From positions 1-41,885 of the forward strand of contig JALBWU010000011.1 in the NCBI GenBank assembly GCA_022678445.1: DNA of 41,885 bases, in the 5' to 3' direction. The notes below the pieces were generated by a model. It made no database searches and was not told the DNA's origin. It was given only the letters and a program-made list of their open reading frames with translations. The translations under genes and the position numbers were made by a program. This stretch comes from Candidatus Aramenus sp. CH1. Lineage in GTDB: Archaea; Thermoproteota; Thermoprotei_A; Sulfolobales; Sulfolobaceae. This document shows positions 1-41,885 of the stretch, piece after piece. Position 1 is the first letter of the stretch. Every line of letters starts with the position of its first letter.

Positions 1-198
1 CGCGTTTCTGCGCTTTCCATAACGTTAAGGTTGACAGAAATTCCAAGGGGTGTCGATAGCTGTCCTTTTGGCCGTAAACTTCACAGCGACGTCAACAGTG
101 CGTTAAACATTGTGAAACTTGGAGTTAAGAAGATTGTCAACGCTTTGGCTCTTTCCTTTCTCTTCACATCACGGAGTATCTCCCTTAAAGGGGAGTAA
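1..198 (+). CDS. tnpB: TnpB (IS200/IS605 OrfB) transposon-encoded nuclease, C-terminal end only
   Basis: Reading from base 1 in frame 1 gives a 65-residue open tail ending in TAA. It contains CPFGRKLHSDVNSALNIVKL, which matches the end of the TnpB zinc-finger/RuvC-III region (a C..G....D.N.A.NI pattern). In complete TnpB the D of this motif is the third RuvC catalytic acidic residue. TnpB is an RNA-guided DNA endonuclease carried by IS200/IS605 elements. The rest of the gene lies outside the window, so I cannot say whether it is intact or whether a tnpA partner is present. The sequence after the stop is G/C-rich, as expected for the overlapping guide RNA and right end of such an element. Confidence 0.85.
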   Translation, partial: RVSALSITLRLTEIPRGVDSCPFGRKLHSDVNSALNIVKLGVKKIVNALALSFLFTSRSISLKGE

Positions 199-285
199 CG
201 CCTTAGACCTATGCAGAACCCTCGCAGGGAGGGGAGGGGGTCAGATCCACCTTAAAACGGTCTCTTCTCAGTCCAACTGAGTGAC
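180..285 (+). mobile_element. Probable right end and omegaRNA region of the tnpB element
   Basis: The last codons of tnpB and the following 90 bases look like the right end of an IS200/IS605 element. There is a G-rich block with a short CCCT-CGC-AGGG hairpin at about 223-233 and a perfect hairpin at 267-281. In this family the omegaRNA (reRNA) guide starts inside the 3' end of tnpB and runs to the right end, and TnpA recognises a subterminal hairpin. The position fits, but the exact boundary and guide cannot be placed from one copy. Confidence 0.4.
267..281. repeat. Perfect 6-bp inverted repeat (CTCAGT-cca-ACTGAG)
   Basis: Arms of six bases with a three-base loop lie 69 bases after the tnpB stop. 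The size and place suit a TnpA-type recognition hairpin at an IS200/IS605 right end. A transcription terminator is less likely because no T-run follows. Confidence 0.5.
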
Positions 286-424
286 GTGATGACGTTAGAG
301 GGATTTGCCGTAAATTCTTCAACAAAGTTTATTAAGTTGCATAATCATTGTAATAATAAACCGTAACATAAAAGTATTGAACTAACGCTTTTAGACTTTT
401 CTACTCGTATAAGAGGGGATAACC

Positions 425-432
425 CTATATTT
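425..432 (+). promoter_or_regulatory. TATA box of the SQR-like gene
   Basis: CTATATTT is centred about 27 bases before the ATG of the following gene, the normal archaeal TATA-to-transcription-start distance. This suggests a leaderless mRNA. Confidence 0.5.
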
Positions 433-455
433 CTTTTCAAAATTAACATTAAACT

Positions 456-1619
456 ATGAAAAAGAAGGTAGTTGTAATAGGTGGCGGAATAGGAGGAATG
501 GGAGTAGCCACCACTTTAGCGGGTAAGGGCTTTGACGTAACTGTAGTTAACAAAGACCACTATTACGTAACGGGACCTAGCAGACCTCTCCTATTAACCG
601 GAGAGCAAAGACTCGAAAGGATGACGAGAGGATATGAGGAGGTGGGCAAGCAGGGGATTAAGGTGATTACGGGCAACGTCTACAAGGTCGATCCAGCAAA
701 CAGGAAGGTCTACGTAGCAGAGACCTATATGGGATCAACAGGGGAACTTACATACGACTACTTGGTAGTAGCCCCGGGAGTCGTCTACGACGGTAGTAAG
801 ATCAACGGCTACGACAAGTACTGGTGGAAGGTCACTAACGTCTACGACTTAGGCAGGCTCAGCGTCCTAAAGGAAAAGTTGTGGAGCTTGAACAGCGGGA
901 ACGTGGTAGTTTACGCACCTAAGGCCCCCTATAGATGCGCTCCTGCTCCAACGGAGACTGCTATGCTGATTCACACAGTCCTAGTTAATAGGGGGGTAAG
1001 GGACAAGTTTAACATTACTTTCATTGACGCTAACGACAAGACTCAGCCCCCGTTCATAGCAGATGTCGTGTCCAAGACTCTTGAGCAAGCTAAGATTCAG
1101 CTGGTGACTAACCAAGAGATAGCGGAGATAGGTGAAAACGAGGTCGTAACGACGAGCGGTGAGAGGTATAAGTTCGACTTGCTGGCGATGTTAGAGCCGA
1201 ACAGGGCTCCGTCATTTATATCTGAGGCTGGACTTGGCGAGAACTTCGCCGACGTGAGGTCACCGCAGGACTTGAGGAACCCCAAGTACGACGACGTCTT
1301 GGCGGTTGGAGACGCAGCAAAACTACCATTTCCCAAGAACCAAGAAATAGCGTTTGAGAGCTCGTTGTTCGCCGCCAACAAGATAATGGAGATGGAGGGA
1401 CTCTCAGAGAAAGTCCCTGTGCAGTACGCATTTGTAGGTTGGGCCTACTTAGGAAACTTAGAGGGCAAGTTAGAGACGCTTAGCCTGCAGTTCAGCCTCG
1501 ATTTGACCTCCTCGCCTCCAAAGCCAGGAAAAGACCCTCAGTTAAAGAAGGAGTACACTACGCAGAAGGACAACTGGGAACAAGCGTACTTGTCAAGGTT
1601 ATTTGGATATAAAGTATAA
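456..1619 (+). CDS. Sulfide:quinone oxidoreductase-like FAD protein with a single cysteine
   Basis: A 387-residue flavoprotein. The N-terminal dinucleotide fold starts with [12 protein letters not shown] (residues 5-16), a second FAD-contacting segment is YDYLVVAPG, and [11 protein letters not shown] near residue 285 is the usual GD motif that contacts FAD. The fold and length match sulfide:quinone oxidoreductase and flavocytochrome c sulfide dehydrogenase. These enzymes oxidise sulfide at a cysteine pair and pass electrons to quinone or cytochrome, usually at the membrane face. YRCAPAP (C161) matches the central catalytic cysteine region, but it is the only cysteine in the protein; the C-terminal active-site cysteine is replaced by an aromatic stretch ([11 protein letters not shown]). 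A true sulfide oxidation cycle is therefore doubtful and the substrate is unknown. The start is ATG behind a well-placed TATA box. It converges with the next gene across a 3-base gap. Confidence 0.8.
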
Positions 1620-1622
1620 AAA

Positions 1623-2621
1623 TCACAACCTAAACGTCACAACACTTTTCTTTTTCTCAGCCTTCCAGTCCACATTTACCGGTGGTAGTCCCTTCAAGCT
1701 CCTTAAGTAGTTATAAGCGCTTAGGGCAGCCTTTACGCCTTCAGCAGACGCCACTATAGCCTGTTTGTAAGGAGTCTGGGTGACGTCACCTGCAGCAAAT
1801 ACCCCTTCAACTGACGTTCTACCTAGTTCGTCCACTATTACCTCCCCTTTTTCGTTTAGCTTCACGAAACCCTTTAAGAACTCTGTCCTAAGCTCGTATC
1901 CCATCTCTATTATAACTCCGTCAACCTTCAACTCCTTAGTCTCGCATGTCTTTAAGTTTTCTATTACTATGGCCCCGACCTTGTTCTCTCCTTTGATACC
2001 CTTTACTGTGTAGCCCAAGTACAGCTCGACGTTTTTCCTCTTGGCTACACTGTCTACCACTTCCGGTTCTCCAACCAGTTGTGGCGTTCTGGAAACGTAG
2101 TACGCTGGCTTAGCATACCTTGAGAGTAACTCTATTGCCTCAAGTCCTGGCTCTCCTTCTCCCACCACTGCGGCGGGCACGTCTTTAAAGAAGGCAGCGT
2201 CGCAGATGGCGCAATAGGAAACTCCTTTTCCTTTAAGTTCGTTTTCCCCGGGGACGTTAAGCTCCCTTGGCGACTTACCAAAGGCCAGGATCACTGCCTT
2301 AGCCTTGTACTCGCCCTTTAATCCCTTAAGGATAAAGTAGTCGCTTTCCTTTGATATCGCCCTAATTTCTTCGCCGTAGATAAACTTGGCGCCAAACTTC
2401 TTGGCTTGACTTTCTACTTTTGTAGCCAACCCTATGCCCGTATCAGCATTTATGGCTGGGTAGTTCTCTATTAGCTGTGTAAGGTTAAGCTGACCCCCTA
2501 GATCCTTGGAGACTACTAGGGTAGAGAGCTTCTGCCTAGAGGTGTAAAGGGCGGCGCTTAGTCCTGCAATACCGGCGCCTACAATTATAACGTCGTATAT
2601 TCCTTCATGCGAATTGCTCAT
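1623..2621 (-). CDS. trxB: Thioredoxin-disulfide-reductase-like flavoprotein
   Basis: Low-molecular-weight thioredoxin reductase family, about 332 residues from the chosen start. The FAD-binding motif [16 protein letters not shown] lies at residues 11-26, the redox-active CAIC pair is C137/C140, and [15 protein letters not shown] near the C-terminus is the FAD-contact motif. The enzyme should pass electrons to thioredoxin or a glutaredoxin-like partner; a protein disulfide oxidoreductase gene lies at 16149-16850. The second nucleotide-binding region is degenerate: [11 protein letters not shown] instead of GGGxSA, and VSRTPQLVG where NADPH-dependent enzymes have an HRRxxxRA motif. NADPH may therefore not be the donor. 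An in-frame TTG lies six codons upstream. I prefer the ATG because AGGT sits at ribosome-binding distance before it and the FAD motif then starts at the usual residue. Confidence 0.85.
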
Positions 2622-2839
2622 GGCAGTATACCTTCTCAAAATACAGTTAAAAGTTTATTTTTAAAATCTAATAAATAGATATCAAATAGTGTTTTGCTCA
2701 TGTATATTATAAAAAGATGGAATTTTCAGCAAGTACCTAGTCGTCTACATGGTCCAATAATCTTTTTGCGAGCGATGAAGCTATAAAGGAATCCCGTTGT
2801 CGCAATACAGATGTGGAGATAATTAGATAGATTAGATAG

Positions 2840-3091
2840 AAGACCCGTTATAAATACGGCGACTACATTATACGCGCGAGGGAAGGTCGGTATTACGTGT
2901 ATAAGCTAGAGAACGTTGAAGGCGGGATGAAGGAAACTTACGTCTGCCCCTTAATTGATGTGGTTGAGATTTACCTAAAATTGAAAAATACGGAAACTGT
3001 GGGGCAGAACCCCACAGTGCGACCGCCGGGATTTGAACCCGGGATCACTGGCTTGGGAGGCCAGCGTCCTACCAGGCTAGACTACGGCCGC
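2840..3091 (+). pseudogene. Fossil N-terminal fragment of an SSV-type (fusellovirus) tyrosine integrase, int(N)
   Basis: From 2840 an open frame reads [11 protein letters not shown], then GRYYVYKLE, then [12 protein letters not shown], then YLKLKN, and then PPGFEPGI where it enters the tRNA gene antisense. These match, in order, the N-terminus of the SSV1-type integrase as I remember it ([40 protein letters not shown]). In that family attP lies inside int and carries the 3' half of a tRNA gene, so integration splits int and leaves int(N) abutting the tRNA. The Met start is gone: an in-frame TAG directly precedes K, next to a 9-bp tandem duplication (ATTAGATAG twice, 2822-2839). No integrase-like sequence follows beyond the tRNA. 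The element should have extended leftward, with int(C) at its far end, and is mostly deleted or out of view. Confidence 0.8.
3018..3091 (-). tRNA. tRNA-Gly (anticodon CCC)
   Basis: A complete cloverleaf on the minus strand. The acceptor GCGGCCG pairs with CGGTCGC (one G-U), and the T arm CCGGG-TTCAAAT-CCCGG is perfect. The anticodon stem CTGGC/GCCAG closes the loop CTCCCAA, giving anticodon CCC. Discriminator A73 and no encoded CCA are seen, and there is no intron. An upstream A/T-rich box (T-run at about 3113-3119 on the plus strand) is at TATA distance. The gene is the attachment site used by the integrase remnant on the other strand. Confidence 0.95.
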
Positions 3092-3116
3092 AATACTAAT
3101 TTACCTAGAAGGGCTA

Positions 3117-3184
3117 AAAAACTTAATGATGAGAAGAGGGTCGAATGACCTCGGTGATTAGCGCTGGAAATTCTGAACGTTTTT
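3117..3184 (+). ncRNA. C/D box guide sRNA (2'-O-methylation guide)
   Basis: All elements of an archaeal C/D sRNA are present with canonical spacing. C box ATGATGA ends at 3132. Guide 1 is 12 nt (3133-3144). D' is ATGA (3145-3148), a six-base spacer follows, and C' is TGATTA (3155-3160). Guide 2 is 12 nt (3161-3172) and the D box is CTGA (3173-3176). A terminal stem AAAAAC (3117-3122) pairs with GTTTTT (3179-3184). In this family L7Ae, Nop5 and fibrillarin bind the boxes, and the RNA base pairing with D or D' guides directs methylation five bases upstream of the box. D' and C' are slightly degenerate, which is common. The targets (rRNA or tRNA) were not searched. The RNA sits between tRNA-Gly and the mutase gene. 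Confidence 0.75.
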
Positions 3185-3196
3185 GGTCCTATTTAG

Positions 3197-3206
3197 GTTT
3201 ATAATC
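3197..3206 (+). promoter_or_regulatory. TATA box of the sugar-phosphate mutase gene
   Basis: GTTTATAATC is centred 26 bases before the ATG at 3227, implying a leaderless transcript that starts at or next to the start codon. It begins only 13 bases after the C/D sRNA ends. Confidence 0.6.
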
Positions 3207-3226
3207 ATCGACTTTACTTATAATCT

Positions 3227-4594
3227 ATGGGTAAGTTATTTGGTACAGACGGTGTCAGGGGAATTATAAACAGGGAATTAACCCCGGATCTAGCTCTGAA
3301 ACTGGGAAAGGCCATAGGGACCTTCTTCGGAAAGGGGTCTACTATCCTACTCGGAAGGGACGCTAGGGCCGGAGGGGACATGTTCGCTAGGGCTGTGGAG
3401 AGCGGGTTGATGAGCGCAGGCGTCAAGGTTTATGAGGGCGGATTTGCACCAACTCCAGCCCTACAGTACGCTGTGAAGACGCTGGGTTATGATGCAGGCG
3501 TCATAATAACAGCTAGCCACAACCCAGCTCAGTACAACGGCATTAAGGTAATAGATAAGGACGGTGTTGAAGTGTCCAGGGAAAAGGAAAAGGTAATAGA
3601 GGACATTTACTTCTCAGAGAGGTTCTCAGCCGTAGAATGGACCTATCTGACCTACGACGTCAAAAGAGAGGACAGGGTAATAGATACGTACGTTAAGGGC
3701 ATCTTGTCCCACGTTGACGTCGAAAAGGTGAGGAAAAAGGGTTACAAGGTGCTTATAGATGGCGCCAATAGCGTAGGTTCTATAACTACCCCCATTGTTG
3801 CCAGGGAACTTGGCTGTAAAATAAACGCGGTAAACACCAACCTCGACCCTCTGTTCCCGGCAAGGACTCCTGAGCCTACCATGGACAGTCTGAGGGAGAC
3901 GGCTAAGGTAGCGTCTGACTTAGGAGTTGACTTGGGAGTGGCCCACGATGGCGATGCAGATAGGGCTATATTCATCGACTCTAAGGGAAGAGTGCAGTGG
4001 GGGGACAGGAGCGGAGCCCTACTGTCGTACTGGGCGTCAACTAAGGAGAGCGGGTTCCCTAGGAGAATATTCACGGCGGTGTCTAGTTCCGTCTTGGTGG
4101 AGGAGTTCCTCTCAAAGTTTAACATCGAGGTGAAGTGGACGAAGGTGGGTAGCGTGGACATAGCCCACGCCCTTATGGAGGAAAAGGGAATAGCCGGGTT
4201 CGAGGAGAACGGCGGTTTCATATTCCCTGTACACCAGTACGTCAGGGACGGAGCCATGAGCTTTGCCCTAATGTTGGAATACATGGCGAGCGAAAACGCT
4301 ACCTCTGCCCAGCTCTTCGACTCCCTCCCCCAGTATTATCCTGTGAAGACAAAGGTAGAGATAAAGCCCTCCTCAGATGTACAGAGGATCTACAAGGAGC
4401 TTAAGGCCACCTACGGCAACAGGGGGGAAATCATAACCGTTGATGGCGTAAAAATAGTGACAAAGGACTACTGGTTCCTAGTTAGGAAAAGCGGTACAGA
4501 GCCAATAATAAGGATAATGATTGAGGCAAAGGATCAAAATCTGGCAAGCTCTTTAGCCTCAGAGTTAGTTAAGTTTGTGGGGAGTTTAACTTGA
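3227..4594 (+). CDS. glmM: Phosphoglucosamine/phosphomannomutase (alpha-D-phosphohexomutase)
   Basis: A 455-residue alpha-D-phosphohexomutase with all four family signatures. FGTDGVRG is at the N-terminus. The phosphoserine loop TASHNP has catalytic S97. The Mg-binding loop DGDADR is at residues 241-246. The sugar-specificity loop GFEENGG is followed by the C-terminal phosphate-binding loop [10 protein letters not shown]. It interconverts hexose-6-phosphates and hexose-1-phosphates; the GFEENGG loop and the overall look favour glucosamine and/or mannose forms, feeding nucleotide sugars for glycosylation. Substrate choice cannot be proved from sequence. The TTG start of the next gene overlaps this stop by four bases, so the two are probably co-translated. 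Confidence 0.9.
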
Positions 4595-4977
4595 AGTACA
4601 GGCTAATAGACCTTTTGGCGTGTCCCATGTGCAAGAAGTTTCCTTTAGAGCTATACGTCTTCGAGGTCAGGGAGGTTCAGAGGAGCACTGACGAAAAAAA
4701 GCCCCTCTGCGAGCTTTACTGCGCTTACAAGGGAAGTTATATAAAGGAGCTACAGCAACCTCCGCCATGCGACGAGTGCTTCAGGAAGGAGATCGTGGAG
4801 GGACTCCTTTTCTGCACCTCTTGTAAGAGGTGGTATCCAATAATAGACGAGATACCGAGGATGTTGCCCGACAACCTAAGGAAGAAAGAGGAGGACTTGA
4901 GGTTCCTCGAGAAAAACAGAACTAGGATCCCCAAGGAAGTTCTGGAAAGTGGTTTGCCAGTGAACATGAAAAGTTAA
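4591..4977 (+). CDS. Trm112-family zinc protein (methyltransferase activator)
   Basis: A 128-residue protein beginning [12 protein letters not shown], with a second knuckle [20 protein letters not shown]. This is the Trm112/YcaR pattern of a zinc-binding fold with the IPRMLP strand. Trm112 proteins are small partners that stabilise and activate several RNA and protein methyltransferases. A 70-residue insertion between the two halves carries two more cysteines (PPCDEC) and is longer than in minimal Trm112, so an extra metal site is possible. The TTG start overlaps the TGA of the mutase gene (TTGA), which supports translational coupling. A partner methyltransferase is not next door. Confidence 0.75.
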
Positions 4978-5024
4978 AATGAGCTTATTAATAGGTTTGC
5001 CAATAGTATATTTGGTGTAACTCG

Positions 5025-5441
5025 ATGGAAAGTTCCTTTATATCTAACTTAGACGAGTGGATAAAGATGCAGAAGAACTTGCTGGCGACGCTTAAGGACA
5101 TGGAAAAGCAGGACAAGGATTTGGATAGGCTTGACTTGATCCTTGAATCGAGGGTAGCGTTTCAGCACATGATGAGGACGATAAAGGCCTTTGACCAGTG
5201 GCTTCAAGACCCCATGGTCATAAGGCACATGCCTAAAGAGATGTTGGAGGACGTAAAGAGGACAAGCTGGCAGATACTGAGGGAGCTGTTGGAACTGGAC
5301 ATTAGGCACACCTCTGAGGCAAAGGAACTAATAACTAAGCTGGGCAAGGAAGGAAAGTTAGATCCACTAATATGGAGTAGACCACTCTTCGAAGAACAGC
5401 AGACGCAGAGTAGTAGAAGAGGTACCTTCACGACAATGTGA
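5025..5441 (+). CDS. DUF2153-like conserved archaeal helical protein
   Basis: A 138-residue, highly charged protein predicted to be almost all helix, with no cysteines, signal or membrane segment. The pattern of [22 protein letters not shown] and FDQWLQDP recalls the crenarchaeal family DUF2153, whose function is unknown; I name the family from memory. The C-terminal twenty residues are polar and probably disordered. A GGTG sits seven bases before the ATG, so the message has a leader. It converges with the next gene across about 30 bases that hold a T-rich run. Confidence 0.6.
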
Positions 5442-5471
5442 AGTGAAAGGAAAAAGGAATTTCAAAAACTT

Positions 5472-5948
5472 TTACCTTCTTCTACTTCTTCTTTCAGACC
5501 TTAGCTTTAACGAGTACTCCTCGTCTATGGCTACGACCTTGTTTTTAAGCTCATTGAGGGCTTGAGTAAAGGAGTTCTTGAAAGCGTCGTCAATTAGCAA
5601 CATATTTCTCTCCAACGTCTCTTCTCCGCTCATGGTTAGCTTTAGTTTCTTGTTACCAGGGTCGTTCTCTATGAGACCTAGGTAGAGGAGCGACGTAATA
5701 TCGTCCTTTAACTGTTGGCTTACAACATTGCCCCCTATTACGCTAAAGGGGTAGCCCATATCGAAACCCTTGTCCTTAGCCTCGTAGAGAAACTGCGTTA
5801 AAGCTTTCTCGGATACCGAGTTTAAGGTCTTAATAATATAGAGTAATTGTAATTTTCTCTTGTCCTCCTTAACTACTGAAGGATTTATCACTTGACGGGT
5901 GACTACTTTAAGGTCCTTGGACTTAGAAGTCTGAGATGGTTGTGACAA
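5472..5948 (-). CDS. Conserved winged-helix-like protein, function unknown
   Basis: A 158-residue protein I cannot name. A polar N-terminal 40 residues precede a region with winged-helix character: KLQLLYIIKTLNSVSEKALTQF, then VSQQLKDDITSLLYLGLIE, then a two-strand wing (KLKLTMSG). A helical, basic tail ends SERRSRRR. The order suggests a DNA- or RNA-binding or scaffolding protein rather than an enzyme. The start is TTG with a GAGGGGA-like site upstream. It lies 15 bases downstream of the hexulose-phosphate synthase gene on the same strand, so the two may be co-transcribed. Confidence 0.6.
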   Translation of the reverse strand: MSQPSQTSKSKDLKVVTRQVINPSVVKEDKRKLQLLYIIKTLNSVSEKALTQFLYEAKDKGFDMGYPFSVIGGNVVSQQLKDDITSLLYLGLIENDPGNKKLKLTMSGEETLERNMLLIDDAFKNSFTQALNELKNKVVAIDEEYSLKLRSERRSRRR

Positions 5949-5963
5949 TCTATTCCCCTCTAC

Positions 5964-6647
5964 CTATTTTGTATTACCCCTTATTATATTAACTATTTCC
6001 TTTGTCGCTGAGTAGGGGTCTTTGCTCTTGGTTATTGCCCCACCTACAACGTAGATGCTGATAGGTATATCAAGCAAGTCCCTTATAGCGTTCCCGTTTA
6101 ACCCACCAGCAACAGACACAGCGGTGAACTTGGAGATTTCCCTTATCTCCTCTTTCAGTGCGGCTACAGTTATCCCGCGTTTCTTCTGGACGTCTAGTCC
6201 CACGTGGAGGCCTATTATGTCCACTCCTAGCTCCTTAAGCTCCTTTGCCCTGGTTACCACGTCCTTCACGTTTATTAGGTCAGCTTGGACTAGTACGTCC
6301 AGTTCCCTTGCCTTCTTTACTGCCGATTCAATGGTAGAGTCGTCCATTATACCTAGGACAGTCATGATGCTAGCGCCTCCCAGTTTAGCTATTTGTACTT
6401 CCACGTCCCCCGCGTCCGCCGTTTTCGTATCTGCCAATACTGCTCTACCTCTTGACACTTCCAAGATCCTCCTAATTCCCCCTATACCGGAGGACTTTAA
6501 CAGCGGAGTCCCAACCTCTACTATGTCCACACCCGCCTCCACCGACTTTTCAGCCACCTTAACGGCCTCCTCTAGGTCGATGAAGTCAAGGGCTACTTGA
6601 AGGTGCTTTCTTTGCTTGAGGCTTTGAAGAATATTTTCCTTGATCAT
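5964..6647 (-). CDS. hps: 3-hexulose-6-phosphate synthase (reverse ribulose monophosphate pathway)
   Basis: A 227-residue TIM barrel of the orotidine-5'-phosphate decarboxylase superfamily. [11 protein letters not shown] (D73, K75, D78) carries the DxKxxD catalytic motif in the form seen in hexulose-phosphate synthase, and VAGGLN and VVGGAIT form the phosphate-binding ends. In archaea lacking the oxidative pentose phosphate pathway this aldolase makes ribulose-5-phosphate and formaldehyde from hexulose-6-phosphate, supplying ribose for nucleotides. No isomerase (PHI) gene is adjacent in the window. The divergent CTP synthase gene starts 93 bases away. A perfect 8-bp inverted repeat lies just before the ATG and may be its operator. 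Confidence 0.85.
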
Positions 6648-6651
6648 ATCG

Positions 6652-6673
6652 ATTACTCAGCGGTTTGAGTAAT
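6652..6673. promoter_or_regulatory. Perfect inverted repeat upstream of hps (ATTACTCA-N6-TGAGTAAT)
   Basis: Two 8-base arms with a 6-base spacer lie four bases upstream of the hps ATG, between it and the shared A/T-rich promoter region with pyrG (TTTTTATTTT at about 6694-6703). An operator at the transcription start of hps is the simplest reading; an mRNA hairpin is the alternative. Confidence 0.55.
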
Positions 6674-6740
6674 AATAAGCTAAGCTACAAAAGAGTTTTT
6701 ATTTTAGAAAGTTGAAAAGGCGTTACTGTGATTGCTAGGG

Positions 6741-8336
6741 ATGGCTAAGTATGTGATAGTGACGGGAGGAGTGCTGTCAAGCGTAGGAAAGGGCACAGTG
6801 GCAGCTTCCGTAGGGCTTCTTTTAAAGAACATGGGATACAAGGTAACTGCGGTAAAAGTAGACCCCTACATAAACGTAGACGCAGGTACGATGAATCCAT
6901 ACATGCACGGAGAGGTGTTCGTGACAGAGGACGGAGCCGAAACTGACCTCGACCTAGGACACTACGAGAGATTTTTGGACATAAACATGACTAAGCACAA
7001 CAACATTACCGCCGGGAAGGTCTACTTTAACGTCGTAAAGAAGGAAAGGCAAGGGAAGTACCTAGGGCAAACAGTGCAGATAATCCCACACGTGACTGAC
7101 GAGATAAAGTCCATGATTAGGGAGGCGGGAAAGCTAGAGAACGCCGACATAGTGATAATCGAGATAGGCGGTACCGTAGGTGATATAGAGAGTTTGCCTT
7201 TCCTAGAGGCAGTAAGGCAATTGAGGCTTGAGGAAGAGGAGAACAACGTAGTGTTCGTACACGTGGCGCTTGTTGAGTACCTTAACGTTACAGGCGAGCT
7301 AAAAACGAAGCCCCTCCAGCATAGCGTCCAGGAGCTCAGGCGGATTGGGATACAGCCCGACATCATCATCGCGAGGTCGACAGTCCGTTTAGACGAGGAG
7401 ACCAAGAAAAAGATAGCCCTTTTCACTAACGTTAGGTACGACTACATCTTCTCTAGCTACGACGTTTCAACCGCCTACGAAGTACCGTTAATCTTGAACG
7501 AGCAAGGTTTAGCCCAAAAGCTTTCTGAGAAACTCAAGCTAAACGACGTAACACCAAACCTCGAGAGCTGGAAGAAGTTTGTCGAATCATTAAAGGACGG
7601 AGATAAGAAGGTTAAGATAGCTCTGGTAGGCAAGTACACAAGGCTTAAGGACAGTTACTTGAGCATTAAGGAGGCGATACTCCACGCTTCTGCCTCTTTG
7701 GGCGTAAAGCCCGAGCTGGTTTGGATAGAGTCAACGGACCTAGAGAACAACGTCAACCTTGACCAAATCTTAGGGAAGGTGAACGGTATCATTGTGTTGC
7801 CCGGCTTCGGTAGCAGGGGAGTGGAAGGTAAAATAAGGGCAATAAACTACGCTAGGACCCACGACATACCCTACTTGGGCATATGTTATGGGTTGCAGTT
7901 GGCAGTTGTGGAATTTGCGCGGAACGTCTTGAAACTGGAAGGAGCTCACACAACCGAAGTTGACCCCTCTACTCCTCATCCTGTAGTAACCCTTCTTGAC
8001 GAGCAGAAGAGGGTCACGCAGTACGGGGGTACTATGAGGTTGGGCTCCCAGAAGATTATCCTAAAGTCAGGGACGATAGCGTATTCCCTTTACGGAAGGG
8101 GCGAGGTGTACGAGAGGCATAGGCACAGGTACGAGGTTAACCCGCAGTACGTGGACAAGTTCCAGGAGGCAGGACTTGTTGTATCTGGAGTGAGTGAGAA
8201 CGGACTGGTGGAAATGATAGAGCTCAAAAACCATAGGTTCTTCGTAGCAACGCAGGCACACCCTGAGTTTAAGAGCAGGCCCCTAAATCCATCGCCCCTG
8301 TTCGTGGGGTTCTTGAAAGCTACCCTAAGTGCTTGA
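6741..8336 (+). CDS. pyrG: CTP synthase
   Basis: About 531 residues from the chosen ATG. The N-terminal synthetase domain starts [20 protein letters not shown] with its P-loop, and later shows the CTP/UTP-binding [11 protein letters not shown]. The C-terminal class I glutamine amidotransferase domain has the nucleophile in [10 protein letters not shown] and the His-Glu pair in QAHPEF. The enzyme aminates UTP to CTP with glutamine and ATP, the last step of pyrimidine synthesis; dcd for dCTP turnover lies further on. A TTG three codons upstream is possible, but the ATG matches the family N-terminus. The 3' end overlaps the convergent ArsR-type gene by 12 bases. Confidence 0.97.
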
Positions 8337-8633
8337 CTTGAGGTTAATTATTATCTTATCATATTTGTTTTTTACCATTTTCTTAATACCTTTTACTCCA
8401 TTTGAGTACTCTACTTCGATTAAGCCTGCGCTCTCCAAAAGGGCCAGTTGACTGCTCACGTTTCCCTTAGTCATCTGCAGTTCCTCGCTCAGCTCGGTTA
8501 CACTCTTTGGCGATTCCGCAACTATTTTCAAGATATTTATCCTGGTCATTGAGGACAAGGCATCGGCGATCCTCATTATTTCCTCAGGGTCTTCCAAGAC
8601 TAGGTCCATGTGGAAGAGCTTGCCTCGTATCAT
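8325..8633 (-). CDS. ArsR-family winged-helix transcriptional regulator
   Basis: A 102-residue protein with a clear ArsR/SmtB winged-helix core: [44 protein letters not shown] as the helix-turn-helix, and [14 protein letters not shown] as the wing. There are no cysteines, so it is not a thiolate metal sensor of the classical ArsR type. The ligand is unknown. The promoter region shared with the divergent LSm gene holds a 13-bp palindrome between the presumed TATA and the start, fitting autoregulation. ATG eight codons downstream is an alternative start. Confidence 0.85.
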
Positions 8634-8645
8634 TCAAAAGGATTT

Positions 8646-8658
8646 GCACACATTGTGC
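8646..8658. promoter_or_regulatory. Palindromic operator candidate GCACA-cat-TGTGC
   Basis: This perfect 5-bp inverted repeat lies 13 bases upstream of the ArsR-type gene, between its ATG and the TATA-like CTATAAAAG (minus strand, about 8664-8673). A bound repressor here would block the ArsR gene and could also affect the divergent LSm gene. Confidence 0.5.
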
Positions 8659-8708
8659 GTCATTCTTTTATAGTGGTTATATGAAGTAGTAAGAAGAGGA
8701 GAGAAATT

Positions 8709-8972
8709 TTGCAGACTAAAGTAGAGAATCCCTTAAAGAATTTGAGGTCTGCAGTTAATAAAATTGTACTCGTGAAGCTTAAGGACGGCTCTGAGTACAT
8801 TGGAAGGCTAGAGCAGACCGATGGTACCATGAACCTAGTACTTAGGGACTGCACAGAGATGGTCGAGGGTTCCAGCGACCCAGTCGCGAAGTACGGGAGA
8901 GTTCTCATAAGGGGGAGCAATATTCTGTTTGTCAGCGTCGACTACGAAAGCATAATGGACAGGGAGAAGTAA
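8709..8972 (+). CDS. Sm-like archaeal protein (LSm/SmAP)
   Basis: An 87-residue LSm protein. Sm1 motif: [20 protein letters not shown] followed by [10 protein letters not shown]. Sm2 motif: [16 protein letters not shown]. Archaeal Sm proteins form hexa- or heptameric rings that bind U-rich RNA 3' ends and act in RNA processing, tRNA maturation and RNA turnover. The start is TTG, preceded by a purine-rich GAGGAGAG ribosome-binding-like stretch, with a TATA-like TTTTATAG about 40 bases upstream. The gene for methionine adenosyltransferase follows after 34 bases on the same strand. Confidence 0.93.
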
Positions 8973-9006
8973 GCTTTTTTAAAAAGACGTAGGTAGTTGA
9001 GTTACT

Positions 9007-10218
9007 ATGAAAAACATAAACATTCAGCCTGCCAGAATCGCAAATATGGACAACCTTGAAGTGGAGCTGGTAGAGAGAAAGGGAGTAGGACATCCTGATT
9101 ACATAGCCGACTCCGCCTCCGAGGAAGCCAGTAGGAAGCTTTCGCTCTACTACCTTAAGGAGTTCAACACTATACTACATCACAACTTGGACAAGACCCT
9201 GGTTGTTGGAGGTCAAGCTAGCCCTACATTCAAAGGAGGAGAAGTCCTTCACCCGATATACGTTATAGTTGCTGGTAGGGCTACTACTGAAGTTAAGACT
9301 GAAAAGGGAGTGGAGAACGTACCTGTTGGGACTATAATATTGGACGCAGTAAAGGAGTGGATAAGGAACAACTTTAGGTATCTCGACGCTGACAAGCACG
9401 TGATTGTGGACTACAAAATAGGAAAAGGTTCCGCTGACTTAGTTGGCATCTTCGAGAAGAGCAAGACCAAACCATTGTCCAACGATACAAGCTTTGGGGT
9501 AGGCTTCGCCCCCTACTCTACCCTCGAGAACTTGGTTTTTCAGACGGAGAGGTTCCTCAACTCAAAGGGGCTAAAGTTAGAACTACCAGAGGTAGGTGAA
9601 GACGTAAAAGTAATGGGGCTCAGGAGAGGGAAGGAGATCTACTTGACTATAGCTATGGCTACAATAAGTCAGCTCATTGACGATGCTCAGCACTACTTAT
9701 CAGTAAAGGAACAAGTGAAGGAGAAAGTGCTGGACTTGGCCAAGAAACTGGCTCCGGACTTCGACGTTAAGGTGTTTGTGAACACAGGAGACAAACCAGA
9801 GAACGGTATTTACTACCTCACCGTCACTGGAACCTCCGCAGAGCACGGAGATGACGGTATGACGGGCAGGGGTAATAGGGGTGTTGGGCTAATAACTCCC
9901 ATGAGGCCTATGTCGTTGGAGGCAACTGCTGGTAAGAACCCAGTGAACCACGTCGGAAAAATATACAACGTGCTGGCAAACTTAATAGCTAAGAAAGTGG
10001 TCGAGGAGACCCACGTGCTAAACGCTCAAGTGGAAGTTCTAGGTCAGATAGGCAGACCCATTGACGATCCGTTAATAGTTAACGTAGAGGTCAATCCAGG
10101 CAACGAGAGGATAAGCGATGACTTGAAGAACGAGATCAACGGCGTAGTGGAGGAATACCTCAATTCGATGCAAAAAATAACTGAGCTAATTCTAGACGGA
10201 AAAGTTATGCTCTTTTAA
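9007..10218 (+). CDS. mat: S-adenosylmethionine synthetase, archaeal type
   Basis: A 403-residue member of the archaeal methionine adenosyltransferase family, distant from bacterial MetK. Family blocks seen are [15 protein letters not shown] near residue 24, [40 protein letters not shown] and [13 protein letters not shown]. It makes SAM from methionine and ATP, which feeds the RNA and tetrapyrrole methyltransferases implied elsewhere in the window. The ATG follows a short A/T-rich promoter. The 3' end overlaps the convergent DUF460 gene by 27 bases. Confidence 0.97.
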
Positions 10219-12018
10219 TCTAGAAAGCCTATATTTCTCGATTAACCTCTTTACGTCATCCACTTTAATATCCTGGTTTAACTCCTTCTCCCTCTGCAAG
10301 ACCTTCAAGTCTTGTATTAACTTAGGATCCACTACGGCTAGGTCGGCATCTACGTAAAGGGCCAACTCCTCGTTTACCTCTTCACCTAGTGCAAAGAGCT
10401 TTCCGTTATTAACGTAAAGTAGCGGAGAGTCCTTTGAAACGACAGCTAGTTTTCCCCTAAGTAAATCGGATATGAGCGTGTTGTATCTTTCGATCTTCTC
10501 CTTTATTTTCAGGTTCTCTTCTTGAAGTTGAAGTATGGCCTTGTTCTTTTGCTCTATTATGTTGTTGAGCTCGTAAATTTTCCTGTCCTTCTGCACTTCT
10601 GTGTTGTACTGTAGTCTAATCTCCTCAATCTTCTTCTCTAGTTCCTCCTTCTCCTTAAAGAGATTTTTGAGGATAGCCCTTAGCCTATTGTTCTCGTGTT
10701 TTAAGAACGTCAACTCGTCGTCGATGTTTTTCAACGGTTTTTGTTGAGCGGTTGAGGTGATTACTAGCTTAGGCTGTTCCTTACCCTCCAGTTTCTTCTC
10801 GATTTCTCTTTCTATACACTCCGCAAGTGTACTTCCACTTATTATACATCTAAACACCACGTTTTCGTCAATGTCAATGTCGAACCTTCTTATCAAGCTC
10901 TCGCTTTGCCTTATCTTCTTCTCCACTTCGTTATACGCTTTTAAAGCAGCGGCCAGCGCGTCCCTAATGTGGGGATTCGTTATCTTAAGCCCAAATCTCT
11001 CGCAGTACTGGTTTAACATTTCCTGCTTCTCGTCAACGCTCAAGGATTTTTCTGGAACGTAGATCTTTGAGTTAAGGGCACCGGCGAGCCTCTTCACCGT
11101 GTCGGGCAAAGGATTAACGTCAGTAGACAATATAACTGGGACTCCCTTCTCTCTAACTAAAGATATTATGTCGTCCCTATCTATACCTCTTCTGCTTTCA
11201 AGAAGTACTGGTTTTCCGTAGAAGTCTATTGCCGCTATCCCCACTTCTATCCCAGGGTCTATGCCTATGATTAGCGGCTTTGATGCCTCCTTCTTGTCGG
11301 CGAATTCAATTTTAGTCTTATACACTGGTCTTATTTCAAGATTTACGTCGTGTCCCCTCATTTTCTTAACTATCCCGTATAGGCTCTCCCTGGAAGCGTA
11401 AACAACGAACACAGCCCCCTCCATGCCTGCCTTAGTTTTCTTTACGATGACGTCGTAGTCAAAGCCGTTCTTGTCTAAGGCCTCCTTTACTTGTTTAAAG
11501 ACCCTTAGCACAAGACCTCTCAGATGTCTTTTATACCTGTTAGAGCTCATACCTCCTGGTCCAGATCTTCTGCCCTTTGATATAATGATCTTGGTCTTGT
11601 TCTCTATTAGTTTAATTTTAGTGCCAGCTCCCTTAGATGCAAGAAGGGCGGCTAGATACGCAGTACGCAGAGGATTTGGTTTGCCTTGCACCTCAACGCC
11701 GTAGAGTTTAGCTACCTCCCTTATGTCCTTGAACTCCCCATTCAGGTAAGTTACTTGGACTACCTCAACGCTCTCCGGAAAGAGGCTAAGTACCTTTACT
11801 ACTTCCCTATCGCTGCTCCCTAACTCGTAGACGTTGTCTGTTGCAATAACTGAAATTTCCTGTTCCCACGCTATCCTTATAACCCTGCTTAGGTGAACGT
11901 TCTCCATTTTCTGAATGACGTTACCCACTTCGTCCATTACTACAATAGAGTACCTAGGCTGTGAAGCTGAAAGAGGACTATTCCTAGGCTCAATGTCTAT
12001 GCCCAGGAATTTCCTCAT
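10192..12018 (-). CDS. DUF460 protein: tandem RNase H-like domains plus long coiled coil
   Basis: A 608-residue member of the archaeal DUF460 family. An RNase H/RuvC-like start is seen at the N-terminus (FLGIDIE, residues 4-10, then [10 protein letters not shown]). A second is seen at about residues 249-275 ([20 protein letters not shown]) with [11 protein letters not shown] and [13 protein letters not shown] helices that carry acidic residues. A strongly basic block [20 protein letters not shown] (149-168) suggests nucleic-acid contact. Residues of about 420-545 form a charged heptad-rich coiled coil. The function is unproven; a nuclease or RNA-binding role is inference. The ATG overlaps the stop of the upstream rio2 gene by four bases, so it is translated with a ribosome maturation kinase, and the RqcH homologue lies just beyond. 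Confidence 0.85.
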
Positions 12019-12884
12019 GGCCCACCACTTACGTACTCTATAGCTTGGTCTAGGTCGTACTCGATCCTGTACTTCTTCCTGAAGAAGTCAAGAATATTTA
12101 GCAAGTCCCTTCTTAGAAGTTCGTTGTTATGTCTTTGCCACTGTGGCCAATCAATCACATACGGTTTCTCTGAGTTGTCAACAATTACGTTGTAAGGGCT
12201 AAGATCACCGTGTACCAACCCATCACAGTAGTTAAAGGCTATCCTAATCGTACCTAGAATAACGTCGAGGACCTCCTTTGGCGAACTTAGATTAGCGTAT
12301 ATTAACTTGTTTCCTTCAACGAATTCGCTGGCTACTCCATTGTAAGCGAGTCCCAGGGGCCTCGGTACAGATCCCATGTTTTTATTGACGCATTCTAACG
12401 CCTCGTATTCTCTCTTGGCGTTGTCGAGCGTGACTGAGACCCAGTTCTTCCTCTCGGTGTATCCACGGAGTTTACGTGCGTTTCTGTAACTTGTCCTCCC
12501 AACCCTGTGGAACTTCACTACAATTACGTTGTAATTGAAGTCGTAGCCATAATATACTATACTTTCCTTTCCCTCGCCTATTACGTCTCCGAGGGACTTT
12601 ACGACGCCTTTAGCGTAAAGACTTTTTGTAGCCACTACGTCAATCCCTGAGAAGCTCAACCTATAGGATATCTCTCCTTTTATTCTCTCTCTGGAGATTA
12701 ACCTTAGTCCCTCCAACTTTACTAACGCCACGTCCAACTCTTTGCTAGTAAAACCAAGCCTGTCCTTGATCACCGATTTTGGTACGTACTCGTAAAGGTC
12801 TCTTAGCTCTATCAAGGTCTTGAGAATAGCGTAATCAGAAGACGATACTAAAGAAGTCTTCTCTGCTAAACTGGCTAAAGGCAT
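12015..12884 (-). CDS. rio2: RIO2-type atypical serine kinase/ATPase
   Basis: A 289-residue protein with the RIO2 layout. The N-terminal winged helix (about 1-90) is followed by a kinase lobe with the RIO2 ATP loop GEGKESIVYYG, catalytic-lobe lysine K124 in IVVKFHR, the RIO flexible loop, catalytic HGDLSPYNV (D227) and metal-binding IDWPQ (D245). RIO2 binds the pre-40S (pre-30S) subunit and uses ATP hydrolysis in small-subunit maturation. The stop overlaps the DUF460 start by four bases, and the RqcH/NEMF homologue ends 13 bases upstream, so the three probably form one operon. Confidence 0.95.
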   Translation of the reverse strand: MPLASLAEKTSLVSSSDYAILKTLIELRDLYEYVPKSVIKDRLGFTSKELDVALVKLEGLRLISRERIKGEISYRLSFSGIDVVATKSLYAKGVVKSLGDVIGEGKESIVYYGYDFNYNVIVVKFHRVGRTSYRNARKLRGYTERKNWVSVTLDNAKREYEALECVNKNMGSVPRPLGLAYNGVASEFVEGNKLIYANLSSPKEVLDVILGTIRIAFNYCDGLVHGDLSPYNVIVDNSEKPYVIDWPQWQRHNNELLRRDLLNILDFFRKKYRIEYDLDQAIEYVSGGP

Positions 12885-12897
12885 AATTTCTAAAATA

Positions 12898-14718
12898 TTA
12901 ATGGGAAATTGGGTTATTATTGTTTGTTGAAGCGGTGTTTTTTACCTCGACCTTCTTTATCTCGCTCCTTCCAGGCATAAGCTTAGTAATCTCGTTGGCA
13001 ATTACCTTTGCAGGTAACTCGAGTTTCTTGGAAAAATCTCTGGCTATCTTTTCTGCAACTTTGCCAGGGTCTGTTCCTCCTGGGGCAATAACTACGTAAG
13101 CGTCGCATTTTTCTGAGATTGTGTCCACAGGCCCAGCCTCCACTCTGACCTCGTTCTCACCCTTGCATACGCCTACAGCTAGCTCGAGTTTTACGTTGTT
13201 GACGAAGTTCTTTTTACCGTAAATCATGAACGAACCCTTGGGCAAGTACTCTCCTGCAGGCGGAGACTTGGAAACTTGACTTCCATAGACCCAGAAGACG
13301 TCCACAGAACCTAGCCCAACTTTCCATGCCTTTGAGTAACACGCTGCTATAACTGCCGCGTCCCTCATGTCTTCCTCTTGTATACCCTCAGGGTCCTTTA
13401 TTACGGTGGCTGCTGCACCTTGTATGTTAGCGTGGAGGAATATGTCCCTCTCTCCTAGTAGCTTTCTCACAATGCTTTCGTTTTGGTCCTGGTCCTTTCC
13501 CGCTATCACCAGGTACCCGTGCCTAGTGAATGACCATCTGTACTTCTCGTACCACTCCTTTTTCCTAAACGATATTGCAGACTCCCGGTTCTTTTCCTCT
13601 ATTTCAGCGCTTAAGCTCTGGAGTTTCTTCTTTAGCTCCTCAAGCGTTTCTTCCGCCCTTTTAGCCTTTTGCGAGTATTCCTTCGCTTCGTCGAAGTACT
13701 TTGAGGCGTTTTTCATTGCAGATAGCTTGGGGTCTATTTCCACCTCGTAACCGTCTAGCTTCAATGTAAACTTCTTGGCGTTCCTCTTTATTTCGTCCTC
13801 TACCAGCTGGTAATTACTCACTATAAGTCTTCCAATAGTCCTCAACTTTTCCTCTTCCTTCTTGTACTCGTCTATGGTGGAGAGCAATTGGTTAATAGAG
13901 CTCTCTAGCCTTTTCTTTTCCTCCTCGATTTTCTCTGACTTTCTCTTCACAGCCTCTACTTTTTCCAGTTTGGTGAAGTACTCGTCGAGTGCGTCGTTAA
14001 ATGACTTTGCCTCCACGCAGTTCTCAAACCTTATTGGCATGACGTTATTCTCGCTGTAACACGGTGTAACGTGACCGTTCTTAAGCTGGTCCTCAAACTC
14101 CTTAAGCTTCCTCTTAGCCTCTTCTAGCTCACTTAAGCTGTTGGCTCGGATTCCCAAGTAACTTATGATATCCTGTGGAGCTCCTAGTACCCTACTCAAG
14201 TTCCCCTTCTGTAAGTTTTTTTCTATTTCCTTGACGTCCATTGTAGGTTTTGGAGGCGCAGAGTACTGGTGCCCTGGTCTTATCGTCCTGTCCTTAAATT
14301 CCCTGTACTCGGTCGAAAACAAAACCTTGTTCTGCTGGTCAGCGACGACTAACAGACCCCTGGGCAGTAGCTCGACGTAAATTGAGTTACCGTTACTTAA
14401 ATCAATCCTCAGTATTCTCTCGTCGTTTACAATACTTACGCTCCTTATAGAAGCGTCCCTAACGTGCTCCCTCAATATCCTTGCCTTCGTGTCCAACGTC
14501 TTTTCCCTTTCATACTTGGTGAAGTGAATTCTCCTCCCTGGCTCAATTATCAGTTCCTTGATCCCTTGTGGACAGTGCAGTTTAAAGACAAAGACGTTGG
14601 GAATAACAGTAGAGTAAACGTTGTCAATTCTGCAGTTAACTAAGTTAGAGTTTTCACTTATCCACGCCACGAGGTCGTAGTAGCTCATAGAGGTCTTCGT
14701 TGCAAACTTTAAAGACAT
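12898..14718 (-). CDS. rqcH: RqcH/NEMF/Rqc2 homologue (NFACT protein)
   Basis: A 606-residue NFACT protein. The N-terminal NFACT-N/FbpA domain includes FKLHCPQGIKELIIEPGRRIHFT. A helix-hairpin-helix-like middle follows, then long coiled coils (about 265-400), and an NFACT-R (DUF814) domain starting KYRWSFTRHGYLVIAGKD. The segment FLHANIQGAAATVIKD contains the conserved H-A-x-x-x-G-A core of NFACT-R. Homologues bind stalled 50S subunits and recruit tRNA to add C-terminal tails to nascent chains. The last 15 residues are Asn-rich and probably disordered. The promoter lies in a short divergent gap of 19 bases shared with the small membrane protein gene. Confidence 0.93.
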   Translation of the reverse strand: MSLKFATKTSMSYYDLVAWISENSNLVNCRIDNVYSTVIPNVFVFKLHCPQGIKELIIEPGRRIHFTKYEREKTLDTKARILREHVRDASIRSVSIVNDERILRIDLSNGNSIYVELLPRGLLVVADQQNKVLFSTEYREFKDRTIRPGHQYSAPPKPTMDVKEIEKNLQKGNLSRVLGAPQDIISYLGIRANSLSELEEAKRKLKEFEDQLKNGHVTPCYSENNVMPIRFENCVEAKSFNDALDEYFTKLEKVEAVKRKSEKIEEEKKRLESSINQLLSTIDEYKKEEEKLRTIGRLIVSNYQLVEDEIKRNAKKFTLKLDGYEVEIDPKLSAMKNASKYFDEAKEYSQKAKRAEETLEELKKKLQSLSAEIEEKNRESAISFRKKEWYEKYRWSFTRHGYLVIAGKDQDQNESIVRKLLGERDIFLHANIQGAAATVIKDPEGIQEEDMRDAAVIAACYSKAWKVGLGSVDVFWVYGSQVSKSPPAGEYLPKGSFMIYGKKNFVNNVKLELAVGVCKGENEVRVEAGPVDTISEKCDAYVVIAPGGTDPGKVAEKIARDFSKKLELPAKVIANEITKLMPGRSEIKKVEVKNTASTNNNNPISH

Positions 14719-14737
14719 CTTCCCTTACACACATGAT

Positions 14738-14986
14738 ATGGATATCGAAGATAAAATATTGCTTTTGAGAGGTGTATTGGGGGTTGTTGCAGGTGCTATA
14801 TCGAGCTTTGTGGGCTCGATTGTCTCAGCCGGCGTCGTGGCCCTAATAGGTTATGTACTGTCCGTGCTCGTAGTCTACGTTATGTTTAAGCACGGGAAGA
14901 AGTGGCTGTTGTTCGGAAAGGGAACACTGACGTACGTTGTTGCTTGGTTTTTAATACTGGTCTTGGTATATAATATCCTAGTTTGA
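14738..14986 (+). CDS. Small EMC6-like three-helix membrane protein
   Basis: An 82-residue protein with three hydrophobic segments (about 8-26, 29-50, 62-81) and charged ends. The order of features resembles EMC6: a short polar start with LLRGVLGVVAGAIS, a glycine-rich first helix, a GYVLSVLVVYVM second helix, a basic turn KHGKKWLLFGKG, then LTYVVAWFLILVLVY. EMC6 is the core of the eukaryotic membrane-protein insertase and has been proposed to have archaeal relatives. The match is by eye and the protein could be an unrelated small membrane protein. It lies three bases before the Mut7-C gene and diverges from rqcH. Confidence 0.65.
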   Translation: MDIEDKILLLRGVLGVVAGAISSFVGSIVSAGVVALIGYVLSVLVVYVMFKHGKKWLLFGKGTLTYVVAWFLILVLVYNILV

Positions 14987-14989
14987 CAC

Positions 14990-15535
14990 ATGCAGACTCA
15001 AAAGTTCATTGTAGACGCCATGCTCGGAAAGTTGGCGCGGTGGCTCAGGATTCTAGGCTACGATACCCTTTACGACAGTAGCTACGAGGACTGGAAGATA
15101 ATTAAGACTGCTGAAGAGCAAAAAAGGATAATAGTCACTAGGGATAGGGGACTGTGCAATAGGGCTAGGAAAAAGGGGCTCGAGTGTTTTATGGTTAACC
15201 CGGACTACGACATTGTGAATACGCTAGCTCAATTGGCGAAGAAGTACAGGATAGACCTCCACGTAAACGTGGACGCAACTAGGTGTTCCGAATGTAACGG
15301 CATATTGTTGAAGGTTGGGGAAAACAAGTGGCAGTGTTCTAGGTGTAAGAAGGTTTACTGGAAGGGGAGACATTGGAGGACTATTGAGGAGATTCTTATT
15401 AAGGCACAGAGCAGAGTAGAAAGTAATGAAGGATCTAGTGACAATAGAGGAACTAAACCTAGAGGAAGGGAAAAAGCTAGTAAGGATAGCCAGACTAGCG
15501 ATAATGTCGAAGCTGAAGTTAATAGACAAGTCTGA
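14990..15535 (+). CDS. Mut7-C (DUF82) PIN-like RNase domain with zinc ribbon
   Basis: A PIN-like domain at the N-terminus, [21 protein letters not shown], with acidic residues D9 and IVTRDRGL, is followed by a zinc ribbon with two knuckles (CSECNG and CSRCKK) and KGRHW. This is the Mut7-C family, which is predicted to be an RNase by homology to the exonuclease Mut7. The domain ends near residue 140. The remaining roughly 37 residues are polar, without family character, and overlap the next gene by 110 bases in another frame. The natural stop may have been lost or moved. It starts three bases after the membrane-protein gene. Confidence 0.85.
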
Positions 15536-16082
15536 AGACATCTCAGATGAAATTCTGAATAAGAAGGGCTTGGCTTTTGTAACTCTAGAGACTAAGAGGG
15601 GAAACACCTACTCTCTTAGGGGTTGTATAGGGTACATAGAGGCTGTAGCTCCATTAAAGGACATAGTGTATAACGCTGCAATTGCCGCTGCGTTCTCGGA
15701 CCCTAGATTTCCGCCCCTTAGAAGGGAGGAGTTTCAGGATGTGATAATAGAGGTCACGGTTTTGACAAAGCCAGAAGTGGTTGACGTGCCTAAAACGGAA
15801 TTACCTAAGGTTATCAAGGTTGGCGAAGACGGGCTTATAGTGGAGAAAGGTATCCTCTACAGCGGGTTACTCCTGCCTCAAGTCCCTATGGAGTACTGCT
15901 GGGACTCTGAGACTTTCCTTGCTGAGACGTGTATAAAGGCGGGACTTAGTCCAGACTGTTGGCTTTACGAAGATGTTAAGGTTAAGAGGTTCAAGGGTAT
16001 AATATTCAGGGAAATAGAACCGGACAACGTGATAATGATCAAGCCCTCAGAAGTCAAGTGCAAGAGACTAGGGGAGGAATGA
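15426..16082 (+). CDS. AMMECR1-domain protein
   Basis: A 218-residue AMMECR1 family protein. The invariant LRGCIGYIE motif is at residues 64-72, followed by [13 protein letters not shown], the EVTVLTKPE strand and [18 protein letters not shown]. The family is found in archaea, bacteria and eukaryotes; its biochemical role is unknown, though the LRGCIG loop is shaped like a binding or catalytic site. The ATG lies 110 bases inside the preceding Mut7-C frame, and using it gives the family's usual N-terminal helix ([17 protein letters not shown]), so the start seems right. The long overlap is discussed as a finding. Confidence 0.92.
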
Positions 16083-16100
16083 AAGTGCAAGGTCTTTATC

Positions 16101-16110
16101 ATATATAACT
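16101..16110 (+). promoter_or_regulatory. TATA box of the protein disulfide oxidoreductase gene
   Basis: CATATATAAC lies about 43 bases before the chosen ATG, putting transcription start near 16132. This leaves a short leader that contains the GGGAGTG ribosome binding site (16136-16142). Confidence 0.5.
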
Positions 16111-16148
16111 TTTTAGGTTACAAAGATAAAGTATTGGGAGTGAATTCC

Positions 16149-16850
16149 ATGTCAGAAGAGGAATATGCAGAGTTATTCACGCCAGAAGTTGAAAGTGCTT
16201 TGCAGGATGCCCTTAAAGACATGAAAGGTCCCGTAGACGTGTATGTATTTATAGACTCTTCGGACAGGAACTGTAATTACTGCGAGGTAACGAGAAAGTT
16301 CCTCGATTTTGTGAGCAAAGCTGCACCTAAAGACGAGAGCGGGTCTAGTTTACTAAAGGTCCACGTTGTGGACAGGGCGAAGGAGAGCGATAAAGCTCTG
16401 TTCTCGGAATTTAACGTATCTAGGGTTCCGACAGTAGCGTTCTACAAGGGGTATATCAGGTGGACCGGAGCTCCACTAGGCGAGGAGATAAGGGCGCTAG
16501 TGGAAACTATAGTGAGGCTCTCGCAAGGAGAAAGCGGTCTAAGTTCAGAGACCGTCAACGCGATAAAGGAAAAACTAAACGGACAAGTAAAGGTCGAGGT
16601 AGTGGTGACTCCATCTTGTCCATATTGTCCTTACGCAGCTCTGCTATCTCACATGGTAGCTTATGAGGCCTGTAAGGCAGGTAAATGCAACATCATATCT
16701 GACGTAGTTGAGGCATACGAGAACCAGGATATAGCCGAGAAGTACCAAGTAATGTCTGTCCCAACCCTTGCTGTGAACGAGTCAGTGGAGTTCATAGGAG
16801 TACCAAACGAGGAAAACTTCATTGATACCCTAGTCCAAAAACAGAAGTAA
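16149..16850 (+). CDS. pdo: Protein disulfide oxidoreductase (two glutaredoxin-like modules)
   Basis: About 233 residues forming two thioredoxin-fold units, each with a CxxC site: CNYC (C42/C45) and CPYC (C157/C160). Each unit has a cis-proline strand (SRVPTVAFYKG and MSVPTLAVN). This is the archaeal PDO family, which forms and isomerises intracellular disulfides, important for protein stability in thermophilic crenarchaea. The trxB-like flavoprotein at the left end could be its reductase, which is inference. ATG is chosen over an upstream in-frame TTG because GGGAGTG lies six bases before it. Confidence 0.93.
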   Translation: MSEEEYAELFTPEVESALQDALKDMKGPVDVYVFIDSSDRNCNYCEVTRKFLDFVSKAAPKDESGSSLLKVHVVDRAKESDKALFSEFNVSRVPTVAFYKGYIRWTGAPLGEEIRALVETIVRLSQGESGLSSETVNAIKEKLNGQVKVEVVVTPSCPYCPYAALLSHMVAYEACKAGKCNIISDVVEAYENQDIAEKYQVMSVPTLAVNESVEFIGVPNEENFIDTLVQKQK

Positions 16851-16908
16851 TACCCAAGCCCTGTTTTTCATTAAGTTTATAACGAATAGGGTTCAAGTTT
16901 TAAGGATA

Positions 16909-17580
16909 ATGAAGACCATTATAATTAAACTCACAGACGAGGAATATGCAAAGCTCGAGGAGGAGGCAAGAAGGGAGGGCTACGTTCTGTTAACGGAGTA
17001 CGTGAGGTCTAAGTTACTCTCGAGCTCTGCTTTAGCCCCTTCAAGTTCTTCACGGGTCGAGAGCGTCAATTATGAAGAAATGCTGCGAAAAATAGAAAGG
17101 AAAGTACAAGACATGATCAACCCGTTTACTTCTCAAATTGAGGATCTTAAGAAAAGGCTTGCAGACCTCCAGGAGAGGGTTGATTCCTTCGAAGAGAAGA
17201 GCCCCAAACCTAAGGAGCTCCAACCAAAGGAGAAATCGCAGAGACCGCCTACTGCTCAGGAGAAAAAGACTGCCCTAGATATCCTGTCGGAGCAAGGGGT
17301 CATCTTCGAAAGCGAGCTAAAGCTGAAGGATCCGGATAGGTTCTTTGAAAAACTGGAAAGGGAAGGAGCAAAGATCATAGTCACAGAGAAGGAGAGGATA
17401 GCAGTCGACCCTAACTTCTATAATAGCTTCGTAGACAAACTCTCGAAGTTATCGGCACAAGACGACGAAACTGCGAAGCAACAGCTAGGCAAGAGGGAGT
17501 TTAAGATGTTCCAGAAGCTAAAGGAAGCTGCGTACATATACTTTGATAGCTCCTCGAAGTCTTGGAAGTTCGTGCAGTAG
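16909..17580 (+). CDS. Ribbon-helix-helix protein with coiled coil and a C-terminal unknown domain
   Basis: A 223-residue protein. The first 37 residues (KTIIIKLTDEEYAKLEEEAR then LTEYVRSKLL) form a textbook ribbon-helix-helix DNA-binding unit. A Ser-rich linker, a coiled coil of about residues 57-95 and a Pro/Lys linker follow. The final domain (about 115-223) has alternating helix and strand segments such as ILSEQGVIFESELKLKDPDR and KAAYIYFD-like aromatics. The coiled coil suggests an oligomer larger than the usual RHH dimer. I do not recognise the C-terminal domain. A TATA box (GTTTATAA, 16875-16882) implies a leaderless message. It could be a regulator or chromosome-associated protein. 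Confidence 0.75.
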   Translation: MKTIIIKLTDEEYAKLEEEARREGYVLLTEYVRSKLLSSSALAPSSSSRVESVNYEEMLRKIERKVQDMINPFTSQIEDLKKRLADLQERVDSFEEKSPKPKELQPKEKSQRPPTAQEKKTALDILSEQGVIFESELKLKDPDRFFEKLEREGAKIIVTEKERIAVDPNFYNSFVDKLSKLSAQDDETAKQQLGKREFKMFQKLKEAAYIYFDSSSKSWKFVQ

Positions 17581-17583
17581 TGC

Positions 17584-18102
17584 TTAACCTATGAACTTAG
17601 GTAAGGTCACCCCCCTTTGACCTTGGTACTTCCCCTTATATGGGTTCTCAACTGGGGTCAAGGTCTTAGCGAAAATTAAGTGGATGAACCTAGTACCCGC
17701 CTTGACCTTCACGGGGAAGGAGCTCCCTATGACCTCTATTGTTACCTGGCCCTCAAAACCCGCGTCGACAATTGTAGGGGGCACCATTAACCCCAGCCTG
17801 GCGAAGGAAGACCTTATGTTGACGAAGGCCATTATGTCGTTGGGCAACTTCACGTACTCCTTAGTCGTCAGGAGGACGTGTTCCTGCGGGTATATTACGA
17901 ACTCGCTACCGTTTTCGATGTCGTAAAAGTCGCTTAAGTCTTCCCCCACTGTGTACACCCTGTCCGTCTTCTTGAACCTCGCTATCTGCTCACCTACTCT
18001 CAGGTCAACGCCGTTCTCCCTCACTGTGTCGTCGCTTATTGGCTCAATGAGTATCCACTTTTTCTCAAGGTAGTATTTTAGATCTCTGTCTCCAAGTATC
18101 AT
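17584..18102 (-). CDS. dcd: dCTP deaminase
   Basis: A 172-residue trimeric dUTPase-fold enzyme. [12 protein letters not shown] is the phosphate-binding motif, [11 protein letters not shown] holds catalytic E117, and the C-terminal lid has [14 protein letters not shown]. It deaminates dCTP to dUTP toward dTTP synthesis; some archaeal members are bifunctional and also hydrolyse dUTP, which cannot be judged here. It converges with the RHH gene (3-base gap) and diverges from DNA ligase across 143 bases that contain a GTCAG-N7-CTGAC repeat. Confidence 0.95.
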
Positions 18103-18159
18103 GTCTAAACAAACATTTTCTCCCGTTTACTTAAAGACATTGTGGGTTAATATTCCAGG

Positions 18160-18176
18160 GTCAGTGTAACTCTGAC
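18160..18176. repeat. Inverted repeat GTCAG-N7-CTGAC between dcd and lig
   Basis: Five-base arms with a seven-base spacer stand midway in the divergent dcd-lig promoter region. It could be a regulator site shared by two DNA-precursor and repair genes. The arms are short, so chance is possible. Confidence 0.35.
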
Positions 18177-18245
18177 AAGTCACCAACTCCTATTGCCTTT
18201 ATTCATCATCAAACGTTAATAACGCTGACATGAAGATAATAATTT

Positions 18246-20042
18246 ATGGAGTTTAAAATTATAGCTGAGTACTTCGACCGTCTCGAGAAGATAAGCTCAA
18301 GGATTCAGCTTACCTCTATTTTAGCTGATCTCTTTAAGCAGACAGATAAGAGCGTCATAGACAAAATAGTCTACCTAATTCAAGGCAAATTGTGGCCAGA
18401 CTTCTCTGGTCAACCTGAGATAGGAATAGGCGAGAAATTCCTAATAAAGGCCATCTCCATTGCCACTGGAGTTAAGGAGGATGAAGTCGATAGCCTATTT
18501 AAAAAGTTGGGAGACCTAGGACAGGTGGCCTTTGAGCTAAAAAAGAAGTCTCAATCATCGAGCATACTCTCGTTTCTGGGAGCCCAGAGTGCTCAAGGCC
18601 TTACCGTGGAGGAGACTTACGAAAACTTGGTGAAGATAGCTACTGCTCAGGGAGAAGGGAGCAGGGACATAAAGATAAGGCTCCTCGCGGGCCTACTGAA
18701 GAAGGCCACCCCAGTTGAGGCGAAGTACCTCGTCAGGTTCGTAGACGGTAGGTTAAGGGTGGGTATAGGCGACGCGACCATTCTAGACGCACTTGCAATA
18801 ACGTTCGGGGGAGGAGAGGCTGATAGGAACATAGTGGAGAGGGCATACAACCTCAGGGCAGACCTAGGAAATATAGCGAGAGTACTAGTGGAAAGGGGCA
18901 TAGAGGCAATAAAGTCCATGAAGCCCATGCCGGGTATTCCAATTAGGCCAATGTTAGCTGAGAGGCTTTCCGATCCTGCAGAGATGCTGAAAAAGGTAAA
19001 CGGAGTTGCCTTAGTGGATTACAAGTACGACGGGGAGAGGGCTCAAATACACAAGGCCGGGGACAAAGTCTACATATTCTCGAGAAGGCTCGAGAATATA
19101 ACAAACCAGTACCCGGACGTAATAGAGTACGTGACTAACTACGTGAAGGGCAACGAGTTCATAATAGAGGGAGAGATAGTCCCCGTTGACCCAGAAAGCG
19201 GTGAGATGAGGCCGTTCCAGGAGCTCATGCACAGGAAGAGGAAGACGGATATCCACGAGGCAATAAAGGAGTACCCAGTAAACGTCTTCCTGTTCGACCT
19301 TATGTATTATGAGGGAGAAGACTACACGACTAAGCCCCTTCTGGAGAGGAGGAGCAAGCTGGAGTCCATAATATCTGAAAACGATAAGGTACACATTGCG
19401 ACGCATATTGTGGTCGACAGCGTGGAGAAGCTAAAGGAATTCTTCTTCCAGGCTATTTCAGAAGGAGCCGAGGGCGTTATGGTCAAGTCCATATCTAGCG
19501 ATTCTAACTACCAGGCTGGATCGAGGGGATGGTTATGGATTAAGTTCAAGAGGGACTACCAGAGCGAGATGGCAGACACTGTTGACCTAGTGGTAGTAGG
19601 GGCGTTCTATGGAAAGGGTAAAAGAGGGGGAAAGTACAGTTCGCTATTAATGGCAGCCTACAACCCGGAGAAAGACGTGTTCGAGACTGTGTGTAAGGTG
19701 GCGTCTGGCTTTAGCGATGAGGAACTGGACGAGCTTCAGAAGAGGGTTGAGGAGCTCAAGAGGCAAGACAAACACCCAAGGGTTGACTCTAAAATGGTTC
19801 CAGACATCTGGGTGACGCCTTCTTTAGTTGCCGAGATAATAGGCGCAGAGATCACCATATCCCCGCAACACACGTGCTGTAGCGACAAGTACGAAAACGG
19901 AGGGCTCTCGATTAGGTTCCCAAGGTTTATAAGGTGGAGGCCAGACAAGAGCCCGGAAGACGCCACAACAAACCAGGAAATCTACGAGATGTACAACTCC
20001 CAGTTAAAGAAGATAACTGAGAAGAGTGGCGAGAGCATCTAA
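18246..20042 (+). CDS. lig: ATP-dependent DNA ligase
   Basis: A 598-residue archaeal/eukaryal DNA ligase I type. The N-terminal DNA-binding domain occupies about residues 1-230. Motif I is [13 protein letters not shown] with adenylated lysine K260; motif III is [10 protein letters not shown]; motif IV is EGVMVKS; and motif V is [10 protein letters not shown]. The C-terminal OB fold contains [22 protein letters not shown]. It seals Okazaki fragments and repair nicks. The C-terminus ends in a charged helix without an obvious PCNA-binding box. The metallo-beta-lactamase nuclease gene follows at 28 bases, with its own TATA box. Length and motifs are complete. Confidence 0.98.
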
Positions 20043-20049
20043 TATAAAA
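20040..20049 (+). promoter_or_regulatory. TATA box of the MBL nuclease gene
   Basis: TAATATAAAA is centred 26 bases before the ATG at 20071 and overlaps the ligase stop. It supports the ATG as a leaderless start over a longer in-frame GTG start inside lig. Confidence 0.55.
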
Positions 20050-20070
20050 CGCCTTACGCCAATTTATTTT

Positions 20071-21054
20071 ATGCACGTAAAAATCGAAGCCAATGGTGCC
20101 ATAATAGTAGGGGAGAACTTTACAATTGACGGGCATTCAGAGAGGAACTTTAGGGTCGTGACACACTTTCATTCGGACCACATAGTTGACCTCTCTAAGA
20201 GCGTTAAGGAGTGCAACGGAGTCGTCGCAACTCCCCAGACCTTGGACGCGTTGGAGGTGCTTGGGCACAAGATACCGCAGAAGAAGAGGTTAGGCCTCAA
20301 GTACGACTTAAGGCTTCACGTAGAAGACGAGTCAGTAGTGCTTAAGCCAGCTGAACACATATTGGGCTCTGCCCAAGTTATGATAACCTTGAAGGACGGC
20401 ACCACAGTGGCTTACACTGGGGACTTCAAGAATCCGGGGAAAGGGACGCCAATATTGAACCCCGACATTCTCGTAATTGACTCGACCTACGGTAGGCCGG
20501 AATTTAGGAGACCGTTCAAGGAGGAGGTGAACTCCCTCTTTCCGGACTACGTCAACGACGCCCTTGTCAGTGGACCTGTGAGGATATACGCCTATCATGG
20601 AAAGATCCAAGAGGTGATGAAGTTTCTCAGGAGGGCACAAGTAATAGCCCCTTTCGTTGCGGAGGGAAAAGTCTACGACTTAACTATGGTGGCCAAGAAA
20701 TACGGAGAGGAGATAGGGGAGGTATTTAACAGGAACGACCCCCATGCCAGTGAGATCTTAAAGGAGGGCTGGTACGTTGAGTTTAAGCACTTTCATGAGT
20801 TTAGGAACAGGGAGAAAGGGTTCACAAATTTCGTGCTCACGGGCTGGCAGTTCGACAAGCCATTTAAGCGAATAGACAGCTCTTCAGTCTCCGTTGCCTT
20901 CAGCGATCACGGGGACTTCGAAGAGACGATATATTACGTAGACAACTCCTCCGCCAGTCTCGTCATAGTAGACGGAGGGAGAAAGGGGTACTCCAACGAC
21001 CTCGCCAAATACATTAATGAGAGGCTTAAGAAAAAGGCGATAAGCATGCCCTAA
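20071..21054 (+). CDS. Metallo-beta-lactamase-fold nuclease (ligase-associated exonuclease-like)
   Basis: About 327 residues of the metallo-beta-lactamase fold. The zinc motif THFHSDHIVDL near the N-terminus, AEHILGSAQVMITLKDG, YTGDFKNP (a metal-binding Asp), VIDSTYG and a late VAFSDHGDF motif are the pattern of the beta-CASP/Snm1-related and ligase-associated exonuclease groups. Bacterial relatives are encoded beside ATP-dependent ligases, and here too the gene follows lig directly. A DNA repair or end-trimming role is inferred from this; an RNA-processing role is the alternative. The 3' end overlaps the convergent oxidoreductase gene by four bases. Confidence 0.85.
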   Translation: MHVKIEANGAIIVGENFTIDGHSERNFRVVTHFHSDHIVDLSKSVKECNGVVATPQTLDALEVLGHKIPQKKRLGLKYDLRLHVEDESVVLKPAEHILGSAQVMITLKDGTTVAYTGDFKNPGKGTPILNPDILVIDSTYGRPEFRRPFKEEVNSLFPDYVNDALVSGPVRIYAYHGKIQEVMKFLRRAQVIAPFVAEGKVYDLTMVAKKYGEEIGEVFNRNDPHASEILKEGWYVEFKHFHEFRNREKGFTNFVLTGWQFDKPFKRIDSSSVSVAFSDHGDFEETIYYVDNSSASLVIVDGGRKGYSNDLAKYINERLKKKAISMP

Positions 21055-22142
21055 ATTACCATCTCCTCCCTCACAAGCCTGTTTTTCTGGAACCTGTCTG
21101 GGGAAAACACGTCGAAGAACCTGTTCCTTTTCCCGTCTGCTACGAGCTCCGCCATTAGTTTCCCGGAGAACGGGGAAAACATCATTCCATGTCCGCTGTA
21201 GCCTGCGTCCACGTATAGTCCTTCTGGCCAGTTTTCTGAAAAGCCCATTACGTGAGAGTGGTCCGGGGTCATCTCGTAATACCCGCTCCATCCCCTCATT
21301 ATACCTATTCCCTCTGCACCCCTTATGAGACCTCTTACGATCCTAAGGAACTTTAGGGCTTCATCTAGGCTTACCGTAAAGGGGAGGTAACCTCTCTCAC
21401 TGGTCGACTCCACCCCTCCAATGATCTCCCCCTTCAATGTCTGGGAGAAGTAGACGTCCTTGCCTAAGTCGATAACTAGTGGCTTTACTTTGTACTTTAA
21501 GTCCTCTGTAATGAATATCTGCTTCCTCTCAGGGTAAATCGGGAGGTCTGGTACTATTTGGGAGCTCCATGCCCCTGCCGTTATCACCACTTTGTCTCCT
21601 TCGATGAACCTCCCATCGCCAGTAGTCACTCCCTTTACCCTCCCCTCACCTACGACGCCCTTTACCTCTCCGTAGATCATCTTTACGTCTCTTCTTATTT
21701 CCTCGAAGTAGCTGTAGAGTATGTAGTCGTGGTGAAAGGCTCCATCCTGGGGCGCAAAGTAGCAATTGTCCTCTACCTTAAGGAAGTCGAATTCTCCGCA
21801 TTCCGCGAATTTTCCTCCTACGCCTAAAGACGCCCAAAGCGAGTGGAGCTTTTTGAAGTAGTCAAGAAGCCTCTCGCTTAATATCCACAAGTACCCCGAT
21901 CTGTATAGAAGGGCGTTATAGCGGAGTTCCTTAGCGGATCTCTCTAGGTACTTTATGGCCTCCAGAGCAAACTCTACGTTTTCCCTGCTGTAAAAATGGT
22001 ATCTGAACCTTCCTGCATTCCTGCTACTCGACCCATAGCCTATCCTCTTCTTCTCGATGATTACAACGTCCTTTACGCCCATCTTGTGTAGATGATAAGC
22101 TAAGCTTAACCCGTGGCTTCCACCGCCAACTATTAGGATCAT
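21051..22142 (-). CDS. FAD-dependent amine oxidase/dehydrogenase subunit (DAO family, HcnC/sarcosine oxidase beta-like)
   Basis: About 363 residues of the D-amino-acid-oxidase-type fold. MILIVGGGSHGLSLAYHL is the FAD motif. GYGSSSRNAGRFR is the DAO-family segment that follows it, and VVITAGAWSS and YVDAGYSGHGMMFSP are the C-terminal FAD contacts. It resembles the beta subunits of sarcosine oxidase, HcnC and dye-linked proline dehydrogenases, which oxidise a C-N bond of a small amino acid. The gene upstream encodes a plausible alpha subunit, so the pair forms a heteromeric dehydrogenase; the substrate is unknown. ATG is preferred over an in-frame GTG three codons earlier, because it starts the FAD strand directly, two bases after the upstream stop. 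Confidence 0.8.
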   Translation of the reverse strand: MILIVGGGSHGLSLAYHLHKMGVKDVVIIEKKRIGYGSSSRNAGRFRYHFYSRENVEFALEAIKYLERSAKELRYNALLYRSGYLWILSERLLDYFKKLHSLWASLGVGGKFAECGEFDFLKVEDNCYFAPQDGAFHHDYILYSYFEEIRRDVKMIYGEVKGVVGEGRVKGVTTGDGRFIEGDKVVITAGAWSSQIVPDLPIYPERKQIFITEDLKYKVKPLVIDLGKDVYFSQTLKGEIIGGVESTSERGYLPFTVSLDEALKFLRIVRGLIRGAEGIGIMRGWSGYYEMTPDHSHVMGFSENWPEGLYVDAGYSGHGMMFSPFSGKLMAELVADGKRNRFFDVFSPDRFQKNRLVREEMVI

Positions 22143-22144
22143 GG

Positions 22145-23536
22145 TTACCACATTGGGTAAAGTGGTGACCTAAACGTTATTAGCTCGTCGCTCCTCAAAT
22201 AACTTCCTGCCAAGTACGTGCATATCTTTCCCTGGCAACTGCCCGTGGACAAGCCAGTCACCCTTTTCACTTCTTCGACGCTTTTGTATCCCCGAAGGCG
22301 GGCTTTTTCTAAGTCGTGAAAGGTAACGTCCTCGCACTCGCAAACGTAGCCTCCACGGCTAAACAAATATGGGGAATCCCTGCTTTCCCAAGCCCCCGAG
22401 TAAAAGTTAAGCAAGTGCGTTTCCCTCTCCTTTAGCTCCGACTTAAGTTGGTCTAGGTATCTGTCATCTAAGAGCACCTTTGAGCTCAAGAAGGAGACTT
22501 CGTAGTCCGAAATTCCCCTGCTTCCCCCGGACACCGCGATCTCGTGGCCTGCTGACCCAGCGTAGTCGTGCTCCGGCAGGTAGACGTGAGAGAAAGGGTA
22601 AAACTTGTACCTTACGCCAAGGTTACTCATCAGCTCAATCCTTGGTTGTTTTATCACCGCAAATACTACGGCGTCCACTTCCTCGTTTATCCCGTTAGAG
22701 TAGACAACTAGCTTCTTCCCTTTTCTCTTTAATTGAAGAGTGTCGACCTGGATCACCTCTACTCCCATTTCCTTGGCCCTTTCTCTCCAGTACTTGGAAA
22801 AGCTCTCTATCCCCCTCTTGACCAAGACCTTTCCTCCAGAAACCATCGCGGTTCTTAACGCGTCGTCTGAGGAGCCCACGACTACTACTCTTTTAAGCTT
22901 ACTCCTGAGCCTCAAGTAAAGGTTTCTGGAAATAACGCCGGGAAGGTCATTACCATTGAATATCGGTGGAATATACCTTCCACCATTGGATATAATTACC
23001 CTCTTGGCGTTCACTACGAGGAGTTTGTTGCCCGTCTTTACGACTATTCCTTCCTCAAATCTCCCCAGAACTACTCCTCTAATTACCTTCTCCTCGGAGC
23101 TTTTTGCTATTTCCTTTAACTTCTTGACGAGAGAGCTGTCAGCTAGGGGGTCAAAGAACACTTGGTCGTTGAGGTCCGTGGCCACAACTATTGAGTTACT
23201 CAGTCCTTCAAGAGCGGAAAGCCCTGAGACCCCTCCCCCTATTATTAACGTATCCAAGGAGATTTTTTCAACTATGCTCTCTCCTACTGGAGCGTAGTGG
23301 GAAGGAAGATTAAGGAGGCCTGGAACGAACTTGAGCAGGAAAGGAGCCTTTTTTAGAATTCCACTATGGATCAAGTCATTACTGAACGGAAAGTAAAGCG
23401 AGGAGAAGCCCCACTCGAGGTTCTCACAAGCGCTCCTCCTTTTTCCCCCTTCAACAACCTCAGTGTAAGGCAGGCCGTATTCGCAGTCCTTTGGGGACCT
23501 ACACCGCCTATGCCTCTTACTCCTTATACATGTCAT
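22145..23536 (-). CDS. NAD(P)/FAD oxidoreductase with C-terminal BFD-like [2Fe-2S] domain (HcnB/SoxA-like alpha subunit)
   Basis: A 463-residue protein. The FAD motif DTLIIGGGVSGLSALEGL lies near residue 95, a second nucleotide fold is RVVVVGSSDDALRTAM, and the C-terminal BFD-like domain has cysteines C399, C401, C434 and C439 (C-x-C-x32-C-x4-C) for a [2Fe-2S] cluster. The order matches alpha subunits of HcnB, opine oxidase and heterotetrameric sarcosine oxidase. The N-terminus is unusual: four more cysteines (C3, C12, C18, C37) precede the FAD domain and could hold another metal site. ATG overlaps the upstream phosphatase stop (ATGA). It should work with the beta-like subunit encoded next. 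Confidence 0.82.
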   Translation of the reverse strand: MTCIRSKRHRRCRSPKDCEYGLPYTEVVEGGKRRSACENLEWGFSSLYFPFSNDLIHSGILKKAPFLLKFVPGLLNLPSHYAPVGESIVEKISLDTLIIGGGVSGLSALEGLSNSIVVATDLNDQVFFDPLADSSLVKKLKEIAKSSEEKVIRGVVLGRFEEGIVVKTGNKLLVVNAKRVIISNGGRYIPPIFNGNDLPGVISRNLYLRLRSKLKRVVVVGSSDDALRTAMVSGGKVLVKRGIESFSKYWRERAKEMGVEVIQVDTLQLKRKGKKLVVYSNGINEEVDAVVFAVIKQPRIELMSNLGVRYKFYPFSHVYLPEHDYAGSAGHEIAVSGGSRGISDYEVSFLSSKVLLDDRYLDQLKSELKERETHLLNFYSGAWESRDSPYLFSRGGYVCECEDVTFHDLEKARLRGYKSVEEVKRVTGLSTGSCQGKICTYLAGSYLRSDELITFRSPLYPMW

Positions 23537-25131
23537 CTTAAGGCTTCAATGATAGGTTTGCCGTCTAGCTTATTATAATTTACATCAAAAAGCCTCAAGA
23601 TAGTAGGTACAATGTCTACGATCTTCGCGTTAACCTTCTTACCCCTTGCTATTCCCTTTCCGTATAGTATGACTACGCCGTACATGTCGTCCTTCCTGTA
23701 GTAACCGTGGTCTCCGCTGGCGTTCTTGTATGGGACTACGTCTTCTATTTCCTTATCCTTCTCAACGTTTGAGCTCATGGCGTAGTAGCTAGCCACTGTT
23801 AATTCTATGTCCCCCTCCCTATCGTCGGCGGGGACTTGTTTCTCGTATATCATAGGGAATATCTTCTCATTGGTTACTGGATCTACGTAGTTCTCGAGGT
23901 TTCTAACTATGTAATTTATGAGCTTTGGGAACTCTTCCCTGCTCACTATCCCTAGTTCTTCCCTGTCCCTTAAGTTAACCCTTATGATCCCTCCACCAGC
24001 GTAATAAGCCTTGGTCTTTCTCCAGTCTATCCTGCCGTTGGACACCTTAAGAACGTTAATCCTTTCCAAGATCTTGTTCACGTAGACCCTCTTTTTAACC
24101 TTCTCGATCCCGTGATCGGAAGCGACTATCATGACGTCGGGGAGGTCTATCAAGGATTTAACGAACTTCCCAGCATGCTTATACGCTTGGTAGACGTAAT
24201 CAAAGGCTTTACCGTTGTCTATTCCATAGAAAAGGTGCTGAAAGTTGTCGACTGTGGGCAAATACGTTATTGCAAAGTCCCACTCAACTCGTCGGAGAAG
24301 GAAATTGGAGTAGTCGAAGAAGAAATTGTAGGAGAGCTCAGCGGTCTTCAAGTACTCCTCTAAAGTTATGGCTCCCTTGCTCAGCGACCTGTAGTCTCCG
24401 TCAAGCAACATGCCCGTCCTCTTAGACACCTTTTCCCATACCTCCTGCAGGAGATCGTCCCTGTTCCCCCACTTTGTTAAGAAACTAGGTGGCGTCACAT
24501 ATACGTCGTTCTCCCTAAAGTGGAAGAACGATAGTCCCTTGAAGCTCTTCTCGTTACATAAAGCGGAGAACTCTGTTGGACCCACCCACTCACCTTGCTT
24601 CCCCTTCACTTCTGTCTTGCCCTCAGAAGTGTCAATGGTTACCTTAAACTCCTCCCCCTCTTTCTCCACTTTCCACTTTCCTCCTAGAACTTCGCTCTCT
24701 CCTGTTTTGAGGAGAAATCCTTCACTGCACTTTCCAAGCTTTGACTTGTATGGGTCAAAGAGCACAGTGTTCTGGTTCTTCCATTTGTCGGGCAATGCTT
24801 GTGGAGAGGAGGTGACTAGAGTCTTAAGTCCCCTCTTGGAAAGGATGTTCCATATAGGCTCCGCGATTAACGTGTTGCTGTTGTAGGCGGTTAGGGGACT
24901 AGAGATCTTTCTTCCCTTCACAAATACCTTAGTGCTTACCACGCCGTTGTTCTTAGGGTAAAGTCCAGTTGCCATTGAAGCCAGAGCAACTGGAGTAATA
25001 GAAGGGTAAGTGCTTTCCAAGGGCCCATAGCATCCCCCTTCCACTAACTCCTTGAACTCGTCCAAGGAGTAGACGAACTTCTCAAAGAGGTGAAAGGCCA
25101 TTCCGTCAACTATCGTTAATAAGACTTTCAA
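23533..25131 (-). CDS. Alkaline phosphatase superfamily (type I phosphodiesterase/nucleotide pyrophosphatase) enzyme
   Basis: About 532 residues. The superfamily metal ligands and nucleophile are visible: LLTIVDGM (Asp), STYPSITPVALASMATGLYP (Thr nucleophile in SITP), FQHLFYGID, IVASDHGIEK and ASGDHGYYRK. These hydrolyse phosphate monoesters or diesters of nucleotides, sugars or lipids; the substrate is unknown. There is no signal peptide or membrane segment, so it is probably cytosolic. A TTG start three codons after the first GTG is chosen because AGGTGG stands five bases before it. The GTG itself forms part of that site. The previous gene stops 11 bases upstream. Confidence 0.83.
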   Translation of the reverse strand: MKVLLTIVDGMAFHLFEKFVYSLDEFKELVEGGCYGPLESTYPSITPVALASMATGLYPKNNGVVSTKVFVKGRKISSPLTAYNSNTLIAEPIWNILSKRGLKTLVTSSPQALPDKWKNQNTVLFDPYKSKLGKCSEGFLLKTGESEVLGGKWKVEKEGEEFKVTIDTSEGKTEVKGKQGEWVGPTEFSALCNEKSFKGLSFFHFRENDVYVTPPSFLTKWGNRDDLLQEVWEKVSKRTGMLLDGDYRSLSKGAITLEEYLKTAELSYNFFFDYSNFLLRRVEWDFAITYLPTVDNFQHLFYGIDNGKAFDYVYQAYKHAGKFVKSLIDLPDVMIVASDHGIEKVKKRVYVNKILERINVLKVSNGRIDWRKTKAYYAGGGIIRVNLRDREELGIVSREEFPKLINYIVRNLENYVDPVTNEKIFPMIYEKQVPADDREGDIELTVASYYAMSSNVEKDKEIEDVVPYKNASGDHGYYRKDDMYGVVILYGKGIARGKKVNAKIVDIVPTILRLFDVNYNKLDGKPIIEALR

Positions 25132-25142
25132 AAAATCCACCT

Positions 25143-25400
25143 TTACTTCAACTTGTCGTGAAGCTCTCTGTCCAATTTACTTGGCCTTATAAGGTTTATG
25201 TGGTTCCTCTTTACGTTACCCTTCCTGTCAAAGCTTATCGCGAACTCGTAAACTCCGTGAGTGCCTTGGAACTCTCCAAATGCGTCGTACCTCTCATCGT
25301 TAAAGTTTTGGACGTACTTTACGTCGAGGCTCTCTTCAACAAAGTTGGGATCTTCCTTTTTTAATATCTTCACGAGTATGTCTTTAACGTCTTCCATCAT
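25143..25400 (-). CDS. Small conserved protein, function unknown
   Basis: An 85-residue charged protein with no cysteines or hydrophobic segment. The helix VKDILVKILKKEDPNF is followed by strands DVKYVQNFNDERYDAFGEF and GVYEFAISFDRKGNVKRN, giving an alpha-plus-beta look. I do not recognise the family. Its ATG overlaps the hemD stop (ATGA) and GGTGA lies just before it, so it is translated as part of the tetrapyrrole operon. It may serve that pathway or the next enzyme gene, but the sequence itself shows no function. Confidence 0.7.
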   Translation of the reverse strand: MMEDVKDILVKILKKEDPNFVEESLDVKYVQNFNDERYDAFGEFQGTHGVYEFAISFDRKGNVKRNHINLIRPSKLDRELHDKLK

Positions 25401-26047
25401 TTTTCACCTAGTGTTTTAATTATACCCTCGAAATCGTGTTCGTTGCTCTCTATAAATGTAATGTCAGGCCTTAAAGAGCTGAGGGTTTTTGAGGTCATTG
25501 GACCTATACTAACAACTTTAATCTCATTAGTTAAAAAACTAGCTACCGTTTTAGCTATTTCCGAGCTTGTTATGGCGACAACTTCCACCTCCCTATTTCT
25601 CAGGACTCTTTCCGCTTTTCTCAAGTTCTCCTCTAGGGGCTCTACGTCGTAATCGTAGATTTCCTCGTACTTAATTGAACTTGAAAGGATATTCCTCATG
25701 CACGGCGTAGCCTTCCTGCTTCTAAACGCCGCAACTGATTTCACACCACTTTGTAATATAAGGCGAGCCAGGTGAACACTATCGTACTCCTCAGGGTGGA
25801 CCGAAAAGAAGCCCTTTAAAGCTATTAGCCCATGTGTGGACTTGCCAATTGCAAATATTTTCTTATCCTTAACCTTATCCCAGTCCTTGAAACATTCCAC
25901 CGAGTTCTTACTCGTAAACGCTACTCCTTCAAATGGAGTTAGGTCCACACGGTATTCTAAACACCTAACTCGAAAAAGTGGGACATGGACGACCTCGATT
26001 CCGTGCATCCTTAGCCTTTCCAGCTCAATGGAGGGACTAAAGAACAA
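25397..26047 (-). CDS. hemD: Uroporphyrinogen-III synthase
   Basis: About 216 residues of the weakly conserved HemD fold. The N-terminal half has FEGVAFTSKNSVECF, and the C-terminal half has VEVVAITSSEIAKTVASFL followed by VVSIGPMTSKTL, the usual TSxxA and IGxxTxxxL patterns. It closes and inverts ring D of hydroxymethylbilane made by HemC. Identity rests on both motifs and position after hemC. The TTG start overlaps hemC by 11 bases and cuts into the first strand: upstream in-frame codons R-V-L-F-F suggest the real start may be ACG two codons earlier. Confidence 0.88.
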   Translation of the reverse strand: MFFSPSIELERLRMHGIEVVHVPLFRVRCLEYRVDLTPFEGVAFTSKNSVECFKDWDKVKDKKIFAIGKSTHGLIALKGFFSVHPEEYDSVHLARLILQSGVKSVAAFRSRKATPCMRNILSSSIKYEEIYDYDVEPLEENLRKAERVLRNREVEVVAITSSEIAKTVASFLTNEIKVVSIGPMTSKTLSSLRPDITFIESNEHDFEGIIKTLGEK

Positions 26048-26912
26048 GACCCTCGTTCTTCATCTCCCCCAAGACCTTTTTGCCCAACTCGAGTCCAGCC
26101 TCTTTAGGTGGCTTATTTGTGGAGATTTCAACGGTTATTTTTCTTTTGCCGTCACTTACACTCATAATTCCAACGAGCGAGTCCCCCTCTTTTCTGAAAA
26201 GCACGCCTACGGGAGAGTGGCAACCTCCACCCACTATCTGAGAGGCTACCCTTTCAGCCATGGCTTCTTCAAAGGTCTTGCTGTCGTTGAGTTCCTTTAT
26301 TTCCTTGACCATTAGGTTCTTTTTCCCTACTACAGCTATGATACCTTGGTTCACCTCCGGAGTGAAGTCGTAGGGGCTAAGCCTATGGTAGACAACGTCG
26401 GCCTTTAACCTCAATATGGAGGCCTCCGCTACAACTATAGCGTCGTACTCTCCGCTCTGCAGTTTCCTAATCCTTGTATCTATGTTACCTCTGAGGTCCT
26501 TTACGTTTATGTCTTCTCTCAAGAACTTAGCGAAGTTTTTCCTCCTAACGCTACTCGTACCTATTACCGAGCCTCTACCTAACTCGTAAATGTCGTGTTT
26601 CCCGACGATAACGTCGAAGGGGGGATCCCTTTTGATGGTAGCGAGGATTTCAAGACCGTTGTCGAGGGATGAGGTCAAGTCCTTCATGCTGTGCACTGCT
26701 AAATCGGCCTTGCCTGCAACTATATATTCGTTAACTTCCTTCTCGAATACGCCTTTACCCAGTTTGCTTAGAGGTTCAGTTGCAAACATGTCAGCCCTTG
26801 TCTTGACGCCTACAAACTCCGTCTCTATTCCTAGCTCGTTTAGTTTTCTCTCTACGACGCTAACTTGAATCCTGCTCAGCGTAGACGTTCTGGCTGCTAT
26901 TCTGAGCTTCAT
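26037..26912 (-). CDS. hemC: Porphobilinogen deaminase (hydroxymethylbilane synthase)
   Basis: A 291-residue enzyme that polymerises four porphobilinogens. Motifs seen: [37 protein letters not shown] and [12 protein letters not shown]. The dipyrromethane cofactor-binding cysteine is C231 in [12 protein letters not shown]. All conserved arginine-rich substrate loops are present. Its ATG overlaps the hemL stop by four bases (ATGA). Confidence 0.97.
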
Positions 26913-28159
26913 CTTATTTCACTTAGCGCCTTCTTAATTTTGTCCAAGGCCTCGTTGACTACTTCCTCCGTGTGGGCACTGGAAGTAAATACGGACTCGA
27001 ACTGGCTCGGAGGGAAGAAAACGCCCCTATCCAGCAAGGCCTTCTGGAACTCGATGTATTTTCCCTTATTCGCCTTTCTGGCGTCGTCGGCGTTCTCGAC
27101 GCTCTTGACTCCGAAGAATATTTGGAACATGCTCTTCACGGAGTTCACTACGTGGTCAAGCGGGGTCTTGTCGAGTTCCTCGCTTATTTCCTTTGCTGCC
27201 TTGTTGGCAATTTCATAGGCCTTTTCCTTTTCCAGCTCTTCTATCGTGGCTATCCCCGCAACCATTGAGATGGGGTTGGCATTGAAGGTACCCGCATTAA
27301 ACACCTTCCCAGAGGGTGTGAGGTTTTCCATGATTTCTCTTTTACCTCCAAAGGCCCCTATGGGAAATCCTCCGCCAATAATTTTGCCAAGGGTAGTTAG
27401 GTCTGGGTACACGGTATAGTAGTTCTGCGCCCCTCCAAGTCCTACCCTAAACCCGGTTATTACCTCGTCGAAAATGAGCAGGGTATTATACGTCCTAGTC
27501 AATTCCCTTAACCCTTCTAGGAAGCTCTGGTTTGCCGGGATTACTCCCATGTTTCCCATGATAGGCTCAACTATTACTGCTGCGACGTCCTCGTTTTTGA
27601 GGTGTTTTTCGACGCACTCGAGTTGGTTGTAGGGACACACTATTACTGTCTTGAGGACGTTCTTTGGGATCCCATCAGAATCGGGGACGCTGAATTCGGT
27701 TGCTGCGCTCCCAGCGCTAGCGAGAACGTAGTCGTGAGCCCCATGGTAGTTTCCGTCGAACTTGATTATTTTCTCCCTCTTGGTGAATCCTCTAGCTAGC
27801 CTAATGGCGTTCATAGTAGCTTCCGTTCCACTGTTGACGAAGCGTATTTTCTCGATAGTGTGCATGTGTGATGAGATCTTCCTAGCCAGTTCTATCTCTG
27901 CCCTTGAAGGGGTTCCATAGAGCCAGCCTTTCTCAATTTGTTCAATTACTTTTTCCTTCACTCTGATGGGGGAGTGACCCAATATGAGAGGTCCGTAACC
28001 TAGCACGAAGTCAATGAGCTTCCTGCCGTCCTCTGTGATTAGGAAGGCCCCCCTTCCCTCCTTAGTGTAGAAGGGAAAAGGCTTAACGGCTGCCCTTACG
28101 GGCGAGTTCACTCCTCCTGGAAATAGCTCTAAGGCATTCTTCCACAGTTCCGAGCTCAA
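26909..28159 (-). CDS. hemL: Glutamate-1-semialdehyde 2,1-aminomutase
   Basis: About 416 residues, fold-type I PLP enzyme. [11 protein letters not shown] at the N-terminus is a family hallmark. [18 protein letters not shown] binds the cofactor phosphate, [12 protein letters not shown] binds the PLP ring, and [17 protein letters not shown] holds the PLP lysine (K259 from this start). It makes 5-aminolevulinate from glutamate semialdehyde supplied by HemA. TTG at 28159 is chosen since it overlaps the hemB stop (TTGA), has AGGGG upstream and begins the usual LSSELW helix. An ATG eight codons upstream is the alternative. Confidence 0.96.
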
Positions 28160-29166
28160 AACGGCAACCCCTCTCTCAGCCATCTGGCTATATCGTTAGC
28201 GTAGTATGTCAAAATGAGGTCCGCGCCGGCCCTCCTAATTGCCGTCGTTACTTCCAGCACAGCTGTCCTCTCGTCGATCCAGCCATTTATTACTGCAGCC
28301 TTTATCATTGAGTATTCCCCGCTGACGTGATATGCAGCTAACGGGTACTCTGGGTAGTTCTCCTTGACTAGCCTTATTACGTCCAAGTAGGTGTGGGCAG
28401 GCTTCACCATTAGTATGTCTGCTCCCTCGTTGATGTCCAGCTCCACCTCCTTTAAGCCCTCGTAGGCGTTCCTAGGATCCATCTGGTACGTCTTCCTGTC
28501 TCCAAAGGCAGGTTTTGAATACGCAGCATCCCTAAAGGGCGAGTAAAAGGTGGAAGCGTACTTTACGCTATACGACATGATGAGGACGTTGGTGAACCCC
28601 GATTCGTCAAGTGTCTTCCTTATCGCCCCAACAACGCCGTCCATCATGCTTGAGGGCGCAATCACGTCGGCCCCAGCCTCAGCTTGTGACACAGCTATCC
28701 TAGCGTGGACTTTCAGACTTTCGTCGTTATCCACGTAGTATGAGTTGTTGTGCGCTTTTACCATACCGCAGTGTCCGTGCGTAGTGTACTCGTCTGTGCA
28801 TTCGTCTGTAATTACGATTACTCTGTCAGAGAACGTCTCCTTTATGAGCCTCACCGACCTTTGTATTACTCCGTTCTTGTCGTAGGCGGAGCTAGCTACG
28901 TCGTCCTTATACGCCGGAATTCCGAAAAGGATCACAGCTCTTATCCCGTTATCGTAACTGTCCTCCACGAACTTTATTAGCTTGTCATTAGGGGGATACC
29001 TAAATACTCCCGGCATGCTTTCAATTTTCTCGGGTTCCGATATGTTCTCCTTTACGAATATGGGTAGAATGAGGTTTTTCTCAGAAAGGGAGGTCTCGGC
29101 AACAAGGTCCCTAATTAGTTTGTTGCCCCTTAACCTCCTCGGTCTTAACGTCGGGAAGCTTACCAT
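28156..29166 (-). CDS. hemB: 5-aminolevulinate dehydratase (porphobilinogen synthase) with mixed metal site
   Basis: A 336-residue TIM-barrel enzyme that joins two aminolevulinates. The two Schiff-base lysines are K202 ([17 protein letters not shown]) and K255 ([12 protein letters not shown]). The metal loop reads [15 protein letters not shown]123, D125, C133. Zinc enzymes have three cysteines (C-x-C-x7-C) and magnesium-type ones have A-x-D-x7-D, so this is an intermediate C-x-D-x7-C site. The N-terminus [11 protein letters not shown] is canonical, which fixes the ATG although it lies 56 bases inside hemA. Confidence 0.97.
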
Positions 29167-30349
29167 TATTAAATAGTTCGAGTATGAAGTTAATGTAGTT
29201 TATGTCGTTGTTCTCTAGAGCGAGCCTTATCTTCATTAACAACGGCGAGAATATCTTCTTTATCATGGAGTTAGTCATGGCGTTGAGGATTTCTTCCTTG
29301 TTATTGTCGTTTAACTTCTTGATGGCCCTTTGGACTTCCTCCTCCCTTATTTCCTCTATCTTGCCCATTAGCTCGGAAATGAGCTCGTTATACACCAGGT
29401 TCTCGTAGTCCTTTACGAACTCCTTTAGACTATTCTTGATTATTTCCTTGGCCACTTCAATATCCTTTTTCCTTTGCTCCAAGTACTTACTCGATAGCTG
29501 TTGAAGGTCTTCCAGAGTTATTACGTTGTTTCCCTTAAATACGGGGGGCGAAGAGAGGTCGAACAACAAGTTGTTACCGTTAACTTCTACAGACGAGGGG
29601 TAGTATATTGCAGAAAAGACCACGTCAAAGTTTCCAATTACCGAGAAGTCGAGTCCACCGTACGCGTATCCGTACTTTTCCGCAATTTCCTTAGCCCTCT
29701 CCACTGTACGATTTAATATCGTCACGTTCTTAGCCCCTTCCTTGTTTAGCATGAAGGTGAGCTTCCTTGCCATCTCACCCGCGCCTATTACGCATATTTT
29801 CCTCTCAGACAAGTCGCCTAGTTTAACCTTTGCTAGCTCTATGGCTAACGAGTAAACCCCAACCTTTCCTTTGGATATGTTAGTGGAAAGTCTGACTCTC
29901 CTTCCCACCTTAATTGCCCTATCCAAGAGCACCTCTACGTGTTTTCCAGCTATGTTGATCCTCCTCGCGTTCTGTAGAGCTAGCTTAATTTGACTCAGAA
30001 TCTCGTATTCCCCAATCGATAAGGAGTCTATCCCAGCGGAAACTTCGAAAAGATGAGCAACTGCGTCTATTCCCTTTAAGACAACAGCATCGTCGCTAAT
30101 TTTCCTCGTGTGCACGTGGTCAAGGTATCCCAACAACTTCTTTACCTCATCGGGGTGCTTCGTGTACAAGTACAGCTCTATCCTATTGCAAGTCTGAAGA
30201 AGCGCCATTTCTCCGTTGAAGTGTCTGGAAAGATCCTTGATTTCCTCCTCCTTAAGGTAGTGGTCTGCAAGCTTCTGGATTCCAATCGTCTTGTAGGTGT
30301 AAATTATGGCGTAATACCTCTCGTTTATTTCATTTTCCAGTATGTTCAT
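29111..30349 (-). CDS. hemA: Glutamyl-tRNA reductase
   Basis: A 412-residue enzyme reducing glutamyl-tRNA to glutamate semialdehyde, the first step of C5 tetrapyrrole synthesis. Catalytic C54 is in LLQTCNRIELY, and FEVSAGIDSLSIGEYEILSQIK is the substrate-binding block. KICVIGAGEMARKL is the NADPH fold, followed by NRTVERAKEIAEKYG. The C-terminal dimerisation helices are present. The gene overlaps sirC-like dehydrogenase upstream by 20 bases and hemB downstream by 56 bases, the longest overlap in this operon. Confidence 0.97.
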   Translation of the reverse strand: MNILENEINERYYAIIYTYKTIGIQKLADHYLKEEEIKDLSRHFNGEMALLQTCNRIELYLYTKHPDEVKKLLGYLDHVHTRKISDDAVVLKGIDAVAHLFEVSAGIDSLSIGEYEILSQIKLALQNARRINIAGKHVEVLLDRAIKVGRRVRLSTNISKGKVGVYSLAIELAKVKLGDLSERKICVIGAGEMARKLTFMLNKEGAKNVTILNRTVERAKEIAEKYGYAYGGLDFSVIGNFDVVFSAIYYPSSVEVNGNNLLFDLSSPPVFKGNNVITLEDLQQLSSKYLEQRKKDIEVAKEIIKNSLKEFVKDYENLVYNELISELMGKIEEIREEEVQRAIKKLNDNNKEEILNAMTNSMIKKIFSPLLMKIRLALENNDINYINFILELFNNGKLPDVKTEEVKGQQTN

Positions 30350-30983
30350 TTACTATCTCCTCCGCCCTACTTCTCGCGTTTAATATATCTTTATTTTTTA
30401 TGAAATTTTCGAATTTTTCGTCATTAAATATTTCGTGATATAAAGTATATCTTACTGCTGGGTCATTTATTTTTTTCTTTAGCTCCCGTTTGATCTCGTA
30501 CATCAGTTCTACGTACGTCTTAATTGTGGGATCGTTCAAGACGTTCTCCATAATTTTCTCCATTACGTACTTGGAAACGGTACTTGACTTCCCGTACGTG
30601 GTTACGGCTATTCCAATGTCCTCGTCTTCGTAGAATATCGGCATAATGAAGGAGGAGATCTCAGGGTCGTTGGGGTCGTTACACAGTTTACCTAGCTTCT
30701 TGGCCATGAGACAAATACTCCTGTTCAGCTGCGGATCACCAGTAGCAAGGAAAATTATGTCGAACTGCCTTAGGAAGTCCTCCTTGATGTCCCTGGCATT
30801 CCCCTTTATTAACTTTAGGTTTGACTCCTTGAGTTCCTTCGAGAACTCAAGGCTAAATACGGTGACGTTAGGGGTGTAAGCAGAAAGCTTCAAAGCCCTC
30901 TTTGTCCCCACGAATCCCCCGCCAATGACAAGGACTTTGAGATCGTTGAGATTTAGAAACACTGGGAAGTAGTGTAAAGACAC
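30330..30983 (-). CDS. Precorrin-2 dehydrogenase (siroheme synthase N-terminal/Met8p type)
   Basis: A 217-residue protein with KVLVIGGGFVGTKRALKL (NAD-binding), ITFLATGDPQLN-like segment FLATGDPQLNR, and KLCNDPNDPEISSFIMPIFYEDEDI with VTTYGKSSTVSKYV, all typical of the CysG N-terminal/Met8p family. It oxidises precorrin-2 to sirohydrochlorin, which is the branch to siroheme and, in many archaea, to heme. It heads the tetrapyrrole operon. The GTG start is the first usable codon; a 57-base gap to the FEN-1 gene holds the promoter. Confidence 0.92.
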   Translation of the reverse strand: MSLHYFPVFLNLNDLKVLVIGGGFVGTKRALKLSAYTPNVTVFSLEFSKELKESNLKLIKGNARDIKEDFLRQFDIIFLATGDPQLNRSICLMAKKLGKLCNDPNDPEISSFIMPIFYEDEDIGIAVTTYGKSSTVSKYVMEKIMENVLNDPTIKTYVELMYEIKRELKKKINDPAVRYTLYHEIFNDEKFENFIKNKDILNARSRAEEIVNEHTGK

Positions 30984-31040
30984 AAGATATTAGTAATTGC
31001 GGATAACATATAAACCTAATTATAATCACATTTTAACGGT

Positions 31041-32096
31041 TTAGAACCACTGGTCCAACCCCGTTTGTCTAGAAAAGCCCTTAGCCTCCTTCATAGCCTT
31101 CTTGAGCCTGTCCAACCCGTTCCTTACCCTCTCCTCGTTAAAGTTGTGCTCGTTTACGAGAATTGCTATTACCTCTTCGTCGTTAGGTGACCCTATTTCC
31201 AACGGTTCTGAAGGAGTTGTAACTTCTGGCTTCATGAAGAGTTCCCTTATCTTTTCTACGTCGAAGGTGATCTCCTTTTTTGGTATCTCCCCAGCCTCTA
31301 CGGCCTTCTCTATCTTTCCGTACTTCTTTATGAGCTTGTAGGCGGTCTTAGGGCCTACCCCCTTTATTCCCTCGGGGTCGTAGTCTGTGCCTATTAGGAT
31401 AGCTATATCGATTAACTGCTCCCTCGTTATCCCAAGTTTCTTCAGAACTTGGTCTAAATCAATCCTCTCGGGCCTTACCTCAACGTAGACGTCTTTGTTT
31501 GGTAGCTTTCTTTTTCCCGTAACAGTCAAGTTCCTAATCAAGGTCTTTGCGCCAAAGAGAAGGGAATCGTAGTCTTGACTGGCTGAGGCGTAAGTCAATC
31601 CTTGAGCGTTTAGGTAGGCTGACTCGGCCTCACCTTCCGACGGGGCTTGAACAATGGGAATTCCCATAGCTTTAAGTAGTTTTTTACCCTCATCTGCCAT
31701 CTGATTAGTTAGCCTAGTGGACATCTGCGAGTACTTCCTCATCTCCGTTACCTTTCCTTCCTCCTTTGCCTTCTCCAGTTTCCTCTCTGCCTCCTCCTTA
31801 ATTTGTCTCCTCCTCTCCAGTTCCTCTGCCTTTAACTCTGGGGGTTTCCCGTCGAATACGTAAATAGGTATGATTCCTTCCTCAACAAGGTTTATAGTCC
31901 TGTAAAAGACACCGCTTAGGTGACTCGTAATCCTTCCCTGGGAGTCCATTAGTGGTGTCCCGTCAGGTTGTCTTATAGCGGTCAAGAACTGGTAGAGGGC
32001 GTTGTATGCGTCAACGCTGACCTTCTTTCCCCTAAGTTCTGACAGCGAGATCTCCTTTTTTACGTCCTCTATTAGATCGGAGAGATCTACGCCTAT
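31041..32096 (-). CDS. fen: Flap endonuclease 1, probably starting at AUA
   Basis: The complete family N-terminus is encoded: GVDLSDLIEDVKKEI, then SVDAYNALYQFL with catalytic D29. It is preceded by ATA, exactly where other FEN-1 proteins have Met. In-frame TGA stands three codons further up and no ATG, GTG or TTG occurs before a TTG at 31985, which would delete 37 residues including catalytic D29. GGTGA ends six bases before ATA, and ATA overlaps the upstream stop (ATAG). Later motifs are complete: VFDGKPP, APSEGEAESAYL, SQDYDSLLFG and GTDYDPEGIKGVGPKTAY. A PCNA-binding box TGLDQWF ends the protein. About 351 residues. FEN-1 removes 5' flaps in replication and repair. Confidence 0.92.
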   Translation of the reverse strand: MGVDLSDLIEDVKKEISLSELRGKKVSVDAYNALYQFLTAIRQPDGTPLMDSQGRITSHLSGVFYRTINLVEEGIIPIYVFDGKPPELKAEELERRRQIKEEAERKLEKAKEEGKVTEMRKYSQMSTRLTNQMADEGKKLLKAMGIPIVQAPSEGEAESAYLNAQGLTYASASQDYDSLLFGAKTLIRNLTVTGKRKLPNKDVYVEVRPERIDLDQVLKKLGITREQLIDIAILIGTDYDPEGIKGVGPKTAYKLIKKYGKIEKAVEAGEIPKKEITFDVEKIRELFMKPEVTTPSEPLEIGSPNDEEVIAILVNEHNFNEERVRNGLDRLKKAMKEAKGFSRQTGLDQWF

Positions 32097-32323
32097 TCCT
32101 TTTCACCTATATAAGTTATCATTCTGGTGTTCTCCCTAATTAACGATACTGATATGTACCCCCTTATCTCTAAGGCCATTAATGCCTTTAAGAAGTCGGA
32201 AAACGAAAAATCGTAATTTACTTCCCTCTTGATCTCGGAGAACAGATCTTCGTCCTTTATAGGTCCCTCAAGTTTCCTGACTCGCTCTAGGACTATGTAG
32301 TTAAGGGGGAGCTGTCTCCACAT
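32093..32323 (-). CDS. Small winged-helix-like protein between cdc48 and fen
   Basis: About 76 residues, charged, with no cysteines. The pattern YIVLERVRKLEG, DEDLFSEIKREV, FSFSDFLKALMALEIRGYISVSLI and a last strand MITYIGEKE looks like a small winged helix. I do not know the family. ATG seven bases after the cdc48 stop is chosen; a TTG five codons upstream overlaps cdc48. The stop TAG overlaps the AUA start proposed for FEN-1, so it is in one operon with both neighbours. A role linked to replication or proteostasis is not shown by the sequence. Confidence 0.75.
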   Translation of the reverse strand: MWRQLPLNYIVLERVRKLEGPIKDEDLFSEIKREVNYDFSFSDFLKALMALEIRGYISVSLIRENTRMITYIGEKE

Positions 32324-32330
32324 TGTACGC

Positions 32331-34634
32331 TCACGCAAAGGTGCTAGGCTTTATGGCCTGCTTTGGTAATTGCTGCCTTGCCTTCTCCACCCAGCTCTGA
32401 TAGAACCTTATCATGTCAGGCGTCACAGATGGCTTCACCTTCCTCATTGCCTCCTCTAAGTGTCTCATCTCTATCTTTATGCTAGATCCGCTCATGCACT
32501 CTTTCATCTTAAGATCTCTGCAGTCCCTGTCATCACTTGGGCAGAGCTCGCTTACTTTGGTTATGCACCCTCTCATCCCTTCTCTAACCGCAATCATAGC
32601 AGCTTCCCTTACTATGGCAGCAAGGTCTGCACCAGTGTAACCCTCAGTCTTCTCAGATATCTCCTCTAGGTTAACGTCGTCATTTAGAGCCACCTTTCTT
32701 GTGTGTACCCTTAATATTTCGTACCTAGCCTGCTTGTCTGGGGGTGGGACGTAAATTAGTTTTTCGAACCTTCCTGGCCTCAATAGGGCGGGGTCTAGGA
32801 TGTCCGGCCTGTTGGTGGCTGCTATTATGATGACGTTGTCCAACTTCTCTATCCCGTCCATTTCAGCCAACATTTGGTTTACTAATCTCTCAGTGACTCC
32901 AGTGTCACTGGATATACCCCTCATCGGAGCTATTGCGTCTATTTCGTCGAAGAAGATCACAGCTGGCGCGTACATCCTCGCCTTCCTGAATATCTCCCTT
33001 ATTGCCTTCTCGCTCTCCCCAACCCACTTGGAGAGCACCTCTGGTCCCTTCACCGCTATGAAGTTGGCGCCGCTCTCAGTTGCCACAGCCTTAGCCAGCA
33101 TAGTCTTACCGGTGCCAGGCGGGCCGAAGAGGAGTATGCCCTTGGGCGGTTCAATGCCAGCAGTCTCGTAGTACTCCTGGAACTTTAGCGGGTATTCTGC
33201 CACTTCCCTCAGCTCTTCCTTGATATCGTCCAAACCTCCTATGTCGTTCCATCTTACCTCGGGAACTTCTATGTAGATCTCTCTGAAGCCGCTGGGGACT
33301 ATCTCCTTATGGGCCTTCAGGAAGTCCTCCATTTTCACTTCCATTTGCTCTAGGATCTCTGGCGGTATCTTGTCCTGGCTAATGTCTATCATTGGCAGGT
33401 ACCTCCTTAGGGCTATCATAGCGGCTTCTCTAACAAGGGCAGAAAGGTCGGCACCAGTGTAGCCGTGGGTTATGTCAGCTATCCTCTCCAAGTCCACGTC
33501 CTTGGCCAGGGGCATGTTCCTGGTGTGTATCTGCAGTATCTCAAGCCTACCCTGCTTATCTGGAAGTGGGATCTCTATTTCCCTGTCAAACCTGCCCGGC
33601 CTCCTCAGTGCTGGATCTACTGCATTTGGCCTATTGGTTGCAGCAATAACAATTACATTACCTCTGTTTTCCAGGCCGTCCATTAACGTCAGTAGCTGTG
33701 CCACCACCCTCCTCTCTACTTCTCCTATTACTTCGTCTCTCTTGGGGGCTATGGCATCTATCTCGTCTATGAATATTATCGCGGGTGCGTGCTTCTTCGC
33801 ATCGTCGAATATCTCCCTTAGCCTCTGCTCGCTCTCGCCGTAGAACTTACTCATTATCTCTGGGCCGTTTATGGAAGTGAAATACGCTTCAGTCTCGTTG
33901 GCAACTGCCTTAGCAAGTAGTGTCTTGCCCACGCCAGGAGGGCCGTATAGTAATATCCCCTTAGGTGGTTCTATTCCAAGCCTCTTGAAGAGCTCTGGAT
34001 GCCTCAAGGGAAGCTCCACGAGTTCCCTGATCTTCTGTATTACGTTCTTCATTCCGCCTATGTCTTCATAAGTTACCCTTGGGTACCTGCTCTGCTCTAT
34101 GGGTTTGTCGCTTATAGTTATGCTAGTCTCGTCTGTGATCATTACCACTCCAGGGGGCCTAACTTGGACTACAGTGAAGGGTATAGCTTGACCGAGCACT
34201 GGGATTAGTACTGTGTCTCCTTCCACAAATGGGAACTCCTTCAGTTTTTTCTTCACGTAGGCCACGAACCCTGGATCCACGGTGATGGAGAAGTTGGAGG
34301 GGGCGAGCTTGATGGACGTGGCCGTCTTAACGTTGGCTTTCCTTACTATGACCTTATCACCTATGGACACGCCAGCGTTCTTCCTGGTTATCCCGTCCAT
34401 CCTTATGATGTCCTTTTCTCCTGTCATGTCCTCTGGTGCTAACGGCCACGCTATGGCTGCAGTTTTCCTCTGTCCTTCTATCTCCACTACGTCGCCTGGG
34501 CTAACGTCAATAGACGCCATTATGTCAGTGTCAATTCTGACTCTCCCTCTACCTACGTCCTTTTGCCTAGCCTCGAGGACCTTAAGCACTACTTCGCGTC
34601 TTTGATTAGGTTGTGACTGAAAACTAGCACTCAA
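32331..34634 (-). CDS. cdc48: Cdc48/p97/VAT-type AAA ATPase
   Basis: A 767-residue AAA protein: an N-domain of double-psi barrel type (about 1-190), then D1 with Walker [11 protein letters not shown] and Walker [11 protein letters not shown], then D2 with [10 protein letters not shown] and [10 protein letters not shown]. Both second-region-of-homology arginine motifs ([20 protein letters not shown]) are present. Hexameric rings unfold proteins and can feed the proteasome. A short insert in D2's C-terminal part has three cysteines ([17 protein letters not shown]), seen in crenarchaeal homologues as far as I recall. The C-terminus KPSTFA lacks a clear HbYX proteasome-docking motif. The start is TTG with a GGAGAT site upstream. 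Confidence 0.97.
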
Positions 34635-34704
34635 CTCTTATCTCCACTAAAACATATTAAAATAGGGATATAAAGAGATTAACTTTACCTCGCGTAACCT
34701 CGAT

Positions 34705-34980
34705 TTAAAAACCCAACCTCGTCATTCCAACGACTTCAGCGTGGCTAACTCCTTCAACTTGGGACGCTATGCTCTCCAGCTCGTCAGTCCCTCCCTCGCT
34801 CTGTTCTGACATCTGTATGTACAAGATCAAAGCGTTTATACCGAACGCGATTGGCTCGGTCTCTTTCCTAATCAACTTATAGCCTTGTGGTAGTTTCTTC
34901 GTTACTTCCTCAGATACCTTGTTTAGGTCCACTTCGTCCCCTTCAGGGTACACCTTTAACACAACCAGCATGTCTGCCAT
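34705..34980 (-). CDS. ef1b: Elongation factor 1-beta (aEF-1beta)
   Basis: A 91-residue ferredoxin-like protein beginning MADMLVVLKVYPEGDEVDL and ending GVSHAEVVGMTRLGF, both characteristic of the archaeal nucleotide-exchange factor for EF-1alpha. IAFGINALILYI is the central strand. The frame is open for another 59 codons upstream, but that part overlaps the zinc-ribbon gene in another frame and has no family match, so the ATG ten bases after that gene's stop is the start. GGTG lies in the spacer region as a possible binding site. Confidence 0.95.
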   Translation of the reverse strand: MADMLVVLKVYPEGDEVDLNKVSEEVTKKLPQGYKLIRKETEPIAFGINALILYIQMSEQSEGGTDELESIASQVEGVSHAEVVGMTRLGF

Positions 34981-34990
34981 GTTTTCCACC

Positions 34991-35188
34991 TCAAGGACCG
35001 GTAAACCCACACTTCGGGCAAGTGTACTCCACGCCTTGCAACCTACAGTACTTGTCCCTCTGTATAAGGACTTCTCCGCAGTTGGGGCAATAGAACTCGA
35101 CGCCCTTTTCCCTTGGATGAATGAGCCTACCGCAGCTGGAACACACGGGAGGCACAATCTCCTCTTTTAGGCTAAGCTTCACTGACAT
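34991..35188 (-). CDS. Archaeal zinc-ribbon RNA-binding-type protein
   Basis: A 65-residue protein with four CxxC-like knuckles: [19 protein letters not shown] and [11 protein letters not shown]. This small rubredoxin-like double zinc ribbon is conserved in archaea and nearly always precedes the aEF-1beta gene; it is listed as a predicted RNA-binding protein. The ATG at MSVKLSL is preferred over a GTG eight codons upstream because homologues start near the first knuckle. It forms an operon with aEF-1beta and diverges from pth2. Confidence 0.9.
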
Positions 35189-35221
35189 TTCGCAATCCCT
35201 TTTATTAACCACTCTAATTAG

Positions 35222-35230
35222 TTTATAAAT
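35222..35230 (+). promoter_or_regulatory. TATA box of pth2
   Basis: TTTATAAAT lies just before pth2, about 20-30 bases before its possible starts, implying a leaderless or very short-leader message. Confidence 0.45.
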
Positions 35231-35239
35231 GTATCAGAT

Positions 35240-35599
35240 TTGAAGATGGTCGTAATGGTCAGGAGCGACTTAAAGCTGGGCAAAGGTAAGATAGCTGCCC
35301 AAGTAGCTCACGCCGCAGTGACCCTAGTCTTGGAGATAATTGAGGGAAAGAACGAGAAGTGGAAGGAATGGCTCTTTAGGTGGATAGAGGAAGGGCAACC
35401 AAAGATAGTAGTCAAAGTGGACTCATTTGCTCAGCTTAACGAAAGGTTACAGAGGGCTAGAGCAAAGGGGTTACCCACAACGATCATTATGGACGCTGGG
35501 AAAACTCAAGTAGAGCCAGGAACCATTACGTGCGGAGGGATAGGTCCTGCAGAGGACTCGCTAGTCGACGAGATCACCGGTGACCTGAAATTACTTTAG
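35240..35599 (+). CDS. pth2: Peptidyl-tRNA hydrolase 2
   Basis: A 119-residue Pth2 enzyme that frees tRNA from peptidyl-tRNA. Motifs: MVVMVRSDLKLGKGKIAAQVAHAA at the start, IVVKVDSFAQLNE, TTIIMDAGKTQVEPGT and CGGIGPAEDSLVDEITGDLKLL. All are canonical. TTG at 35240 and ATG at 35246 are both possible; TTG keeps the usual Lys before the first strand. Its last codons carry the GGTGA that serves as a ribosome binding site for the overlapping truD. Confidence 0.95.
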   Translation: MKMVVMVRSDLKLGKGKIAAQVAHAAVTLVLEIIEGKNEKWKEWLFRWIEEGQPKIVVKVDSFAQLNERLQRARAKGLPTTIIMDAGKTQVEPGTITCGGIGPAEDSLVDEITGDLKLL

Positions 35600-36696
35600 A
35601 CCCCCTTGACCTAGCTATAGGCATAGAACGACTTTATCACGATTGGGAAAAGATAGACGTGGAAATCCCAAGGCCTGAGGGCTTTAAGGTCGTAGAGAAG
35701 ATAGGGGAAATACCAGCCACCGAGTGGAGGGGTAGAGAACAGGGAAGGTACGCCTTCTTCCTCCTTGAAAAGGTAAATAGAGACCACTTTTCCGTTTTGA
35801 ACGAGCTGGAGAGAGTTCTCGGTAGCAAGGTAAGGTACCTGGGAATAAAGGACGCCAACGCTATAACTTACCAATTGGTCTACGTAAAGGCGCCATCAAA
35901 GGTCACGGAATATGTAGGTGAGGGGTTCAAGATAACGCTCAGGGGGTACTACGACGGTAAGGTGTCCCACGGAGGCAACGAGTTTACCATAAGGCTAGTT
36001 AGTGATAAGCTGGCTGAAATAGAGGAAAGGGTCAAGGAAATTACGAAGGATCCCTACGTGCCGAACTTTATAGGCTACCAGAGGTTCGGCACCAGAAGGC
36101 CAATAACCCACGTTGTGGGGTACTACCTCCTAAGGAGGGACTGGTGTAACGCTCTCTTCCACATCCTGGGCAGGCCCTTTTACTCAGAGTCCGAGACAAT
36201 GAGAAAAGCCAGGAAATTGGTGGACGAGGGGCGCCTAGAAGAGGCCTTAAAGGAACTCCCAGGGAAGTTTAAGCAGGAGAGGGTTCTCCTTAAGAATTAC
36301 TTGAGGAAAGTGGACTGCTATTCTGCCCTCAAAAGCTCCCTAATTCCCTTGTCCTTTTACGTCGAGGCATTCCAGTCATACCTCTTCAATAAATACCTTT
36401 CGAGGAAAATGGACGAGGTAAAACGAGATAAGGAAACCTACTTGACCCTCCCGGTTGAACCAAGTAAGTGCGACGACGTATGTAGGGAAGTATTACAGGA
36501 AGAAGGAATATGCCTTGCTGAGTTTAAAGTCCCGGAACTTAAGGTAAATCTGAGGGAACTAACGAGAAAAGCCTTTGTTAAGGTAAGGAATATTAGGTTT
36601 CAGGATGGGACACTTACCTTTGAGATAGAGAGGGGTGCATATGCTACAATAGTTTTAAAGGAGTTACTTAACGCAGATCCTCTAAAAATAACTTGA
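35590..36696 (+). CDS. truD: tRNA pseudouridine-13 synthase TruD, probably starting at AUU
   Basis: TruD family with NRDHFSVLNELERVLG, YLGIKDANAITYQLVYVK (catalytic Asp in the GxKDA motif), FIGYQRFGTRRPITHVVG and EAFQSYLFNKYLS. It makes pseudouridine 13 in tRNA. The first canonical start is GTG at 35659, but the frame upstream encodes PLDLAIGIERLYHDWEKIDVE, the normal archaeal TruD beginning (an LGI..Y element). No ATG, GTG or TTG exists there before the TGA at 35581. ATT at 35590 is in frame, and GGTGA (35579-35583) ends six bases before it, so AUU initiation giving about 368 residues is likely. It overlaps pth2 by ten bases. Confidence 0.88.
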   Translation: MTLDPLDLAIGIERLYHDWEKIDVEIPRPEGFKVVEKIGEIPATEWRGREQGRYAFFLLEKVNRDHFSVLNELERVLGSKVRYLGIKDANAITYQLVYVKAPSKVTEYVGEGFKITLRGYYDGKVSHGGNEFTIRLVSDKLAEIEERVKEITKDPYVPNFIGYQRFGTRRPITHVVGYYLLRRDWCNALFHILGRPFYSESETMRKARKLVDEGRLEEALKELPGKFKQERVLLKNYLRKVDCYSALKSSLIPLSFYVEAFQSYLFNKYLSRKMDEVKRDKETYLTLPVEPSKCDDVCREVLQEEGICLAEFKVPELKVNLRELTRKAFVKVRNIRFQDGTLTFEIERGAYATIVLKELLNADPLKIT

Positions 36697-36728
36697 GGAA
36701 AAAGAACAGATCGCCTTTATTTAGAAGT

Positions 36729-38018
36729 TTATGGAACTAGCCTCTTCTTGTCCCTGGGGAACAGCGATATTTCCTTTACGCTCTGTAGCCCGGTGAACAT
36801 CAGCATAAGCCTCTGTAGGCCCATCCCAAAACCCGCGTGCGGGGGCATCCCGTAGTCGAACCACTTTAGGAAGTACTCGAAGTTAACAGGGTTCAACCCC
36901 CTGGCCTTCAGCTCCTCCTCTAGAACTTCCCTCCTGTAGTTCCTAGTGCTCCCAGAAACTAGTTCTAGCCACCTGAAGATTAGGTCAAAGCTTTCGCTCA
37001 AGTTAGGGTCCGAGTCCTTCCTCTTAGTGTAGAAGGGTCTAGCACTGGCTGGCCACTCTATAATGAAGTATAGGTCTTCCCCGAGTTCTTTGTTCAGCGT
37101 CCTCAGCTCTGGGGTGCTAATGTCATCCCCAAACTTTACGTTAACTCCCTTACTCTGTAGTAACTCTATTGCGTCCTTATAAGTGATCTTCTTGATGGGA
37201 TTTGAAACCTTGGGTAGCTCGTGGTTAAGGAGCTTTAGGTCTTCCTCGTTGTTCTTCTTAACGTACTCTACCATATTGACGAATATGTCCTCTATTAAGT
37301 CCATTACGTCCATGTAGTCGGCAAAGGCCATTTCCACGTCCATGCTGACGAACTCGGCAAGATGGTAAGGAGTGTCCGATTCTTCTGCCCTCCAAGCTGG
37401 GGCTATCTCAAAGACCCTCTCTACAGCCCCAGCTAGCAGTTCCTTGTAGAGCTGTGGGCTTTGGGCCAAGAAGGCCTCTTTGCCAAAGTAAATTACAGGG
37501 AACAGCTGTGCACCTCCCTCTGTGGCAGTCGCTATAATCTTGGGAGTAAAGATCTCGATAAAGCCCTTGCTGTACAGCGCCTCCCTGAACGCCTTAACCA
37601 CAGAGTTTTGAATTCTGAGCACGGCTTGCATTTCTGGCCTCCTGAGGTCCAGGAGTCTTTCCTTCAGCCTCGTCTCTATGTCCGCCTTTACCTTTCCCGA
37701 GACGTCTAGGGGAAGAGGCGTCTTAGCGACGCTCAAGGGCCTTATCTCTAGGGCGTGTATCTCAACTCCGTTGGGAGCCCTCTTGTCCGCCTTAACTACT
37801 CCCTTTACGGAGATTGTTGACTCTTGGGTTAAGTCCTTGGCTACTTGGAAAGCTTGTGAGTTCCTGTCTACTACCACTTGGCCTATGCCGGACTTGTCCC
37901 TCAAAAGTATGAACTTCTTACCTCCTAGATCCCTTATTAGGTGTACCCATCCAGCTACGACGACTTCCTTTTCGTTGAGGGTTGGGGTCAAGTCGGAAAT
38001 AAAGTGGGTCTTTAGCAT
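36729..38018 (-). CDS. aspS: Aspartyl-tRNA synthetase, archaeal type
   Basis: A 429-residue class IIb synthetase. The N-terminal OB-fold anticodon domain has [21 protein letters not shown]. Motif 2 is in [21 protein letters not shown], with motif 3 at [13 protein letters not shown]. The short archaeal form lacks the bacterial insertion. Many Sulfolobales enzymes of this kind are non-discriminating and also charge tRNA-Asn; this cannot be decided from sequence alone. The ATG follows directly after the stop of the NusA-like gene (TAA-ATG), so the pair is an operon. Confidence 0.96.
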
Positions 38019-38525
38019 TTACTCAACCCTTATCTTCACTCTTGTGTCGTGGATCTTTGATAAAGCTGTCTCTAGATCTGGAGCGTCAGCTGGGAGGAGC
38101 CTCTTCTCCGCCTTCGATATCCTAATTACATACTGCATAGAACCGTCAGGCAACCAAACCGTGTTGACGCCCAAGACCCTCGCTGGGGACAGGAGCTGAA
38201 TGGCGCTGTTTTTTATGTTGCTAGTCTTCTCGATTATCCTCACTTTCATTTCTAGCTTCTCCTGAAGGGCCTTAGCTACCTTAATCCACTTCTGGATTGT
38301 CATTGAGGGGCCTCCGCTGACCAGCAAAATCAAAAGGTTGTCTACCTTTATTGCCTTATAGTAGGTAGCGTCCTTTAGCTCCTTAAACTGGGTCTCCTCC
38401 AGCTCCAACAGAGTCCTCATGATGTCTATCTCAGAGGGATCCACTTGCCCGCTGTCAACTAAGCTCTGGCACCTGTTACAAAGAAGACCGCTTTTTACAC
38501 ACAAATAATCCAAAGGAATTTTCAT
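38019..38525 (-). CDS. NusA-like KH-domain protein
   Basis: A 168-residue protein. The N-terminus has a cysteine group ([12 protein letters not shown]) typical of a small zinc-binding start. The rest has KH-type features, with [26 protein letters not shown] and a final [22 protein letters not shown] strand pair. It resembles proteins annotated as archaeal NusA-like transcription factors, which bind RNA; the role in archaea is not well known. It heads the operon with aspS. The divergent L40e gene starts 70 bases away. Confidence 0.75.
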
Positions 38526-38594
38526 TCTGGTTCCACCACTCCCTCTTACCGCAATATTTATGAACTAGTCAGATATATAAGTAGTGGGTTAAAA

Positions 38595-38765
38595 ATGCCT
38601 CTTACTGATCCCGTTAAGTTGCAGATAGTACAACAACGCGTGTTCATAAAGAAGGTGTGCAGGAACTGCGGTGCCTTAAATTCAATTAGGGCCACCAAGT
38701 GTAGGAGATGTCACAGCACAAATCTGAGGCCTAAGAAGAAGGAGTTACCAACAAAGAAGGCCTGA
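38595..38765 (+). CDS. rpl40e: Large ribosomal subunit protein eL40 (L40e)
   Basis: A 56-residue protein, short but unmistakable. [17 protein letters not shown] is followed by the zinc-finger cysteines VCRNCG and KCRRCHS and a basic tail [10 protein letters not shown]. It sits on the 50S subunit near the factor-binding region. In eukaryotes it is fused to ubiquitin; in archaea it is free. A TATA-like TATATAAG precedes the ATG by about 20 bases, and a second A/T box lies further upstream. It converges with the nucleotidyltransferase-like gene across eight bases. Confidence 0.95.
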
Positions 38766-38773
38766 AGACTTTT

Positions 38774-39334
38774 TTAGACCTTTATTCCAACTGAAGACAG
38801 CCTATCTCTTATGCTCTTTGAGTTTTCCTCGAAAAGGTCTATGTGGGACTTTAAGTACTCTTTATCGATGCTTAGCTTTCCCTCGCCTATTAGGTAAACT
38901 ACGGTTTTTAATTCGTCCTCGTCCTCCTCCCTAAATGCGTTAGCCTTCAAGAGCAAATAGTCCTCTAGCCTTATTACCTTAAAGTAGTCCTTTCCGATTT
39001 TCATCTCCTCGCTACTGTCTAGGATCTCCTTGGGTACGTAAAAGTCATGTAAGTTCTCGTAAAAGTCGATTTGGAGCTGTTGATCGTCAACGGGAGCAAT
39101 TATTCTAGGGGTGTCTAAGGGCGTTGTCCCGTAGTTCCATCCCCGTTCCAATGCGAATTCCCTTATCTTGTCTTCCTCTGCAAGAACGCTGATTTCCAAG
39201 GGGAAGAGGTCAACGTCGCTCTCCGTTCCTTTCCTCTTTAGCAGGAGGTCGACAACTGTATCCCCGATTATAACGAAATCGGTCAACTGCTTTACCTCAG
39301 AAAGTACCTTGTCCACATCGTTGAAGCTTATCAA
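38774..39334 (-). CDS. Nucleotidyltransferase-fold protein, degenerate active site
   Basis: A 186-residue protein. The pattern [28 protein letters not shown] resembles the nucleotidyltransferase core where GG/GS precedes a helix and DxD binds metal; here SDVDLF is present but the GS is reduced to [12 protein letters not shown] gives the third acidic strand, and [12 protein letters not shown] matches the conserved helix of the MNT-like group. It could add nucleotides to a protein or tRNA, or be an antitoxin-like relative without activity. No toxin partner is next to it. The start is ATG, divergent from the tRNA gene. Confidence 0.7.
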
Positions 39335-39363
39335 CTAGCTCACATGCATCATGCGTGCAAATA

Positions 39364-39375
39364 CTTTATATTTTT
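39364..39375 (+). promoter_or_regulatory. TATA box of the tRNA gene
   Basis: CTTTATATTTTT is centred 25-26 bases before the first tRNA base, indicating that the unusual tRNA gene is transcribed. Confidence 0.55.
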
Positions 39376-39394
39376 TAGCTGACAATAATCTCTT

Positions 39395-39502
39395 GCTGGG
39401 GTGGCCGAGCGGTCTAAGGCGGCACTGCCCATCGGTAGCGCTAAGGGCCGCAGTGGGTTTGCAGAAACCCGTTATCTCGCGGGTTCGAATCCCGCCCCCA
39501 GC
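39395..39502 (+). tRNA. tRNA gene of unresolved isotype, 108 nt, probably intron-containing
   Basis: The acceptor GCTGGGG pairs perfectly with CCCCAGC, and the T arm GCGGG-TTCGAAT-CCCGC is perfect. The D arm (GCC/GGC with GAGCGGTCTAA) is of the Leu/Ser-like type. The 58 bases between D and T arms are too long for a normal tRNA. A bulge-helix-bulge can be drawn (CACT:AGTG, then GCCC:GGGC with bulges ATC and CGC), which would excise 39433-39450. That leaves loop GCCCATC, which lacks U33, so the isotype is not convincing. Other readings are Ser(GCT) from GCTAA at 39440-39444, or Cys(GCA) from TGCAGA with U73. A hairpin GGGTTT-GCAG-AAACCC follows. No CCA is encoded. Confidence 0.75.
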
Positions 39503-39504
39503 TC

Positions 39505-39520
39505 CTTTTAAGTTTAAAAG
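39505..39520 (+). promoter_or_regulatory. A/T palindrome CTTTTAA-gt-TTAAAAG, likely promoter of the TPP-enzyme gene
   Basis: Seven-base arms around a two-base centre stand directly after the tRNA and about 30 bases before the next start codon. TTTAAAAG can serve as the TATA element of that gene. The palindrome may also help end the tRNA transcript. Confidence 0.4.
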
Positions 39521-39548
39521 ACCTTCTCTTAATATATCTTGAGGAGAT

Positions 39549-41171
39549 TTGAGTCAGCCCAAGAGGAAGGAGGAAACAGTTGGCAGAGAGATGACAGGAG
39601 ACGAGGCCCTAGCCTACGTTATTAAGGAGATAGGAGTAACGAAGGTGTTCACAACTACTTCTCTTCCCGAGTTCTTGGCAGAGAGGTTCAAGCAGTACGG
39701 TATCTCCCTAGACGTTAGCTTGTCCCCGAGGGAGGCCCTCCTTGGCGCTTACACTTACGCCATGGAGAACAACACCATAGGCACAGTCGTCCAAATCCCT
39801 GGAACTCCCTTACTTGAGGGAACCAGCGTTATAGCTCAAGCGTTCAGCGACTCCGTCCCTCTCCTCATAGTATCCTCAATTAGGTCGTACAGGGACGTTG
39901 GGAAGTCGAGGATAGGGGAGCTTAGGACAAACGACGACATGTCGTCAATGCTAGCGCCAATAACCAAGATTAGGGAAAGGGCAGTTAGCATTGAGGAGGT
40001 CACAGTTAACGTGGAGAAGTGCTATAAGGAAGCCTTAAGCAACAGACCAAGGCCTGCGTACGTGGAAATAGCGGAGGATCTGTTTAAGCTGAAGGCCTAT
40101 CCCTTGTCGCCAGCTGAGCAGAAGCCCGAGAAGAAGACGCCGGACAAGACTACGGTTGCTAAGGTAGCGGAGGTCCTAGCTAACTCCAAGTCACCGGTAA
40201 TTATAGCGGGTTACGGAGTCATATCAGGCTGGGCCACTAGGGAGCTAGTGGAACTGGCAGAGCTCCTGAAGGCGCCTGTTATTACAACAATTAGGGCAAA
40301 GGGTGCCATACCAGCCTCTAACCCCCTCTTTGCGGGAGAGGGCCTAGGGGTTTTCGGCACGGACGTAGCCAATAAGCTGTTGAGTGAAGCCGACGCCATT
40401 CTCATAGTAGGTTCTAGGCTGACCCAGTTATCCACAGGAGGTTGGTCGATGAAATTCAAGGGGTTTATAATGCACAACAACATAGACGGGGAGGACATAG
40501 GAAAGGTCGTAATGCCCCAACAACCGATAGTGGCTGACGCCGGACTATTCCTGAAAGAGCTTCTTACGTTGCTTAAGCAGAAAAACCTCCAGCGTAGCGA
40601 CGAGGCAATTAAGACCATAATGGTTAACAAGAAGACTCCCACGTTGAGGGGCCACGGAGGTATATGGCCCTACGACGTAGTAAGGCTATTACAGCAGTTC
40701 GAGTTCGACAAGGTGTTCGTAGACCTCTCGGCGGTTACCTTAGATTCCATAAGGCTACCAGTCAACGGCCCGATATGGTTCACCAGCGAGTCGATCATAG
40801 AGAAAGGCATAGGAGTTATGGGGGTACTTCAGTCCAGCTCCAACTCCCTGGGGATGGTTGACATAGAGACCGTGTACAGGAATTTGGGTGCTATAATGAG
40901 CAGGAGAAAAAGCGCCAAGGGAACCATAGTAATATTCAATGACGAGGGGGCCACGTATCTGGACTCCTCTAAGTCTGACATGCCAACAATAGGAAAGAGT
41001 AGCCGTAGGTTTGACATTGACAAAGAGCTAGAGTCGCTGGGAGCAGTAACGGTTGAGACGTACTCCCAGTTGAAGGACGCTCTAAAGAACAGAGACGTAA
41101 ATAGGCTAAACGTAATAAACGTCAAAATAGACCCTGAGTACGAGTCAGTGGTGCTTTTTAGGTCTTCTTAA
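39549..41171 (+). CDS. Thiamine-diphosphate-enzyme-like protein (acetolactate-synthase family), probably cofactor-less
   Basis: A 540-residue protein with the three-domain order of acetolactate synthase relatives. The Pyr-type N-domain has [19 protein letters not shown] and [14 protein letters not shown]62 is at the place of the cofactor-activating Glu. The middle domain has [44 protein letters not shown] and [11 protein letters not shown]. In the C-terminal PP domain the GDG...N diphosphate/Mg motif is absent: the matching region reads [15 protein letters not shown] and then [10 protein letters not shown]. It probably cannot bind thiamine diphosphate in the normal way, so it may be a regulatory or repurposed paralogue. 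Start TTG behind GAGGAGA; ATG at residue 15 is possible. Confidence 0.8.
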
Positions 41172-41573
41172 CCTTTTTCTGTTCAACATAAACCTGCTAG
41201 TCGCTATAACCCCCACGGCCCCAGAGAGCTCCAGTATGTCAAGGAAACTGCTTGGTCCAGTAAGGACGTCTATTATTATTTCCCTTGCCAAGAAGGAGAC
41301 AGTTGCGTCAAGGACGTAAATTAAGCTCCTCCCCCTTCCCTCAAAAAAGTCGACAACACTTAGGTACACCTCAATGAATACTACCACTAGGAGAGAGTTC
41401 TCGAGGATGGCGAAGGCCAACGCCAATGGCCCCTGAGAGAACGACAATACCGAGGACGCTATTGTGTACCCAATGACCGCAACTAAACCTACCAATAGTA
41501 GTACTTGAAGTACAACAGACGTTACTTTTAGGACAAGCTTGTTTGGGGGAAACCTCCTAAAATTAAACTTCAT
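41145..41573 (-). CDS. PsiE-like four-helix membrane protein
   Basis: About 142 residues with four hydrophobic segments: [22 protein letters not shown]-like, [22 protein letters not shown], a central [22 protein letters not shown] and [14 protein letters not shown]. The E-Y-L then F-F-E-G order and AREII helix are like the phosphate-starvation-inducible PsiE family, whose function is unknown. The C-terminus is very basic ([12 protein letters not shown]), suggesting it lies in the cytoplasm. ATG at MKFNFRRFP is preferred to one 26 codons upstream, since those codons add a polar segment without family look. Its end overlaps the preceding convergent gene by 27 bases. Confidence 0.7.
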
Positions 41574-41663
41574 CACTAGCTTAAGGAACTTGAAATAGTT
41601 AACTTCTTCGTTAGCTTGAACGCAATGGACTTTACTAGGGAAGCAGATCATCGAAGACTAACG

Positions 41664-41762
41664 ACATAGCGATAAATAAGAAGACAAACCTCCCTTGGCG
41701 GGGTTTAAGGTTTTAACATGAAAACGATTTCCTTTTATGGCGCTTCCTTTGGTGAACTAAAG
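41664..41762 (+). mobile_element. Probable left end of the right-hand tnpB element
   Basis: About 100 non-coding bases before tnpB include a G/C-rich CCTCCCTTGGCGGGG stretch (able to form a short CCC-GGG hairpin) and A/T-rich DNA. IS200/IS605 left ends carry a subterminal hairpin in this position. Exact termini cannot be set from one copy. Confidence 0.3.
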
Positions 41763-41885
41763 ATGAGGAGCCCCGATTACTCCCGCAATTCCGGAAGCGT
41801 CAAAACCGCAGTTGTGAGGCTCTTCCCTAGTGGTCATCAAAAGAGGAAATTGAGGAAGTTGGCGGACGTGACTGAAAAGCTGTGG
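41763..41885 (+). CDS. tnpB: TnpB (IS200/IS605 OrfB), N-terminal start, runs off the window
   Basis: From ATG 41763 the frame stays open to the edge. SVKTAVVRLFPSGHQKRKL followed by LRKLADVTEKLW matches the beginning of TnpB proteins (a K-x-V-V-R-L strand and a helix of the L-x-x-x-x-x-x-x-x-LW type). It is the same orientation as the fragment at the left edge. Whether it is the same element type cannot be judged since the two pieces do not overlap. Confidence 0.8.
   Translation, partial: MRSPDYSRNSGSVKTAVVRLFPSGHQKRKLRKLADVTEKLW

Follow-up and report, generated by a model that had tools for sequence, protein, structure and literature searches.

At which codon does translation of the flap endonuclease FEN-1 begin in Candidatus Aramenus sp. 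CH1, and is this codon peculiar to a single genome? The window, that is, the whole stretch of 41,885 nucleotides that was analysed, carries the gene on its minus strand, and the codon that stands where the initiator methionine belongs is ATA (Table 1). A preliminary description of this DNA had drawn attention to the codon without giving a strand; read on the minus strand, the surroundings that it listed are all in place, including the TGA in frame three codons 5′ of the ATA, the GGTGA six bases 5′ of it, the ATAG overlap with the stop codon of the upstream gene, and the lack of any ATG, GTG or TTG in frame before residue 38. Across the junction the frame reads TGA AAA GGA ATA GGC GTA GAT CTC (stop-K-G-I-G-V-D-L), and from codon 1 the protein runs I-G-V-D-L-S-D-L-I-E-D-V and further on S-V-D-A-Y-N-A-L-Y-Q.

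Table 1. Features of the fen locus in the window (positions on the forward strand of the stretch).
Feature	Position	Strand	Remarks
FEN-1 (flap endonuclease-1) CDS	31041..32096	-	351 codons from ATA to stop; identified by translation, TIGR03674 and Pfam
ATA at Met1 position, proposed start codon	32096-32094	-	equivalent codon in 29/29 family genomes
GGTGA, Shine-Dalgarno-like	32107-32103	-	6-nt spacer to ATA; contains the in-frame TGA
In-frame TGA	32105-32103	-	three codons 5′ of ATA
TAG stop of upstream small gene	32095-32093	-	shares bases with ATA as ATAG
TTG codon 38	31985-31983	-	first usual in-frame start; false start taken by the ORF caller
Small upstream gene	32093..32323	-	76 aa from conserved ATG (MWRQLPL...); no family match
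CDC48/VCP-like AAA ATPase	32331..34634	-	TIGR01243, 1107 bits; upstream of the small gene

The identity of the protein and the extent of its N-terminus are well supported. TIGR03674, the NCBI curated profile for FEN-1, scores 468.2 bits where its cut-off is 351.95, and its alignment places residues 1-351 on profile positions 1-338 of 338, so that codon 1 falls on profile position 1. The Pfam domains XPG_N (PF00752) and XPG_I (PF00867) exceed their gathering scores; the Pfam model 5_3_exonuc, with 36.6 bits, remains under its cut-off of 40. The first usual start codon in the frame, TTG at codon 38, lies beyond the conserved aspartate of codon 29, a catalytic residue in this protein family. As had been foreseen for standard gene callers, the mechanical list of open reading frames contains a truncated FEN-1 of 314 aa (31041-31985) that has lost Asp29, and a truncation of Sulfolobaceae FEN-1 is to be expected from any caller restricted to ATG, GTG and TTG.

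The preliminary description had named a sequencing error that turned ATG into ATA as the observation that would undo its reading, and a comparison with close relatives as one way to find out. FEN-1 was therefore searched for in 197 genomes of the order and matched in 182, among them 29 of the 31 genomes of the window's own family, which we infer to be Sulfolobaceae (completeness is 79% and 71% for the two genomes without a match). Where Met1 is expected, these 29 have ATA in 25 cases, ATC in three (L014, L026 and L027) and ATT in one (L021), codons hereafter called AUH, and ATG, GTG or TTG in none. Records with familiar names are found on both sides of this count, with ATA in Candidatus Aramenus sulfurataquae, Metallosphaera yellowstonensis, M. 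javensis and Sulfolobales archaeon HS-7, and ATT in Sulfolobales archaeon Acd1; these five belong to the 29 and are not additional to them, and the family name is inferred from them. An error of sequencing or assembly could have been suspected in the window, whose assembly consists of 24 contigs, but ATA, ATC or ATT recurs in the nearest relative as well as in another 27 species, many of them represented by single-contig assemblies, and this explanation is refuted. The flanks of the codon are just as regular: a stop codon lies in frame one to three codons 5′ of AUH in every one of the 29 genomes, a GGN codon for Gly2 follows it directly in every one, and the GVDL N-terminus, which aligns with residues 2-5 of other FEN-1 proteins, is kept in all genomes except L021, which has GVQL. 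Judged by these alignments, the AUH layout is a trait of the whole family and not a peculiarity of one genome.

Outside the family, FEN-1 was matched in 153 genomes, and 81 of these (L031 and 80 fragments), picked to span the ten other families and most genera of the order, were examined. Starts were placed where the alignment could be extended without gaps across the N-terminus; at two f7 loci, which truly start with ATG and TTG, the position was moved by two residues on visual inspection. The 81 genomes have 39 ATG, 22 TTG, 19 GTG and one CTG at this place, and AUH in no case. Since usual start codons stand at the aligned place in 80 of the 81, the AUH site is a start position. The occurrence of AUH there in 29 of 29 family genomes versus 0 of 81 others is more than chance would be expected to give, and among the genomes examined the AUH state, as far as alignment can place it, is limited to one family. 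The archaeal FEN-1 proteins of TIGR03674 found elsewhere are among the closest known counterparts: they belong to one protein family with the FEN-1 described here, which matches the profile over its full length from residue 1, but they begin at usual codons in 80 of the 81 genomes examined, as opposed to AUH in Sulfolobaceae. The single CTG is an observation of its own: it is found in L086 (G029, family f9), where no usual codon occurs within 12 codons on either side.

Could translation begin further downstream at a usual codon, the N-terminus of FEN-1 being dispensable? The preliminary description had argued that a later start would inactivate the enzyme. This is correct for 21 genomes including the window, in which the first usual codon is found at position 33 or later, beyond Asp29; it does not hold for the remaining eight of the 29 (L004, L014, L015, L022, L023, L025, L027 and L029), which have a TTG, GTG or ATG between AUH and codon 29, and for these genomes a shorter active FEN-1 is consequently not excluded. 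A certain dispensability of the first residues might also be read from the crystallised S. solfataricus FEN-1 (PDB 2IZO, 346 aa), which lacks residues 1-5 and has Met in place of Ala6. The retention of GVDL in 28 of the 29 genomes and the position of the SD-like motif, which is spaced for the AUH codon, speak against a downstream start, and we regard it as unlikely, with a slim chance at best of being the general answer.

The crystallised protein also illustrates a practical consequence. 2IZO is the only Sulfolobus FEN-1 chain that we found among PDB sequences, and the FEN-1 of G131 (L009) is identical to it from chain residue 2 onward; the Ala6 codon in G131 is GCA. We infer that the start of the crystallised construct was selected because no start codon was apparent. 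Past work on Sulfolobaceae FEN-1 may have relied on proteins that lack the native N-terminus at Gly2.

The region 5′ of AUH is regular as well. Exactly six nucleotides before it stands GGTGA in 26 family genomes, GGGGA in two and GGTGG in one, which covers all 29; pairing with 16S rRNA is inferred. GGTGA is presumably the Shine-Dalgarno (SD) motif of Sulfolobus, and at 5-9 nt before the start it occurs in 12 of the 80 outgroup fragments. The conserved AUH, the fixed spacing of the SD-like motif, the upstream stop codons and the lack of any usual start there are direct observations. AUA, AUC and AUU are at the same time the codons of isoleucine, and the pattern alone cannot separate a start from a retained isoleucine.

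A small gene precedes fen at all 29 family loci, and in all of 20 stretches around fen that were compared both the VCP gene and the small gene are present. The mechanical list begins the small gene at a TTG (32338) and makes it 81 aa long, five of which lie before its conserved ATG. Neither Pfam nor NCBIfam gives a match to its product at E 0.001, and that it might be winged-helix-like is no more than a guess. The stop codon of the small gene is the TAG at +1, forming ATAG, in 23 of the 29 genomes; it is a TAG at +7 in the three ATC genomes (L014, L026 and L027), a TAA at -2 in L021, and a TGA at -9 in L022 and L023, in the latter two in the frame of FEN-1. The regions upstream of outgroup FEN-1 genes, of which only about 160 nt were seen, give a mixed picture, with some open frames ending near the start, for example in f9, and no claim is made that coupling between the small gene and fen is specific to the family.

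This arrangement invites the idea that FEN-1 is reached by frameshifting from the small gene, AUH then being an ordinary isoleucine codon within a fusion protein. The small gene indeed ends within a few bases of AUH in every family genome and lies in a different frame in 27 of the 29, AUH is exactly the set of isoleucine codons, and one -1 frameshift has been reported in S. solfataricus (PMC8211752). In L022 and L023, however, the two genes share a frame in which a TGA stands three codons before the ATA, and no frameshift can join them. The codons available for a shift are not conserved, inspection by eye revealed no slippery run, and the spacing of the SD-like motif to AUH is fixed. As the overlap in shifted frames is missing from some members of the family, a programmed frameshift fusion was rejected as a general explanation, and we give it very little credence in any form.

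A more serious alternative accepts AUH as the start codon and sees in it merely a passive by-product of ATAG followed by GGN, which the SD-like motif and translational coupling make tolerable without any regulation. Where the two genes overlap as ATAG, the third base of the start codon is also the middle base of TAG. With Gly2 fixed as GGN, an ATG there would change this TAG to TGG and the small gene would lose its stop codon; the overlap could thus hold the third-base A in place in the 23 ATAG genomes, and the SD-like motif six nucleotides upstream in all 29 would supply the tolerance that the argument needs. The loss of the stop would not be costly in every case, however. A second TAG follows two codons on in most ATAG genomes (GTAGAT; L030 has GTC), which would limit the extension of the small protein to two residues, and the start codon would be released if the stop moved only a few bases. 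Six genomes have in fact no ATAG, with the stop at -2 or -9 (L021, L022 and L023) or at +7 (L014, L026 and L027), and none of them has ATG. In L021-L023 the stop of the small gene reaches no further than the first base of the start codon, which is still ATT or ATA, and ATG would cost the small gene nothing. The overlap is therefore rejected as the whole explanation of AUH, and it remains possible as a partial cause in the 23 ATAG genomes. That AUH is nothing but a by-product is a possibility we keep in mind and consider doubtful.

The second TAG arises from a codon choice that is odd in its own right: Val3 is GTA in 28 of the 29 genomes and GTC in one (L030), at a site that is fourfold degenerate, and it is this GTA that creates the TAG in the frame of the small gene.

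Whether G is avoided at the third base of the start codon was approached through a tree of FEN-1 proteins, built without residue 1. The third base has changed at least three times within the family, twice from A to C and once from A to T, and G is found in no row. Codon labels on this tree showed no clustering beyond that of shuffles, and the tree supports only the count of changes. In a control, two of 38 invariant fourfold-degenerate columns of FEN-1 were also without G in all 29 rows, one of the two being V3, beside the start. Taken together, these comparisons lend modest support to selection against G at the third base and do not prove it.

Initiation at AUH in the window and throughout the family, with the weak codon lowering output, is therefore the reading that we prefer, and we put its probability at roughly 0.8. 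The preliminary description had likewise arrived at AUA as the start; the support that this start has gained is one of conservation, and we found no peptide, toeprint or ribosome-profiling data for it. The throttling of FEN-1 is a further inference. Ribosomes would arrive at the site after finishing the small gene, possibly to reinitiate, or would bind GGUGA directly; pairing of the SD-like motif would then hold the AUH triplet, six nucleotides on, in the P site, where initiator Met-tRNA may pair with AU and mispair at the third base. The methionine would probably be cleaved off before Gly2. A weak AUH codon is predicted to lower the output of FEN-1 and to make it dependent on initiation fidelity and thus on aIF1. 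That Met-tRNAi starts at AUH, that output is lowered, that lowering is useful and that aIF1 takes part are all inferred. The conservation of AUH suggests a conserved brake on FEN-1 production, if the codon is indeed read as a start.

The factor aIF1 is reported to promote discrimination against non-canonical starts in a S. solfataricus system, as cited in PMC6237735 and concluded in PMC8211752. The aIF1 gene was considered as a further AUH-start gene, which would have been the parallel to infC, and was ruled out: a plain ATG stands just before the conserved N-terminal motif in all 30 family genomes with a match.

Weak starts with a mismatch at the third base are known in bacteria. The infC gene for IF3 keeps AUU or AUA across species, its weak start being tied to the fidelity of initiation. 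The E. coli pcnB gene, which encodes a nucleic-acid enzyme, is reportedly held low by its AUU start (Binns and Masters 2002). By analogy with infC, pcnB and ccpN, the best reading of the fen locus is that a strong SD-like motif precedes AUH and that AUH has been retained as a weak start. In S. aureus, conserved AUA and AUU starts combined with extended SDs give about 10% of AUG expression, and for ccpN in rich medium the value reaches up to 30%; infC has an AUA start in S. aureus and is autoregulated in E. coli (all PMC13009471). The same paper covers close parallels in layout, ccpN of Staphylococcus and Bacillus (AUA) and cvfC1 of Staphylococcus (AUU), which share with fen a conserved AUA or AUU behind a strong extended SD, and it assigns their starts a role in translational attenuation.

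The marks of a conserved AUH start, that is, an AUA, AUU or AUC kept across species with no usual start at the site, are met in 29 of 29 genomes, as is an SD-like motif at fixed spacing, its pairing with 16S rRNA again being inferred. The differences from the bacterial cases are considerable. The ccpN and cvfC1 genes encode small or regulatory bacterial proteins, depend on IF3-based fidelity and have been demonstrated by Ribo-Ret and reporters, whereas FEN-1 is an archaeal replication nuclease with an overlapping upstream gene, for which the evidence is confined to sequence. Bacterial infC likewise has a conserved start codon with a third-base mismatch, but its product is itself the fidelity factor; as FEN-1 has no such role in translation, no autoregulatory loop of this type follows. 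The pcnB gene resembles fen as the gene of a nucleic-acid enzyme with an AUU start, but it is bacterial and the enzyme is a different one. What is known, then, is an AUH start behind a strong SD in bacteria; what is new, within the literature searched, is its archaeal, family-wide occurrence in the gene of a replication nuclease. It is important to point out that our literature search was thin on subscription papers: it returned no paper on the start of Sulfolobaceae fen and none on an AUA start codon in Sulfolobus, and a prior description is possible.

If it is true, a core replication nuclease with a family-wide non-AUG start would offer a strong natural example of how archaea control expression through the start codon. 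It would also provide a genetic handle on aIF1 fidelity in vivo in the tractable S. acidocaldarius and S. islandicus. A wider hypothesis, which we put forward tentatively and with more reservation than confidence, is that AUA, AUC and AUU, and perhaps GUA, form a working class of weak starts that Sulfolobaceae use for a small share of their genes, that FEN-1 is the invariant family-wide case with its dose set by aIF1 fidelity and by coupling between VCP, the small gene and fen, and that this amounts to an archaeal control of the infC type over the processing of Okazaki fragments.

Two screens looked for other genes with unusual starts. The first compared 20-kb stretches around fen in 20 family genomes and followed 20 genes with homologs in at least 10 stretches, five of the other genes being inspected by eye; for FEN-1, all 20 genomes lack a usual start close to the N-terminus, and for the other genes 0 to 8 do. 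The second scored 400 kb of G131 by codon usage and found 294 coding-like ORFs; in 63 of these, at least 12 codons precede the first usual start. The top upstream coding score among those listed belongs to FEN-1, in a list that omits ORFs with an upstream part lying mostly within another gene. Small as they are and selected by inspection, the two screens give no genome-wide rate. On their evidence, FEN-1 is the clearest AUH case and perhaps not the only one.

Within the window, TruD (35584-36696, plus strand), which follows Pth2, has no usual start before ORF codon 26, and in its relative L118 the first 60 codons are free of one. A GGTGA six nucleotides before an ATT (window 35579-35592) gives TruD a spacing like that of FEN-1 and is found in 18 of the 29 family genomes; two codons after the ATT, NTG stands in nine and NTA in nine. 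The stretch overlaps the conserved C-terminus of Pth2, and the ATT may therefore be a by-product of coding for Pth2.

Three further genes, for TorD, an RsmB-like protein and LeuA, were chosen by eye from the list of the second screen. The RsmB/NOL1-like methylase gene (L140:16820-17875, plus strand, G131) has ATT at its likely start in all seven genomes of genus g4, one of which has TTG right after the ATT, and canonical codons lie nearby in other genera. The TorD-like chaperone gene (L148:13019-13567, minus strand, G131) shows GAGGTGA, six nucleotides and ATA, the ATA overlapping the upstream stop as ATAA; four other genomes have ATG at that place.

The gene for isopropylmalate synthase, LeuA (L153:10832-11971, minus strand, G131; relatives L204-L233; NF041069, 731.9 bits), is often without a usual in-frame start in Sulfolobaceae; a GTA directly follows an in-frame TGA in nine of 30 genomes, and GTG is found in six. 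The start of LeuA is spanned at 29 of 30 loci by a mini-ORF of five to six codons, always in the same other frame, which is absent from four among the more distant homologs that were read. Its peptides are MSIL.., MSVLH, MRILHG, MSFLC, MRFLR and MGNRIL, with leucine at codon 4 in 27 of the 29 and at codon 6 in L231 and L232, and the mini-ORF could encode a leader peptide that senses leucine, or serve as a point of entry into LeuA by a +1 frameshift.
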